Source: Syntrophaceae bacterium
GTDB lineage: Bacteria > Desulfobacterota > Syntrophia > Syntrophales > PHBD01
Length of the DNA stretch: 64,000 nucleotides
Reading direction: 5' to 3'
Assembly: GCA_013177825.1 (NCBI GenBank)
Contig: JABLXX010000002.1
Coordinates: 496,001-560,000 of the forward strand
Made by a program: the position numbers and the translations under genes. Position 1 is the first letter of the stretch, and every line of letters begins with the position of its first letter. The notes under the pieces are model-generated. The model did not search any database. It was not told the origin of the DNA and saw only the letters and a program-made list of their open reading frames with translations. This document shows positions 1 through 64,000 of the stretch, piece after piece.

Positions 1-887
1 GAGAGCGCCTTCCAGAGGGGCATGTCCTGTGCGATCCGGCGGTCCTCGGCGGTGAGGACGGAGCGGTCCATCACGGGCTGCCCCCGGAGGACAAGAAAGA
101 GCACCATGACGGCGATCGTGCAGGCCCCGGAAATGACCCCCGTCAGGACGACGCCGGCCGCCAGGAACGGCGTGTAAGCCACCGCGACGGCCACGCCGCC
201 GTTGGTCAGCCCGGCCAGGACGCAGGGGACGAAGCCCTCCTTCATGAGCTTCCCGCGCCCGACGATCCAGAGCATCCCGAATCCGATGAGCACGGAGACG
301 ACCGGCAGGAAATGGGCGAAGACCTGGGCGGACTGGACCAGGGGTGTGCCGGTGAGGTCGGAGTAAACCACCAGGGGCGCCCCCAGGAGGGCAAACGTGC
401 AGAGGCCGTCGTATCCGATGGCCGGCAGGGCGACGGCGACAAAGGTGGAGTAGCCCAGGGCGACCATGATCGGCGGCAGGATGGAGACCGGCGTGGCCCC
501 CACTGCGACCAGGAGCGTACCGGCCCCGACGTTGATCATCATGATTTGGACCGCCCTGTTTCCGGGGGCAAGGGTCTTTACAAAGCCGGTGATGCGGTGC
601 AGGGCCCCGGTCGCTTCCATGAAGGTGATTTGAAGGATGGATGTGACCACCATCAGCGAGACGGGAAAGGACGCGATGATGCCGGCCATGGTGGAACGAA
701 GGCCCATCTCCGGGGAGGTCCCGAAAAACGCCACGGCGACGGCGAGCGTCAGGAGCCAGCCGATGACGCCGCTGGTATCGGCGGCGAACCCGCGGCGGAT
801 CATCAGGTAGACGATGAGCGCGATGGGGAGAAGCGTCAGAAATACGGAGCCGAGCATCGAGCAGTACCTTTGCCGGGATCTGGACAT
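1..887 (-). CDS. lctP: L-lactate permease family transporter (partial, C-terminus beyond left edge)
   Basis: About 295 N-terminal residues are visible on the minus strand and the frame runs open off the left edge. The protein is very hydrophobic, with many membrane segments. It carries the stretch PPIMVALGYSTFVAVALPAI followed by GYDGLCTFALLGAPL, which is characteristic of the LctP/GlcA lactate-glycolate permease family (proton-coupled uptake of lactate or glycolate across the inner membrane). The ATG at 887 is preceded by GGAG nine bases upstream, so I prefer it to the internal ATG at 857. No neighbour in the window suggests an operon. Substrate (lactate versus glycolate) is not resolved; the family call is firm. 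Confidence 0.85.
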   Translation of the reverse strand, partial: MSRSRQRYCSMLGSVFLTLLPIALIVYLMIRRGFAADTSGVIGWLLTLAVAVAFFGTSPEMGLRSTMAGIIASFPVSLMVVTSILQITFMEATGALHRITGFVKTLAPGNRAVQIMMINVGAGTLLVAVGATPVSILPPIMVALGYSTFVAVALPAIGYDGLCTFALLGAPLVVYSDLTGTPLVQSAQVFAHFLPVVSVLIGFGMLWIVGRGKLMKEGFVPCVLAGLTNGGVAVAVAYTPFLAAGVVLTGVISGACTIAVMVLFLVLRGQPVMDRSVLTAEDRRIAQDMPLWKAL

Positions 888-1115
888 TCCGGGAATCTCC
901 AGGAACGGCGGAGACATGGATTCCGCCGGGCGCATGAGCGTATAAACGAGGGGCCGGCCGGCGTCAAGGGAAAAGCTCCCTGCCCGCCGCCGGTAAAATC
1001 GGGCGCGAATGCCCCGGCTGCATGGCGGGGAAGGACGCCCGGCATAGACTGGGTACTGGTTCACGTGGCCGTCCGATGGCATCCCGGCCGTTTCTCCCAT
1101 GAGAAAATTCCGCTG

Positions 1116-1150
1116 TTTCAGGGGACGGATTTCAACTCCGTCCCCTGAAA
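1116..1150. repeat. Perfect REP-like palindrome (GGGGACGG type)
   Basis: TTTCAGGGGACGGA is followed by a 7-base loop and its exact reverse complement, giving a 14-bp perfect stem with no T-run after it, so it is not a standard terminator. The GGGGACGGATTT core recurs as a half-site near 25560, and a related GGGGACAGG motif occurs twice at 57.4 kb. Such motifs are typical of REP elements mobilised by RAYT transposases; no RAYT gene is in the window. Confidence 0.6.
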
Positions 1151-1705
1151 AATTCGGAGCGGCTCTACTTGTGAAAAAGGGGTGTACCCTGCAATCTGTA
1201 ACCGGACACAGGAAAAGAGAATGAAAGGAGGTGTCCGGACCATGATGAACGAAACCGGAATCATCGGCATGAGAACCGGCGGGCGGGAAGAGTTCAACCC
1301 CCAGCAGAATCTTCTGGGCAGGACGGTTTACCGTCTGGGGCATCATCCGGGGCGGCCGGGAGGCCATCCGACGGACACCGGACAAAATTACCTGAACCTG
1401 TGTTGCCGGCACGGAAAAAGCGTGGGTTTGCAATAACGCCGCACCATACGGCGGCGGAAAGTGCCCGCTTTGCTCCACCCCTTTCCTCTCCGGATGGATT
1501 GATATGTTCCTGTCCCAGGTCCTTCTCCGCTGACGGGTTGCCCCACCAGCCCCCGTGTTTTCCGTATCCCCTCCTTCGATGTGCCGGAACAGGCAAACCT
1601 ACGGATTCCGTTGCATTTCTTCCGAACATGATGTATAAGTAACCATGTTCTTTGCCACGTATCATTCTTGACAGGCAGAAAACATGCATGATCGCAACGA
1701 AGGGG

Positions 1706-1786
1706 TCCGCGGATGCAGTGAATCCGCGGAGGTGTTCTGCAAATGGTCGGGCCGCCATCTGAGATCGTCGGATGGCGGCTTTTTTT
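1706..1786 (+). terminator. Two-hairpin leader ending in an intrinsic terminator, upstream of otsB
   Basis: A perfect 9-bp hairpin (TCCGCGGAT, 7-base loop, ATCCGCGGA; 1706-1730) is followed by GCCGCCATC...GATGGCGGC and seven T (1751-1786), a textbook intrinsic terminator. It lies 140 bases before the phosphatase start. A TTGACA at about 1669 could be a -35 box, but no good -10 follows. This may be a small RNA or an attenuator/riboswitch for the trehalose operon; I do not recognise a known riboswitch consensus. Confidence 0.6.
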
Positions 1787-1925
1787 ACCGGATGACAGTC
1801 AGAGAGCCGGGCGGGGATTCCCGAAATCGCGGCTGGCGGAAACGGCTGCGACGCCTGGTAAGGGGGCATTCCCGGGAACGCAGCCCCGAGAATCCCCGGC
1901 AGTTGTCTGGAGAGAGAGGTGGTCT

Positions 1926-2708
1926 GTGGCTTCCAGGATTTCCCTTTCGGAATCCCGACCGATCCGGCGTCCGGAAACGGAACGATGGCTCTGGATTTTC
2001 GACTTTGACGGAACCCTGTCGCCCATCGTATCCGACCGTCGCGCTGCCGTGATGGATCGTTCATGCCGCCGGCTCCTCGCGGATCTGCTTCGGACAAGGC
2101 AGCAGGTGGGCATCCTCTCCAGCCGCAGCCTGGAGGACCTGTATCCCCGGATCGGTCTGCCCGGGGTTTACGCCGGCGGCGGTATGGGGCTGGAATGGAT
2201 TCTTCCGTCGGGAGAAAGGCGCAGTTACGCGGATGCCTTCAGAGAAGACGTCATCCACAAGCGAACGGCGGCTTCCACGCAGCTGGATCACGTCGAGCAT
2301 GTTCTCGGCGCTGACGTGGAGGACAAGTTCTGGACGGTTTCCGTCCATGTCCGTCACCTGGAAAAAGAGCGAAAGGAAGAGGTGAGACGGGAACTGGAGG
2401 CCGCGGCAAGGCTTTACGGACTGAAGATCCGCAACGCCCCCGAGGCCTTCGAGGTGCTTTTCTCTCCCATGCTGGACAAAGCTTTCGGCGTCTCGGTTCT
2501 CTGCCGGATCGCAAAATGGGAGGCGAGCCGGAGCCGGCTCGTCTACGCCGGCGACGACGAGAACGACTCCGTGGCGATGGAACTGGTGGCCCACCTCGGC
2601 GGGGTGACGATCTCGGTCGCCCGTTTCCCCACCGTCCGGGAATCGATTGTTGTCCGGGATCCCCCTCATCTTGCGTCGGTATGCCGCAGCATCGCCGGCC
2701 TGCCGTAG
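1926..2708 (+). CDS. otsB: Trehalose-6-phosphate phosphatase
   Basis: A 260-residue HAD-superfamily phosphatase that would remove phosphate from trehalose-6-phosphate in the cytoplasm. The nucleophile motif DFDGTLSPI lies at residues 26-34, and the acidic motif GDDENDSVAM near residue 208 binds Mg2+. Length matches the OtsB family. The GTG at 1926 has GGAGAGAGAGG just upstream. A longer in-frame extension to 1743 would run through a terminator hairpin, so I reject it. It heads a tight run with the DUF5752 protein (14-base gap) and TreT, and OtsA lies 2.2 kb downstream, which fixes the substrate as trehalose-6-phosphate. Confidence 0.88.
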   Translation: MASRISLSESRPIRRPETERWLWIFDFDGTLSPIVSDRRAAVMDRSCRRLLADLLRTRQQVGILSSRSLEDLYPRIGLPGVYAGGGMGLEWILPSGERRSYADAFREDVIHKRTAASTQLDHVEHVLGADVEDKFWTVSVHVRHLEKERKEEVRRELEAAARLYGLKIRNAPEAFEVLFSPMLDKAFGVSVLCRIAKWEASRSRLVYAGDDENDSVAMELVAHLGGVTISVARFPTVRESIVVRDPPHLASVCRSIAGLP

Positions 2709-2722
2709 ATTCGGAGGTTTCC

Positions 2723-3382
2723 ATGCAGCCGTTTCTTGTCAAGGATTGCACGCTCCTGATCCGGATGAGCGGTCTGGCCCCCGCCTTCAATCTACGGGAA
2801 CTGCGGGATCGGATCGCCTCCTGTTCCACCGACGTGATCTATCACCACTTCTGCGAGACCCTGCTGGCGCCTGCCTTCGACTATCCCGACTTCCGCAACG
2901 ACTTCGCCCTCTGGGTCAAGCGCCAGCTGGAGGAGAACGTCCTGGCGGAGCGTCTCGGAGTGATCGATCCTTACGCGTATCCCTCCATGGACGTCCTCCG
3001 GACGGACGTGCTGGACATCCTGGACGAGCGGATCAACGAGTTGGCCTTTCTCCCGTCGGTTTCCCCGGGACATGAGTTCCACTTCCGGGAGGCCGTCACG
3101 GTGGTTTTCGAGACGGGCGCCCGGCTGCTCCGTCCCGAGGAAATGGCCGACGCCATCGAGCAGATGACGAAAGGTAGCATCTATTTTCATTTCCTGGAGG
3201 CCCGACGGCGGACACTCGGAAGGGTGGACGATTTCTCCCTGTGGCTGGAGGACTTCGGGGAACCCTGGGTGCCGGCCATCATGGAGATCCGCTCCTTCGA
3301 TTTCCTCTTCCAGACCCTCACGGAGCTCAGAGCCGATCTGATCCGGGTTCTGAAGCCTTATTGCACGGAGAAGACGTCATGA
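2723..3382 (+). CDS. DUF5752-like protein of the trehalose cluster
   Basis: A 219-residue soluble protein with no signal peptide or membrane segment and no catalytic motif that I recognise. It is rich in acidic and aromatic residues and contains SIYFHFLEARRR around residue 153, and a similar YHHFCETLL near residue 39, suggesting an internal duplication. I associate this type with the DUF5752 family often found beside glycosyltransferases, but this is from memory of the family rather than a search. The ATG has TCGGAGG eight bases upstream. Its stop overlaps the TreT start (ATGA), implying translational coupling, so it is probably an accessory or regulatory partner of TreT. Confidence 0.6.
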   Translation: MQPFLVKDCTLLIRMSGLAPAFNLRELRDRIASCSTDVIYHHFCETLLAPAFDYPDFRNDFALWVKRQLEENVLAERLGVIDPYAYPSMDVLRTDVLDILDERINELAFLPSVSPGHEFHFREAVTVVFETGARLLRPEEMADAIEQMTKGSIYFHFLEARRRTLGRVDDFSLWLEDFGEPWVPAIMEIRSFDFLFQTLTELRADLIRVLKPYCTEKTS

Positions 3383-4614
3383 TCCCGACGCTCGATGCAT
3401 ACGTTCCCGTGGTCGGAAATTCCGTGATCGATCAGCTTCGCCGGCTGGGCGAACGGCTGAAGGGCATCCGTGTCGTCCATGTCAACTCCACGCGGGAGGG
3501 AGGCGGCGTCGCGGAGATCCTGAACTGGATGGTTCCCCTGATGAACGAACTCGGGCTCGACGCGAGCTGGGAGGTGATCGAGGGGAACAACGCGTTTTTC
3601 GGGATCACGAAAGGCATCCACAACGGCCTGCAGGGGTTCCCGGTGGTGCTCAAGAGGCAGGACTGGGAAACCTACGAAGAGGTCAACCGCCAGAATCTGG
3701 AGCGCCTCCGGCCGGTCCTGGAAGAAGCGGACATCGTCGTCATCCACGATCCCCAGCCGGCGGCTCTGCTCGGCATGATGCCGAAACGGCGGGGGCGATG
3801 GATCTGGAGGGCCCACATCGACGTCAGCAAGCCCTTTCGCCCGATCTGGCAGTCCCTCCGCTCGTACCTTCCGGGCTACGATGCAAGCATCTTCTCCCTG
3901 ATGCAGTTTGCCCAGCCCCTTCCCCATCCCCAGTTCATCATCCCTCCGAGCATCGACCCCCTGAGCGAGAAGAACCGGGAACTCATGCAGCTTGACCTGG
4001 ACACCGTCGCCAGGGAGTACGAAATCGACCGCTCCCGTCCCGTCATCGTGCAGGTCTCCCGGTTTGACCGCTTCAAGGATCCCCTTGGCGTCATCCGGGC
4101 CTATCGTCTCGTCCGCCAGATCCTGCCGATCCAGCTCGTGCTCGCCGGGGGCACCGCAACCGACGATCCCGAAGGACAGGAGATCCTGGAGGAGGTCCTG
4201 GAAGCGGCGGAGGGCGACCGCGACATCCATGTTCTCCTGCTTCCTCCCGACGCCCATCACACCGTGAACGCCCTGCAGCGCATCGCCGATATCGTCCTGC
4301 AGAAATCGACCAAAGAGGGATTCGGACTGACGGTCACCGAAGGGCTGTGGAAGGGCAAGCCCGTGATCGGGGGCGATGTGGGGGGCATCCGTCTGCAGGT
4401 GATCAGCCATTACACGGGATACCTCGTCAACAGCCCCGAGGGAGCGGCCCACCGTATCCGCTTCCTGCTCCACCACCGGGACAAGTATGAGGAAATGGGC
4501 CGGACGGCCCGGGAGTTCGTCCGGGAGAATTTTCTCCTGAACCGTCACCTGCGGGAGTATCTGACCCTGTTTCTGTATCTTGACCGGGGGAAGGGAAACC
4601 ACCTCGTCCTCTGA
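3379..4614 (+). CDS. treT: GT4 glycosyltransferase, trehalose synthase TreT-like
   Basis: A 411-residue GT-B fold glycosyltransferase of family 4. The N-terminal half has VVHVNSTREGGGVAEIL (residues 33-49), typical of TreT, which joins NDP-glucose and glucose into trehalose reversibly. The C-terminal nucleotide-sugar site shows VQVSRFDRFKDPLGVI and the E-x7-E motif in KEGFGLTVTEGLWKGKPVI near residue 312. The ATG overlaps the preceding stop. Having TreT beside OtsB and OtsA gives two independent routes to trehalose. A related trehalose-phosphorylase-type activity cannot be excluded from sequence alone. Confidence 0.8.
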   Translation: MIPTLDAYVPVVGNSVIDQLRRLGERLKGIRVVHVNSTREGGGVAEILNWMVPLMNELGLDASWEVIEGNNAFFGITKGIHNGLQGFPVVLKRQDWETYEEVNRQNLERLRPVLEEADIVVIHDPQPAALLGMMPKRRGRWIWRAHIDVSKPFRPIWQSLRSYLPGYDASIFSLMQFAQPLPHPQFIIPPSIDPLSEKNRELMQLDLDTVAREYEIDRSRPVIVQVSRFDRFKDPLGVIRAYRLVRQILPIQLVLAGGTATDDPEGQEILEEVLEAAEGDRDIHVLLLPPDAHHTVNALQRIADIVLQKSTKEGFGLTVTEGLWKGKPVIGGDVGGIRLQVISHYTGYLVNSPEGAAHRIRFLLHHRDKYEEMGRTAREFVRENFLLNRHLREYLTLFLYLDRGKGNHLVL

Positions 4615-4942
4615 AACGGAAACGGGCTGCCGGGATTGACACCGGCGGAGAATTCTGCTATATCTACGCGAAAGAATTCAGATTCGAATGGTTGTCGTTC
4701 CGCATTCTGAGGGTCCCATAAATGTCGGCAAGGAGGTATGGTCAAGGCAGTACCGTCGTTCACACGTCCCAAGCCATGTGCGATGAAGGACGCGCCAAAA
4801 GGTTATTTGTTTGAATCCCTCGGTTTGATTATCTTCGCAGCAATCCATCGTCCATTCCTCAACGCTGACAGAAACCGCGCACCACGGGCAGACAGCCTGA
4901 TCGTCCACTGAACGTTTGATTCCCTGGAAACCAGGGTAACCG
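4615..4942. other. Intergenic region with otsA promoter and a possible 57-codon frame
   Basis: This 328-base gap holds a strong sigma-70 promoter (4636-4664) and then about 280 bases before the synthase. Within it AAGGAGGT abuts an ATG at 4737 that opens 57 codons to 4910. The ribosome site is too close to that ATG for comfort, and the predicted peptide resembles nothing I know. A long 5' leader for otsA is equally possible. Confidence 0.45.
4636..4664 (+). promoter_or_regulatory. Sigma-70 type promoter upstream of otsA
   Basis: TTGACA (4636-4641), a 17-base spacer and TATATC (4659-4664) make a near-consensus promoter reading toward the trehalose-6-phosphate synthase. Transcription would start near 4671 and give a leader of about 270-345 bases. 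Confidence 0.7.
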
Positions 4943-6517
4943 ATGCCGACGGTGATTACCGGAGAAGGAGGATCTCCTCTGTTCCTTCCCCGGGCCCGAC
5001 GGGGGACAGGACTCGTGAAGTCACCACTCATCGATGCGAAATATCTCGGCAATTATGTGTCCCGCACCACCCGGGGGTCCCGGGTAGTCGTGGTCTCGAA
5101 CCGCGAACCCTGTCTTCACGAGCGCACCGCAAGCGGGATCGAGATGATCCGACCGGCCAGCGGCCTCGTCACCGCGCTGGAGCCCATCGTCAGGGCCACC
5201 CGCGGCATCTGGGTCGCCCACGGCTCCGGCTCCGCGGACCGCCTCGTGACGGACGAGAAGGGAAGGATCACCGTCACGCCGGAGGATCCCCAGTACACCC
5301 TGCGGCGGGTCTGGATGACCAAAAAGGAGGAGAACGGGTACTACTACAGCATCTCGAACCGCGCCCTGTGGCCCCTGTGCCATATCGCCTACACCCGGCC
5401 TTTCTTCTCCAGGGATGACTGGGAGCTTTACAAGACGGTGAACCGGAGGTTCTGCGACGCGATTCTCGACGAGGTCCGGGGAGAGCCCGCCGTCGTGTTC
5501 ATCCAGGATTACCACCTCGCCCTCCTGCCCCGGATGCTCCGGAACGAGAGGCCGGACCTCAAGCTCGTCCACTTCTGGCACATCCCTTGGCCCAACCGTG
5601 AGGCCTTCCGGATCTTCCCCTGGGGGGAGGAGTTGCTCGACGGGCTCTTGGGGAACGACATCCTCGGCTTCCACATCCAGTACCACTGCAACAACTTCAT
5701 GGACACCGTGGACCGGGGAATCGAGGCCATGGTGGATTACGAACATTTCCGGATCCAGCGGGGCGGACACCCGACCTACGTCCGGGCCTTTCCCATCAGC
5801 GTCGATTTCCAGCAGATCGGCAGGGACACCGCGAACTCGAGGGTCGCGGAGAACCGGCAGCGTTTCCTCCGCGAGCTGGGGGAGGAAGTTCTGCAGACAA
5901 AGCTCTACGTCGGCGTGGACCGCCTGGACTACACGAAGGGAATTGCAGAGCGGATCCAGGGTTTTGACATCATGCTGAAGCGGTATCCGGATCTGGTCGG
6001 GAAGGTGACGCTCCTGCAGCTGGCGGCTCCGACCCGGATGCACCTGGAGGAATACCGGACCGTCAGCGACGAACTCGACCAGCGGGTCGACGAGATCAAC
6101 TGGCGCCACCAGACGGACGGCTGGATGCCCATCCGGTTTCTCCGCGCTCACCACGATTATTATTCAGTTCTGGCCGCCTACGGGATGGCCGACGTGCTCA
6201 TGGTGACGTCACTCCACGACGGTATGAATCTCGTGGCCAAGGAGTTCATCTCGGCGAGGACGGATGATGAGGGAGTGCTTCTTCTCTCCCGGTATACGGG
6301 GGCTTCACGGGAGCTTCCGGACGCCCTGCTGGTCAACCCGTTCGACGCCGACGAGGTCGCCGATGCCATGCACCGGGCCTTCCACATGACGGAGAGGGAG
6401 CGGAAGGCGAGGATGAGGCGGCTGCGCCGCAACGTCCGCCGGAACACGATCTTCGACTGGGGATTGAGGATATTCGAAGAGCTGGAGACGGTCATGCCCG
6501 TCGAGGAGACGGTCTGA
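4943..6517 (+). CDS. otsA: Alpha,alpha-trehalose-6-phosphate synthase
   Basis: A GT20 family enzyme joining UDP-glucose and glucose-6-phosphate into trehalose-6-phosphate. Hallmarks are VVVVSNREP near the N-terminus, the phosphate-binding DRLDYTKGI around residue 327, and HDGMNLVAKEFI around residue 425, all at family spacing. The ATG at 4943 gives 524 residues but has a poor ribosome site, while AAGGAGGATCT lies inside that reading. A GTG at 5015, giving 500 residues, is a good alternative and would remove a basic leader not seen in E. coli OtsA. It pairs with otsB upstream. Confidence 0.9.
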   Translation: MPTVITGEGGSPLFLPRARRGTGLVKSPLIDAKYLGNYVSRTTRGSRVVVVSNREPCLHERTASGIEMIRPASGLVTALEPIVRATRGIWVAHGSGSADRLVTDEKGRITVTPEDPQYTLRRVWMTKKEENGYYYSISNRALWPLCHIAYTRPFFSRDDWELYKTVNRRFCDAILDEVRGEPAVVFIQDYHLALLPRMLRNERPDLKLVHFWHIPWPNREAFRIFPWGEELLDGLLGNDILGFHIQYHCNNFMDTVDRGIEAMVDYEHFRIQRGGHPTYVRAFPISVDFQQIGRDTANSRVAENRQRFLRELGEEVLQTKLYVGVDRLDYTKGIAERIQGFDIMLKRYPDLVGKVTLLQLAAPTRMHLEEYRTVSDELDQRVDEINWRHQTDGWMPIRFLRAHHDYYSVLAAYGMADVLMVTSLHDGMNLVAKEFISARTDDEGVLLLSRYTGASRELPDALLVNPFDADEVADAMHRAFHMTERERKARMRRLRRNVRRNTIFDWGLRIFEELETVMPVEETV

Positions 6518-6598
6518 GCAAAACACGGTGAACGCAGCGGGAGGAGCCGCCGTTGTCCCGGAAACGAGGAATCGAATAACCGAAAAGGAGTATGGTCC

Positions 6599-7636
6599 AT
6601 GTTTCCCAAGCTGATTGCCGATTATCCCTGGATCCTTCCCATCCTGTTCCTTGCCGCGGGCCTTGCCGCCGGCATCGTCGCCGAAGTGGTGGTTTTCCGC
6701 AAGCTGAGGTCCCTGGCGGCCCGGACAGCGTGGGACGTAGACGATATTCTCACCGAGTCGCTGCGGCGCATGCCCTTGATCTGGTTCACCCTGGCGGGTG
6801 TTTACGGGGCCGTGCACGCCTCGTCGCTCTCCGCCGCGGCGGCGGGGAACGCTGACAAGGCGATCGTCGTCCTCGCGATCCTGACGGTCACGATCGTGCT
6901 GGCCCGGATGGTTCGGGGCTTCATGAGCAGCTACGGGAAACGGGTGGAGGGCGTTTTCTTCGCCAACACGATCTTTACCAACATCTCCCGGATTGTCGTC
7001 TTCATCATCGGATTCCTGATTATCCTCCAGACCCTCGGGATCTCCATCACGCCGATCCTGACGGCCCTGGGCGTCGGCGGTCTGGCCGTCGCCCTGGCCC
7101 TCCAGGATACACTGTCCAACCTATTCGCCGGGATCCAGGTGATCGCCTCAAGGCAGATCGGGCAGGGCGACTACATCCGCCTGGGCAGCGGGGAGGAGGG
7201 GTTCGTGACGGACATCAACTGGCGATACACGACAATCCGCTCCCTCCCCAACAACCTGATTATCATCCCGAACTCCAAGATCGCTTCGGCCATCGTGACC
7301 AACTACAACCATCCGCAGAAGGAGATGTCCGTTCTGGTCGAGGTCGGCGTCAGCTACGACAGCGACCTGGAGCTCGTGGAGCGCGTCACGATCGAAACGG
7401 CTACCCGGGTTCTGGCGGAGGCCCAGGGCGGGGTCGCCGCTTTCGAGCCCTTCATCCGCTACCATACCTTCAACGATTTCAGCATTGATTTCACGGTGAT
7501 CCTCCGGGTCGGCGAGTTTGTGGACCAGTATTTCGTGAAGCACGAGTTCGTCAAGAGGCTCAAGAGGTCGTACGACGAGCACGGAATCGAGATTCCCTTC
7601 CCGATCCGTACCGTCTACATGGAGTCGGCGGCTTAG
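6599..7636 (+). CDS. mscS: Small-conductance mechanosensitive channel (MscS family)
   Basis: A 345-residue inner-membrane protein. Four or so hydrophobic segments are followed by the gating helix TALGVGGLAVALALQDTLSN, rich in alternating Gly and Ala, then the beta domain (GDYIRLGSGEEGFVTDINWR, IPNSKIASAIVTNY) and the alpha/beta cytoplasmic vestibule. Such channels release solutes on hypo-osmotic shock. AAAAGGAG precedes the ATG by about 10 bases. Position 80 bases after otsA suits an osmoadaptation block: trehalose accumulates under high osmolarity and the channel relieves pressure after downshift. Confidence 0.9.
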   Translation: MFPKLIADYPWILPILFLAAGLAAGIVAEVVVFRKLRSLAARTAWDVDDILTESLRRMPLIWFTLAGVYGAVHASSLSAAAAGNADKAIVVLAILTVTIVLARMVRGFMSSYGKRVEGVFFANTIFTNISRIVVFIIGFLIILQTLGISITPILTALGVGGLAVALALQDTLSNLFAGIQVIASRQIGQGDYIRLGSGEEGFVTDINWRYTTIRSLPNNLIIIPNSKIASAIVTNYNHPQKEMSVLVEVGVSYDSDLELVERVTIETATRVLAEAQGGVAAFEPFIRYHTFNDFSIDFTVILRVGEFVDQYFVKHEFVKRLKRSYDEHGIEIPFPIRTVYMESAA

Positions 7637-7742
7637 GCCGGCCGGAGACGGGGTTTCAGGGGAGACGAACCGCGCCCCGAGCGGCCGGAGGATCCGGTCA
7701 CGCCGGGGAGCCGATGGATGACAAGGAAAGGAGGTGTGCGTC

Positions 7743-8192
7743 ATGTACAAGAATGTCCTTGTGCCATTGGATGGCTCCGCAATTGCCGAATGCGCCCTCG
7801 ACGAGCTGAGGAAGATGGCGCAGGAGGGATGGGGATGCGTCGGATCCGTGACCCTTCTCTATGTCGTGGAGGTTCCGGCCCACTGGGTGGCGGAAGGGGC
7901 GAACGTCCTGGATGTCGTGCAGTTCGAGTTCGGCCGCGGGCAGGAGTACCTGGGCAAGATGGAAGAGAGCCTGGCGGCGGAAAACGTGGCGGTGAAGTCC
8001 GTCATCGTGGAGGGGCGGGCCGCGGAAACGATCGTGCAGTATGCGAAGGAAAACGGGATGGACCTGATCGTCATTGCTTCCCACGGCTACTCGGGCCTCA
8101 AGAAGTGGGTCTTCGGCAGCGTCGCGCTCCGGGTCCTTCACGACTCCAATGTCCCGGTCCTGCTCGTCAGGCCTAAGCAGCCCGGGACGTAA
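7743..8192 (+). CDS. Universal stress protein (UspA family)
   Basis: A 149-residue single Usp domain beginning MYKNVLVPLDGSAIAE, with the ATP-binding loop near the C-terminus visible as SHGYSGLKKWVFGSVALRV and the closing strand VPVLLVRP. It is cytoplasmic, likely nucleotide-binding, and of unspecified stress role. AAGGAGG nine bases before the ATG at 7743 decides the start over the in-frame GTG at 7734. It ends the osmotic-stress gene run and is followed by a strong terminator. Confidence 0.92.
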   Translation: MYKNVLVPLDGSAIAECALDELRKMAQEGWGCVGSVTLLYVVEVPAHWVAEGANVLDVVQFEFGRGQEYLGKMEESLAAENVAVKSVIVEGRAAETIVQYAKENGMDLIVIASHGYSGLKKWVFGSVALRVLHDSNVPVLLVRPKQPGT

Positions 8193-8328
8193 CGCTCGCG
8201 CCCGGCACCGGCGGATGACCGGGACTGCAAATCGGAGAAAAGCGGCACCGCTGTGCCGCCGCAACACCCTTTCCCCGTTGCCGTTGTTTCGTGTTCCATC
8301 CGGTCCGGTCCGGGCGTTTTTCCCGACG

Positions 8329-8359
8329 AGCCGGGCGGCCTCCGCTGCCCGGCTTTTTC
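8329..8359 (+). terminator. Intrinsic terminator after the Usp gene
   Basis: AGCCGGGC, a 10-base loop, GCCCGGCT and TTTTT: an 8-bp perfect GC-rich stem followed by a T-run. It separates the stress block from the ABC exporter operon. Confidence 0.75.
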
Positions 8360-8478
8360 GTTATTCCCCCCGAAAAGATCCTTGTGCAATCGCCCTGAAA
8401 CATGGAATGATGCGCGCCGCGGACGGCCGGGATCAGCAGGAACGGGCATCCGCCCACACTTGAACGAGGAACGGCGCA

Positions 8479-9225
8479 ATGGCCAAGGGAAATGCCGAGC
8501 CCCGACAGAATCACGGCGGCAACAACGTCGTCTTCCAGGTCCGGGGGCTCACCAAGGTCTACCGGATGGGCGAACTGGAGGTCCACGCGCTGCGCGGCGT
8601 GGACATGGAGCTCTACTCGGGCGAGCTGGTCGTCCTCCTGGGGCCGTCGGGGAGCGGAAAATCGACGCTCCTCAACATCCTGGGCGGCCTCGATACGGCC
8701 TCGGGCGGAGAGGTCTCCTACCTCGGGATCAGCCTGACGAAGGCCGGCGACAAGGAACTGACGGAGTATCGACGGGTCCACGTCGGGTTCGTCTTCCAGT
8801 TCTACAACCTCATTCCCAGCCTGACGGCCCGGGAGAATGTCGAGGTCGTCACCGAGATCGCCGCGGAGCCGATGCCGGCCGCTGAGGCCCTGCGCCTGGT
8901 GGGCCTTTCGGAGCGGCTGGACCACTTTCCCGCCCAGCTCTCCGGCGGCGAGCAGCAGCGCGTCGCCATCGCCCGGGCGATCTCCAAGAACCCCAAGGTT
9001 TTGCTCTGCGACGAGCCGACGGGGGCCCTCGACTCCGGGACGGGCATCGTCGTCCTCGAGGCCCTGGACCGGGTTAACCGCGAGCTGGGCACGGCTACGG
9101 TCATCATCACCCACAACGTGGACATCGCCGCCATGGCGGACCGCGTCATCAACCTGAGCGACGGGAGGATCTCCCAGGTGACGGTGAACGCCGAGAAGAA
9201 GTCGCCGCGGGATCTTCACTGGTGA
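8479..9225 (+). CDS. ABC transporter ATP-binding protein (MacB/LolD type)
   Basis: A 248-residue ATPase. Walker A is GPSGSGKST (around residue 55), the Q-loop is [18 protein letters not shown], the signature [14 protein letters not shown], and Walker [12 protein letters not shown]. The [14 protein letters not shown] stretch is typical of the LolD/MacB/FtsE subgroup, which pairs with FtsX-type permeases that push substrates from the inner membrane or periplasm rather than through a channel. The permease starts four bases after its stop, so the two are co-translated. Confidence 0.92.
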
Positions 9226-9229
9226 GGCC

Positions 9230-11593
9230 ATGAAGGCGCTGAACCGGAAGGTCCTCCGGGACCTGCGTCTCATGAGGGGGCAGGCCCTGGCCATCGCGAT
9301 CGTCATCACGAGCGGCATGGCGGCCTTCGTCATGTTCATCGGCGCCATGGAATCCCTTACGGCGACGCGGGACCGCTTCTACCGGGACTATGCCTTCGCC
9401 GATGTCTTCGTCTCCCTGAAGCGGGCCCCGGAGAGCCTGCGGAGCCGCATTGCCGCGATCCCCGGCGTCTCCGTCGCGGAGACCCGCGTGGTGGCCCCGG
9501 TCAAGCTGGACATCACGGGCTTCCCCGAGCCGGTGACGGCCCAGATGATATCGGTCCCGGAGCACGGCAGCCCCCTCCTCAACCGGCTCTACATCCGGAG
9601 CGGCCGGATGCCGGATCCGGCCCGGGACGACGAGACGGTCGTCAGCGAGACCTTTGCCCAGGCACACGGATTCAAGCCCGGCGACCGGATCGGGGCGATC
9701 ATCAACGGCCGGAAGAAAAACCTGGTCATCACCGGCGTCGGCCTCTCGCCGGAATTCGTCCTCATCATGCGGCCCGAGGCCCTCAGCCCCGATTTCAAGC
9801 GGTTCGGAATCCTCTGGATGGGCCGCAAGGCCCTGGGCAAGTCCTACAACATGGACGGTGCCTTCAACGACGTCGTCATGGCCGTGCAGCCCGGGGCCGA
9901 CACGGGCCGGATCATCACCGAGCTGGACGTCATCCTGGCGCGGTACGGCGGCCTCGGCGCCTACGCCCGGAAAGACCAGATCTCGAACCGCATGCTCTCC
10001 GAGGAGTTCCGGATGCTCCGGCGGAGCGCCGAGATCTACCCGACCATCTTCATCCTGGTCGCCGCCTTCCTGCTCAACGTGGTCATCAGCCGGACTGTCA
10101 GCATCCAGCGCGAGCAGATCGCCGCCCTGAAGGCCTTCGGCTATGAAAACGCGGACATCGCCATCCACTACGCCAAACTGGTCATCCTGATCGTGCTGCT
10201 CGGGCTGGCCGGCGGCTCGGTGCTCGGCATCTGGCTGGAGCAGAGGATGGGCCAGCTCTACATGGAGGTCTACCGCTTCCCCAGCCTGGTTCTCCGGATC
10301 AACCCGCTGACGATGCTGGCGGCGACGGGCATCAGTGTGCTCTCGGCCCTGGCGGGGACGCTGCACGCCGTCTGGCGGGCGGCCCGGGAGACGCCGGCGG
10401 AGGCCATGAGGCCCGAGCCCCCGGCAAAGTACCGGGTCTCCTATCTCGAGCGGATCGGCATCGGGCGGTGGCTCTCCCAGCCCTCGCGGATCATCCTCCG
10501 GAACGTGGAGCGGAAGCCCGTCCGGACGCTCCTGTCGATCCTCGGGATCGCCGTGGCCTGCGCCACCATGCTGACGAGCGGCTTCTTCTCGGATGCCGTC
10601 AATTACCTGGTCCAGGTCCAGTTCCGGGTCTCCCAGAAGGAGGACATGACGGTGGCCTTCGTGGAGCCCACGTCCCGCCGGGTCGTCTACGACCTGGCCG
10701 GCCTGGACGGCGTCTACCGGGTGGAGGGCTTCCGCCAGGTCCCCGTGCGATTCCGCTTCGGCCACAGGAGCTACAAGACCGTCATCGACGGGGTCGAGCC
10801 GGACGGCCGCCTCCACAACCAGTTGAACGACAAGGGGAAGCCCGTTCCGATCCCCTCCTCGGGTCTCCTCCTCGGCGACTACCTGGGAGAGCTGCTCGGC
10901 GTGAAGCCCGGCGACACGGTCACGGTGGAGGTCCTGGAGGGGAACCGGGAGGTCCTCCAGATTCCCGTCGGCGCCATGAGCAAGCAGTTCATCGGAACGA
11001 CCGGGACGATGGACCTGGCGGCGCTGAACCGGCTCCTCCGGCAGGGGGATGCCGTTTCCGGGGCCTACCTGACAGCGGACACGAACAAGTGGGAGGAGCT
11101 GTACCGCCAGTTCATCCGGATGCCCCGGGTCTCGGGAATCACGCTCCGGACGAACGAGATCCGCAACTTCTACGACGTCCAGGCCAAGGGCATGCTGTTC
11201 TTCACCTTCGTGGCGACCCTGATGGCCTGCTCCATCGCCGTCGGCGTCGTCTACAACAGCGCGCGGATCGCCCTGTCCGAGCGGAGCCGGGAGCTGTCGA
11301 GCCTCCGCGTGCTCGGCTACACCCGGGGAGAGGTGTCCTACATCCTCCTGGGGGAGCTGGGGCTCCTGGTCCTGACGGCCATCCCGCTCGGCTTTCTCAT
11401 CGGCTACAGCCTCTGCGTGCTCATCGCCTGGGCGCTGGCGAACGACCTGTTCCGGATTCCCATGGTGCTCGATCCGCCCACGTACTCGATGGCAGCGGCC
11501 GTCGTCCTGATCTCGGCGGTCGTGTCGGCGCTCATCGTGCGCCGCAAGCTTGATCGACTGGACCTTGTTGAGGTATTGAAAACGCGCGAGTAG
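9230..11593 (+). CDS. ABC transporter permease with two FtsX domains
   Basis: A 787-residue inner-membrane protein. It has an N-terminal membrane segment, a large periplasmic domain (residues about 45-255), a first FtsX core of three helices (about 265-385), a connecting region, then a second N-terminal helix, periplasmic domain and FtsX core ending near residue 780. This duplicated layout resembles YbbP or fused LolC/LolE permeases rather than four-helix MacB. It lies between its ATPase and a HlyD-type adaptor, indicating export of a lipid, peptide or drug. Substrate is unknown. Confidence 0.85.
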   Translation: MKALNRKVLRDLRLMRGQALAIAIVITSGMAAFVMFIGAMESLTATRDRFYRDYAFADVFVSLKRAPESLRSRIAAIPGVSVAETRVVAPVKLDITGFPEPVTAQMISVPEHGSPLLNRLYIRSGRMPDPARDDETVVSETFAQAHGFKPGDRIGAIINGRKKNLVITGVGLSPEFVLIMRPEALSPDFKRFGILWMGRKALGKSYNMDGAFNDVVMAVQPGADTGRIITELDVILARYGGLGAYARKDQISNRMLSEEFRMLRRSAEIYPTIFILVAAFLLNVVISRTVSIQREQIAALKAFGYENADIAIHYAKLVILIVLLGLAGGSVLGIWLEQRMGQLYMEVYRFPSLVLRINPLTMLAATGISVLSALAGTLHAVWRAARETPAEAMRPEPPAKYRVSYLERIGIGRWLSQPSRIILRNVERKPVRTLLSILGIAVACATMLTSGFFSDAVNYLVQVQFRVSQKEDMTVAFVEPTSRRVVYDLAGLDGVYRVEGFRQVPVRFRFGHRSYKTVIDGVEPDGRLHNQLNDKGKPVPIPSSGLLLGDYLGELLGVKPGDTVTVEVLEGNREVLQIPVGAMSKQFIGTTGTMDLAALNRLLRQGDAVSGAYLTADTNKWEELYRQFIRMPRVSGITLRTNEIRNFYDVQAKGMLFFTFVATLMACSIAVGVVYNSARIALSERSRELSSLRVLGYTRGEVSYILLGELGLLVLTAIPLGFLIGYSLCVLIAWALANDLFRIPMVLDPPTYSMAAAVVLISAVVSALIVRRKLDRLDLVEVLKTRE

Positions 11594-11601
11594 TCGCGGC
11601 G

Positions 11602-11635
11602 CCGCAGGGAAGGGGAGGGGACTCCCTCCCTGCGG
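11602..11635 (+). other. Intercistronic hairpin between permease and adaptor genes
   Basis: CCGCAGGGA...TCCCTGCGG forms a perfect 9-bp stem with further internal pairing but no T-run, in the 83-base gap inside the exporter operon. It could stabilise or differentially process the mRNA; it is not a standard terminator. Confidence 0.45.
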
Positions 11636-11676
11636 GCGCTCCGCCGGATTCCGCGAATTTGAATCGGAGAAAACCC

Positions 11677-12879
11677 ATGACACCCGTTCTGCGCAGAAGG
11701 ATCTTCGTCATCACCGTCATCGCCCTCGCCGCCGCCGGGACGATCTACGGCTTCCTGCCCAAGGCCGTGGAGGTGGAGCTGGCCGCGGCAAAGAAGGACA
11801 CGCTGCAGGTGACGATCGAGGAGGAGGGCCGGACCCGCCTCAAGGACCGCTTCACCGTCTCCGCACCGGTGCCCGGCTTCCTCCGCCGGATCGACCTGAA
11901 CGTGGGCGACGCGATCAAGAAGGGGCAGGCTGTGGCGCAACTGGAGCCCCTGCGCTCCCCCGCCCTGGATCCCCGCAGCCACGGCGAGGCGAAGGCCGCC
12001 GTCGCGGCGGCGGAATCCTCGCTCAAAGCCGCCCAGGAGAGGGAGCAGGCCGCCCGGGCGGACGCCGACTATGCCGGCCAGCGCCACGAGCGCATGAAGA
12101 ATCTGTTCCAGAGAGGCACCATCGCCCGCGACACGCTGGACCAGGCCGAGGCCGACGCCAGGCGGGCCGGCGCGAATCTTTCCTCCGCCAAGGCCGCCGT
12201 GGGTGTCGCCCGATCCGACCTGGAGCGGGCCCGGACCGCCGGGCAGGACTACTCGGCCGGCCGGGCGGGAAGCCGGGGCACCGTTGCCGTCGTGTCGCCT
12301 GTCGCGGGCCGCGTCTTCAGGATTTACCGGGAAAGCGAGGGGGCGGTGCAGCAGGGCGAGCCCCTGCTCGACCTGGGAAACCAGGCGGACCTTGAAGTGC
12401 GCGTGGAGGTCCTGTCGTCCGACGCGGTGCAGCTCCGCAAGGGGATGCGCGTGGAGTTCAAGCGGTGGGGAGGCGATCAGCCGCTCACGGGGACCATCCG
12501 GATCGTCGAGCCGGCGGGCTTCACGAAGATCTCCAGCCTGGGCGTGGAGGAGCAGCGGACCCTCGTTCTCGTGGACATTATCTCGCCGCCGGAGCAGTGG
12601 CAGGTTCTGGGGGACGGCTTTCGCCTCGACACGACCTTCATCGTCTGGGAGGGGAAGGACATTCTCCAGGTGCCCGCCAGCGCGCTCTTCCGCTCGGGAC
12701 AGGACTGGGCCGTCTTTGTCGCCGACAGCGGCAGGGCCGTGAAACGCATCGTCCAGGTGGGCAGACGCAGCGGCCTCAACGCGGAGATCCTCTCCGGCCT
12801 CAAGGAAGGCGAAAAGGTCATCGCCCGCCCCGACGATACTGTTAGAGAGGGAGGGAAGGTGAAGGCGGCGGGGAGGTGA
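11677..12879 (+). CDS. HlyD/MacA-family periplasmic adaptor
   Basis: A 400-residue membrane fusion protein. A single N-terminal anchor (residues about 6-24) is followed by a first beta/lipoyl half (SAPVPGFLRRIDLNVGDAIKKG), an Ala-rich alpha-hairpin coiled coil (about 95-190), the second lipoyl half (VVSPVAGRVFRIYRESEG) and a beta-barrel with membrane-proximal domain. It would bridge the FtsX permease to an outer-membrane factor; no TolC-like gene is in the window. CGGAG seven bases before the ATG at 11677 fixes the start. Confidence 0.9.
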   Translation: MTPVLRRRIFVITVIALAAAGTIYGFLPKAVEVELAAAKKDTLQVTIEEEGRTRLKDRFTVSAPVPGFLRRIDLNVGDAIKKGQAVAQLEPLRSPALDPRSHGEAKAAVAAAESSLKAAQEREQAARADADYAGQRHERMKNLFQRGTIARDTLDQAEADARRAGANLSSAKAAVGVARSDLERARTAGQDYSAGRAGSRGTVAVVSPVAGRVFRIYRESEGAVQQGEPLLDLGNQADLEVRVEVLSSDAVQLRKGMRVEFKRWGGDQPLTGTIRIVEPAGFTKISSLGVEEQRTLVLVDIISPPEQWQVLGDGFRLDTTFIVWEGKDILQVPASALFRSGQDWAVFVADSGRAVKRIVQVGRRSGLNAEILSGLKEGEKVIARPDDTVREGGKVKAAGR

Positions 12880-13009
12880 GGGGAAGCAATGAATTCAAGA
12901 GACGGGAAATCAGTTTAAAGTTCAACCTGAAAAAAGAGATTTGAAGATCGATCGAATATTTTAAACTCTTTTTCAACAGCCTGCTAAAGGACGGGGAAGG
13001 AGCATTGCC

Positions 13010-14122
13010 ATGATTTCGAGAAGAAAATTCATGGCCGCGGCAGCTATTGGAGGGACCGGTGTTGTTGTCGCAGGGTGTGCTGTGAATGCACACAATGCAC
13101 ATGCGGAATACGACGCGTTGGTGCAACGGACTTGGCGCCACACTCAAGGCGACATGAACTCTCATTCTGCACAAATACATGAGATTGTTCGATATGCGAC
13201 GCTGGCGCCTTCCAGTCACAACACACAGTGCTGGAAATTCAAGCTTGGAGAGGACACGGTTTCCATTCTTCCTGATTTCCAGCGTCGTTGTCCGGTGGTT
13301 GATCCTGACGATCATCACCTGTTCGTCAGCCTTGGTTGCGCTGTGGAAAACCTCATACAGGCTGCAGCAGCGTCAGGTTTTCGAGGCGAGGCGTCGTTCA
13401 ATGTTCGTGGGGATGAGTCCGTCGATATCGCCCTGGTGCCTGCCAAGCCCTTCCTTTCTCCATTATTCGATGCCATTCCATCGCGGCAATCTACACGTGG
13501 CGAGTTCGACAGAAATCCGATATCTTCAGAAGACCTTATGTTGCTGGAGAAAGCCGGCTCCAGAGACGGTGTCCGTGTTCACCTGCTGACTGAGCGAAAA
13601 GCCATGGAGCATGTACTTGATTTCGTGATTCAGGGAAATACGGCGCAAATGCGCAACCGAGCATTTGTTCAGGAACTCAAAGACTGGGTGCGCTTCAACG
13701 GTGCTCATGCGGCCAGAACCGGTGATGGATTGTTCGCGGGATCCTCTGGAAATCCATCGGTTCCAGTATGGCTTGGTAAAATCCTGTTCGATCTGTTCTT
13801 CACGGAGGGTGCGGAAAATGACAAATATGCAAGACATATCCGCAGCTCTGCCGGAGTCGCGGTTTTTGTTTCGGAGCGGGACGACAAGTCTTGTTGGGTA
13901 GAAACGGGCCGGGCTTTTGAGCGTTTTGCGTTACAGGCCACGGTGCTTGGAATTCGGCATGCGCACCTGAACCAACCCGTCGAAGTGCCGTCGATCCGAC
14001 CACAGTTCGCCAACTTCCTGGGTGTGGGCAGTAAAAGACCAGACCTTATCGTTCGCTTTGGTCGAGGGCCGGAAATGCCACGTTCTTTGCGACGTCCAAT
14101 AGAAAAGGTGATTCAAATATAA
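13010..14122 (+). CDS. Acg-like FMN-binding nitroreductase-family protein, Tat-exported lipoprotein
   Basis: A 370-residue protein. It begins with a twin-arginine signal (SRRKFM, residues 3-8), a hydrophobic segment and a lipobox-like VAGC, so it is probably a Tat-exported lipoprotein. The mature part has nitroreductase-fold features: YATLAPSSHNTQCWKF near residue 64 and SRQSTRGEFDRN near residue 165, as in the Acg subfamily, which may bind FMN as a sink rather than reduce substrates. Its base composition is visibly less GC-rich than the flanking genes, suggesting acquisition. AAGGAG precedes the ATG. It stands alone in a spaced region. Confidence 0.8.
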   Translation: MISRRKFMAAAAIGGTGVVVAGCAVNAHNAHAEYDALVQRTWRHTQGDMNSHSAQIHEIVRYATLAPSSHNTQCWKFKLGEDTVSILPDFQRRCPVVDPDDHHLFVSLGCAVENLIQAAAASGFRGEASFNVRGDESVDIALVPAKPFLSPLFDAIPSRQSTRGEFDRNPISSEDLMLLEKAGSRDGVRVHLLTERKAMEHVLDFVIQGNTAQMRNRAFVQELKDWVRFNGAHAARTGDGLFAGSSGNPSVPVWLGKILFDLFFTEGAENDKYARHIRSSAGVAVFVSERDDKSCWVETGRAFERFALQATVLGIRHAHLNQPVEVPSIRPQFANFLGVGSKRPDLIVRFGRGPEMPRSLRRPIEKVIQI

Positions 14123-14382
14123 TTTCAATATATTGAACTTTCCTGTCCGCCATGGATACGCTCTGCCCGCGGAGGTGCCCTACACAAGCCTCTGACCGGC
14201 CGGAGCCTTCTCCACCGATTGCTTCACCTCGCTTTAAATTCTGTCCGACACAATGTGGCCTGCCTCGATCTCGTCGGTACAGACGACCTGCTGGACACGG
14301 TGAGGCCGACGGACAACAACGATGTCCGTCGCGAGCCTCGGCGGCCGAGCGTCCCCATCGTTCGTTATCGATGGAGCGATCG

Positions 14383-15312
14383 TCAACGGCGCTTCAGGGG
14401 GATGCAGATGTCGAAGATCCACTTGCCCTCGGGGTGTTCTTCTGCGTTGTTGTGGTACAGCTCGTAGCAGGGAAGGTCGTCGCACTCGTACCCGCTGCCG
14501 ACGAGCCAGGCAAAGGCGCTCTCCCAGGCCTGCGGGAAGCCGTCCGGGAGGATCTCGAAGCGGCAGACGGCGTAATATCCGCCGCGGATGGTCTGCATGC
14601 CGATCTGGCCTTCCGCCGTCGTTCCCCGGGGAACGCTCACGCAGGCGTCGATGCGGCATTTCTCCGGCGGCGTCACTTCGGGATTGTCCCAATAGACCAT
14701 CATGGTCTCGCCGGATTTCAGATAACCCCCCGGCCCCGCCCACCGCATCAGCTCGCTGAACGCCCCCTCGCATGTTTCCTTGCCGTACGGCCCGATCCTG
14801 CGCACGTAGGCGACATGGTACTCCGGCATTTGTTTGACTTCTGCGTTCATGTCTCTCATCCTTTCGCTTTTTTCCGGGTCCGCTTCGAACCCGGTGCCGG
14901 AACCGTATCCGATCCAAAGTGAAAAGGCGTTTTCCTGCTTGCTGAACTTGTTTCCCTGCTTGCTTTTTCGATAGGCCGAGGGCGTCATCCCGAAAGACTG
15001 GCGAAACGCTTTGGCGAAGTTCTGGGAGCTCGAGAATCCGCAGTCCATGGCGATCGCGGTGATGCTGTCATGCCGGTCGGAGAGAAGCCGGTTGGCGGCC
15101 AGCTCCAGGCGGAGCCTCCTGGTGAACTCCGCGACGGTCTCGCCCACCACGGCTTTGAAGATCCGGTGGAAATGAAACATCGAGAAATTGGCCGTTCGGG
15201 CGATCTCTTCCAGGGAAAGATCCCGGTCGAGGTTGTGGCTGATGAAGTTCATGGCGCGGCAGATGCGCCTCCGGTACTCCATGGCCGTGTGCCGCAGGAC
15301 GGAGTTTTTCAT
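14383..15312 (-). CDS. AraC-family regulator with GyrI-like effector domain
   Basis: A 309-residue regulator. The N-terminal double helix-turn-helix (residues about 15-115) has SLEEIARTANFSMFHFHRIF and AMDCGFSSSQNFAKAFRQSF, followed by the hallmark GMTPSAYRK. After a linker, residues about 150-308 form a GyrI-like (AraC_E_bind) domain beginning KQMPEYHVAYVRRIGPYGKE, which binds small, often cationic, effectors as in Rob or BltR-type proteins. The ATG at 15312 is preferred; an upstream in-frame extension has no ribosome site. No linked efflux gene reveals the effector. Confidence 0.9.
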   Translation of the reverse strand: MKNSVLRHTAMEYRRRICRAMNFISHNLDRDLSLEEIARTANFSMFHFHRIFKAVVGETVAEFTRRLRLELAANRLLSDRHDSITAIAMDCGFSSSQNFAKAFRQSFGMTPSAYRKSKQGNKFSKQENAFSLWIGYGSGTGFEADPEKSERMRDMNAEVKQMPEYHVAYVRRIGPYGKETCEGAFSELMRWAGPGGYLKSGETMMVYWDNPEVTPPEKCRIDACVSVPRGTTAEGQIGMQTIRGGYYAVCRFEILPDGFPQAWESAFAWLVGSGYECDDLPCYELYHNNAEEHPEGKWIFDICIPLKRR

Positions 15313-15381
15313 GAGTAAATATCCGCCTCGATCCCGTTCAGGCCCCGATGCCGGTGGCCAGCGCGACAATCAGGAATTCCT

Positions 15382-15753
15382 CTATGGTTCTTTGAAACTG
15401 AATTGAAACGTTTTTTCCTCACCGTCATCATAAAAGGAAAGCTCGTCTCCGTTCACCTCGCCGTTGAAATGACACGGGGCCAACTCATCATACCCTTTGA
15501 ACTTGTTTCCGTTTATTTCCAATTCAATACTATGTCCGTGACCGAAATCGTATAGATCGAAGACGTTATTTTCTACCGGTCCGGCCGTATAACACCCCCT
15601 GTCGTCATTAAATACCTTGACGTATTTCGGGCTCAGAGTGGCCTCAAAACTTACGGACTTGGACTGGAAATGATCGTAAATGGATAACGTGTCCAGGCCG
15701 GTGATGATGCGCCCTGCAATGAAGGCTACCGTGGTACGAAGTTTCGGCTGCAT
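15382..15753 (-). CDS. Hypothetical protein, 123 residues
   Basis: A small soluble acidic protein with an excellent ribosome site (AGGAGG before the ATG). It has no signal peptide or membrane segment. It appears mostly beta-strand, with short hydrophobic runs separated by Gly/Asp turns (VNGDELSFYDDGEEKTF near the end). I recognise no family. It lies just upstream of the AraC-type gene on the same strand with a 69-base gap, so the two may be co-transcribed. Confidence 0.65.
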   Translation of the reverse strand: MQPKLRTTVAFIAGRIITGLDTLSIYDHFQSKSVSFEATLSPKYVKVFNDDRGCYTAGPVENNVFDLYDFGHGHSIELEINGNKFKGYDELAPCHFNGEVNGDELSFYDDGEEKTFQFSFKEP

Positions 15754-16153
15754 GATAAATGGTCCTCCTATGAATTGAATTCGGCGTTTGCTCTTACGCC
15801 TCGCATCGGATTTTTGATTTTTTTACAGCCGCTCTCTCGGAGACACAAAAGATGTTGCACGAACGCAGTGGAATCAGCAGTGGGAGAGGGTGTCTTATCG
15901 GAACTTTATCGTAATGCGCGGTTGGCTGTGCCATGACAATGGATATACCTGGACGGCATTTGCAAAACTTCTATGCATCACTACCCCCATTCAATGGAAA
16001 TGGAAAGAAATAATATAGGAAAATGAATGATAATAGTAATGTTCCCACAGGGAATTTGTGTTAACAAGAATCGCAATTCAACCGGTAAAAATACGGAATA
16101 ATCGAACGAACACCGGATGCTCATTGCCTGGAATATCGCGTGGTGGAATCGAT
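15754..16153. other. Intergenic region without recognisable genes
   Basis: This 400-base region separates a minus-strand gene from the ywbE-yaiI pair and must carry both promoters. It is AT-richer than its surroundings. I saw no clear -35/-10 pair, hairpin or open frame. Confidence 0.4.
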
Positions 16154-16351
16154 ATGAGCGGAAACAGAAGATCGGATATCAGACCCGGGTTGCGCGTGAA
16201 AGTGGTCCAGAAGCCGGACCAGTCGAGCGGCAGGCTGACAGAGGGCATCGTCCGGGATATCCTCACCAAGTCGCCAAGTCACCCCCACGGCATCAAGGTG
16301 CGTCTCCAGAGCGGCATTGTCGGCCGCGTCAAAGAGATCCTGGATTCATGA
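16154..16351 (+). CDS. ywbE: YwbE family protein
   Basis: A 65-residue protein consisting of NRRSDIRPGLRVKVVQKPDQ, then LTEGIVRDILTKSPSHPHGI and KVRLQSGIVGRVKEI, which matches the conserved core of the YwbE family (DUF2196), a small SH3-like beta-barrel of unknown function found in many bacteria. The ATG at 16154 matches the usual family start; the longer reading adds an unrelated N-terminus. Its stop overlaps the next start (ATGA), so the two genes are translationally coupled. Confidence 0.9.
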   Translation: MSGNRRSDIRPGLRVKVVQKPDQSSGRLTEGIVRDILTKSPSHPHGIKVRLQSGIVGRVKEILDS

Positions 16352-16821
16352 CCATGCGGATCTATGTCGATGCAGACGGATTTCCGAATGCGGCCAAAGA
16401 TCTGTTGATCAGGGCCGCCCTGCGGCTGCAGGTGGCCGTGGTGTTCGTGGCCAATAAGCCTGTCCGATACGAACCGTCGGGCATTCTGTCGAGCGTTATT
16501 GTCCCTGAAGGCCCCGATCTTGCCGACGATCGCATCGTGGAAATGGCGCAGCCGGGAGACCTGGTGATCACGGCCGATATCCCGCTTGCAGACCGGGTGG
16601 TTGCCAGGGGCGCCTTTGCACTCAACTACAGAGGCAAGCTTTATACGGAAGACAACATCAAGGACAGGCTGGCAACGCGCGACCTGCTGAACGAGCTTAG
16701 AGACGGCGGCCTGATGACGGGCGGTCCGCCGGCATTTGGCAAGAAAGACTGCCAGGCCTTCGTCAACCAGCTGGACAGCTTTCTGACCAAGAGGTTGAAA
16801 GAGAAGAACCCGAAGGAATAA
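16348..16821 (+). CDS. yaiI: YaiI/YqxD family (DUF188) protein
   Basis: A 157-residue cytoplasmic protein starting MTMRIYVDADGFPNAAKDLL, with VIVPEGPDLADDRIVEMA, the conserved GDLVITADIPLADRVVARGA and NYRGKLYTEDNIKDRLATRD. These acidic motifs are those of the PIN-like DUF188 family, predicted to be a nuclease though the substrate is not established. Length matches the family (about 150). It overlaps ywbE by four bases. Confidence 0.92.
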   Translation: MTMRIYVDADGFPNAAKDLLIRAALRLQVAVVFVANKPVRYEPSGILSSVIVPEGPDLADDRIVEMAQPGDLVITADIPLADRVVARGAFALNYRGKLYTEDNIKDRLATRDLLNELRDGGLMTGGPPAFGKKDCQAFVNQLDSFLTKRLKEKNPKE

Positions 16822-16830
16822 CGGGCGGGA

Positions 16831-17280
16831 TCATTTCTCGTTGTGATATTCAGTAAACAAGGCTTGGATATTCTCGTCGAAGTTGAATGTATTCAAAATC
16901 CATTTTCCTTTTGGGTTGTAGAACGTAAATCGCCAGCGCATTGCATGTTTTTCAAACTTTTGAATGTGCACGATCTGCAATAAGGATTTCCCAATCATTC
17001 TTTCACTTATGAACTCGCTGCCGACACTCGTTCCAAACCTGCTCTGAATAACCGGAAGTTGTGATTTTGCCTGTTCACACATTACATTAAATTCGGAATC
17101 CGGAATGATAAGATAAGGCTTCATTACGTTGAAGCCGCCTAGGAAATCGCCGGCAGTAACTTTTGCCATAACCTGATCGGTCAATTTTCTTGCATTCTCC
17201 GTGGAATCGAGGGTGTCGGCCTGGACGGCCGTTGCGCCAAAGATTAATAAAAGAGAAACAAATATAGTAAATAATCTCAT
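16831..17280 (-). CDS. Secreted hypothetical protein
   Basis: A 149-residue protein with a clear Sec signal peptide (MRLFTIFVSLLLIFGATAVQA, cleavage after residue 21). The mature part is small, with aromatic residues near the C-terminus (MRWRFTFYNPKGKWILNTF). It has no recognised domain; the build resembles small periplasmic proteins that are annotated only as hypothetical. AAAGGAGGGG before the ATG at 17280 fixes the start. It converges with yaiI, ten bases apart. Confidence 0.7.
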   Translation of the reverse strand: MRLFTIFVSLLLIFGATAVQADTLDSTENARKLTDQVMAKVTAGDFLGGFNVMKPYLIIPDSEFNVMCEQAKSQLPVIQSRFGTSVGSEFISERMIGKSLLQIVHIQKFEKHAMRWRFTFYNPKGKWILNTFNFDENIQALFTEYHNEK

Positions 17281-17447
17281 TTTCCCCTCCTTTTGTGTAT
17301 TTTTCGATATTTTTTTAGCATGTCCTTGTTTTCCTGGCTCCATCCGAACGGCGGTCCGAAGAAATCAGGCTGGCTGATGCACTGAATGGTTGAAATTGAG
17401 AAGAAGTATCCGGTGATATTGATGTTCCAGTAACGGATATTCATCAT
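17277..17447 (-). CDS. Possible small protein overlapping the next gene
   Basis: A 56-codon frame whose stop overlaps the start of the following secreted protein (ATGA), a pattern typical of coupled genes. The peptide ends in a Lys/Arg-rich tail and contains QPDFFGPPFGWSQENKD. There is no strong ribosome site before its ATG, and it may be a remnant C-terminus. Supported only by the overlap and composition. Confidence 0.3.
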   Translation of the reverse strand: MMNIRYWNINITGYFFSISTIQCISQPDFFGPPFGWSQENKDMLKKYRKIHKRRGK

Positions 17448-17550
17448 CTTTGCAAGGGATGGGTGTCGGGAACGGTACAGATCATGACGGATTTGGAGAA
17501 GAGAGGGAAAGGGGTTGCCCGTCCCGACAACAGAAAAAAGTGGGTGAAAA

Positions 17551-19167
17551 TCAAAGCTGCGTCGAGGGGAGGGGAGGGGCGGCCGAATAATAGGGGCTGC
17601 TGACTGCAAGTGCTTCCCCTTGCAGGAGGAGGCACTTCTTGCTCTGCTTCTGCTCGTACATCAGCTTGTCTGCCGAGGCGATGAGTTCATCGATGGTGCA
17701 GGGATTGGCAGGATTGTAGTAGGAGCAGCCCACGCTGATGGAGAGTTTGTATTTCCGGTTCTCCTGGCTGTTTTTCATGTCGATCTGGGACTGCAAGCGG
17801 GCGCTGATGATCTCGAAATCCGCTTCCGTTACGTCGACGACGAGGGCGGCGTATTCATCTCCTCCCAGACGGGCAACGATGTCGGAGGTCCTGAACGTCT
17901 CCTTGAATACGGCCGCCGCCTCCATGAGCGCCCTGTCTCCTTCATCATGGCCCAGCGTGTCATTGATCCATTTCAGCCAGTCCAGATCCGCGAAAAGAAG
18001 CAGCATGGCGTTCTTTTCCCGCTCTGCGATCTTCAACTGCTGTCCCGCAAGAGACAGAAATCCCCTTCTGTTGTGCAGGCCCGTGAGCTGATCCGTGATC
18101 GAAAGGGCCATGATCTCAGCCTCCATCTTTTTGTGCTCCGTGAGATCGCGGGCCACGGCCTGAAAGCCTGCCGTCCGGCCGTCTTTGAGGATCACCTGGG
18201 TATTCTGGCCCAGCCAAACCTTGTTCCCTTCCTTGGTTCTCAGGGGATATTCAAAATAGGTATTATGCAGCTTCTTGACGAACTGACGACCGAAAAACCG
18301 GTCGACGGCCTGCCGCTCGTCGGGATGGACAAAGTCCAGGTACTGTTTCCCGACGAGTTCCTTTTCTGTGTATCCCGTAACTGAAAAACCGGCTGGATTC
18401 ACGAAGGTTATATTTCCGGTGCCATCCGTTCGGATGATGATCTCGCTCGCCTGCTCCACCAGGCTTCGGTACCGCTCCTCGCTGTCGCGAAGTGCCTCTT
18501 CCGCCTGTTCGCGCTCGGCGATTTCGTACAGCAAATCCTTGTTCGACTGGGTGATCCTGTGCTGATTCAGGAATGTCTGGAAACGGTACTTTTCGAGCAT
18601 GAACCCCATCACACCGGCAAACACGTACGCAATGACGAGGTTGTTCATGGAGTAATGGACGTTGTAGGAATTGATATCCGGCCTGTGGATCAGGATGGCA
18701 CCCACGAAGATGATAATGGAAAGCATGTAATATCGATACAGAACGATCAGCCGCGAAGGCATGAACGTGGCGATGGCAATGACGAGCATGAAACCCGCGA
18801 TGTAGCTCGGGTCGTCCGCAATCCTCCCCGTAAAGTAGGCGCAGCTGAACAGCATGTAAGCAAGCATCAGATGGAGCAGGCCGAGACCCTTTCCCCTGAT
18901 CCTGTCAAAGAAAGTGGCTGCAAAGACGATCAAGCCGACGGCACTCAGGCCCAGACGGAAATAAAGCAACTCGGGGAATTCGGGATGAAGTTCAGGATCC
19001 AGGAAAAAACCGAAGTGGAGCCAGGAAATCATGGCAAGCAAGGCAAAGGCGCGCTGCATTCCCTTTGCCTGACTATGCAGGTACTCCATGTACTCGTCTT
19101 GATAATGGGATCTTTCGGGATTTTGCGGAACGAACCTTTTCATTTTTTCAATAAACTGTAAAGACAT
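17551..19167 (-). CDS. Membrane-bound PAS-GGDEF diguanylate cyclase
   Basis: A 538-residue signalling protein. About six membrane helices (residues 35-200) form a MASE-like sensor. A PAS domain follows (about 225-350; ITFVNPAGFSVTGYTEKELV), then a GGDEF domain (about 365-525). The active-site motif is GGDEY, a variant of GGDEF that keeps the catalytic acidic residues. An RxxD inhibitory site (RTSD) sits five residues before it, so product feedback by c-di-GMP is likely. No EAL domain is present. It should make c-di-GMP at the inner membrane in response to an unknown cue. Confidence 0.9.
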   Translation of the reverse strand: MSLQFIEKMKRFVPQNPERSHYQDEYMEYLHSQAKGMQRAFALLAMISWLHFGFFLDPELHPEFPELLYFRLGLSAVGLIVFAATFFDRIRGKGLGLLHLMLAYMLFSCAYFTGRIADDPSYIAGFMLVIAIATFMPSRLIVLYRYYMLSIIIFVGAILIHRPDINSYNVHYSMNNLVIAYVFAGVMGFMLEKYRFQTFLNQHRITQSNKDLLYEIAEREQAEEALRDSEERYRSLVEQASEIIIRTDGTGNITFVNPAGFSVTGYTEKELVGKQYLDFVHPDERQAVDRFFGRQFVKKLHNTYFEYPLRTKEGNKVWLGQNTQVILKDGRTAGFQAVARDLTEHKKMEAEIMALSITDQLTGLHNRRGFLSLAGQQLKIAEREKNAMLLLFADLDWLKWINDTLGHDEGDRALMEAAAVFKETFRTSDIVARLGGDEYAALVVDVTEADFEIISARLQSQIDMKNSQENRKYKLSISVGCSYYNPANPCTIDELIASADKLMYEQKQSKKCLLLQGEALAVSSPYYSAAPPLPSTQL

Positions 19168-19405
19168 GGAGCCGGTCCTGTCAGCGATTTCGCATTATTC
19201 CGATCAGCGGGGGAGCATCCATTAGCATATTATATAAAATATGACCAGCCTGGGTTCATGAAGGATACGGGAAACCGGTATGAGGTTCCAGAATCCATGT
19301 TGCGGGAAAGCTGCCTCGTTCGGATTTCTTTGATTGTCCGGCGAAGGAAGGGGTGGCAGAGGGGAAAAGCCCCTATAAATAAGGGAAATTATATTATTCC
19401 TGCCG

Positions 19406-20236
19406 TTATGACTGCTGCATCACGGATTGCCTGAATTCCTCTATGCTTTCATCAAAGCGAATGCCGAAATTCGTTTTAAACACGTCGTCATGGTTGCCGC
19501 CGTTCAAGAGTTCTTTCATGTATGCCAGGAATCTATCCTTGCCGTACTTGTTTACAAGATAATCGACGATGCAGGAAAATTCACAATATATGAATGGAGT
19601 TCTGGGCCTGGCGACAATATTCACCTGATCTTCTTTCTGTGTTTTATAAAATCGGGGCGGCATGAAATCGCCGTTGCGAATATAGGAATATGTCTGCTCT
19701 TTTGAGGGATACCAGGACGTTCCCATCTGATTTGCGCTGTAAACGGCGATGCCTTCGAGCAGCCAGTCCGGATACCGGAAGGCATTCAGGATTCCTGCCT
19801 GCTGGTAAATCAAAGAGTGAGACAATTCGTGCCTCAGGTATATCTCCATGGAAATCAATCCTTCCGATGCTTCTTTCTGAGCCCAGGGCGATACGACGAT
19901 ATCGCCGTTGTAAAAAGCGCAGAACCGGGCTTTTGACAGGGAGCGGTCGGCATATGTCTTCCTGTCGCCGAAAAGAAATATCCTCGGTTTTTTCCTGAAC
20001 TTCAGCGTATGAAAATTCTCCACCATGGGAATGCAGGAATCGATTTCCTGAAATCTGTTGAACATTGCTCCTTTTTCGACATAAACGACCACATGTTGAA
20101 GTTCATGCTTATCAAAACCAAGCGCAATCGGAGAATATGGAAAAAGCTTTCCGAACAGGAGCAGGTAGGCGAGAACGGCAACAACGACGGCGGCAATCAA
20201 GAAAGAGATCAATTTCTTCTTGCTCATGAAGGACAC
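19406..20236 (-). CDS. Membrane-anchored zinc metallopeptidase, MA-like (HELSH)
   Basis: A 276-residue protein with an N-terminal signal anchor (residues about 9-30) and a periplasmic domain. HELSH near residue 136 is an HExxH zinc motif, and WLLEGIAVYSANQ about 25 residues later supplies the third ligand Glu, the arrangement of gluzincins in the peptidase_MA_2 group. The start is either GTG 20236 or ATG 20227; neither has a clear ribosome site. It leads into no operon. Substrate is unknown, but envelope proteins are likely. Confidence 0.75.
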   Translation of the reverse strand: MSFMSKKKLISFLIAAVVVAVLAYLLLFGKLFPYSPIALGFDKHELQHVVVYVEKGAMFNRFQEIDSCIPMVENFHTLKFRKKPRIFLFGDRKTYADRSLSKARFCAFYNGDIVVSPWAQKEASEGLISMEIYLRHELSHSLIYQQAGILNAFRYPDWLLEGIAVYSANQMGTSWYPSKEQTYSYIRNGDFMPPRFYKTQKEDQVNIVARPRTPFIYCEFSCIVDYLVNKYGKDRFLAYMKELLNGGNHDDVFKTNFGIRFDESIEEFRQSVMQQS

Positions 20237-20258
20237 CCATTTAAAGGGGGGTAATCAT

Positions 20259-20298
20259 AAAAGGCAGCCCCTGCAAAGAAAGCAAGGGCTGCCTTTTT
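20259..20298. terminator. Bidirectional intrinsic terminator
   Basis: GGCAGCCC, a 15-base loop and GGGCTGCC, with TTTTT on the plus side and AAAA on the other. It terminates the minus-strand Arg/Asp-rich gene just upstream of the peptidase gene. Confidence 0.8.
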
Positions 20299-20318
20299 CG
20301 CAATTCTATGGGCCCGGA

Positions 20319-21032
20319 TTACCTGCGGCCATCCCTGTCACGGCCCCGGTCATCGTCGCGGTCACGATCCCTGTCATCCTTCTGGGGACCCCTGCCTCTG
20401 CCCCTGCCTCTTCCCCGATCGTCGTCCAGGTCTCTGTCCCGGCGCTCCTGTTTCTTTTTAACCTGCTTCGACTGCGGTCCGGCTTCCTGCGCCTTCGCCG
20501 GCGGTCCCTGGCGATCGTCCCGGTACTGCTGAGGCTGGCCGCGCATCGGCCCCTGTTTCCGGGGCTGCTGCCCCCTCACGCCCCAGTAGTTTTCTCTTTC
20601 CCAATGCTTCCCACGCTGCCATCCGCGCCAGTTTGTTTCCATGTCGCGGTACGGGATGCGGCGCTGGTCCCACTCATGTCCTTTCCAGCGTCGGCTATGA
20701 TAATCGTTTCGCCACCCGGGGGGCACGCGCTTGTAGAAACCCGGTGTGCGCTCATAGTAGGCCCAGCCTCTGTCGTAGTTGCGCGAGCGATACCAGCGCC
20801 CTTCCCACGGACGCCACCACCAGCCGTTGTAGAAGAAGATTTCCTCTCTGACGTCCGGAACGGCATAGACGTACGTTTCCGGTATTACAACCACCTCCGG
20901 CACCGCCGGAAATACGATGGGCGGAGGCAAGGGGATGTTGATGCGGACCTTGACATCGACCTCCGCCATGGCCGGAGACGGCATAAGCATCACCCATGAC
21001 AGAAGCATCAGCACAGCCAGAACCTTTTTCAT
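20319..21032 (-). CDS. Secreted aromatic-rich protein with an Arg/Asp-repeat tail
   Basis: A 237-residue protein with a Sec signal peptide (cleavage after about residue 23, SPAMA). The middle part is dense in Trp/Tyr/Arg (FFYNGWWWRPWEGRWY, YERTPGFYKRVPPGWRNDYH), a type of secreted protein common in deltaproteobacteria. The last 60 residues are low-complexity Arg/Asp/Gly repeats (RDRDRDDDRGRDRDGRR). A good ribosome site (AAAGGAGA) precedes the ATG. The charged tail suggests binding of polyanions, metal or the cell surface, but no function is known. Confidence 0.75.
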   Translation of the reverse strand: MKKVLAVLMLLSWVMLMPSPAMAEVDVKVRINIPLPPPIVFPAVPEVVVIPETYVYAVPDVREEIFFYNGWWWRPWEGRWYRSRNYDRGWAYYERTPGFYKRVPPGWRNDYHSRRWKGHEWDQRRIPYRDMETNWRGWQRGKHWERENYWGVRGQQPRKQGPMRGQPQQYRDDRQGPPAKAQEAGPQSKQVKKKQERRDRDLDDDRGRGRGRGRGPQKDDRDRDRDDDRGRDRDGRR

Positions 21033-21217
21033 CTCGGATTCTCCTTTCTTCCGGAGCCTGCCCCCTGATTCACCTCAAAAACAGCGCGGATCCCGGTTCG
21101 CGGTTCATCTACCCGCCGGGGTTGCCCCGGGGATTCCTTCCCGCCGGCCCTTGTCTGCAGGGGGGCCGGGCTCATTGACCGTCCTGAACGATACTCGGAT
21201 TGACAAATAATTCAACG

Positions 21218-21676
21218 TCATTGACGCGAGCGGGCTTCCCGATACTTCCGATTCGCCGCTTCCTTCGCTTTCAGCCACTCTTCGTGAGCTGCTTTTTGGG
21301 CCAGCTTCAGATTCTCCTTGGCGGCCTTGATTGCATCGAGACTGGCCTGACGGACTTCCCTCGCCTTTTCGGCGGAGGCCGCCTTGGCGGATTTCATATC
21401 CTCTTTGGCTTGTTGAACAGCCTTCCGATAATCCTCCCTGGCCTTTTGAATGTCGTTGTCGAAGGCATTCTTCGCCTGTCTGATCTCTTCAGTGAATGTC
21501 TTTTTCGCGTCAATCGTGGTTTCTTTCTGCGGCTTTGAGGCCGCCGGTTCCGCTGCCGGTGACGCCCAGAGCGGAGTGCCGGACAGAAACATGAAAAGGG
21601 CCGTGATGAGGCCGAGCGCGATCCCGGCCGACATTCCGTTTCCGATCTTGAAACGCCTTATGCCCGAGCAATGCAT
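21218..21676 (-). CDS. Secreted Ala/Lys/Glu-rich helical protein (LEA-like periodicity)
   Basis: A 152-residue protein with a membrane segment or signal (residues about 16-38, ending TPLWASPAAEP). The rest is one long helix of Ala, Lys, Glu and Gln in which residues can be laid out in blocks of 11 (QKAREDYRKAV, QQAKEDMKSAK and so on). That periodicity is typical of group 3 LEA and related proteins, though a plain coiled coil is possible. GGAGGTGAG precedes the ATG at 21676. It sits between two other secreted-protein genes on the same strand. Confidence 0.65.
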   Translation of the reverse strand: MHCSGIRRFKIGNGMSAGIALGLITALFMFLSGTPLWASPAAEPAASKPQKETTIDAKKTFTEEIRQAKNAFDNDIQKAREDYRKAVQQAKEDMKSAKAASAEKAREVRQASLDAIKAAKENLKLAQKAAHEEWLKAKEAANRKYREARSRQ

Positions 21677-21702
21677 GCACTCACCTCCGTTTGTTCGCTC
21701 CG

Positions 21703-22368
21703 TCATTCCAGCCGCAGCGACACTTTGGCCATATAAAACGCCTCTGCCGCAAACGCCTTGTAATCCTTTTCCGACGTGTTCAACTGCACCAGATACAGGA
21801 TGTCTTTCTTCCCCGACGCATAAGCCCGGGTGTCGTCCTTGACCTTGAATCCCGTGATTCGGGACCAGTAGGTCTTGTCCTTTGGAACTTTGTATGTGAT
21901 CAGCATGTCCTTCAACGTCGTCCTCGACAGCTTGTATTCCTTGGATTGCAGAACCCGGAAACTGTGCCCTTTCATCAGGTATGACGTCACGTTGTCGAGG
22001 GCCTGCACATCGGTCCATTCCGCCGGAACGCGCACGGCCGTTATGTAGATGCCGGCCAGGATATCGCTCTTGGGATCGTCCGGAACTTTGAACCGGTGAA
22101 AGGCGCCGATCTCGACGGGGCCTCCGTTCTCGGGCAGTTCGGACGGCTCCTTGATGTTGATGACCTTCCAGTCCTTCGGGAAAATCATCTCGAATCGGAA
22201 AAGCGGATTCTTCCTGTCCTTGAAGGCATGCTTTACGTATCGCTTGGCGACATCCTCCTGCTTCAGGTCGGGAAAATCGAAGGGGATCTTTTTATCTTTC
22301 CCCGCTGCTTCCGCATAGGCGATGGAAAAAATAAAAATAAGCATGATGAATACGGAACATTTTTTCAT
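21703..22368 (-). CDS. Secreted hypothetical protein, 221 residues
   Basis: Has a Sec signal peptide (MKKCSVFIMLIFIFSIAYAEA). The mature domain is alpha/beta with a clear hydrophobic core, including FRFEMIFPKDWKVINIKEP, which resembles the start of PsbP/DUF1795-like folds that bind ligands in the periplasm; this is only a resemblance. GGGAGGAAG precedes the ATG. The following gene starts 26 bases after its stop, so they form one transcription unit. Confidence 0.7.
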   Translation of the reverse strand: MKKCSVFIMLIFIFSIAYAEAAGKDKKIPFDFPDLKQEDVAKRYVKHAFKDRKNPLFRFEMIFPKDWKVINIKEPSELPENGGPVEIGAFHRFKVPDDPKSDILAGIYITAVRVPAEWTDVQALDNVTSYLMKGHSFRVLQSKEYKLSRTTLKDMLITYKVPKDKTYWSRITGFKVKDDTRAYASGKKDILYLVQLNTSEKDYKAFAAEAFYMAKVSLRLE

Positions 22369-22441
22369 TGCTTCCTCCCTTCATTGATCAGACCTGCATT
22401 CGAATTGCCGGGGTATGAAAAAATGAACTGTCCTTTTCAGT

Positions 22442-22555
22442 TCAAGGTTTTCTTTTCGGCTGCTTATCCAGCTTGTCCTGGTTTTTCTGCTTTTGCTTAT
22501 CGGCTTTCTGCTTCTGCCCCTTTTCCTTATCTTTCTTCCCGCCCTTGTCTCCCAT
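22442..22555 (-). CDS. Tiny Lys/Gln-rich protein, 37 residues
   Basis: A 37-residue frame, MGDKGGKKDKEKGQKQKADK onward, ending QPKRKP, preceded by AAAGGAGAG about eight bases before the ATG. Nearly half the residues are Lys. Similar very short Lys-rich proteins are widespread and unassigned. It is likely disordered and nucleic-acid- or ribosome-associated, by composition only. A second protein of this kind lies at 36637-36735. Confidence 0.6.
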   Translation of the reverse strand: MGDKGGKKDKEKGQKQKADKQKQKNQDKLDKQPKRKP

Positions 22556-22733
22556 CACGTCTCTCCTTTCCAAATCAATCCATTAACGTTTTCAGGAAGC
22601 ATGTCTCCGTTGAATCATCCCTGAACAATGAACGCGCCCACGCGGCAGATCCGTTCAAGAAACGCGGAAATGCCATTGTAGCTGGTTAAAATGATTTTTG
22701 TTTGTGCATCCGTATTCGTTACCCTCTCTCTCC

Positions 22734-23168
22734 TTAAGACGAAATCACGAGTACTCTCTGCGGATCGGTCGGATCATATCTGATGTCGATCACGTCGCCC
22801 GCTCGGGGGATGGCCACGCGTGAAACCCATGTCTTCGTCTGAACCTGGAACGAGCTGCCGTATCGGGGTTTTACCATCAGGGTCAGGGCAACCATGGGGT
22901 CGTTGTTCATTGTCAGACCCGTATCGCGAATCTCCAGAACCTCCGCCCTGGCGTCGGTTCCATCGGTCATCCACCTGTCCTTTTCGGGATTGCCTTTCAT
23001 CATGAAGCGGGCGTTCAGGTAAAAGACCAGGAGGGATACCACGACGACACCGAGAACAATCAGGGTATGAGGGATCGGGGGAGGGCCCAGGGGCACAAAG
23101 CTCATGACGAGAACGCCACCGATCATGAGCGCGAACATGACCAGAAACGGCATGAGAAAACGGAACAT
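22734..23168 (-). CDS. Small membrane protein with a beta-rich cytoplasmic or periplasmic domain
   Basis: A 144-residue protein with two membrane helices (residues about 2-22 and 30-50) and a soluble domain with alternating strands (DARAEVLEIRDTGLTMNNDP, VALTLMVKPRYGSSFQVQT, GDVIDIRYDPTDPQRVLV), a layout like that of DUF3592-type or NfeD-like small membrane proteins. CAGGAGGAAC before the ATG at 23168 decides the start over a longer reading. Function unknown. Confidence 0.7.
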   Translation of the reverse strand: MFRFLMPFLVMFALMIGGVLVMSFVPLGPPPIPHTLIVLGVVVVSLLVFYLNARFMMKGNPEKDRWMTDGTDARAEVLEIRDTGLTMNNDPMVALTLMVKPRYGSSFQVQTKTWVSRVAIPRAGDVIDIRYDPTDPQRVLVISS

Positions 23169-23673
23169 GAGTTCCTCCTGACCGATAAAGGATTTCCGGT
23201 GGATGAGCATTCGATCGCCGGACCATGAAGCGTGGGAATTCTCCTCAGGCATCGATGAGACGGATGATATTTCATGGGGGCAGCTCTTGCAATGATACAT
23301 TTCAGGGGTCATGGTTTCGTTTCACGACCTGACTCCGGCAGTCTGCGGCGGCTTTTTGGCAAAGACATAGGCCCGTCGGCTCCGATACTCCACGTCGCGA
23401 CAGGGTTCCCGCTCCGTATGTTCTCCGGCCACGGCATCGTATTGCTTTGCGATTTCATGGACATCATGTCCCATGGGAGTGCATTCCCCAAATCTCTTGA
23501 TTGGCCTTGTGATATCAAATATTTAAGCTCAGATGTCAAGCAACTGTCTCTTTCTCTCTCCCGTTGACTTGTGCTACGTATACCGAACTGAAATCGGGTC
23601 CGCAGAATCCAGAGCGAAAAGGGGATCGTCGTCATCATGGCTATCAGCGGCACTCAGGAAGGTGTCCGGGAAG
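23169..23673. other. Divergent intergenic region, no clear gene
   Basis: This 505-base stretch separates the minus-strand membrane protein gene from the plus-strand Nudix gene and should contain both promoters. Open frames continue through it from both sides, but the added residues look non-native and lack ribosome sites. I found no hairpin or repeat. Confidence 0.4.
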
Positions 23674-24552
23674 ATGAATCCGCCCCGCGACGCGGCAACG
23701 GTGATCATTGTGCGCAACAGCGAACGGGGACAGTCTGAAATCTTCCTGATGCGCAGGCACAGCAATCAGTCCTTCATGGGCGGAGCCTATGTGTTTCCGG
23801 GCGGCCGTCTGGATGAGACGGACTGCGATCCGGCTTTTCATCCCTTCATCGACGGCCTGGCCGTGGGCGATGCGGGCCGGTTTCTTCAGGAGCCGGACCT
23901 TCCCGGGGAAACAGCCCTGGGGCTCTGCGTGGCGGCGATTCGGGAAACCTTCGAGGAGGCGGGCGTGCTGCTTGCCCGCAGCGGTTCCGGGGAGCCTATC
24001 GACTTCGCCGATGCCGGGACGGCGGATCGCTTCATCGCCCATCGGCGGTCGCTCAATGAGCGCAAAACAACGTTCATCGAGCTTGGCCGGCGGGAGAATC
24101 TCCGCTTCTCCATGGACCGGCTGATCCCTTTTTCCCACTGGATCACGCCGGATATCGAATCGAAACGCTTCGACACCCGTTTTTTCCTGGCCTGGCTGCC
24201 CGACGGCCAGGTTCCGGTCCACGACAACCGGGAACTTGTGGAATCGCGGTGGCTTACACCCGAAGAGGCCCTGAGGCTTCACGAGCGGAAGGAGATCCTC
24301 CTCATGCCCCCCACCCTCAAGAGCATGGAGGAGCTGAGCGCGTGCCGGACCGCCGACGAGCTCTTTGCGGCAGCGAAGCAACGGGAGATTTTCACCATAC
24401 TTCCCCAGGCCTTCTCCGAGGACGGCGGTTTCGGCGTCAAGCTGCCCCACGACAGCGAGTACACCATCGCCGGCTACAAGCAGCCCCACCGCCCCGGCGA
24501 ATCGTCGCGAATCGTCGCGCACAACGGCATCTGGAAAACGTTTTGCGTCTGA
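23674..24552 (+). CDS. Nudix hydrolase
   Basis: A 292-residue hydrolase of nucleoside-diphosphate-linked compounds. VFPGGRLDETDCDP opens the Nudix region and RETFEEAGVLLAR closes it; the spacing between the two parts is longer than in a classic Nudix box, as in the NUDT19/RP2-like group, some of which cleave CoA esters. SRWLTPEEALRLH and FTILPQAF follow. The ATG at 23674 with nearby GGAAGGTG is preferred. The neighbour is a dehalogenase-like HAD protein 72 bases downstream. Substrate is unknown. Confidence 0.82.
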   Translation: MNPPRDAATVIIVRNSERGQSEIFLMRRHSNQSFMGGAYVFPGGRLDETDCDPAFHPFIDGLAVGDAGRFLQEPDLPGETALGLCVAAIRETFEEAGVLLARSGSGEPIDFADAGTADRFIAHRRSLNERKTTFIELGRRENLRFSMDRLIPFSHWITPDIESKRFDTRFFLAWLPDGQVPVHDNRELVESRWLTPEEALRLHERKEILLMPPTLKSMEELSACRTADELFAAAKQREIFTILPQAFSEDGGFGVKLPHDSEYTIAGYKQPHRPGESSRIVAHNGIWKTFCV

Positions 24553-24624
24553 CCGCCTTTTTCCTCTGACAGCGATTCCTGAAGAGATGGACGAACAGGC
24601 AAAACCCGAAAGGAGGTTCCTTCC

Positions 24625-25323
24625 ATGTGTCAGCAATCGTTCTTCTATGGTGTCAAAGCGTGCGTCTTCGATGCCTACGGAACCCTGTTCGATTTCAACT
24701 CCGCCGCCGGCAGGCATCGCGAACGCCTCGGCGGCGCTGCCGATCGGGTGTCCGCCCTCTGGAGGACCAAGCAGCTTGAGTACACGTGGCTGCGCAGCCT
24801 GATGGGCAGCCACGCGGATTTCTGGCAGGTCACGCAGGACGCCCTGGATTACGCCCTCGACGCCTGCGGCATTGCCGACCGGGCCTTGAGGGATGCAATC
24901 GTCAATACGTACCTCGAACTGGACTGTTACCCCGACGTCAAGGGGACCCTGAAAGCACTGAAAGACGGGGGATGGAAGCTTGTCATCCTGTCCAACGGGA
25001 CGCCGGACATGCTGTCGGCGGCCGTGAAGAGCAGCGGGCTCACGGATCTCGTCGACTGCCTTCTCTCCGTTGAAGAGGTCGGCATCTACAAGCCAGATCC
25101 GCGGGTCTACGGGCTTGCCGTGGATAGGCTGAGCCTCAAGGCAAGGCAGATCGTTTTCCTCTCTGCAAATTCATGGGATGCGGTGGGGGCGGTGAACGCA
25201 GGCCTGCGGGTGGCCTGGGTCAACCGGTTCGGCCAGCAAAGGGAGCGCCTGCCGTCCCAGCCGGACGTGGAGATCAGTTCCCTTGCCTATCTGCTGCCGC
25301 TGTTGGGGTGCGAGGAAAAATAA
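24625..25323 (+). CDS. Haloacid dehalogenase, type II (HAD family)
   Basis: A 232-residue HAD hydrolase. The nucleophile motif is VFDAYGTLFDFNSA (Asp at residue 15), characteristic of L-2-haloacid dehalogenases because the second Asp of phosphatases is replaced by Tyr. LSNGTPDMLSAAV supplies motif II, and KPDPRVYGLAVDRL and SANSWDAVGAVNAGL supply motifs III and IV of this subgroup. It would hydrolyse short 2-haloacids in the cytoplasm; relaxed substrate is possible. AAAGGAGG precedes the ATG. Confidence 0.88.
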   Translation: MCQQSFFYGVKACVFDAYGTLFDFNSAAGRHRERLGGAADRVSALWRTKQLEYTWLRSLMGSHADFWQVTQDALDYALDACGIADRALRDAIVNTYLELDCYPDVKGTLKALKDGGWKLVILSNGTPDMLSAAVKSSGLTDLVDCLLSVEEVGIYKPDPRVYGLAVDRLSLKARQIVFLSANSWDAVGAVNAGLRVAWVNRFGQQRERLPSQPDVEISSLAYLLPLLGCEEK

Positions 25324-25439
25324 AAAACAGGTCGGGTTTATTTCCCCCGCACCACCTGCGGCCGGCCGGCCCTCCGGGAGAGTCCGTGCCTTGTCATGGG
25401 ATCGCTATGCACGCCCCGTGACGTCCGGGGGTACGCGTA

Positions 25440-25560
25440 GTGGGGAGACGGCATCGAGCCCGGAGACGTGCTCCTCGTTCCCGACCAGGGCGCCTACACG
25501 TACAGCCTGCGCCCGCATTTCATCAAGGCGGCGCCGGCGATGGTTTATCTAAGAGCAAAA
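25440..25560 (+). pseudogene. Remnant of a PLP-dependent decarboxylase C-terminus
   Basis: After a stop codon the frame reads WGDGIEPGDVLLVPDQGAYT and then YSLRPHFIKAAPAM. A GD-x7-GAYT segment near the end is the usual close of fold-type III decarboxylases (ornithine or diaminopimelate decarboxylase type). No start, ribosome site or N-terminal domain precedes it, so it is a fragment. The family call rests on this short motif only. Confidence 0.35.
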
Positions 25561-25687
25561 GGGGACGGATTTGAAATACACTCTTTTTTGCCAAGGCAGC
25601 GAAGAAGGGGCCGAATCCGGTCCGGTCCCGACGGCAAATCCTGAGCGGATTCCGGAACACTCTCAGCCAGGAGAGGTTTACTTTCAT

Positions 25688-25721
25688 AAAAAAATCCGCC
25701 CCAACAAGATGCTGAGGCGGT
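25688..25721 (-). terminator. Intrinsic terminator of the 22-mer repeat protein gene
   Basis: Read on the minus strand, CCGCCTCA, a 10-base loop and TGGGGCGG (one G-T pair) are followed by a T-run of seven. It lies 48 bases past the stop codon of the repeat protein gene. Confidence 0.75.
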
Positions 25722-25768
25722 CGTAAAGAGTAAATCAAGCGATATTAAATACTTGAGCACATTTCACT

Positions 25769-26575
25769 CTATTTCTTGAATGGCTCCTTTACAACGATTT
25801 TTACACCGCCAATGGTCCCCATTACTGCATTTCGAATGGCAGCGCCTGTTTCGCCACCAATGGCTTCCGCTGCCTCAATGGCGCCCGTTGCTGCTGCTGA
25901 TGCAGCTTTCTCTGATGACAATCCAATCTCTTTCGCTGCTTCCAAGGTGCCCAAGACTGCATTCTTGGCAACGGCGACTACATCTCCCCCTACTTCTGAT
26001 GCCCCCAGCACCAGCCCTTTAGAGGTGTCTTTTATGACCGTTGTCAGCTGGCTGCTGGCTTCCGCTACACCGCCGATAGCACCCTTGATGGCGCTTCTGG
26101 TCGCCAGACCCGCATCTCCACCCACTTCGGAAATCGCACGGATAACACCCCGCGCTGCTTCTGATGCAGCTTCTTCCGCTGATATGGCAATATCCCTCGT
26201 TCCGCTGATTGCTCCAACGATAGCGCTCTTGGCGACAGACGTAATGTCCCCACCTATCTCTGCGGTCCCTGTTACCGCTCCATGAGCAGTGTTGCGAATG
26301 ACATCAATGGTAACAGAACCTATCTCATGAACTCCCTTGAGTATGCCGATGATAGAATTCTTGGTAACGGTTGTCAGATCCGCTCCAATTTCTCCCGCTG
26401 CCTTAATTGCTCCGGTGACAATAGAGGCAACTGCAACTTCAATGTCTTTAACCCCCTCCAGCGTTTTTACCGTAGTGGCGCTCACGACATCGATAATTCC
26501 CATTGCCACATCTCGGGTGCCTTTAAAAACCCCTGCGAGCGCACTTCTGATTGTCTCTCCGATATTCTTTTCCAT
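25769..26575 (-). CDS. 22-residue tandem-repeat helical protein
   Basis: A 268-residue protein without signal peptide or Cys. Residues 22-259 are about eleven tandem units, all but one exactly 22 residues long (residues 44-61 form an 18-residue unit). Units begin with E-[IV]-G-G-D or a related start and end with a hydrophobic run and Gly/Ala (EIGGDITSVAKSAIVGAI, EVGGDVVAVAKNAVLGTL). Stronger and weaker copies partly alternate, suggesting a 44-residue superunit. The 22-mer (2 x 11) periodicity is that of apolipoproteins, synucleins and LEA proteins, which form amphipathic helices on membranes. GGAGGTG precedes the ATG, and a terminator follows the gene. Its function is not known; water-stress or membrane-surface protection is an inference. 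Confidence 0.75.
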   Translation of the reverse strand: MEKNIGETIRSALAGVFKGTRDVAMGIIDVVSATTVKTLEGVKDIEVAVASIVTGAIKAAGEIGADLTTVTKNSIIGILKGVHEIGSVTIDVIRNTAHGAVTGTAEIGGDITSVAKSAIVGAISGTRDIAISAEEAASEAARGVIRAISEVGGDAGLATRSAIKGAIGGVAEASSQLTTVIKDTSKGLVLGASEVGGDVVAVAKNAVLGTLEAAKEIGLSSEKAASAAATGAIEAAEAIGGETGAAIRNAVMGTIGGVKIVVKEPFKK

Positions 26576-27414
26576 GATAACACCTCCAATTCTTCATTCT
26601 TGTCAACGCATCACCGAAAACGCAATGAAGCGTGAAGACCTGTCATCTGTATCGCCGTTGCCGTCCATGCCCTTGTTGCAATCACCCTAAAAAAAAACCT
26701 GTTGCAGAAGATCCTATCTACCCATTTTTATTATCTTGAAGTGTCACACCGGTCAAAACTCTCTCTTCATATCGATAAGATTATAATCAGCAATCAGTTG
26801 AATATGTCCTACGAACATTTAAACATCTGTTGATTGCTATAAAAAACAACCATCCATTTAAACATGGATACAGTTTCCTTCCAATTATTGTATGTAGGAT
26901 TCGTTGTATTGCCCTTGGACCTGTAGCGAATACTAAACTTCTGATAGGCTGGAGAATATATCAGGGAAGCGGATGGTACATGAGAAAATCAACTACATCA
27001 AACTTCAGAAAATATTTTTGTTGCTTAGAGGCTGGAAATTGGTGAATTTCAAAAAACCTCTACCCTGAAGACATCCGGAAAGTTAAAAGGTGAGGTTGAA
27101 TTGGGGGATCACTCTGACTTATTTTTCTAAAATATCTCACAAGATGGATCGATTGTCAATGGCATTTTCTCTTGTATGAATGGTCTCACAGGAAAGCAGA
27201 ACAAATTTTTCTTTGGATCTTGATTGGCTGTCATCTGATAATAACACTGGTAAGTCACCCATCAAGCGGATAGACTATATATAAAGATAAAAAGTGACAT
27301 GTGCCCACTTTACACCAGTACACCCGTGATCAACGAGGAGCGGGAGTCCAGGACGCTGCCACATTCACAGTCTGGTTGATCTGAACGTAACCTCACAACA
27401 AGGAGATATTCAAC
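26576..27414. other. AT-rich non-coding region upstream of the glucan synthase
   Basis: About 840 bases, much poorer in GC than the rest of the window, between the divergent repeat-protein and glucan-synthase genes. A 71-codon frame at 26830 has no ribosome site and a non-protein-like sequence. Several TATAAT-like words occur, but no well-spaced -35 partner could be chosen. The region probably carries complex regulation for both genes or is horizontally acquired DNA. Confidence 0.45.
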
Positions 27415-30400
27415 TTGGCGTCCCTCAGCAGGACCATTATCGGAAGTCTGCGCCTGTCAAGGCCCCCCCTCCACACAAAAGGTCCGCCGCATACGCGCGT
27501 CGGGGATGAGCCGCCCCTCAGATCGGAGCTATTCAGTACCGTTCAGATGGAGCAACACGGCAAGACCCTTGCCGCAGCACACGCGCTGGGCACAGGCCAT
27601 ACCCCCGAGCAATTGCTGACGCGTCTCGATGAGAATGAAGGCATCCTCCATGAAGTTCGAGACCTGCTCACAGAGGCCGTGAAAGGAAACAGGAGGATTA
27701 CACCGGCAGGAGAATGGCTCCTCGACAATTTCTACCTGATCGAAGAACAGATTCGCACGGCCAGGAGACACCTTCCCAAGGGCTACAGTAAGGGACTGCC
27801 CCGCTTGAAAAAGGGTCCGTCAAGGGGGTTCCCCCGTGTATATGACATTGCCCTGGAGACGATCTCTCATGGCGATGGTCGGGTGGATCCTGAGAGCCTC
27901 AGCAGTTTCGTGACCGCATATCAGACGGTCACCATGTTGGAGTTGGGTGAGTTATGGGCCATCCCCATCATGCTCCGCCTGGCGCTGATCGAGAACCTCC
28001 GGCGCGTGGCAACGAGGATTGCCGCCCGCAGGACCGATCGGAACCATGCCGATTACTGGGCCGACCGGATCACCGAGACCGCCCTGAGAAACCCGAAGAA
28101 CCTGATCCTGGTCATTGCCGACATGGCACGTTCAAAGCCTCCCATGGTCAGTTCCTTCGTGGCGGAGCTTGCACGCCGTCTGCAGGGTCAGGGGCCCGCT
28201 CTTGCATTGCCCCTCACGTGGATTGAGCAGCAACTCTCCGAGTCAAGTCTGACGATTGAACAGTTGGTACAGTCGGAGAATCAGCAGCAAGCGGCAGATC
28301 AGCTTTCCATCAGTAACAGCATCGGCAGCCTCCGCTTCCTGGGCGCCATGGACTGGCGCAAATTCGTCGAAACGATGAGCAAGGTCGAGCAGACCCTCCG
28401 CGAGGACCCTGCCGGTGTGTACGCGAGAATGGATTTCGCCACTCGCGATCAATACCGTCACGTTGTGGAGAAGATCACGAAGAGCAGCCTGCTGTCCGAA
28501 ATCGAGGTGGCGCGCGCCGCGATCCACCTTGCCGGAAAGGGTAAGGGTACGGCCGGCGGCGGCGATCGGGAGAATCATGTCGGCTTTTACCTGATGGACA
28601 AGGGATTGGCTCTGCTTGAAGTGCATGCAGGGGTGCGTCTGTCTCCCACTGACACGATTCGAAGGGTCGTTCACCGATTTCCCCTGTCCTGCTATCTGGG
28701 CACGATCAGTGTACTCACGGCGATATTCACCGGATGTTTGCTTGCAGAGGCCCACTCCGGCGGGTTACGCGGCCCCTGGGTATGGCTGATCGGCATCGTC
28801 TCCCTGCTCGGTGTCAGCCAGCTGGCGACAGCCATGGTGAACTGGCTTGCGACACGCGTTGTGGCACCTCGTCCGCTTCCCCGAATGGATTTCTCCAAAG
28901 GGATTCCTCCCGAATCGTCTGCCCTTGTCGTGGTTCCCACCATGATCACAAGTGCCGGAAACATCGAGCACCTGCTGGAGGCACTGGAGGTCCGGTACCT
29001 GGCAAACAGCGACGAGAACCTGCGTTTTGTCCTGCTCACCGATTTTCGGGATGCGGGCCATGAATCACTGCCTGATGATCAGCCGCTCCTGTTGCTGGCC
29101 CGGCAGGGAATCGAGGGGCTGAACGAAAAATACAGAACTTCAGAAAGCGACACCTTTTTCCTTTTCCATCGTCCACGCCGCTTCAATCCCCAGGACCATA
29201 TCTGGATGGGTTACGAACGCAAGCGGGGGAAGCTTGCGGAGCTGAATTCCTTTCTGCGTGGCGGCTCGAGAGAGTGCTTTTCGCTCATCGTCGGCGATAC
29301 GGAAGGACTGGAAAAGGTTAAATATATCATCACCCTCGACACGGATACACAACTCCCCCGTGATACAGCGCGGCAGCTCGTGGGGGCCATGGCACACCCG
29401 CTGAACCGTCCGCAATACGATGAAGACAGGCAACGTATGTGTGCCGGATACGGCATCCTTCAGCCGCGCGTGGCCGTCAGCCTGCCCGGGGCGAACCGTT
29501 CCCGGTATGCCCGCATGTGGGGAAGTGATGCAGGCATCGATCCCTATACCCGCGTCGTCTCCGATGTGTACCAGGACCTCTTCGGAGAAGGATCCTTCAT
29601 CGGCAAGGGCATCTATGAGGTGGATGCGTTCGAACAGGCTCTCCGGGGACGTTTTCCCGAAAACCGGATTTTGAGCCACGATCTGATCGAAGGGTGCCAT
29701 GCGCGGGCAGGCCTTCTGAGTGATGTTCAGCTTTATGAGGAATACCCCTCTCGCTACGACGCTGACGTGAGTCGCAGGCACCGCTGGATTCGCGGGGACT
29801 GGCAGCTCCTCCGCTGGATCCTGCCGGGTGTCCCCGGCCCGAATGCACGTTTTCAGAAGAATCCTCTCTCCCTGCTTTCCAGGTGGAAGATTTTCGACAA
29901 CCTCCGGCGGAGCATTTCGCCTCTGGCGCTGACGCTCCTGCTTCTTGCAGGCTGGACCGTCTTGCCCATGCCCTGGCTGTGGACCCTGTCGGTGCTGGGC
30001 ATCATCGTGATCCCTTCCCTGATGAACACTCTGGTGGATCTCCTTCAGAAGCCGGGCGATGTCCTTCCCGGTCAGCACCTGCTCGCCGCTATGCGCGGGA
30101 GCGCCAGGAACATGGGCCAGGCTGCATTTAATCTTATTTGTCTGCCTTATGAAGCTTTGTTCAGTATGGACGCTGTTGTACGCACCATCTGGCGTCTGCT
30201 GGTTGCGAAGAAGCGGCTTCTCGAATGGAACCCTTCGGGCGACTCCGATCGCAAGAGCCGGAAAGGCCTTGCTGCCTCTTTCCGGACGATGTGGATCTGC
30301 CCGGCCATTGCCGTTGCCGTGACGATCGATCTCGCCATGACAAGGCCGGAGGCCCTGGTTGTCGCCTTGCCCGTGCTTTGCCTCTGGTTTGTGGCTCCCG

Positions 30401-33400
30401 GGGTTGTGTGGCTGATGAGTGAGCCGCTCAAGCGCCGGGAAGCAGAGCTCACCGCCGACCAGATCATCTTTCTGAGAAAGATCTCCAGAAAGACGTGGCA
30501 TTTCTTTGAAACGTTCGTCGGCCCGGCTGATCATTGGCTTCCCCCCGATAACTACCAGGAACAGCCGCTGGCCAAGATTGCCCATCGCACGTCACCGACC
30601 AACATGGGGCTGGCCCTCCTTGCCAACTTATCCGCCTGGGATTTCGGCTATCTTTCCGCAGGGGAGCTCATCGAACGCACGTTGGATACACTCCGCACAA
30701 TGGCATCGATGGAGCGCCACAAAGGGCACTTCTATAACTGGTATGACACGGAATCCCTGAAGCCGCTGCTGCCCATGTATGTCTCGACGGTGGACAGCGG
30801 AAATCTCGCAGCCCATTTGTTAACGCTGCGGGCCGGGCTCACGGAACTCCCCAATGAGAAGATCATGGGGGCAAAGGTATTCGACGGGCTCCTCGATACG
30901 CTGAACGTTCTCATGGACGTCGCCGGGGACCCCATTCCGGCCCGGCTTGTTCAGATAAGGGATGATTTGGCATCTTCGTGCATCTCCCCGCCGGATACGT
31001 GCCAGGCAGCATGGGAGAGGCTCTCTGACGTCACCGCGTCTGCCCTGGACGTGGCACATGAATTTGACGCCGATCCTGCTGAGAGCCAGGCTGCATGGTG
31101 GATGAGGGCCTTTGCCGGCCAATGCCGGGCGGCCCTCGATGAATTGACTTTTCTCGCGCCATGGACCGCCCTTTTGCTTCCTTCCCGGGTGCTCGCCGAC
31201 ATTCCTGGCCTCGGCGATATTCCGACACTGCGCAGACTGGCCGATTTTGACAAGACGTTACTGCCGGGAGTGGCAGACCTGCACGCCAAGGTGCCGGATG
31301 AGCGGGAGCAGTTTGATAAGCTTTCGAGAGCCATCGAGGAGGCCGGCACCCGGGCCGGAGCGAGAATCGCCGTCATCGACGACCTGGCATCACAATGCGA
31401 TGCGCTTGCCCTCATTGATTATGACTTCCTCTATGACGAGACTCGCCATCTTCTGGCCATCGGTTACAACATCAGTGAAAACCGGCGGGACGAGAGTTAC
31501 TATGATTTACTGGCATCGGAAGCGAGACTCTCCTGTTTTGTCGCCATTGCCCAGGGAAAATTGCCGCAGGAAAGCTGGTTTGCCTTGGGACGGCTCCTGA
31601 CAACGGCCGCGGGAGAGCCGATTCTCCTTTCCTGGAACGGCTCCATGTTCGAATATCTCATGCCCCTCCTCGTCATGCCCGCCTATGAAGAGACACTCCT
31701 CGACGAGACCTGCAAGGCGGCTGTCGCAAGGCAAATCGAGTATGGGAAAAAGCGGGGGGTACCCTGGGGTGTTTCGGAATCCGGCCACAACACGATCGAC
31801 GGTCATCTCAATTACCAGTATGGCCCTTTTGGCGTGCCCGGCCTGGGGCTCAAACGCGGTCTTGCCGGAGATCTGGTCGTTGCTCCCTATGCCACGGCGC
31901 TGGCGCTCATGGTGGCGCCGGAAAAGGCCTGCCTCAATCTCGAGACACTCGCCGCACGGGGGCTCGAGGGGCAGTACGGTTTCTATGAAGCGATTGATTA
32001 CACCCCGACACATCTTCCCAGGGGAGAATCGAGCGCGGTGGTTCGGTCCTTCATGGCCCATCATCAGGGCATGAGTCTCCTGTCGCTGGCTTCCTTGCTC
32101 CAGAACCGCCCCATGCAGCGACGCTTCGAGTCGGACCCCTCGTTTCAGGCCGCTATGCTGTTGCTTCAGGAGCGGGTTCCCAAGGCCACGGCGTTCTACT
32201 CGCACACGACCGAGCTTGCCGAAGTGCAGACAGCCTCACATGATGCAGAAGAGATGCCGGTCCGCGTCTACAAGAGTCCCGACACATCGATACCGGAAGT
32301 GCAGTTGCTGTCGAACGGCAGATATCACGTGATGATCACAAACGCGGGCGGTGGGTACAGCCGCTGGAAAGACCTGGCGATAACGCGATGGCGCGAAGAC
32401 AGCACCCGCGATAACTGGGGCGCCTTCTGCTATATCCAAGACCTCGCAACCGGAGTTTTCTGGTCAACGACCTTCCAACCCGTGCTCAAGGTCTCGCGGC
32501 AGTACGAGGCCGTATTCTCGGAAGGACGGGCGGAGTTTCGTCGTCTGGATCAGGACTTCCACACCCATACGGAAATTGCGGTTTCGCCGGAGGATGACAT
32601 CGAGTTGCGCCGGATGACCATCACGAACCGGGCAAGGACAAGCAGAACGATCGAAGTGACAAGCTATGCGGAAGTCGTCCTGGCATCATCCGCTCAGGAC
32701 GCGCTGCACCCGGCCTTCAGCAATCTCTTTGTTCAGACCGAGATCATTCGCGAACAGACGGCCATCCTCTGCACGCGCCGGCCCCGCTCCCTGGAGGAAC
32801 AGTCGCCATGGATGTTCCATCTCATGGCGGTGCACGGGGCCGAAACAGGGGAAGTCTCTTATGAAACGGACCGCATGCGGTTTATCGGTCGCGGAAACAC
32901 CGTTGCCGATCCGGAAGCGATGAGACGTTCCGCAGGACTCTCGGATAGCGAGGGTTCCGTGCTCGATCCGATTGTCGCAATCCGATATCCAATAACCCTC
33001 GATCCGCAAGAATCGGCAACCATCATCATCGTCACCGGGATCGCCGAAACACGAAATACCTGCATGGACCTTGTCGGGAAATACCAGGACCGGCATCTTG
33101 CCGATCGTGTCTTCAATCTGGCGTGGACCCATAGCCAGGTGTTGTTGCGGCAGATCAATGCCACGGAAGCCGACGCGCAGCTTTATGGACGTCTGGCCGC
33201 GTCTGTCCTGTACGCAAATTCGTCGCTGCGTGCCGGACCGGACATCCTCATGAAAAATCGTCGCGGCCAATCCGGCCTCTGGGGCTATTCAATTTCCGGC
33301 GATCTTCCCCTCGTGCTTCTGCAGATCGAAGATTCCGCCAACATCAACCTTGTACGACAGCTTGTTCAGGCCCACGCCTACTGGCGTCTTAAAGGACTGG

Positions 33401-36144
33401 CGGTGGACCTGGTCATCTGGAACGAAGATCAGGCGGGTTACCGGCAACTCCTTCATGAGCAGATCATGCGGCTCGTCGCCGTCGGTACGGAAGTCAACGC
33501 GACCGATCGACCGGGTGGAATATTCGTGAGACCTTCCAGCCAGATATCAAAAGAGGATCGCCTCCTGTTCCAGGCAGTTTCCCGCATCATTATCAATGAT
33601 CGCAGGGGAACGCTCTTGGATCACTTAAAGCAGACGAGCCTTACGGAAGGCATGTTGCCGGCCTCCATGCCGCCTCGAACCACACGGGGCGAGGCCCCGG
33701 CAATAGCGGCAAAGGTTCGCGAGGACCTGATGTTCGGGAACGGGCTGGGAGGGTTCACGCCTGACGGCCGGGAGTATATCATCTCAACTGCCCGCGGACA
33801 GGTGACGCCGGCACCATGGGTGAATGTGCTGGCGAACCGGCATTTCGGAACCGTCGTCTCGGAAAACGGTCTTGGATATACCTGGAGAGAAAACGCCCAC
33901 GAGTTCCGCCTCACTCCCTGGGACAACGATCCGGTCAGCGATTCGAGCGGCGAAGCCTTTTATGTTCGCGATGAAGACCGCGGCCATTTCTGGTCCCCCA
34001 TGCCGCTGCCCAGCCGCGGAGCCACACCGTACGTCACCCGTCACGGATTCGGCTACAGCGTCTTCGAGCACACGGAGCGGGGTATCAGCACGGAGGTTTG
34101 GGTATATGTGGCCCTGGATGCGCCGGTCAAGTTCACGGTGTTGAAGGTGCGCAACCACTCAGGCCGGTCGCGGCGCCTTTCCGCCACCGGTTATGTGGAA
34201 TGGGTGCTGGGAGATTTGAGGCCCAAATCAGCCATGCACGTTATAACCGAGATCAACCATCAAAGCGGTGCCCTCTTTGCACGGAACCCTTACCATACTG
34301 AATTCGGGAACCGGGCGGCGTTTTTCAACGTGGACGATGCAGCTCGGACCGTGAGCGGAGACCGGACCGAATTTATAGGGCGTAACGGAACACTCGCTCA
34401 TCCGGCTGCCATGGGGCGGTCACGGCTTTCCGGCCGGGTGGGGGCCGCTCTGGATCCCTGCAGTGCGATCCAGGTGGCCTTTGAGTTGGCGGACGGGGAA
34501 GAGCGAGAGATCGTATTCACGTTAGGCGCGGGCCAGGATGCCGATGATGCCGAGAACCTGGCACAGCGCTTCCGGGGATCGGCTGCTGCACGCGTTGCCC
34601 TTGAGGCAGTCTGGCAGTACTGGAACCGAACCCTCGGTGTCGTGCAGGTGGAAACACCCGACCCATCCTTCAACGTTCTGGCCAACGGCTGGCTCTTGTA
34701 CCAGACCCTGGCCTGCCGTCTTTGGGGGCGAAGCGGTTACTACCAGTCAGGAGGCGCCTTTGGCTTCCGCGACCAGTTGCAGGACGGGATGGCCCTCACC
34801 CATGCAGAGCCAAACCTCGTACGGGAGCACCTCCTCCTCAGTGCATCCCGACAGTTTTCTGAGGGGGATGTCCAACACTGGTGGCATCCGCCCTCGGGCC
34901 GGGGCGTGCGCACCCATTGCTCGGATGATTTTCTCTGGCTGCCTCTGGCGACGTGCCGCTACGTTTTAACCACCGGAGATACCGGCGTGCTGGATGAACC
35001 CGTCGGCTACATCAAGGGACGCCTGGTCAATGCGGAGGAGGACTCCTATTACGATCTGCCGGGCAGATCTGAAGAAAAGGCCAGTCTCTACGATCACTGT
35101 GTCCGGGCTATCGAGATGGGCTTCAGGTTTGGCGACCATGGCCTGCCGCTCATCGGTTCCGGTGACTGGAATGACGGCATGAACATGTTGGGCAAAGGCG
35201 GCAAAGGCGAAAGTGTCTGGCTCGCATTCTTCCTCTATGACGTACTCAAGCGGTTTATGGAAGTTGCGCGCCTGCGCGGAGACTCGCCATTCGCCGAACG
35301 TTGCGAGAGCGAAGCGGAAAAGCTTAGCCGGAACATCGAGAAGCATGGCTGGGATGGCGAGTGGTACCTCCGGGCTTTCTTCGATGACGGCACGCCCCTC
35401 GGATCAGCGGGTAATCCCGAATGCCGGATTGATTCCATTGCTCAGAGCTGGTCCGTCCTGTCCGGGGCAGGGAGTGCCGCGCGCTCTCAAATGGCAATGG
35501 ATGCAGTGGATAAACACCTTGTGCGCAGGGACCACGCGTTGATCCAGCTTCTTGACCCGCCCTTCGACAAGTCGGATTTGAATCCCGGTTATATCAAGGG
35601 GTACGTTCCCGGTGTCCGGGAGAATGGCGGGCAGTACACCCACGGGGCCATCTGGGCCGCCATGGCCTTCGCTGCCATGGGTGACAGCAGGCGGGCATGG
35701 GAGCTCCTTGCCATGATCAACCCTGTGAATCATGGGGGATCCGCTGACGGGATCGGAACCTACAAAGTGGAGCCATACGTTGTCGCGGCAGACGTCTACG
35801 CAGTTCCACCCCATACGGGTCGAGGCGGATGGACGTGGTACACGGGAGCAGCCGGATGGATGTACCGGCTGATGGCGGAATCACTCCTGGGGCTCAGACT
35901 TGAAGTGGACAAACTGCATGTCGAGCCCTGTCTCCCCGCAGAGTGGGAGGGCTTCGTCGTGCATTATCGGTATCGGGAGACCACCTATCACATAAATGTC
36001 ATTCAGAGAAAAACAGGCGAAGATGGAGGGCGCGTGACCGTTGACGGGATCGTGCAGCGGGCGCAGACGATTCCCCTGACGGACGATCATGTCGAACATT
36101 TCGTGGAATTAGTCGTGGCGCCAGTTCGTCTCAGTCCCGTGTAA
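27415..36144 (+). CDS. ndvB: Cyclic beta-1,2-glucan synthase (NdvB/Cgs family)
   Basis: A giant 2909-residue inner-membrane enzyme that builds, elongates and cyclises beta-1,2-glucan from UDP-glucose for the periplasm. Membrane helices near residues 425-482 precede the GT84 domain, with TLDTDTQLP (about 641) and the processivity motif HRWIRGDWQ (about 788). More membrane helices lie at about 833-880 and 958-1005, then a glucoamylase-like region. The C-terminal GH94 phosphorylase domain has SGDWNDGMN (catalytic Asp near 2583) that sets chain length. Size matches Agrobacterium and Brucella proteins (about 2830-2870). The start is TTG with AAGGAGA eight bases upstream. Confidence 0.93.
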
Positions 36145-36262
36145 ATTTGCTGCCATCGTCTGCCTGCTGTTCCCTGGCGCACTTTCCTCTTGCCGGATTG
36201 CCCCTTCCGTCAATAAGGACTACTGTTGGGAAGGTTTGATCTCCGGTTGTGTTAGAAAGAAA

Positions 36263-36556
36263 TTACATATCTTTGATTTCAGATACCAATTTATCAAACT
36301 TTTCCACATCAACCACCGGTGACGTGACAAAAGTGATCCCCGTCAGTTCATTCAACGCGACGGAGGTTGACAGCGCTTTTTCTACATCGGGAAAATCCAA
36401 CGTTAAAACAAGGTCGTGTTCTCCTAACACGGCATACATGGAGATGACTTTTCCGCCATTTCTATTGATAATTCGGATGGCCTTTTTCGTTCGTTCCGGT
36501 GAAACCTTCTTGATCGCATCTGTCGAATACTTCCCAAACATCATAAAGATCGGCAT
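36263..36556 (-). CDS. GYD domain-containing protein
   Basis: A 97-residue single-domain protein: MPIFMMFGKYSTDAIKKVSP, then KAIRIINRNGGKVISMYAVL, GEHDLVLTLDFPDV and VEKFDKLVSEI. This is the ferredoxin-like GYD fold, here with GEHD at the position that names the family; role unknown, possibly ligand binding. AAAGGAGG precedes the ATG. It is encoded convergent to the glucan synthase and 80 bases before a tiny Lys-rich gene on the same strand. Confidence 0.85.
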   Translation of the reverse strand: MPIFMMFGKYSTDAIKKVSPERTKKAIRIINRNGGKVISMYAVLGEHDLVLTLDFPDVEKALSTSVALNELTGITFVTSPVVDVEKFDKLVSEIKDM

Positions 36557-36636
36557 GTTGCAATCCCTCCTTTATGCTGGCATTTGAAGGTCTACCTAAA
36601 AAAGGAGTCGTCACCATCCATCACGGTTTTGCTTTT

Positions 36637-36735
36637 TCAGCCTTTTTTCTTTTCCCGCTTTGCCTGTTTCTTCTCTTTTGCCGTTTTCAGTGGTTTTTTC
36701 TTCTCGGATTTTTGTGCATCCTGTGACTTTGCCAT
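36637..36735 (-). CDS. Tiny Lys-rich protein, 32 residues
   Basis: The sequence MAKSQDAQKSEKKKPLKTAK, ending KREKKKG, is almost half Lys. GGAGG lies eight bases before the ATG at 36735. The same type of short basic protein, with PLKT-x-KEK-x-AK in the middle, recurs in many bacteria without assigned function. It may bind RNA or the ribosome, which is inferred from charge only. The protein at 22442-22555 is similar in composition but not alignable. Confidence 0.6.
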   Translation of the reverse strand: MAKSQDAQKSEKKKPLKTAKEKKQAKREKKKG

Positions 36736-36938
36736 AACCGTTTCCTCCATGGGTTTTTTATGTGACGTTCCTGCACGATGTTTCTGCTTACAGGCAAAGA
36801 TGCATGGCTGTGGAGCCATAATTTGAGTGTTTTCGATTATATGAGGACGCAATTTATGTGTCAATGGATATGTTGTCTGTCGTCCGGTGCGACTTGTATT
36901 TGCTGAAAATTGAAAACCTGCATTTCCCGACGGCGCTG

Positions 36939-37949
36939 TTAAGCGCTGATCTCGATACCGTGCCGTCTGTCGTCGGTTAGAATCTCGAAGGCGGCCCGGT
37001 GTCTGGTGGAAAGGATTTCCGCGGCTGTGCCCCCGGCTTTCCACCCGCGCGTGATGTTGAGTTCGCAGGAGGCAATCTTGGTGTTCAGGCAGTGTTTGCT
37101 GCCGCCCGGCGGGTTGTAGTAGTTCAGGCCGATGAAGGCCTCCCGGGGCGCTGAGATTGTACCCTCCAGGCGGATGGCGTCCGTCTCCGCCCGGAAGTTC
37201 CAGGTGAAGTAATCGAACCGGCCCCGCGTGCGGAACATCTGCCGGAAGCTGTTGAGGGCAATCTCCTCTCCCCGATGGCGGAGCACGAGCGGCGTCAGGT
37301 AAGGCGTCCAGAGCGGGCCGATCCTGACGCGCGCGGTGGCGATCTCCAGGAAGCTGTCGGGATGGGTGTCGAAGCCCGCCACCTGGCCCCAGGCATACTG
37401 GTCCGTGTGTTTGCTTCCCCAGTTGTGGTTCTGGCTGCCGACCCAGTCGTCGACGGCGACTTCCCGGCCGTCCACGTCGAGCAACCCGTTGTAGATCGCC
37501 ATGGGCAGCCCCACCAGGCTTTTCGCCTTGGGGAAGCCGGCCTCGTAGGAGTTGAGCGGCAGCAGGAAGAGCGGGTCCATCTGCCCTGAAAACCGGAGGT
37601 CCCAGGCGATCCGCCGGCCGCCGGAGGCCGCCTCGCCCTTCAGTCCATCATCATTCAAAAGGGCATCCTCGATTCTGACCGACAATGCCTCCGTACCGAA
37701 GACACATTGCCGGACAGGCACTTCTTTCTTCACCGCGATGTGGATGCCGGTTTCGCCGTCGAAATAGACGGCCCAGAGCTCGCCGATGGCATCCTGGGGG
37801 CGGTCCTGGGGGCTGAAAATGGTGTAGCGGATCCAGAAGGCCAGGGGGCGGGACGGATGGTTCGCCCGCTGAAAGAAGCTCTCGTAGTGTCCTTTCGTTT
37901 GGCCCGGCCGGTAGCGGGTCCGGTTGGCGCTGTTCCGGTCCGTCTCCAT
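36939..37949 (-). CDS. CrtC/AttH-like calycin-fold protein
   Basis: A 336-residue soluble protein without signal peptide. It starts with HYESFFQRANHPSRPLAFWI, has GELWAVYFDGETGIH, a central DDWVGSQNHNWGSKHTDQYA and a C-terminal beta-rich half. This pattern, with the HNWG segment between two beta domains, is that of the hydroxyneurosporene hydratase/AttH or tocopherol-cyclase-like group, which binds hydrophobic molecules. The specific reaction is not predictable. GGGAGA precedes the ATG. The alkylsulfatase gene lies just upstream on the plus-coordinate side, same strand, 64 bases away. Confidence 0.65.
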   Translation of the reverse strand: METDRNSANRTRYRPGQTKGHYESFFQRANHPSRPLAFWIRYTIFSPQDRPQDAIGELWAVYFDGETGIHIAVKKEVPVRQCVFGTEALSVRIEDALLNDDGLKGEAASGGRRIAWDLRFSGQMDPLFLLPLNSYEAGFPKAKSLVGLPMAIYNGLLDVDGREVAVDDWVGSQNHNWGSKHTDQYAWGQVAGFDTHPDSFLEIATARVRIGPLWTPYLTPLVLRHRGEEIALNSFRQMFRTRGRFDYFTWNFRAETDAIRLEGTISAPREAFIGLNYYNPPGGSKHCLNTKIASCELNITRGWKAGGTAAEILSTRHRAAFEILTDDRRHGIEISA

Positions 37950-38013
37950 GGTCGATGTCTCCCTTCCAGCGGAAAATCTGACCTGTTTTTGATGTCCGAC
38001 CGTCGCAAATGGT

Positions 38014-39981
38014 TCAGGGCGTTACGACGGCGAAGGTGCCGGGCGCCTTGTCGAACAGACCGAAAAAGCGAATCAGGTCGATCGTGCTGCCGATGATCTT
38101 CAGGTCCTTGCTCATCAGCGTGTCCTTCACTCCGGCGGTGCCGGCCGTCATCCCGATGAAGATCTCCTTCGTCAGGGTCAGCGTCGCGTGGGCATCGGCC
38201 GCCGGTGCTGCCTTCCTGTAGTGCAAGACTGCATTCTCGATCCAGAGCACGAAGGATTCCCGGGTATCGGATATCACCAGGTTGATCTTGAGATCCTTTC
38301 CCTCCGCGGCGGGGCCGTTCAGGCTGGCGGCCATGGCGTCGAGAAAGCGCTCGACCGGTGTCTGACCGAGCAGATCCAGGGCGTAGCTGCGATCGATACC
38401 CTTCTTCGGGGAGCCGTGACGCAGCTCATCGGCCGCGGTCAGGTAGCTGTTGCGCCAGGTGGCCGCTTCGGCCGTGTAGCCCATCTGGTCATAGGTGCGC
38501 GCCAGCAGGTCGATGGCTGTCCTGTTGCCGGGCTGCGCGAAGACAACATGGTTCAGCAGCTCCGCTGTCCAACGGTAGTCCCCCCCGTCGAATGCGGCCT
38601 GCGCTGCCGCGATGGCCTTGTCGGCGCCGATCAGGTCGATGTAGCGCCTGGCCGACTCCTCGGGAGGCAGCGGATTCAGATTCGCGGGGTTGCCGTCGTA
38701 AAAGCCCATGTAGAACTGGTAGACGGCCTTGATGTTGTGCCGCAGGTCGCCGTAGTAGCCACGCGCGGAGAGAAAGGACTCCAGTGACGCGGGAAGCCTC
38801 ACCATGTCGGCGATTTCGCGTGCCGTGTGGCCGGCGTTGATGAGGCGTACCGTCTGGTCGTGCGTGTATTTGTAGACGTCGCGGTGTTTGGCGATGAGTT
38901 TGGCGATTCGCTCCCGCCCCCACACCGGCCAGTTGTGCTGGGCGAAGAAAACCTCGTCGCTGGCAGTCTCCTGGACCGCCTCGTCCAGGAAGTTCGCCCA
39001 GCGAAGGGAATCGCGGACCTTGGCGCCGCGGACCGGCAGGAGATTGTGAATGGTGTGCTGGAGAATCTCCGCGCCGCAGTAAGCCTTTCGATCGGGAAGC
39101 CGGAAGGTCATCTCCGCGGGTGCCTCCGTTTGGGGCACATTGTAGAAAATGAACCGGATGCCGTCGATGACCACCCCTTCCCTGGACTGCCGGATGATCC
39201 GGGTGGGCGGCAGGATGCCGAAATGGCCATATGCCACAGCCTTGCCCAGGCCGGTATCGACCAAGCCTTTCACGGAGCGCGTAAGGCCTTTGCCGAACTG
39301 GTAGGAGGATCGGCGCCCCATGGCGGGTCCGACCAGGACATTTTCACTGGTTGCCTCCTCCATGAAGCCCTCCGGCACGATCACCGGGATCTTTCGCTCG
39401 GCCGCTTCCCGGGGGGAAATCACGCCCAGGACGCCGCCGAAATGATCGATGTGGCTGTGGGTGATGACGATCGCCGAGACCGGCTTGTCGCCCAGGTGCC
39501 TGCGTGCAAAGGCGATCGCCGCGGCCGCCGTTTCGCGGCAGGTCAGCGGATCGACCACGATCCAGCCGGTGTTGCCTTCGATCAGCGTCATGTTGGCGAT
39601 GTCGAAACCGCGCAGCTGGTAGACACCCTCCGTCACCCTGAACAGGCCGATCCGGGAATTGAGGATTGCGTGCCGCCAGAGGCTCGGATTGACCGTTGGC
39701 GGTGCCTTGCCCACGACAAAGGTGAAGTCGTCGAAATCGATCAGAACGTCTCCCGTCGAGGTAGTGATTTTTCCGTCTGGGCGGGCGATGAAGCCGCGAC
39801 TCGCGTCCTCGATGTCCCTGGGGTCGTCCAGCTTCAGCGACTGAGCAAACCGCTCGTTGGCCTTCATCGTGAAGGGCGTGGCATCGACGGCCGCTCCGCC
39901 GATGCCGGAGTACCTTCCGCCGCAACCGGTGATGAAACCTGCAAGGGCCATCACGAGGACGATTTCGGCAATTCTTTTCAT
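38014..39981 (-). CDS. Alkylsulfatase (SdsA/YjcS-type metallo-beta-lactamase fold), lipoprotein
   Basis: A 655-residue protein with a lipoprotein signal (lipobox FITGC, residues about 16-20). The metallo-beta-lactamase domain has ITHSHIDHFGG (zinc ligands) near residue 178, and later GAEILQHTIHNLLPVRGAKV, which fits the alkylsulfatase family. The middle helical dimerisation domain (MGFYDGNPANLNPLPPEESA) and C-terminal SCP2-like sterol-carrier domain follow in the usual order. It would cleave primary alkyl sulfates at the cell envelope. The start has CGGAG upstream. It is followed by the CrtC-like gene, so the pair may process lipophilic compounds. Confidence 0.88.
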   Translation of the reverse strand: MKRIAEIVLVMALAGFITGCGGRYSGIGGAAVDATPFTMKANERFAQSLKLDDPRDIEDASRGFIARPDGKITTSTGDVLIDFDDFTFVVGKAPPTVNPSLWRHAILNSRIGLFRVTEGVYQLRGFDIANMTLIEGNTGWIVVDPLTCRETAAAAIAFARRHLGDKPVSAIVITHSHIDHFGGVLGVISPREAAERKIPVIVPEGFMEEATSENVLVGPAMGRRSSYQFGKGLTRSVKGLVDTGLGKAVAYGHFGILPPTRIIRQSREGVVIDGIRFIFYNVPQTEAPAEMTFRLPDRKAYCGAEILQHTIHNLLPVRGAKVRDSLRWANFLDEAVQETASDEVFFAQHNWPVWGRERIAKLIAKHRDVYKYTHDQTVRLINAGHTAREIADMVRLPASLESFLSARGYYGDLRHNIKAVYQFYMGFYDGNPANLNPLPPEESARRYIDLIGADKAIAAAQAAFDGGDYRWTAELLNHVVFAQPGNRTAIDLLARTYDQMGYTAEAATWRNSYLTAADELRHGSPKKGIDRSYALDLLGQTPVERFLDAMAASLNGPAAEGKDLKINLVISDTRESFVLWIENAVLHYRKAAPAADAHATLTLTKEIFIGMTAGTAGVKDTLMSKDLKIIGSTIDLIRFFGLFDKAPGTFAVVTP

Positions 39982-40000
39982 GGCCGGTCTCCGAGGGAAA

Positions 40001-40050
40001 GAAATGGGTCAGATTATTTTTGCATTTTAAAAATAAATCTGACCCATTTC
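40001..40050. repeat. REP-like palindrome (GGGTCAGA type)
   Basis: GAAATGGGTCAGATTATTTT is mirrored by AATAAATCTGACCCATTTC with a single bulge, a stem of about 20 bp around a short loop. It sits 20 bases before the alkylsulfatase gene on its upstream side. Short AAATGGGTCAGA-type palindromes are commonly linked to RAYT transposases. Confidence 0.65.
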
Positions 40051-40176
40051 TCTCGGGCTGGCAAGGGCAAATGGCCGGAGTCGGCCTAACGGGCTTGATG
40101 CTTGATCGGATACGTGATGTAGTGATTTGAGATACGGCTGTATCGTCAGGAGAATCCGGACGGATATGACTTTTCC

Positions 40177-40452
40177 ATGACGGAATCGGCAGGGATGCGG
40201 ATGACGGCGGATTCGGAATTCAGGAAAATTTCGGTGGAGTGCTACAGCGGCTTCAAGGCGAATGAGCGCCCCGTCGCTTTCACCTGTGAAGGGGAGCGCC
40301 GCGAGATACTCGAAATCTCCGATCGCTGGTATGAAGGCGGTCTGGATAACGGCAGGGCCGTCGTCAACTATTTCAAGGTGAAGACCACGGACGGCCGCAT
40401 CTGCCTTCTACGCTACGAGGCAGAGTCGGATTCATGGTCGTTGCGCATGTGA
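40177..40452 (+). CDS. Small hypothetical protein, 91 residues
   Basis: A compact soluble protein with EFRKISVECYSGFKANERPV and, near its end, VKTTDGRICLLRYEAESDSW: a beta-rich fold typical of small unassigned proteins. The middle has EISDRWYEGG. I recall similar proteins annotated only as hypothetical in deltaproteobacteria. Starts at 40177, 40195 or 40201 are possible; the last has AGGGA seven bases upstream. It stands alone on the plus strand. Confidence 0.6.
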   Translation: MTESAGMRMTADSEFRKISVECYSGFKANERPVAFTCEGERREILEISDRWYEGGLDNGRAVVNYFKVKTTDGRICLLRYEAESDSWSLRM

Positions 40453-40515
40453 CCGGCGGCTGTGCCGGCACGGGAAGAACCGGACCGGTGTCCGGAAGAA
40501 AGAAACGCCGCTCCC

Positions 40516-40884
40516 TCAATAGTGCATCTTCGTCTTGCTCGAAGTCCTTGATTTAATATCGTAAACCACGTTGTTCTTGAAGTAGATGTCGATCATGGTC
40601 GTTTCGGATTTCCACTCGGCGCCGATCCCCACGGCGTGGGTGACGACCCCCGTTCCCGTGATATTCTTTTCCAGGTAGCCGTACTGCCAAATCTCGACCT
40701 GGCTCTTGGCGTCGTATTCCGTATCCGCCGGTTCGCCGCATATCCGCAGGACATCTTCCTTGGTCGATTTCCCGATGAGGATGTTCTGCTTGACAGCCTC
40801 TGCATCGATTCTCTTGCCCACCGTCGTACAGGACAGGATGAACAGGGACAAGACGAGAACAATTGGAAGCGTTCTCCGGTTCAT
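40516..40884 (-). CDS. Small lipoprotein with BamE/SmpA-like domain
   Basis: A 122-residue lipoprotein (lipobox LFILSC, Cys at residue 19). Its core, LIGKSTKEDVLRICGEP, then VEIWQYGYL and TMIDIYFKNNVVYDI, is the BamE/SmpA-OmlA fold signature: a G-x-S/T-x-x-[ED]-[VL] turn, a Gly-Glu-Pro, and two strands. The Cys and Gly-rich loop differ from true BamE, so a role in outer-membrane assembly is only possible. CAGGAG precedes the ATG. Confidence 0.78.
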   Translation of the reverse strand: MNRRTLPIVLVLSLFILSCTTVGKRIDAEAVKQNILIGKSTKEDVLRICGEPADTEYDAKSQVEIWQYGYLEKNITGTGVVTHAVGIGAEWKSETTMIDIYFKNNVVYDIKSRTSSKTKMHY

Positions 40885-40968
40885 GGTTTCACTCCTGAAA
40901 TGTTTATCGGTTTCATACCGGTCCTTCAGGCAGCATGCCGCGCAGACATACCGCCCGGATGATCGCCG

Positions 40969-41163
40969 CTACTCGTACAGATCCTGGTGCTTCAGGTGAA
41001 TGGGCGGCATCTTCTCGGGGACCTGGGTGATGCATTCCGTATACTTCTGCTTGAGTTTTCCGTCTTCCCCGTATCGACGTTCCTCGTAGCATTTCTGAAC
41101 GGTCACGGGAGCGCAGGAAGCCAGAAACAGGATACAAAACAGCAGGATCAAGCATCGTTTCAT
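40969..41163 (-). CDS. Small lipoprotein, 64 residues
   Basis: Signal peptide MKRCLILLFCILFLASCAP with lipobox LASC, then a short Lys/Glu-rich tail (KCYEERRYGEDGKLKQKYTE). AAAAGGAGG precedes the ATG at 41163. It has one further Cys pair that could be paired in the periplasm. No family recognised. It lies 74 bases after the caspase-like gene on the same strand, and may share its transcript. Confidence 0.65.
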   Translation of the reverse strand: MKRCLILLFCILFLASCAPVTVQKCYEERRYGEDGKLKQKYTECITQVPEKMPPIHLKHQDLYE

Positions 41164-41237
41164 AAAGCCATTCCTCCTTTTGGATTCTTGTTCGCCATGC
41201 GTCGACAGGCCGCATGATTCCCCTACACTTGAAAACT

Positions 41238-42596
41238 TCACTGGCTGATGCTCAATGCCGGATCGAACTTGCCCGACACGGTCGGTGATTGGGCACTGAC
41301 TGTTTCCCGCCGGACCTGCTCCGACAGATAGGGGATCAGTTCTCCCAGGGTGATATGGCCGTCCCGGTTGTAGTCCGCGTCACCGTTGAGGCCCTTGAGG
41401 AGACAATAGGTAAACACGCCGTGACCGCCGCCCCACTGCCGGCCTTCCTGAGAAAACTGCTTGTCGTCCGATGCGCTGATGACGGCGACGCCGTCACCGA
41501 CCTTGGAGAGGGTCTGGATGCCGGAACTGATGGGATTGATGTTGACGCCCCTGCTCGCGCGCCTGGCGATGTCGAAGGACTGCCCGATGCCTCCGGAATG
41601 GCAGGCGTCCGCAATCACCACAACCTTTCTGGCCTTGATAAAGCGCTTCAGGGCCGTCTCGATGTCCCACATCGGGAATCCTGTCGTGGCCACGTCGTCG
41701 TACTGGCAATCATAGGGAAGGAGGAAAAGGTTCTGAGGGTGGTCGGGGGACTGGGGACTGCCGTGTCCTGCAAAATAGATCAGAACCGTATCTTCTTCGA
41801 GCGCCTGGCCCAGCCAGTTGAAGAGGGCGTTTCGGATGTTTCGCGCCGTCGCCTCCGAATCGAGGAATATCCTGACCTGGGACGGGGCGTATCGTCCCCC
41901 TTTCTGCGATATCAGCCAGTCGTGGAAGGCCTGTGCATCGGCGGCGGCGTAACGCAGGCCGGCGATCCGGGAGTCTTTGTAATTGGTGATGCCGATGATG
42001 ACGGCCCATTTCTGTCCCTGAACGGTTCGCATACCCGCTTCTTCCCGGCTCCCGGCGGCCGGCGACACTTTCGCCTGCCCCTCACTCCCCTCCATGCCGG
42101 CATCCGTCCGGACGACCTCCACATCGACGAAACCGTCGTTGTCTACGGTGCATCCATAGCAGTCGTTTATCCGTAAATAGAGGGTTCCCTCCTCTTTCGG
42201 TCTGAAAAGATACTCATAGCCCACTCCGAAGGGCTCGCCATTCTCGCCGATCTTGCCGATCAGGGCGCCGGCGCTCCATTTCCGAACGACGTTATTGACG
42301 GGCGGGCAGGAAGAGCTGTGGGTCTCGACGCCGGAGGGGCTCGTCCATCCGCATAGAATGCCGGCATGCCATCGGCCTCGTGCGGAAATCTGATATGAAG
42401 CATTCTTCTGGATGATGACTCCTGAATTTCTCCATTCATTCGCCTGTGCATACACCCGCGACGACTTTTTCTGAACCTTCTGGTCGAGCCGGACCGGATC
42501 GACTTTCTCCGCGTACTTGAAGCCGGAACAGCCTGCCAGAAACATCAGGAGCACACAAAAGACCATCCGCCATTTCGAACCTGCAAGAAGATTCAT
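41238..42596 (-). CDS. Caspase-like (peptidase C14) lipoprotein with EF-hand-like loop
   Basis: A 452-residue lipoprotein (signal with lipobox FLAGC, residues about 20-24). Residues about 40-170 form a beta-rich domain (RNSGVIIQKNASYQISARGR, GTLYLRINDCYGCTVDNDG) like the PA-IL/galactose-binding type. A metacaspase domain spans about 205-440, with catalytic His in YFAGHGSP (about 275) and Cys in IADACHSGGI (about 329). A calcium-binding-like loop DYNRDGHITLGEL lies near 406 within the C-terminal part. The ATG at 42596 has AGGGGA upstream; 42620 is possible. It would act in the envelope; substrate unknown. Confidence 0.85.
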   Translation of the reverse strand: MNLLAGSKWRMVFCVLLMFLAGCSGFKYAEKVDPVRLDQKVQKKSSRVYAQANEWRNSGVIIQKNASYQISARGRWHAGILCGWTSPSGVETHSSSCPPVNNVVRKWSAGALIGKIGENGEPFGVGYEYLFRPKEEGTLYLRINDCYGCTVDNDGFVDVEVVRTDAGMEGSEGQAKVSPAAGSREEAGMRTVQGQKWAVIIGITNYKDSRIAGLRYAAADAQAFHDWLISQKGGRYAPSQVRIFLDSEATARNIRNALFNWLGQALEEDTVLIYFAGHGSPQSPDHPQNLFLLPYDCQYDDVATTGFPMWDIETALKRFIKARKVVVIADACHSGGIGQSFDIARRASRGVNINPISSGIQTLSKVGDGVAVISASDDKQFSQEGRQWGGGHGVFTYCLLKGLNGDADYNRDGHITLGELIPYLSEQVRRETVSAQSPTVSGKFDPALSISQ

Positions 42597-42625
42597 AAAC
42601 ATTCCCCTGGGTGACATCATCAGAA

Positions 42626-42655
42626 AAACAAAAACCCCGTCCTCTTGCGAGAAAC
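42626..42655 (-). terminator. Intrinsic terminator upstream of the caspase-like gene
   Basis: On the minus strand, CCCCGT, a loop with further pairing (CTC/GAG) and ACGGGG are followed by TTTTTGTTTTT. It lies between the M24 peptidase gene and the caspase-like gene, so these are separate units unless it acts as an attenuator. Confidence 0.75.
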
Positions 42656-42855
42656 GGGGCTGTCGGGCCGATCCATAAAGCCTCCCTGGATGAAAAGAGA
42701 AAAAGACCTGTAGAGCGTTTGCATTCGTGAAGAAACGTTACGGCCAGACCCGGGAATTATGCAAGCTTTTTATAGGGGCCGGGGACAACGCGTCAGGCGC
42801 AACCCATTCTGCAGCGCGAAAGACAAGGCTTCCGGCATCGTCACACCTGACTCCC

Positions 42856-44025
42856 TCAAACGTCGATGACCGTCAGCTCCAGAGGCGTTTTGCAAAGCAT
42901 CTCTCCGCCGTCCTTCGTGACCAGCACCGGGCACTCAAGCCTCATGCCGCACACGCCGGGGACGGTCATGGCCAGGAATGCCACTTCGACGACATTCTCC
43001 TCGAGAACGACATCGCGGAATTCATCGTTGTTGACGATGGCCGGATACCATTCATGGCCGAATACGCCGAGTCCGTGGCCGAAAGAGGGGATGGTGTACT
43101 GGGCGTAACCCAGTTCCGCCACCTGATCCATCACCGCCTTGCTGATATCGCCGACCTTGTTCCCCGCCTTGAAATTGCGGACGATCGTTTCCGCCGTTTT
43201 AAGATAGGCGTCGGCCAGCTTCCTTTGCTCCGCCGACGGCTTTCCCAGGATGAAATTGTGGGCAAGGTCCGAAGGGTACAGCTGATAAAGCGGGTGCAGA
43301 TCGACGATGATGTTTTCACCCTTCTGCACCATTTTCTGGGTGGGCTGGGTCGTTCCGTTCATGGAATACGTCGCCCTGTATCCGGATGCAACCTCGGACG
43401 ATCCGGTGATTGCCCAGTGGTATTCGCTGCCCAAGCGGCGCAGTTCCATTTCGCCGATGCCGGCGATTTCCGTTTCCGTCATGCCGATCTCCAGTGAATC
43501 CCCGACGCATTTGATTCCGGCGTCCGCCATGGCGGCTGCCTGGCGCATCAGCTTGATTTCGCCCGGTTCCTTGACATAGGAGGCCCGGTCCACGACGTGA
43601 ATCGCGTTGACGAACGTCGCCTCCGGCAGCGCATTTTTCAGGAGTTCGTATTCCGTGGCAAACAGGTATCCCGTATTCCCGCGGGGGGAATGGCCGAGCT
43701 CCACGCCGATCCTTCCCTTTTCGGCGCCGTTCTGCCGGATGAAATGGATGACGAGGTCCATGAGATCCATGCCGGGCAGGGGGGCATAGGATGAGATGCT
43801 GCCCAGCCAGGACTCATTCTTCAGCCGCTCGCAGTCGAGCAGCATGGAAACCAGGCCGGCATTGCCGTCTTTCGACACGATCACGGCGCTTCTCCAGGGG
43901 ACGAAAGCGCCGGACACGTAGCTCAGGCTTACCGTTCGCATGCCCACGAAAAGATCGAGATCGGACTTCTTCATCTCTTCCTGTATCTTCGTTATCCGCT
44001 TGGGATAGTCAATATAAGTGTTCAT
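42856..44025 (-). CDS. M24 family metallopeptidase (Xaa-Pro aminopeptidase/creatinase fold)
   Basis: A 389-residue enzyme with an N-terminal creatinase-like domain (residues about 1-140) and a pita-bread catalytic domain. Metal ligands are visible in order: Asp in IIVDLHPLY, Asp in PSDLAHNF, His in SFGHGLGVFGHEW, then Glu in VVEVAFLA and Glu in RLECPVLV. Members cleave Xaa-Pro peptides or creatine-like amidines. I favour a peptidase, since residues specific for creatinase are not evident. AGCGGAGGAG precedes the ATG. It is transcribed alone, with a terminator after it. Confidence 0.88.
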   Translation of the reverse strand: MNTYIDYPKRITKIQEEMKKSDLDLFVGMRTVSLSYVSGAFVPWRSAVIVSKDGNAGLVSMLLDCERLKNESWLGSISSYAPLPGMDLMDLVIHFIRQNGAEKGRIGVELGHSPRGNTGYLFATEYELLKNALPEATFVNAIHVVDRASYVKEPGEIKLMRQAAAMADAGIKCVGDSLEIGMTETEIAGIGEMELRRLGSEYHWAITGSSEVASGYRATYSMNGTTQPTQKMVQKGENIIVDLHPLYQLYPSDLAHNFILGKPSAEQRKLADAYLKTAETIVRNFKAGNKVGDISKAVMDQVAELGYAQYTIPSFGHGLGVFGHEWYPAIVNNDEFRDVVLEENVVEVAFLAMTVPGVCGMRLECPVLVTKDGGEMLCKTPLELTVIDV

Positions 44026-44337
44026 ATCTCCTCCGCTATTATGAAGTCTGACAAGAAACTGCTGTCATCGGAGGGGAGTGTAGGCTGGTTGCGGCTGCAA
44101 GTCAAGGCGACCAATGAGTTGCATTCCCAGTAGTGGATTGTGCGATGGGTGCGGCCGGGTGGTGTTGACTGCCGTCTTTTTCAAGTGCTCACTGAATTTC
44201 AGCGGCAGCAAGGTCATGGCGGATGTGTGTGAGAGTAAAATCTCTCAAAGTGATCCGTCCACTGCTGACCGTTGGGACGATACGCAACCGAAAAAGAAAA
44301 GGGCTCAACCGTAAACGGCTAAGCCCTTGTTTTTCCC
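44026..44337. other. Intergenic stretch between M24 gene and tRNA-Thr
   Basis: This 312-base region holds the tRNA terminator at its right end. A plus-strand frame at 44114-44314 has no ribosome site and reads as unstructured residues; I do not call it. Confidence 0.5.
44301..44326 (-). terminator. Intrinsic terminator after tRNA-Thr
   Basis: On the minus strand, GGGCTTAGCCGT...ACGGTTGAGCCC with a T-rich tail (TTTTCTTTTT) follows the tRNA 3' end by about a dozen bases. Confidence 0.7.
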
Positions 44338-44413
44338 TGGAGCCGATGAGGAGATTCGAACTCCTGACCTGGCGATTACGAATCGCCTGCTCTACCAGCT
44401 GAGCTACATCGGC
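44338..44413 (-). tRNA. tRNA-Thr (anticodon CGT), CCA encoded
   Basis: Reading the minus strand, GCCGATG pairs with CATCGGC as acceptor stem, with D-arm GCTCAGCTGGTAGAGC, anticodon arm GGCGA-TTCGTAA-TCGCC, and T-arm GGAG-TTCGAAT-CTCC, then the discriminator and encoded CCA. The anticodon CGT reads ACG (Thr). All arms are canonical, and 76 bases is the standard length. Confidence 0.97.
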
Positions 44414-44447
44414 ATGATGCGTCTGAGTGGCTGAAAACAGAGGACCG

Positions 44448-44476
44448 CTTTTACCCCAAGGATTGAGGCTTGTCAA
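44448..44476 (-). promoter_or_regulatory. Promoter of tRNA-Thr
   Basis: Minus strand TTGACA (44476-44471), 17-base spacer, TAAAAG (44453-44448), about 35 bases before the tRNA. Confidence 0.65.
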
Positions 44477-44485
44477 GCCTTTCCC

Positions 44486-44513
44486 TTGACATTCGGAGGC
44501 GGTCTGGTATGCT
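44486..44513 (+). promoter_or_regulatory. Promoter of the CHASE2 adenylate cyclase gene
   Basis: TTGACA (44486-44491), 16-base spacer and TATGCT (44508-44513), giving a leader of about 20 bases that just accommodates the ribosome site GGAGGGAGG before ATG 44541. It is back to back with the tRNA promoter, nine bases between the -35 boxes. Confidence 0.7.
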
Positions 44514-44540
44514 CGCCGCATCTTTGCCGGAGGGAGGGCC

Positions 44541-46790
44541 ATGAAGGATAAACTCGGGAAGCTCCTCACGATATCCCCCCTGACCATCACCATCGCCATT
44601 ACCTTCGTGATCGTCGTCCTGTTCTTCGTGAACCCGCCCTTTCTCCACTTCATGGAACTGAAAACCCTGGACCTGCGCATGGTTTCCCGGGGGAAAGTGG
44701 CGCCTCTCGACGCGGTCGTCATCGCCACCGTGGACGAAAAGAGCCTGAGCGAACTGGGACGCTGGCCCTGGCCGCGGACGACCATGGCCGGCCTCGTGGA
44801 CAAGCTGAAGAAGGACGGGGCCAGGGCGGTGGGCTTCGATATCGTGTTCGCCGAGCCCGACGAAAACTCGAGCCTCAAGGCGCTGGGCGCCCTGCAGAAG
44901 GAGCTGAGAGGAGCGGCGAGCCCCGCGGTCATGAAGATCCTGGAGCGCAAGCGGGCCGGTGCCGACACGGACTCCGCCCTGGCGCGGGCCATGGAAAAGG
45001 CGGAGAACGTATCCCTTGGATATTTCTTCCATCTCTCCAAGAAGGATGTAGCCCACATCACGGAGGACGAGGCGGAGGAGCGGTCTTCCCTCATCGCCAG
45101 TTCCCGCTACCAGATTGTGGAGGCGAGGCCCGGGGCCAAGCCGGACGACAATGCATTCATTCATGCATTCACGGCAGAGCCGAACCTCCCGGCCGTTTCG
45201 GAAGCCGGTCAGAACAGCGGTTATTTCAATGCGTTCCCCGATGCGGACGGCGTCATCCGATGGTCTCCCCTGGTCATCCGGATGGGCGACAACTTCTACC
45301 ATCCCCTGTCGCTGGCCCTCCTGCAGCAGTATTTCGAATGGGAGCCTCTGATCCTGCAGCTCGCCGACTTCGGTGTGGAAGGAATCCGGATCGGCGACGT
45401 CCAGATCCCCACCGATGAGGCGGGGCGGATCCTGATCAACTATCTCGGTCCCGGGAAGACGTTTCCCCACTATGCGATCTCCGACATCCTGAATGGGAGG
45501 CTGGATCCCGATACGTTCAAGGACAAGATCGTCATCGTCGGAGCGACGGCCATTGGAATCTACGACCTTCGGGTGACCCCCTTCAGCTCCGTGTATCCCG
45601 GAGTGGAGATCCATGCCACCGTCATCGACAACATCCTGAGGAAGAACTTCCTCCAGCGCACCGCCTGGACGTCGCTGGTGGATTTCCTGAGCATCATCGG
45701 CCTCGGGCTCCTCATCGGGCTGGTGCTGCCCCGGTTCAACGCCGTCCGCGGCCTTCTTTTCAGCGCGGTGGTCCTGGCGGGCTTTATCGTCGTGAACACC
45801 CTGCTGTTCACCAGGATGAACGCCTGGCTGAACCTGATCTACCCGGTCCTGGTGATCCTGACCGTGTACGTGGGCGTCACCGTGTACCGCTACATCACCG
45901 AGGAGCGGGAAAAGCAGAAGATCCGCGGGGCGTTCCAGTATTACCTGACCGCCTCGGTCATCAACGAGATGCTCAAGGACCCCACCAAGCTCAAGCTCGG
46001 CGGGGACAAGAAGAACCTGACCGTCCTTTTCTCCGACATCCGAGGGTTCACCACCATCTCGGAGAAGCTCTCGCCGGAGGAGCTGGTCCACCTGCTCAAT
46101 GAGTACCTCACCGCCATGACGGACCTGGTGTTCAAATACAACGGCCTCCTGGACAAGTACATGGGCGACGCCATCATGGCCGTCTGGGGCGCCCCCCTGG
46201 ACCAGCCGGACCACGCCGAGCGGGCCTGCCGGACCGCACTGGAGATGCTCGACGAGCTCAAGAAGCTCCAGAACAGATGGGAGTCCGAAGGCCGTCCGCG
46301 GCTGGACATCGGCGTGGGTATCAATACGGGGGACATGGTCGTCGGCAACATGGGCTCCCAGATGCGCTTCGACTATACCGTCATGGGAGACAGCGTAAAC
46401 CTCGGCTCCCGTCTCGAGGGGATCAACAAGGAATACGGAACCAACATCGTCGTCAGCGAGTTCACCTACGAGACCGTCAAGGACCGGTTCTTCTGCCGCG
46501 AGCTGGATTCCGTCCGGGTGAAGGGCAAGAAGCTCCCCGTCAGGATCTACGAGCTCCTCGGGGAGCAAAGAGACGCCGACCGCTGGGTGCGATGGAGCGG
46601 GGTCTTCGAAGAAGGGCTGGCCCGTTACAAGGAAGGGCGCTGGGACGAGGCGATCGCCCTGTTCCGCCAGGTCCTAAACATCAAGCACGGAGATCCGCCG
46701 TCGGAACTCTACATCTCCCGCTGTGAGTCCCTCAAGGAACACCCGCCGGAAGGCGAGTGGGACGGCGTCTTCACCATGACGAGAAAGTGA
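44541..46790 (+). CDS. CHASE2-domain class III adenylate/guanylate cyclase
   Basis: A 749-residue sensor cyclase. After an N-terminal helix, a CHASE2 periplasmic sensor spans residues about 35-330 (ELKTLDLRMVSRG, PDENSSL), followed by three membrane helices (about 370-450). The class III catalytic domain (about 480-690) has metal-binding LFSDIRGFTTISEKL near 497 and DKYMGDAIMAVWGAP, with FDYTVMGDSVNLGSRLEG as the base-contact region. It probably makes cAMP, since no guanylate-specific residues are evident. A short TPR-like C-terminus (ALYKEGRWDEAIALFRQV type) follows. Confidence 0.88.
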   Translation: MKDKLGKLLTISPLTITIAITFVIVVLFFVNPPFLHFMELKTLDLRMVSRGKVAPLDAVVIATVDEKSLSELGRWPWPRTTMAGLVDKLKKDGARAVGFDIVFAEPDENSSLKALGALQKELRGAASPAVMKILERKRAGADTDSALARAMEKAENVSLGYFFHLSKKDVAHITEDEAEERSSLIASSRYQIVEARPGAKPDDNAFIHAFTAEPNLPAVSEAGQNSGYFNAFPDADGVIRWSPLVIRMGDNFYHPLSLALLQQYFEWEPLILQLADFGVEGIRIGDVQIPTDEAGRILINYLGPGKTFPHYAISDILNGRLDPDTFKDKIVIVGATAIGIYDLRVTPFSSVYPGVEIHATVIDNILRKNFLQRTAWTSLVDFLSIIGLGLLIGLVLPRFNAVRGLLFSAVVLAGFIVVNTLLFTRMNAWLNLIYPVLVILTVYVGVTVYRYITEEREKQKIRGAFQYYLTASVINEMLKDPTKLKLGGDKKNLTVLFSDIRGFTTISEKLSPEELVHLLNEYLTAMTDLVFKYNGLLDKYMGDAIMAVWGAPLDQPDHAERACRTALEMLDELKKLQNRWESEGRPRLDIGVGINTGDMVVGNMGSQMRFDYTVMGDSVNLGSRLEGINKEYGTNIVVSEFTYETVKDRFFCRELDSVRVKGKKLPVRIYELLGEQRDADRWVRWSGVFEEGLARYKEGRWDEAIALFRQVLNIKHGDPPSELYISRCESLKEHPPEGEWDGVFTMTRK

Positions 46791-46930
46791 ACGGCGCGGA
46801 GGAGAGACGACCGACCGCGCGGACTTTTCTTCCGGTTCTACCACCGGGGCGCTGCGTGGAGCCGTCCCGTCCCTCCCGTTGCCGAAGGAAGCGAAATATC
46901 CCTTAGCAGAGACACGGATCAGCACCGATC

Positions 46931-48874
46931 ATGGAAGAGCAGAAATACAGAAGCTGGGTCGAAGTCGATCTCGACAGCTTCTCCCGGAACTGGGAGGAGT
47001 TGAAGCACCTTGTCGGCCCGGACGTCCGGATCATGCAGGTCGTCAAGGCCGATGCCTACGGCCACGGCGCCCTGGAACTCTCCAGCGTCGCCCTCCGGAA
47101 CGGCGCCTGGGCCCTGGGAGTGGCCAATGCCGACGAGGGCGTCCAGCTTCGCGCCAGCGGCATCGACGCCCCGATCGTCATTCTAAGCCCGTCCCCGGAT
47201 TCGGAGATCGGCCAGATCGTCAAGTACGGCCTCACGCCGTCGGTGTCCGATGCGTCCTTCGCCCGTGAGCTTCAGAAGAGCGCCCGGAAGGCGGGCGTCC
47301 ACGTTTCCGTGCACATCGAGGTGGATACGGGCATGGGCCGCGGCGGAACGATCCACTACGAGGCCCTCGACCTGATCCGGGCGGTCCTGGACATGCCGAA
47401 CCTGGACCTGGAGGGTATCTTCACCCACCTGTCCTCCAGCGAGATCCTGGTGGACTACAATAACCGCCAGTGGACCCATTTCCGAAACCTCCTGGAAAAG
47501 CTGGAGGAGGACGGGATCCGGATTCCCCTGAAGCACATGTCCAACAGCGGGGCCGTCCTGAACTTTCCCGAATACAACCTGGACCTGGTCCGGCCGGGCA
47601 TCATGACCTACGGCATCTACCCGGGGCCCGACACGAGGGACAAGGCGGACCTCTCTCCCGTCATGAGCTTCAAGACGCGGATCGTCCTCCTCAAGGAATT
47701 TCCCGAGGGCTACAGCATCGGCTACAACCGGACCTTCATCACCTACCGGCCCACTCGCATCGCCACGATTCCCGTGGGCTACGGCGACGGGTACGGGATC
47801 CTGCTGTCGAACGCCGGCGAGGTCCTCATCCGCGGGCAGCGGGCCCCCATCGTCGGCCGCATCTCCATGGACATGTGCACCGTCGACGTGAGCCGCATTC
47901 ACGACTGCGGGATCGGCGACGAGGTGGTTCTCATGGGACGGCAGGGCTCGGAATACATCTCCGCCAACGAGATCGCCGCCCGGACAAGCACGATCAGCTA
48001 CGACGTCCTGTGCGCCCTGGGCAAGCGGGCCCCCCGGATCTTCGTCCAGAAGGGCCGGGCCGACGCGGTGGAGCCGCGCCTCCGGCGGATCTACATCCCC
48101 GGCGAGGAGAAGTCCGTCGCCCGCATCGACAGCATCATCCGCCACTGCTTCCAGACCCGGGCCCAGAGCGAGGAGATGGGGGACGCCATCTTCTCCGAGA
48201 TGTTCGAGACCCTCTTCGGGAAGGAGGACCGGCAGCTGGAGCTGCGGGACCGCTTCCGTTACGACATCGAGATCTCCGAGGCTTCGCCGCAAAACGGCAG
48301 GCGCAGGCGGGGCGAATTCTTCCGGGTCCTGACCCGGGTGGAGTACACGAAGGCCCTCCGGGAGCCTGTCTTCATGATCGGCTGCGCCATGAACAACGAG
48401 CAGCTGGAGGCCCTCTTTGCGGAGAAGCGCTGCGAGTACCGGTGGCTCCTGAACCTGGGCGACGAGACGGTGACGGAGCGGGACTTCCGGATCGAGCGGG
48501 TCACGATCGACGGGGAGGACATCCCCATTCTCCGGTCCGAGAACACCGGGCGGGGCTACGAAGTCTGGTGCGGCGGCGACCTCCTGAAGAAGAAGCTCAA
48601 CCGCCCGGTCCGCTTCGCCTTCGAGATCGCCACGAAGAAGTCCAAGGAAAACAACCTGTTTTCCGTGTACGTGGTCTACCCGACCCGGGGGTTGCAGATT
48701 TCCTTCAACTACGAGAAGGCCAACCTCCGCCGCGTCCGGGAAGTGAGTTATTTCGCCGGCAAGCACCCGTACCCGCGGGTCGCCCGGGAGCAGGGCCGAT
48801 GCACCACGCTCACCATCGCCGACGACGAGTGGATCTTCCCCAACAGCGGCGTCACCTTCATCTGGGATTCCTGA
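46931..48874 (+). CDS. alr: Alanine racemase fused to an unknown C-terminal domain
   Basis: A 647-residue protein. Residues about 5-375 are a complete alanine racemase: PLP lysine in MQVVKADAYGHG (Lys about 39), EVDTGMGRGG, HMSNSGAVLN, the substrate-side GYNRTF and RISMDMCTVDVS. The enzyme makes D-Ala for peptidoglycan. Another 270 residues follow that normal racemases (about 360-380 residues) lack; they include RVLTRVEYTKALREPVFMIG, and KKLNRPVRFAFEIATKKSKE, and have no motif I recognise. The frame is continuous and codon use alike in both parts, so it is a real fusion. It leads directly into a D-Ala-D-Ala ligase gene. Confidence 0.9.
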   Translation: MEEQKYRSWVEVDLDSFSRNWEELKHLVGPDVRIMQVVKADAYGHGALELSSVALRNGAWALGVANADEGVQLRASGIDAPIVILSPSPDSEIGQIVKYGLTPSVSDASFARELQKSARKAGVHVSVHIEVDTGMGRGGTIHYEALDLIRAVLDMPNLDLEGIFTHLSSSEILVDYNNRQWTHFRNLLEKLEEDGIRIPLKHMSNSGAVLNFPEYNLDLVRPGIMTYGIYPGPDTRDKADLSPVMSFKTRIVLLKEFPEGYSIGYNRTFITYRPTRIATIPVGYGDGYGILLSNAGEVLIRGQRAPIVGRISMDMCTVDVSRIHDCGIGDEVVLMGRQGSEYISANEIAARTSTISYDVLCALGKRAPRIFVQKGRADAVEPRLRRIYIPGEEKSVARIDSIIRHCFQTRAQSEEMGDAIFSEMFETLFGKEDRQLELRDRFRYDIEISEASPQNGRRRRGEFFRVLTRVEYTKALREPVFMIGCAMNNEQLEALFAEKRCEYRWLLNLGDETVTERDFRIERVTIDGEDIPILRSENTGRGYEVWCGGDLLKKKLNRPVRFAFEIATKKSKENNLFSVYVVYPTRGLQISFNYEKANLRRVREVSYFAGKHPYPRVAREQGRCTTLTIADDEWIFPNSGVTFIWDS

Positions 48875-48918
48875 AAGAAAGGGCCGGCCCCGGCAGGGGC
48901 GGCGAAACCGAAAGACAC

Positions 48919-49974
48919 ATGGACAAACTGAAAATCGGCATCATCATGGGAGGCCTTTCCTCGGAGAAGGAGGTCTCCCTCAACAGTGGACGGAACGTCC
49001 ACGACAACCTCGACCCCGAGTTCTACGAAGGGGTTCCCCTGTTCATGGACGAACGGGGCCGCCTGTGGATCCTACCCTGGCAGCTCATCCCGCAGAACAC
49101 CACCGTCGACATCGCCGAGCAGCTCGAGCGGCAGGCGCGCCCCGTCACTTATGAAGAACTCCGGAAAGAGATCGACTTCGCCTTCATCTCCCTCCACGGC
49201 AAATACGGCGACGACGGGTGCATCCAGGGGCTCCTGGAGCTGCTCGGGATCCCCTACACGGGGCCGGGCGTCCTGGCATCGGCCCTGGGCATGGACAAGC
49301 ACATCCAGCAGATGATCCTCCGGGAGGCGGGCCTGGACGTTCCGCGGAGCCTGGCGGTCCGCCGGGCCGAGTGGGAGTCGGACCGGGAGGGAGTCATCCG
49401 GCGCGTCCGGGAGGCCCTTCCGTGGCCCTGCGTCACCAAGCCGACCCGGGAGGGATCCAGCATCGGTGTCACCATCGTCCGGGACGAGGCCTCCCTCGAC
49501 GCGGGCATGATCGAAGCCCTGCGGTGGGACAACGCGGTCCTCATCGAGGAATTCCTGGAGGGTGTCGAGTTTTCCTCCATCGTCCTCGAGGAGGACGGCA
49601 CGATCGAGCCCCTGGGGCTGACGGAAATCCACCCCCAGAGCGATTTCTACACCTACGACGACAAGTACATGCCGGGCCGCTGCCGCAAGTTCACGCCCCC
49701 CAAGACCATTCCCCCGGAGGCGATCAAGCGGATCCTGGAGGAGGTGCTCCGGGCCTTCCACGCCCTCGGCTTCCGGTCCTACGGCCGGATCGACGGCTTC
49801 TACACGACCGACGGCCGGATCCTCGTCACCGACCCCAATTCCTCCTCGGGCATGGCCCCCTCGTCCTTCTTCTTCGAGCAGGCTGCCAGCGCGGGGATGC
49901 TGCCCTCCATGATCATCTCGCGTCTCATCGAGAACGCCCGGAAGATCCACCGGGAGAAGCGGGGTCCCCTGTGA
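48919..49974 (+). CDS. ddl: D-alanine-D-alanine ligase family protein
   Basis: A 351-residue ATP-grasp ligase. IGIIMGGLSSEKEVSLNSG near the start and AFISLHGKYGDDGCIQGLLE are the Ddl N-terminal motifs; KPTREGSSIGVTIV binds ATP. LVTDPNSSSGMAPSSFFFEQ near residue 300 occupies the place of the usual EINT-PGMT motif and differs (Asp-Pro-Asn-Ser-Ser-Ser), so the second-subsite specificity may not be D-Ala. The ATG at 48919 is 45 bases after the racemase stop. Start and neighbour indicate D-Ala-X dipeptide synthesis. Confidence 0.85.
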   Translation: MDKLKIGIIMGGLSSEKEVSLNSGRNVHDNLDPEFYEGVPLFMDERGRLWILPWQLIPQNTTVDIAEQLERQARPVTYEELRKEIDFAFISLHGKYGDDGCIQGLLELLGIPYTGPGVLASALGMDKHIQQMILREAGLDVPRSLAVRRAEWESDREGVIRRVREALPWPCVTKPTREGSSIGVTIVRDEASLDAGMIEALRWDNAVLIEEFLEGVEFSSIVLEEDGTIEPLGLTEIHPQSDFYTYDDKYMPGRCRKFTPPKTIPPEAIKRILEEVLRAFHALGFRSYGRIDGFYTTDGRILVTDPNSSSGMAPSSFFFEQAASAGMLPSMIISRLIENARKIHREKRGPL

Positions 49975-49999
49975 AAGGGGGCGCGCGGAGGATCCGGCC

Positions 50000-51061
50000 A
50001 TGACCGTCCCCGGCCATCTTGCCGCCATGACGACGCGGATCTTCCTCGATGTCCGCCCCCGGGTCCACCACCACCTGCAGGCCTGGACGGCCCGGGCCGG
50101 GGCCATTCCGGACCCGGAGCTGCGCCGGCAGGCCCTCATGAGCATCGAAACGAAGTCGTTCCACTGCGAGGGGGGCGGCATCTACGCCCTCCTGGCGGGG
50201 GACGCCTTCGAGGAGGCCGTCCGGTTCATCGTGGCCTACCAGACAATCAGCGACTATCTCGACAACCTCTGCGACCGCAGCACCTCCCAGAGCCCGGAGG
50301 ATTTCCGGGCCCTCCACGAGTCCATGCCGCAGGCCCTCGTTCCGGGGGCCGACCGGACCGACTGGTATCGCCTCCACGTGGAGCGGGACGACGGGGGATA
50401 CCTGGCGGATCTCGTGGAGACGTGCCGGGACGTGCTCCGGCGGGTGCCGTCCTACGGGGCCGTGGCGCCGGGTCTCCTCCGGCTGGCAGGCCTGTATGGC
50501 GACCTCCAGGTCCACAAGCACGTCCGCCCGGAGGAGCGGCTCCCGCGCCTCGAGGCCTGGTTCGAGACGCACCGGAACGGGGTCCCGGAGCTGCGCTGGT
50601 ACGAGTTCGCCGCCGCCACCGGCTCGACCCTGGGGATCTTCTGCCTCGTCTCGTCGGCCTTCCGGGACGGGTTTTCGGAGGCGGAGGCCGGACGGGTGGA
50701 AAAAGCCCTTTTCCCGTGGGTGCAGGCCCTGCACATCCTCCTGGATTACCTGGTGGACCAGGAGGAGGACCGCCAGGGAGGCGACTTGAACTTCTGCACC
50801 TATTATCCCGGCGAGGAGGATCTCCTGGAGCGCCTGTCCTGGCTCTTCGGCCGGGCGGAGGAAGCGGTCTGCGGGCTCCCCGAGGCCCCTTTCCACCGCA
50901 TGATCATCCGGGGACTCCTGGGGATCTACCTGGCGGACCGCAAGGTGGACCGGCAGACAACGGTCCGGCGGATGGCCCGGAAACTGGTCGGGATGGGCGG
51001 ACCGGCAGCGGTCTTCTTTTTCCTCCACTGCTGGGCGTACCGGCGCTTCCGGGAACGGTGA
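50000..51061 (+). CDS. YtpB/DUF2600 family protein (terpene cyclase-like)
   Basis: A 353-residue protein that is largely helical. It has [18 protein letters not shown] (residues about 47-64), [18 protein letters not shown] with two acidic patches near residue 80-90, and the second conserved [20 protein letters not shown] (about 253). These are the family motifs of DUF2600/YtpB, whose Bacillus member is a tetraprenyl-beta-curcumene synthase; the two Asp-rich segments suit diphosphate binding. GGAGGA precedes the ATG. It lies 25 bases after the ligase and 13 bases before the Dpp permease. Its role in this neighbourhood is not obvious. Confidence 0.8.
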
Positions 51062-51074
51062 GGAGGGGGCCGCC

Positions 51075-52049
51075 GTGATCCGCTACGTCGCCAAAAGGCT
51101 CCTCTTCATGATCCCGCTCCTCCTGGGGATCACCGTCATCTGCTTCACCGTGATGCACCTGGCCCCGGGATCTCCCACGGACATGGAGACCCAGATGAAC
51201 CCCCGGGCCTCCGCCGAGGCGAAGGCCCGCCTGATGGCCCTCTACGACCTGGACAAGCCCCTTCACGTCCAGTACTGGCTGTGGCTCAAGAAGATCGCCG
51301 TCCTGGACCTGGGGACGTCCTTTTCCCAGGACCGCCGGCCCGTGGACCGGAAAATCCTCGAGCGCCTGCCCATCACGATCCTCCTGAACCTGCTGTCCAT
51401 GGGCCTGATCCTGGCCGTGGCCATCCCCCTCGGGGTTCTCTCGGCGGTCCGCCAGGATTCCTGGTTCGACCGCCTCGCCGGGGTCTTCGTCTTCGTCGGG
51501 TTCGCCGTGCCTACCTTCTGGCTGGCCCTGCTCCTGATGATCCTCTTCGGCGTCGAGCTGGGGTGGCTCCCCATCTCGGGGATCCGCTCCCTGAACCATG
51601 AATACCTGCCCCCCGGCGCGGCCTTCTGGGACCTCCTGAAGCATCTGATCCTGCCGGTGGGGCTGTCGGCCTTCGGGGGGCTGGCGGGGCTCTCCCGCTA
51701 CATGCGGTCCAACATGCTGGAGGTGATCCGCCAGGACTACATCCTGACGGCCCGGGCGAAGGGACTCCGGGAGCGGACGGTGATCTACAGGCACGCCCTC
51801 CGGAACGCCCTGCTCCCGGTCATCACGATCCTGGGTCTGTCGGTGCCGGGCCTGATCGGCGGCAGCGTCATCTTCGAGACCATCTTTGCAATCCCCGGCA
51901 TGGGGCAGCTCTTCTACATGTCGGTCATGGCCCGGGATTACCCCGTCGTGATGGGAATTCTCCTCATCGGGGCGGTCCTGACCCTCCTGGGGAACCTCCT
52001 GGCGGATGTGTCCTATGCCGTGGCGGATCCCCGGATCCGGGTCTCGTGA
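51075..52049 (+). CDS. dppB: Dipeptide/oligopeptide ABC transporter permease, DppB type
   Basis: A 324-residue permease with six membrane helices. The N-terminus [20 protein letters not shown], a periplasmic [11 protein letters not shown], and the ATPase-coupling EAA loop [32 protein letters not shown] are the usual DppB/OppB layout. The start is GTG, with GAGGAGGGGG upstream, 13 bases after the preceding stop. It overlaps no gene, and its partner permease follows 11 bases later. The transported peptide is unknown; neighbours that make D-Ala dipeptides suggest, without proof, export or import of such dipeptides. Confidence 0.9.
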
Positions 52050-52060
52050 GGAGGGGCGGC

Positions 52061-52894
52061 ATGGCGGGGGACTTCTGGCAGCGCTTCCGGAAAAACAGGC
52101 TGGCCGTGGCAGGGCTTGCGGTGGTGGTCCTTCTTTTTGTCGTGTCGTTCCTGGCCCCCTGGATCTCGCCCTACGACGCGGGGGCCATCGACCTCAAGAG
52201 CATCCTCCAGCCCCCGTCGGCCAAGCACCTCTTCGGCACGGATCCTCTCGGACGGGACGTCCTGAGCCGCATGATCTGGGGCGCGGGGATCTCGCTGAAG
52301 GTTGGTTTTGTCGCCACGGGGATCGCCATCGTCATCGGGACGCTCCTCGGGGCGGCGGCGGGGTACTACGGGCGGTGGGTCGATGCGCTGATCATGCGCT
52401 TCGTCGACATCATGCTGTGCTTCCCAACGTTCTTCCTGATCCTGGCGGTCATCGCCTTCCTGGAGCCGTCCATCTGGAACATCATGATCATCATCGGCGC
52501 CACCGGCTGGATGGGGATCACCCGGCTCGTCCGGGCGGACTTCATCTCCCTGAAGGAGCGGGACTTCGTCCAGGCGGCCCGGGCCATCGGGGCCTCGGAC
52601 CTGCGAATCATCTTCCGCCACCTGCTGCCGAACGCCATGGCCTCCATCCTCGTGGCGGCCACGCTGGGGGTGGCCGGGGCGATCCTGACCGAATCGGCCC
52701 TCAGCTTCCTGGGGATCGGCGTCCAGCCGCCCACGCCGAGCTGGGGAAACATGCTCACCGCCGGGAAGGACAACATCGACATTGCCTGGTGGCTGTCCCT
52801 CTATCCGGGGCTGGCCATCCTGGTGACGGTCCTGGGGTACAACCTGCTGGGGGAGGGGATCCGGGACGCCCTGGACCCGAGGCTCAGGCGGTGA
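52061..52894 (+). CDS. dppC: Dipeptide/oligopeptide ABC transporter permease, DppC type
   Basis: A 277-residue permease beginning FWQRFRKNRLAVAGLAVVVL, with the family HLFGTDPLGRDVLSRMIWG (DppC/OppC signature, about residue 58) and the coupling loop RADFISLKERDFVQAARAIG. GAGGAGGGG six bases before ATG 52061 outweighs the in-frame GTG at 52046. It is followed by a strong terminator. The matching ATPases are not adjacent; they lie 6 kb away at 59140-61139. Confidence 0.9.
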   Translation: MAGDFWQRFRKNRLAVAGLAVVVLLFVVSFLAPWISPYDAGAIDLKSILQPPSAKHLFGTDPLGRDVLSRMIWGAGISLKVGFVATGIAIVIGTLLGAAAGYYGRWVDALIMRFVDIMLCFPTFFLILAVIAFLEPSIWNIMIIIGATGWMGITRLVRADFISLKERDFVQAARAIGASDLRIIFRHLLPNAMASILVAATLGVAGAILTESALSFLGIGVQPPTPSWGNMLTAGKDNIDIAWWLSLYPGLAILVTVLGYNLLGEGIRDALDPRLRR

Positions 52895-52942
52895 GCCGCC
52901 AAGCCCTGTGCGGGCGAAACAGAGGAGCCGATCGCAGCAAAG

Positions 52943-52983
52943 AAGAAGGCCGGTCCGGGTCAAACCCGGCCGGCCTTCTTTTG
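52943..52983 (+). terminator. Strong intrinsic terminator after dppC
   Basis: AAGAAGGCCGG pairs with CCGGCCTTCTT and the inside pairs as well (CCGGGT/ACCCGG), with a T-run at the end. It closes the alr-ddl-ytpB-dppBC run. Confidence 0.85.
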
Positions 52984-53029
52984 TTCGTCCGATTTCCGAA
53001 TAAAACCGGAACCGTGGGACCCTGAACGG

Positions 53030-53314
53030 TCAGGGCATCTCCCAGTCGCTGTCGGGTGACGCGAAGTCCTTCAGTTGGTCCCGCCGCTTCTTGTGCTGGA
53101 GCTTCTTGAGGGCCTTCGCCTCGATCTGGCGGATCCGCTCCCGGGTGACGCCCATCATCTCCCCGACTTCTTCCAGGGTAAAGGGCCCGTAATTGCAGGC
53201 GACCCAGGTGCAGTTGAGAAAGTTCTCGTTCGAAAGCCGCCATTCACAGGTCATCTCGATGCAAGGCTCTGAAATCAGATGTCCTTTCTTTTTGCACCGA
53301 TACATGTTTTTCAC
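53030..53314 (-). CDS. Cys-rich stand-alone sigma-70 region 4 DNA-binding protein
   Basis: A 94-residue protein. Residues about 44-75 ([30 protein letters not shown]) are a close match to RpoD region 4.2, the helix-turn-helix that reads the -35 box. Residues 1-43 carry five Cys (7, 18, 23, 35, 40), including P-C-x4-C-E-W, likely a zinc or iron-sulfur site. There is no region 2, so it cannot be a full sigma factor; it may be a transcription regulator that mimics sigma 4. A promoter at 53347-53375 precedes it. GTG 53314 has AAGGAGA upstream. Confidence 0.8.
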
Positions 53315-53346
53315 GGGAGGATTCTCCTTGGTTGGAAAGTTTGCCT

Positions 53347-53375
53347 AAACTAAGCACACCGCCGGGGTTTGTCAA
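53347..53375 (-). promoter_or_regulatory. Promoter of the Cys-rich sigma-4 protein gene
   Basis: Minus strand TTGACA (53375-53370), 17-base spacer, TAGTTT (53352-53347), about 33 bases before GTG 53314. Confidence 0.65.
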
Positions 53376-53459
53376 CCGGGAAAAGACGGGTTTGTTGCGG
53401 TCGTTCCGGCATAACCGGCGATAATCCCGAAGAGAATTCAAAACACGGAAGAAGAGGGT

Positions 53460-54736
53460 TCAGCGCGGAACCCGCCCGGTCCGACGCCAAAGGCGCTCCC
53501 GGCGGTGGAGAAAGGCTGCCGCCTCCGCATCCGTGCCGGAGCCGCAGGAGAGCCAGTGCTCCACCACGGCGAGGGCCGCCGGGGCGTCTTTTTCGTTGTG
53601 TTCCAGGTCCTTGGCCAGCTCTTCCGCGGCGAAGGCGTCGCCGGGGTTCTCCCGGAGCATCTCCCGCCACAGACGGGCGGCCTCGTTCCGCCGCCGGGCC
53701 TGCTTGCAGAGGAGCGACAACTGCACCCGGGCCTCCCGGGAGTGAAGGCCCGTCCCATCGCCTGCCAGCCGCCCCAGGATTTCCTCCGCCCCTGCCCGTT
53801 CGCCCCGGTCGGCCAGGAGGCGCGCCGCCGACAGGAGGTCCCGCGGGTCGGCCGCGGGGGGCGGCTCCGGCAGGACCAGCTCCGACAGGTGAGCCGCCAG
53901 GGCCGCCAGCGAGATGATGTCCAGCCGGTTGTGCCGGAAGATGTCGCCCAGCAGCCGGCCGTCCCGCGTCCGGAGCCAGCGGAAGTAGCGCTCCGGGATC
54001 TCGCTCCCCGGGAGGTCGTCTTCCCGGAGGAGTCCCAGCAGGGCCGCCTCCAGGGTCCCGAGCCGGCAATTCTCCAGGCGCCGTCCCACGAGGCGGCGGC
54101 TCGGGTGGAGCAGGTCCAGGTGGGGAAAGCCTTCCAGGGGGTTCGGGAGGCGGTTCATGACGAACCGGGCCGCCAGGAGGTTGATGTCGAAGGCCTTGCC
54201 GTTGAAGGTGACGAGGGCCTTCCGCGACGCCGCCAGCTCCGTCAGGTGGGCCAGGGCGGCCCGCTCCTCCGCGTAGTCCCGGAGGAAGAGCTGCCGAAGG
54301 ACGAAACGGGTCCCCTCGAACCAGCCCAGTCCGATCAGGAAGGCCACCGTGCCTGTCCCCCCGGCGAGTCCCGTCGTCTCCGTGTCGAGGAACAGCAGGT
54401 CCCCGATGTCGAGTGCCGCCAGGTCCCGCACGTTGCCCAAGAGGGCCGCCCGGGCCATGTCGAGGCCCGAAAGGTCCGCCACGCGTCGGTGGCCGTGGCA
54501 CGCCCCGCCGCCGACGTCCTCGCGGACGACAAAGAAGGAGCCGTGGGGCGTCTCGATCTCTTCCCCGGAGACGATCTCGCCGAGGGCTGGGAACCGGTCC
54601 GCCCGGACCGGGGGCTGTTCCCGGCGCCGGCCCATGATCTCCTCGATCCGTCGCCTCAGCTCGGAGAGCTCGGGCTTCTCATGCCTCGGGGGGGCGGGTG
54701 TTTCGCCGGTGAGGCGCTGGAGACGGTTGCGGACGC

Positions 54737-54740
<4 letters not shown>
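53460..54740 (-). CDS. mrfB: DEDDh-type exonuclease MrfB (YprB-like) with TPR-like tail
   Basis: A 426-residue protein. The 3'-5' exonuclease domain has LFLDTETTGLAGG (Asp and Glu at about residue 118), LVTFNGKAFDINLL, and RHNRLDIISLAAL with the catalytic His, so it is of the DEDDh type. The C-terminal about 130 residues are helical repeats (LLSAARLLADRGERAGAEEI). In Bacillus, MrfB (YprB) works with MrfA on mitomycin-damaged DNA. The ATG at 54740 overlaps the helicase stop (ATGA), so MrfA and MrfB are co-translated. The much longer frame read over 53460-56585 is a shadow of mrfA. Confidence 0.85.
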
Positions 54741-57109
<2,369 letters not shown>

Positions 57110-57166
57110 GTTTTTGCCTGCACAGGGGGATGGATTCCAATCATTCGGCGGCCACCGCTTTCCCGG

Positions 57167-57300
57167 GGCGCGGGGGCTGTCACGGGGGATGCCGCCGTTG
57201 CGGAAACTTTTCCATCCTCTCCCTTTTGAATTCGGGACGCCGTGAAAGTGGAAAAGTTTTCTGATTGCTCCTCTGGAAACCCCCGGCCGCGCCCCCGCGG
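57167..57300 (-). repeat. 134-bp repeat with central stem-loop, copy B
   Basis: Read on the minus strand, this is closely similar to 62656-62789 at both ends: CCGCGGGGGCGCGGCCGGGG then GGTTTCCAGAGGAGCAAT at one side, and ACGGCGGCATCCCCCGTG then CAGCCCCCGCGCC at the other. The middle has an 11-bp perfect inverted repeat AAACTTTTCCA/TGGAAAAGTTT (57204-57214, 57249-57259). Loop sequences differ between copies but both are 134 bp long. It is an unidentified mobile or structural element. Confidence 0.75.
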
Positions 57301-57380
57301 TTGGGTGGTTCTGCAGAGGCGCGAATGACTCCGCGGCCTGGGAACGAGGATATATATGAAGTCCATTCCCATTTCCGGGT

Positions 57381-57437
57381 TCAAGCCTGTCCCCTTTTAC
57401 GGCATTTGGAGACGGATTTCAAACCTGTCCCCTTTTT
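57381..57437. repeat. Two direct copies of a GTCCCCTTTT motif
   Basis: TCAAGCCTGTCCCCTTTTA at 57381 and TCAAACCTGTCCCCTTTTT at 57419 share 17 of 19 bases at a 38-base interval. On the other strand they read AAAAGGGGACAGG, the motif family seen in RAYT-linked repeats and in the palindrome at 1116-1150. Confidence 0.55.
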
Positions 57438-57573
57438 TCCTGATCGGGTGCCCGGCCGGACTCTCGCTTCTTCCAGCGGGGACGCGGGGAGGATACCACA
57501 TCGGGCCGCTCCGGCAAGGCAATATTGACCGCTTGTTCCTTCGGGACGATCGGCCGGGCGGAATTGCCCGGCG

Positions 57574-57601
57574 TTGACATTTGGGCCGCCTGTGTTAGAG
57601 T
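57574..57601 (+). promoter_or_regulatory. Promoter of pepA
   Basis: TTGACA (57574-57579), a 16-base spacer, and TAGAGT (57596-57601), 37 bases before the ATG at 57638, whose ribosome site is CAGGAGA. Confidence 0.65.
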
Positions 57602-57637
57602 TGCCCCGTTTTCATCCCGTCCATCCAGGAGATCCTC

Positions 57638-59143
57638 ATGAAAATCGACCTGAAAAAAGAAAGTCTGGAACGTTTCGTCACACCCGCCGCGGCTGTGTTC
57701 CTGTTCGAGGGTGAGGAACCCTCCGGGTCCGCGGCCCTCCTCGACAGGGCATCCGGGGGGCTCGTCACGGAACTGCTGAAAGCCGGCGATTTCAAGGGCA
57801 AGCTCTACGCAACGGCGCTTCTCTACACCGGGAAGGCCCTGCCGGCCCGGCGGCTGATCCTGGTCGGCCTCGGGAAGAGAAAAGAGGTTACCCTCGATCG
57901 CATTCGCGGAGCCTTTGCCGCGGCCGCCCGGGAGGCCCGGCGGCTGGACGTGAAGGACTTTGCCGCCTCCATGGACGTCGGCCTGCCGGAGGAAATGCCG
58001 GAGCGAATCGCCGCGGCGGCGGTCGAGGGAGTTCTCCTGGGCCTGTATCGCTACCTGCCCTACAAGACCGTCGACCGGGAGGAGTTCCGGGAACTCAAGT
58101 CCTTCACGATCGTGGAGGCCGACGGAGCGCGGGGAAAGGCCGTGAGGAAAGCGGCGGCCGAGGCGGAGGCTGTTTCCCGGGCCGTCTGCTTCGTACGGGA
58201 CCTCGTCTCCGCGCCGGGGAACGAGATGACCCCCGACCGGATGGCAAAGGAAGCGAAGAAAATGGCCGCCGGCCGCAAGCTCGCGGTGAAGGTCTTCGGC
58301 GAGCCGGACCTGCGGAAGCTGGGCATGAACGCCCTCCTGGGGGTCGCCCGGGGCAGCAACGAACCGCCCCGGCTGATCGCCGTCGAGCACCGGGGAGGGA
58401 AGCGGGGGGCAGCCCCGGTGGTCCTGGTGGGCAAGGGCATCACCTTCGACAGCGGCGGCATCTCCCTCAAGCCCGCGGAAAACATGGGCGAGATGAAGGA
58501 CGACATGGCCGGCGGGGCCGCCGTCCTCGGGGTGCTGCAGGCCGCGGCGGACATCGGCCTGCCCCTGAACGTGGTCGGCCTGGTACCGGCCGTGGAGAAC
58601 CTGCCCGACGGCAAGGCCTACAGGCCCGGCGACGTGCTCACCACGTTTTCGGGCCAGACCGTGGAAATCATGAGCACCGACGCAGAGGGGCGGCTGATCC
58701 TGGCGGACGCCCTCGCCTACGCCAGGAAGCACTACCGCCCGACGGCGCTCATCGACATGGCGACCCTGACGGGGGCCTGCGTCGTCGCCCTGGGGGATCT
58801 CGGTACGGGCCTCTTCGGAACGGATGCGGACCTGAACGCCCGGATCCGGGCCGCCGCGGCGGCGACGGGCGAACTGGTCTGGGAGATGCCCCTCTGGGAC
58901 GACTACGTCGAACTCATCAAGAGCGACGTGGCAGACTGGAAGAACACCGGCGGGCGCAGCGGCGGGGCCATCACGGCGGCCCTTTTCCTGAAGCAGTTCG
59001 CCGGCGAGGGACCCTGGGCGCACCTGGATATCGCCGGGGCCGCGTGGCTGAAGAAGGACCGGCCCTGGACGCCCAAGGGAGCCTCCGGAATCGGCGTCCG
59101 CCTCCTGGTGGAGGTCCTGAAGCAGTGGAGCGCGCCCACGTGA
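57638..59143 (+). CDS. pepA: Leucyl aminopeptidase (M17, PepA)
   Basis: A 501-residue cytoplasmic aminopeptidase. The N-terminal macro-like domain (residues 1-170) precedes the catalytic domain, whose two-metal centre shows in [19 protein letters not shown] (Lys about 266) and in [16 protein letters not shown] (about 346, the NTDAEGRL signature with Ser for Asn). [14 protein letters not shown] and [18 protein letters not shown] follow. Length matches E. coli PepA (503). It would release amino acids from peptides, fitting the peptide transporter ATPases whose first gene overlaps its stop (GTGA). Confidence 0.93.
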
Positions 59144-60117
59144 ACGCCGCCGGGGATCCTATCCTGAAGATCGAAGGGCTCACGACCCATTTCGAAACGG
59201 CCCGGGGGACCGTCCGGGCGGTGGACGGCGTCGATCTGTCCGTCCGCGCCGGGGACACCGTGGGCATCGTCGGCGAGTCGGGATGCGGCAAGACCGTCCT
59301 GGCCCTTTCCATCCTGCGCCTCGTGCCGCCGCCGGGGCGGATCACAGCGGGCCGCATCGTCTTCGGGGGCCGCGATCTCCTGGCCCTCCCGGAGGATGAG
59401 ATGCGGCGCATCCGGGGCCGGGAGATCTCCATGATCTTCCAGGAGCCCATGACCTCCCTCAACCCCGTCTTTCGCGTGGGCGACCAGGTGGCGGAGGTCC
59501 TGGAGATCCACGAGGGACTGCCGCGGAGGAGCGCCCTGGAGCGGGTCGTGGAGGTGTTCCGCCTGGTCGGCATACCGTCTCCGGAGAGCCGGATTCGCGA
59601 CTATCCGCACCAGCTCAGCGGGGGACTCCGCCAGCGGGTGATGATCGCCATGGCCCTGTGCCTGAAGCCGCGGCTGATGCTGGCCGACGAGCCCACGACG
59701 GCCCTGGACGTGACGATCCAGGCCCAGATCCTGGACCTCATCGGGCGCCTCAAAGAGGAGACGGGCACGTCGGTGCTGCTGGTCACCCACGACCTGGGGG
59801 TCGTCGCGGAGGCGGCCCAGTTCGTGGCGGTCATGTATGCCGGGATCGTGGTGGAATACGGCCCCGCGGGGGACGTCTTCGCTTCTCCGCGCCACCCCTA
59901 CACGGTGGGCCTCCTCGCCTCAGTCCCGCGGGGGCGGGGCGGGGACGGGGGGCGACTTCCCGCCATCGCCGGCACGGTTCCTTCTCTCGACGAACTGCCG
60001 GCGGGGTGCCGCTTCTCCGGCCGCTGTCCCGACGTCATGGAGATCTGCCGGCGGGAGGAGCCCGCCGTTACGGAACCGGCGCCGGATCGCCGGGTGCGCT
60101 GCTGGAAATTCTCATGA
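59140..60117 (+). CDS. dppD: Peptide ABC transporter ATPase, DppD/OppD type
   Basis: A 325-residue ATPase. Walker A GESGCGKT (about residue 46), Q-loop [14 protein letters not shown], signature [16 protein letters not shown] and Walker [19 protein letters not shown] are those of OppD/DppD. The C-terminal Cys-rich oligopeptide-transporter extension is present ([20 protein letters not shown]). The GTG at 59140 has GGAG nine bases upstream and overlaps the pepA stop. A shorter or longer start cannot be excluded. The DppBC permeases are at 51-53 kb. Confidence 0.9.
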
Positions 60118-61139
60118 GCGGAGGAGCTGCGGATCCGATGGAACAGGGGAGGGCGCCGGAGGCGCTGGTGGACATCCGGGAACTCCGAAAGGGGTATCCC
60201 GTGCGGGGCGGATTCCCGGGACGGCACGGCACGGTCCGGGCGGTGGACGGCGTGTCCCTCCGGATCCGGCGGGGGGAGACCCTGGGGCTGGTCGGGGAAT
60301 CGGGCTGCGGCAAGTCCACCCTGGGACGGCTCCTTCTCCGTCTGGAAGAGCCTACAGCGGGTCGGATCCTCTTCGAGGGGGAGGACATCTCCTCCCTGGG
60401 CGGCGCGTCCCTGCATGCCTATCGACGCCGCGTCCAGATCATCTTCCAGGATCCCTATTCGTCCCTCAATCCCCGCATGTCCGCCGGCGCCATCATCGGC
60501 GAGCCCCTGGCGGTTCACGGCACCCCGGCGGCGGAGATTCCCGGGGAGGTGGAGCGCCTGGCGGAGACGGTGGGGCTTTCCCGGGAGCAGACGACCCGCT
60601 ATCCCCATGAGTTCAGCGGCGGGCAGCGGCAGCGGATCGGCATCGCCCGGGCGCTGGCCCTCCGGCCCGACCTCGTCGTGGCGGACGAGCCCGTCTCGGC
60701 CCTGGACGTGTCCATCCAGGCGCAGATCCTGAATCTCCTCAAAGACCTGCAGGAGCGGATGGGCCTGACGTATCTCTTCATCACGCACGATTTCGGGGTC
60801 GTGCGGTTCATGAGCGACCGCATCGCCGTCATGTACCTGGGGAGGATCGTCGAACTGGTCGAGAACGCCGACCTGGACCGCCATCCCCTGCATCCCTACA
60901 CGGAGGCCCTGCTTTCGGCCGTGCCCGCGACGGACACGGCAAGCCGCCGGACGCGGATCGTCCTGCCGGGGGATCCCCCCAGCGCCGTCGATCCGCCACC
61001 GGGCTGCGTGTTTCATCCCCGCTGCCCAAGGCGGATGGAGGTGTGCAGACGGGATGTGCCTGCCCTGGCTGACCGGGAAAACGGCCATCCCACGGCCTGT
61101 CATCTTTACGCAACAGTGGACGGGGAACCGTCCCTCTGA
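60114..61139 (+). CDS. dppF: Peptide ABC transporter ATPase, DppF/OppF type
   Basis: A 341-residue ATPase starting in a 4-base overlap with dppD (ATGA). Walker A is GESGCGKST, then the OppF Q-loop region [17 protein letters not shown], signature [15 protein letters not shown] and Walker [19 protein letters not shown]. The C-terminus has the oligopeptide-transporter zinc-like motif [19 protein letters not shown] start at ATG 60138 with GGAGGA fourteen bases upstream is possible. Pairs with DppD as a heterodimeric motor. No DppA binding protein is in the window. Confidence 0.9.
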
Positions 61140-61149
61140 AGGAGGAGGC

Positions 61150-61758
61150 ATGAAGGAAGAGAGCGTCGTTTTCCCCTCCGGAGGCGTCCGGCTCGAGGGC
61201 CAGCTGGCCCGGAACGACGGAAACCGGGCCGTCGTGATCTGCCATCCCCACCCGCAGATGGGCGGCAGCATGGACAACAACGTCGTGGAGACCCTGGTCG
61301 TCGCCTACGGCGGCGCCGGATTTGCAACTCTCCGCTTCAACTTCCGGGGCGCCGGACGCAGCGGAGGATCCTACGACGAGGGCCGGGGTGAGCGGGACGA
61401 CGTCCTGGCGGCGGTCGCTTTCCTGGCGGGGGAAGGATGCGGAAACATCGAGCTGGCGGGCTATTCCTTCGGCGCCTGGGTGATTTCGAGGGTCCTGGCG
61501 GTTCCGGGAATGGCCTTTCCGTCCATCCTCGTTTCGCCTCCTGCAGGATTCATGGAGTTCGATTTCAGCGGCTGGCCGGGGAACGTCCGGCTCGTGACGG
61601 CCGGAGACCGCGATCCCTACCTTGACCAGGAGCTGGTTCGGGAGGAGGCCCGACGGGCCGGGGCGGACTTCGAGGTCATTCCGGGGGCCGACCACTTCTA
61701 CGGGGGGAGGGAGCGCCTCCTGCTGGAGGTTGTCAGGAAACGGCTGTCTGTTTCCTGA
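61150..61758 (+). CDS. Alpha/beta hydrolase (DUF1100/dienelactone-hydrolase-like)
   Basis: A 202-residue small alpha/beta hydrolase. CHPHPQMGGSMDNNVV, followed by FNFRGAGRSGGSYDEG, and the nucleophile elbow GYSFGAW are the motifs of this family of small esterases/acyl-peptide-hydrolase-like enzymes; GDRDPYLD and GADHFYGG give the acid and histidine of the triad (Ser about 104, Asp about 162, His about 180). GGAGGAGG precedes the ATG and the gap to dppF is 10 bases, so it is likely co-transcribed with the peptide ATPases. Substrate unknown. Confidence 0.85.
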   Translation: MKEESVVFPSGGVRLEGQLARNDGNRAVVICHPHPQMGGSMDNNVVETLVVAYGGAGFATLRFNFRGAGRSGGSYDEGRGERDDVLAAVAFLAGEGCGNIELAGYSFGAWVISRVLAVPGMAFPSILVSPPAGFMEFDFSGWPGNVRLVTAGDRDPYLDQELVREEARRAGADFEVIPGADHFYGGRERLLLEVVRKRLSVS

Positions 61759-61926
61759 TGCGGGTCTGTGGGGTCTGCAAAGGTCGCCGCCGGGATGAAA
61801 ACATCTTGCATTTTTGTTTTATCGATGATACGGCAGATTGCACCGGTCGCGATGACAGGGTTTTCATAGGGTATCTCTAACGCCGGCGTGAAGGTTTTGT
61901 AGTGATTCAAGTTTTTCGCTTTTTTT

Positions 61927-61976
61927 AGGTCACGGGCTGCCCGCAGATGGCTGCGGGAAGACGTGGCCTTTTTTTA
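61927..61976 (+). terminator. Nested terminator-like hairpin upstream of cspA
   Basis: AGGTCACG pairs with CGTGGCCT (one G-T pair) around a perfect inner hairpin CCCGCAG/CTGCGGG, then T-run of eight (61969-61976). It is 30 bases before the ribosome site of cspA, so it either ends an upstream small RNA (about 61800-61976) or attenuates cspA. Confidence 0.65.
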
Positions 61977-62022
61977 TTCCACCGGCCGGTGGGGGGATTT
62001 CGTTTGAAAGGAGGGAAGTACT

Positions 62023-62223
62023 TTGGCACAGGGTAAGGTTAAGTGGTTCAACGAGAAGAAGGGGTATGGCTTCATCGAGAACGATGAAGGCGGCGATGTG
62101 TTCGTTCACTACAGTTCCATTCAGTCAACCGGTTTCAAGACGCTCCAGGAAGGCCAGCGAGTAGGCTTTGAAATCGAGCAGGGCAAGAAAGGCCCCGCTG
62201 CCGTGAAAGTCCAGCCTATATAA
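62023..62223 (+). CDS. cspA: Cold-shock protein (CspA family)
   Basis: A 66-residue five-strand OB-fold protein with [20 protein letters not shown] (RNP1) and VFVHYSS (RNP2), then [20 protein letters not shown]. It binds single-stranded RNA and DNA. The start is TTG at 62023 after GAAAGGAGGGAAGTAC, which is strong; translation in other organisms also begins before AQGKVKWF. The hairpin before it and terminator after it make it monocistronic. Confidence 0.95.
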
Positions 62224-62243
62224 AGCAGGCGGAATTCTAGGAG

Positions 62244-62277
62244 ATGCCCCGACCATACCGGCCGGGGCATTTTTTTT
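62244..62277 (+). terminator. Intrinsic terminator of cspA
   Basis: ATGCCCCG, 11-base loop, CGGGGCAT and T-run of eight. Located 20 bases after the stop. Confidence 0.85.
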
Positions 62278-62280
62278 GGG

Positions 62281-62405
62281 GCGGGCTGTTGAAAAGGGGT
62301 CGTCTGCAGCGTTGCCCTCGTCCTTCGCCGCTCGACGTACCAAAAGTACGACTCGCGGCTCATGACTTCGGGCGCCTTGCATCCAACCCCTTTTGAACAG
62401 CCCGC
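62281..62405. repeat. 125-bp palindromic element with 20-bp inverted ends
   Basis: GCGGGCTGTTGAAAAGGGGT at the left and ACCCCTTTTGAACAGCCCGC at the right are complementary in 19 of 20 bases. The inside continues to pair imperfectly to a centre CGTACCAAAAGTACG. The TGTTGAAAA end motif is also present as a fragment at about 12970 (TTTTTCAACAGCC). This is a MITE-like or REP-like element; no transposase is encoded. Confidence 0.7.
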
Positions 62406-62468
62406 CATACTTCCGCATTTCATCTTTTTCTATAGAGAATCAGTCGCGGATGGCGACTGGCATGTGGG

Positions 62469-62640
62469 AGGGGGGCATCCTTCGCGCTCAGAAGCGTTTT
62501 TTCGACCCTGCAACGTCTCGCTCCGCTGCAAAGTCATAACTCGCACCGGACGGCGCTCAGACAGATGACTTTGCGGGCGCTGCGCTGCGACGGCAGGGTA
62601 CCCCGAAAAAGCCGCTATTCGCGCTCCGGGAAGACCCCCT
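62469..62640. repeat. Long imperfect palindrome, about 170 bp
   Basis: The two arms (62469-62537 and 62565-62640) are imperfect reverse complements: shared blocks include GCAAAGTCAT/ATGACTTTGC, the GCAGGGT/ACCCTGC region, TTTTTTCG/CGAAAAA and the closing GGGGG/CCCCC. The central about 27 bases are unpaired. Degeneration suggests an old element adjacent to the preceding one. Confidence 0.55.
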
Positions 62641-62655
62641 CTCCCCGACCAATGT

Positions 62656-62789
62656 CCGCGGGGGCGCGACCGGGGGTTCCCAGAGGAGCAATTGGAAAAC
62701 GTTTCCGGACCCCAGGCTCTTCGGTTTCAGAAGGCGATGAGCGGAAACGTTTTCGCGACGGCGGGAGCCCCCGTGGCAGCCCCCGCGCC
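62656..62789 (+). repeat. 134-bp repeat with central stem-loop, copy A
   Basis: Shares its ends with 57167-57300 (opposite orientation): CCGCGGGGGCGCGACCGGGG, GTTCCCAGAGGAGCAAT, and at the far end GCGGGAGCCCCCGTGGCAGC, CCCCGCGCC. Its centre has a perfect 13-bp inverted repeat GAAAACGTTTCCG/CGGAAACGTTTTC (62695-62707, 62742-62754). Where copy B differs in the stem, both sides change together. Confidence 0.75.
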
Positions 62790-62862
62790 ACGATACGAAT
62801 CAAAAAGAAAAAAATGGAGAGAGTGCGGGCTTGAAATCCGCCCCCCTTTTCACTTCGCTTCC

Positions 62863-64000
62863 TCAAACAGCCGCAGCTTCCCGGAACGAGCGGATCTCCC
62901 GCAGCGCCCGGCGGCGGATGATGAAGAACGCCACGACACTGGAAAGGGGCTGGGCCATCCAGACGCCGCTGACGCCGAAGAAGGGCGGCAGGAAGATCAA
63001 GAGCGGCACCAGGAGCAGCATGTCCCGGACAAACATCAGCCACATGGCCGTTGTTCCCTTCCCAAGGCCGATGAACATGTTGATCCACACCAGCGCTGGG
63101 GCGATGATGACCATGGCGGAGACGAAAATGCGCAGCGCCGGCACGGCCATCTCCGTGAGCCGCGGATCCGTCGAGAACAGGCTCAAGACCTGGGGCGCCA
63201 GGATCTCGATGAGAAGAAAAGACGCCACCGCCAGGATAACGGAAAACCGGGTGGCAACCCGGACCGTCTCGATGAGCCGGTCATAACTCCGGGCGCCCGC
63301 ACTGAAACCGACCATGGGCATGACGCCGTGACCCACGCCGAAAAGAATCATCATCACCAGGCCGTTCACCCGGAAGCACATTCCGAGCGTCGCCAGGGCC
63401 TCGTCACCGAAAGGAACGAGGGCGTGGTTGTAGACGATGATGACGAAGCCGATGACGAAGTTCATGATGATGGAGGGCAGCCCCGTCTGAAAGATGGACC
63501 GGAGAATGGCCGGATCCGGCCGCATGATGCTCCAGTCCAGGCGGTACCTGGAGGTCCGGAGGCTGAGGAAATAGAGGGACAGAAGGCCCGCGGCGGACTG
63601 GGAGATGACGGCGGAATAAGCGGCGCCCCGGATTCCCATGGCCGGTACGGGGCCCCAGCCCCGAATCAGCAGGGGATCCAGGACGGCCCCGATGGCGGCG
63701 AAGACGAGGATCACGTACATGGACTGGTTCGGCCTGCCCTCGGCACGGAGCAGGTTGTTCGCCATCATGAGAAACAGCAGACACGGGGAGGAGCAGATGA
63801 TGATCGTCAGGTAACTCCGCCCGAGGGGCAGGATGTCGCCGGTGGCGCCGAAGATCCGGAGCATGCCGTCCGGATTGGCCAGGGTGACGGCGATCAGGAG
63901 GATTCCGAAAAGGAAGGTGAGGAGAAAGACCTGGCCTGCCGTCTTCCGGGCGGCCTCGATGTCGCCTGCCCCGAACATGCGGGCGGCGTAGGAGCCGGCC
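62863..64000 (-). CDS. MATE family efflux transporter (partial, N-terminus beyond right edge)
   Basis: About 379 residues of the C-terminal part are visible; the frame continues through the right edge (the sequence reads AGSYAARMFGAGDIEAARKT). It has many membrane helices, and GLPSIIMNFVIGFVIIVYNH and GHGVMPMVGFSAGARSYDRL are typical of the second half of MATE drug/sodium antiporters, where a Gly-Phe-x-x-Gly type motif recurs. It would export cationic drugs or metabolites across the inner membrane. Substrate unknown. The internal ATG at 63978 is not the start. Confidence 0.88.
   Translation of the reverse strand, partial: AGSYAARMFGAGDIEAARKTAGQVFLLTFLFGILLIAVTLANPDGMLRIFGATGDILPLGRSYLTIIICSSPCLLFLMMANNLLRAEGRPNQSMYVILVFAAIGAVLDPLLIRGWGPVPAMGIRGAAYSAVISQSAAGLLSLYFLSLRTSRYRLDWSIMRPDPAILRSIFQTGLPSIIMNFVIGFVIIVYNHALVPFGDEALATLGMCFRVNGLVMMILFGVGHGVMPMVGFSAGARSYDRLIETVRVATRFSVILAVASFLLIEILAPQVLSLFSTDPRLTEMAVPALRIFVSAMVIIAPALVWINMFIGLGKGTTAMWLMFVRDMLLLVPLLIFLPPFFGVSGVWMAQPLSSVVAFFIIRRRALREIRSFREAAAV

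Follow-up and report, generated by a model that had tools for sequence, protein, structure and literature searches.

What kind of protein is built from a run of 22-residue helical units, and what might it do in the bacterium that carries it? The question is raised by a gene at positions 25769 to 26575, minus strand, of the window, by which we mean the 64,000-nucleotide stretch of Syntrophaceae bacterium DNA analyzed here. The product, 268 amino acids long, comprises twelve 22-residue helix-turn units with one step of 18, as judged from the open reading frame, self-comparison, a unit profile, and purifying selection. Read directly from the sequence, the start codon is ATG, and a ribosome-binding site, GGAGG, lies 7 bases 5' of it (26583 to 26587, minus strand). 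An intrinsic terminator-like site with an 11-bp stem, 7 GC pairs, and a T-run, located 49 bases past the stop codon (25696 to 25720, minus strand), suggests a single-gene transcript, although the consensus scan that located it also reports an average of 2.4 such sites per region when the sequence is shuffled. An AT-rich region (26576 to 27414) separates the gene from its divergent neighbor on the plus strand, which encodes a cyclic beta-glucan synthase of the NdvB/GH94 type, recognized by its Pfam GH94 domains (27415 to 36144). The AT-rich stretch ahead of the glucan synthase gene, pointed out in a first-pass annotation of this DNA, is indeed present, with a GC content of 0.37 to 0.44 at 26400 to 27200. 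Three orthologues of the window protein occur in other families of the order, two of them full length and gapless and the third interrupted by a contig end. Because these orthologues are 77 to 81% identical to the window protein, with dN/dS values of 0.10 to 0.19 between the genes, we conclude that the gene is real and under purifying selection.

Self-comparison of the window protein gave peaks at lags of 22 (z 9.8), 44 (z 10.2), 66 (z 7.0), and 88 (z 11.7) and a weak one at 11 (z 2.0), all scored against 1000 shuffles. The best internal similarity joins segments 88 residues, or four units, apart, with 39 of 88 positions identical. A unit profile, trained on the units of the window protein from residue 44 onward, identified twelve units starting at residues 4, 26, 44, 66, 88, 110, 132, 154, 176, 198, 220, and 242, with steps of 22, 18, and then 22 nine times. 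In a 12-unit homologue that was kept out of the training (locus L049), all 11 steps are exactly 22, and a 4-residue deletion is therefore the best explanation of the 18-residue step. A typical unit reads D-[IV]-x-x-V-A-K-[NS]-A-[IV]-x-G-[AT]-[IV]-x-[GA]-[AV]-x-E-[IV]-G-G, and Gly-Gly C-caps and Asp/Ser N-caps mark the unit borders. The first-pass annotation had described 22-residue units with a single one of 18. This description was borne out by self-comparison and the unit profile, except that there are twelve units and that the short one is close to the N terminus instead of last. The step, on whose constancy that annotation had staked its claim, is 22 in all homologues tested and is blurred only in two weak second paralogues (L060_8 and L075_11).

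The window protein represents a genuine, undescribed repeat family. Searches of the family against Pfam, NCBIfam, PHROG, PADLOC, and the PDB gave nothing above threshold: PADLOC had no match to the repeat protein, PHROGs gave weak tape-measure matches only (E 0.008), of the kind that long helices attract, and PDB sequence matches were at chance level (designed repeats, E 0.2; synuclein, E 1.1). The family is spread thinly through Desulfobacterota, with profile matches in 32 of 395 sampled genomes, all from this group, and the gene is patchy within the order of the window genome (5 of 155 genomes). There are three types, with 12 units (the window type, 268 to 274 amino acids), 7 units (165 to 169 amino acids), or 8 units (210 to 290 amino acids, with polar tails); unit length is constant at 22 in all three, and unit count varies. 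Since no relative was found in phages and plasmids by tblastn or in viral contigs scanned with the 8-unit profile, a mobile-element origin is unsupported. A genome of the same genus as the window genome, G001, is without the repeat gene, and its flanking HAD and glucan synthase genes are on different contigs. Homology of the window to G001 ends at about 25292 and resumes at 27228; the segment from 25293 to 27227, located between the window's HAD and glucan synthase genes, has no counterpart in G001 and is a site of rearrangement or insertion. Two peculiarities of individual family members were also seen. The repeat gene of G235 (L059, 6632 to 7340) is split over two frames with about 40 unmatched residues between them, through a frameshift or an assembly error, and two loci (L060, 7278 to 9038; L075, 6148 to 7887) encode two diverged repeat-protein paralogues side by side, followed by a P-type ATPase, the second copies being those with blurred periodicity.

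In the window protein, Leu makes up 4% of residues, Ile plus Val 23%, and Gly 14%, and the (Ile+Val)/Leu ratio of 5.2 is higher than that of all 293 neighboring ORFs (mean, 1.2); the family mean is 4.4. Helical amphipathicity is moderate, with a mean hydrophobic moment of 0.29, a hydrophobic fraction of 0.46, an aromatic fraction of 0.007, and a charged fraction of 0.21. The corresponding values are 0.257, 0.35, 0.002, and 0.15 for perilipin-4 and 0.30, 0.47, 0.02, and 0.24 for alpha-synuclein (PMC5889406, Table 1). The window protein thus resembles the repeat regions of these two proteins in moment and charge and in being rich in Val, Thr, Gly, and Ala and poor in aromatics, whereas their units are of 33 or 11 residues and lack GG-D breaks. 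Our favored, though tentative, reading is that the protein works in the cytosol as a coat or scaffold of apolipoprotein-like type, on the surface of the inner membrane or of inclusions, and is encoded near membrane- and osmotic-stress genes.

Along the whole length of the protein, hydrophobicity has a period of 3.66 residues, and the moment is 0.293 at 98.2 degrees versus 0.068 at 100 degrees. These values could be taken to indicate a single, continuous, turn-free 3-11 amphipathic helix on the membrane, in line with the geometry proposed in the first-pass annotation. However, any 22-residue helix repeat forces the 98.2-degree peak and the 3.66 period as a necessary harmonic, so neither is proof of such a helix, and the period was set aside as evidence for it. 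GG-D breaks at most unit ends, turns predicted there by AlphaFold2, and an 18-residue step that is not a multiple of 11 also argue against a continuous helix, which we consider improbable. The earlier proposal is upheld in that the 22-residue units do exist, are conserved, and are predicted to be helical.

In the AlphaFold2 prediction, each unit of the window protein has a single helix of 14 to 21 residues, twelve in all, and the chain turns where Gly-Gly meets Asp. The best model from three sequences had a pLDDT of 79.7 and a pTM of 0.81 and the best from one sequence a pLDDT of 76.8 and a pTM of 0.78, levels reached by two of the five models in the former case and by one of five in the latter, with the rest at pLDDT 37 to 56. 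Helix boundaries were nearly equal between the two over residues 45 to 239. The predicted fold superposed over its whole length on designed helical-repeat proteins (8cws_A, Z 24.1 over 267 residues at 2.9 Å; DHR4, Z 15.9), with which it shares no common descent. Natural solenoids scored a Z of about 7 or less, with no family standing out, and a viral structure library gave no convincing match. Designed helical-repeat proteins have Leu-rich cores.

These models raise the possibility of a soluble alpha-solenoid scaffold, in which the twelve helices would stack as a rigid rod that binds partner proteins (for the 8-unit type, ATPase or HMA_2 proteins). The agreement between the models and their superposition on the designed proteins favor it, as do the caps at the unit borders and the excess at lags 88 and 44, which suggests alternating helices. 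Moreover, the best models are folded (pLDDT 80, pTM 0.81) and do not form one open helix, which counts against the lipid-surface reading. On the other hand, the fold appeared in a minority of the models, AlphaFold2 overconfidence on repeats is documented for beta-solenoids (PMC11795689), the similarity to natural solenoids is low, and Leu-poor helices rich in Gly and beta-branched residues are unusual in soluble solenoids. We regard the solenoid scaffold as the main rival, close behind the lipid-surface reading, and as possible but somewhat doubtful.

We then asked how the protein compares with known families of amphipathic repeats, kinship with apolipoproteins, alpha-synuclein, and LEA proteins having been suggested in the first-pass annotation. 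Exchangeable apolipoproteins of the apoA-I type (PF01442) consist of tandem 22-residue amphipathic helices with helix breakers between them and are folded in solution and able to open on lipid. The window protein likewise has tandem 22-residue amphipathic helical units separated by breakers, and by analogy it might open on lipid. Unlike the apolipoproteins, with their Pro breakers, it has Gly-Gly-Asp breakers, few aromatics, and little Leu, and neither it nor the other members of two alignments matched the PF01442 profile at E values up to 10. The Synuclein profile (PF01387) gave a match in one relative only (E 0.36; 11.5 bits versus a cutoff of 23.3), and an 11-residue period, like that of synucleins, is weak in the window protein. 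A hydrophilic protectant of the LEA kind, one that vitrifies or folds upon desiccation, would agree with the regular 22-residue units and with the stress genes CsbD and BON near the repeat gene in G140. However, LEA profiles did not match at E values up to 10, and a protein with nearly half of its residues hydrophobic and almost a quarter Ile or Val is not hydrophilic; we judge this explanation very unlikely. A 391-residue helical protein rich in Glu, Lys, and Ala (L079, 5370 to 6545), which has a weak match to the family profile (E 4e-7), does have a LEA-like look. Of the suggested kinships, then, the LEA part lacks profile support, whereas composition and hydrophobic moment resemble those of alpha-synuclein and perilipin-4, and the apolipoprotein/synuclein analogy is a plausible hypothesis.

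In the 8-unit type, sub-threshold Pfam matches cluster on lipid-surface families, some of them possibly reflecting Gly/Ala/Val composition. The Senescence profile (PF06911), which represents a domain of spartin and ERD7 for which we know of no perfect 22-residue repeat, matched 6 of 12 8-unit proteins below its gathering score, the best of them just short of it (22.5 bits, E 1.2e-4, versus 24.6). When whole genomes were searched with this profile, 9 of 10 matches were the repeat gene, including all of those in five 8-unit genomes; neither the window protein nor anything else in the window genome matched it. Lipid-droplet binding and lipid transfer are both activities of the senescence domain (PMC10705495, PMC8079945), for which AlphaFold2 does not give reliable models (PMC10705495). 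Phasin_2 (PF09361) had no match above its gathering score and sub-threshold matches in 7 of 12 8-unit proteins (best E, 0.028; best score among individually shown relatives, 14.7 bits versus a cutoff of 24.9), and the chlorosome envelope family CsmC had sub-threshold matches in 3 of 12 and Synuclein in 1. That no lipid-family profile exceeded its cutoff, and that the window protein lacks even a Senescence match, counts against the lipid-surface reading.

Gene neighborhoods differ between the types. Of 11 loci that carry the 12- or 7-unit type, 6 have a gene for a B12-binding radical SAM protein within 2.5 kb, and 3 have a cyclic glucan synthase on the same stretch (the window, G019, where it is near the repeat gene, and G140, where it is on the same contig). 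The divergent arrangement with the glucan synthase gene reported in the first-pass annotation thus holds for the window and G019, but most relatives have other neighbors. Further neighbors include genes for cyclopropane-fatty-acid (CFA) synthase, SPFH, DUF883, CsbD, BON, GH130/GH65, and PHA-synthase-like proteins. Membrane, osmotic, and storage functions recur, and a single recurrent partner is absent; this variation between genomes around the 12-unit type counts against the lipid-surface reading.

The storage-related neighbors bear on a more specific idea. A putative coat role would liken the family to the bacterial phasins and MLDS, which coat storage inclusions; the likeness to MLDS, a bacterial lipid-droplet protein linked to stress survival (PMC5504291), is by description only. 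A phasin-like coat of polyhydroxyalkanoate granules would fit the PHA synthases in the window genome, the below-threshold Phasin_2 matches, and the G066 locus (L012), where genes for two similar small proteins flank the repeat gene, with a PHA-synthase-like gene alongside. Yet among 11 carriers of the 12- and 7-unit types, the PHA synthase family was matched in only 4, with none detected in G019, G484, G163, G235, G140, G206, or G427, and PHA synthase is present in 91 of 154 genomes of the order compared with 5 of 155 for the repeat gene. A role on PHA granules is accordingly improbable, and both this explanation and the LEA one are weaker than the coat and solenoid readings. WS/DGAT triacylglycerol synthase was uninformative, with no signal in the 11 carriers or in any control genome. 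The small proteins at L012 (9227 to 9580 and 10624 to 11064; 117 and about 144 amino acids), the first of which has no Pfam or NCBIfam match, are possibly new phasin or PhaE-like proteins.

The 8-unit type, in contrast, is found in an operon whose gene order is the same at all 23 loci: DUF5132, usually HMA_2, the repeat protein, a calcium-pump-like P-type ATPase, and S-adenosylmethionine synthetase (MetK). DUF5132 is upstream of the repeat gene and the P-type cation ATPase gene adjoins or overlaps it on the same strand in every locus; a separate HMA_2 protein was detected in 19 loci, and MetK is present in 21, the other two being cut off or incomplete there. The operon is exemplified by L054 (1063 to 9368), with 22 similar loci (L007, L051, L053, L055 to L058, L060 to L062, and L065 to L076). 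Its ATPase, a calcium-type P-type ATPase fused to HMA_2, had its highest scores, though under the cutoffs, against calcium-pump (P2A) models. A ferrosome (fez) interpretation of the operon was dropped, since P2A models and not P1B types fit the ATPase best; the fez literature found names FezA and FezB only. No literature was found on DUF5132 or on an ATPase-MetK cluster. The alphaproteobacterial Microvirga plasmid pMVF16-1 (L080, 1788 to 8594) carries two DUF5132 genes, a P-type ATPase, and HMA_2 without the repeat protein or MetK, and the repeat protein therefore looks like an added partner.

Taken together, composition, neighbors, and the sub-threshold lipid-family matches favor a lipid-surface role over any other single reading. 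In such a coat, each 22-residue unit would fold as a single amphipathic helix, some 18 residues long, between its predicted N-cap and C-cap. In solution, the helices probably pack on one another; on the inner membrane, or on an inclusion or granule, their Val/Ile/Ala faces would rest on lipid, and each helix could use its basic edge and the acidic edge opposite to pair with its neighbors and so build the coat. The coat might then stabilize the membrane under osmotic or envelope stress, and the 8-unit relatives may play the same role as dedicated partners of the calcium-pump-like ATPase. A bolder proposal, which we consider a long shot, would make the family a bacterial repeat protein that works on lipid surfaces and in lipid transfer, akin by descent or by analogy to the spartin/ERD7 senescence domain of eukaryotes, with the 8-unit form a dedicated coat or regulator of the calcium-type P-type ATPase module (DUF5132, HMA_2, and MetK), perhaps on a membrane compartment.

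Coat proteins made of amphipathic-helix repeats are well known in eukaryotes, and few have been described in bacteria. The family described here is a strictly modular version, with 7, 8, or 12 units of one length, and one branch of it is tied to an unstudied P-type ATPase operon of invariant gene order. Should the family coat membranes, it would serve as a prokaryotic model of the way in which lipid affinity depends on the number of helices; should it prove to be a true solenoid, the designed helical-repeat proteins would have an equivalent in nature.
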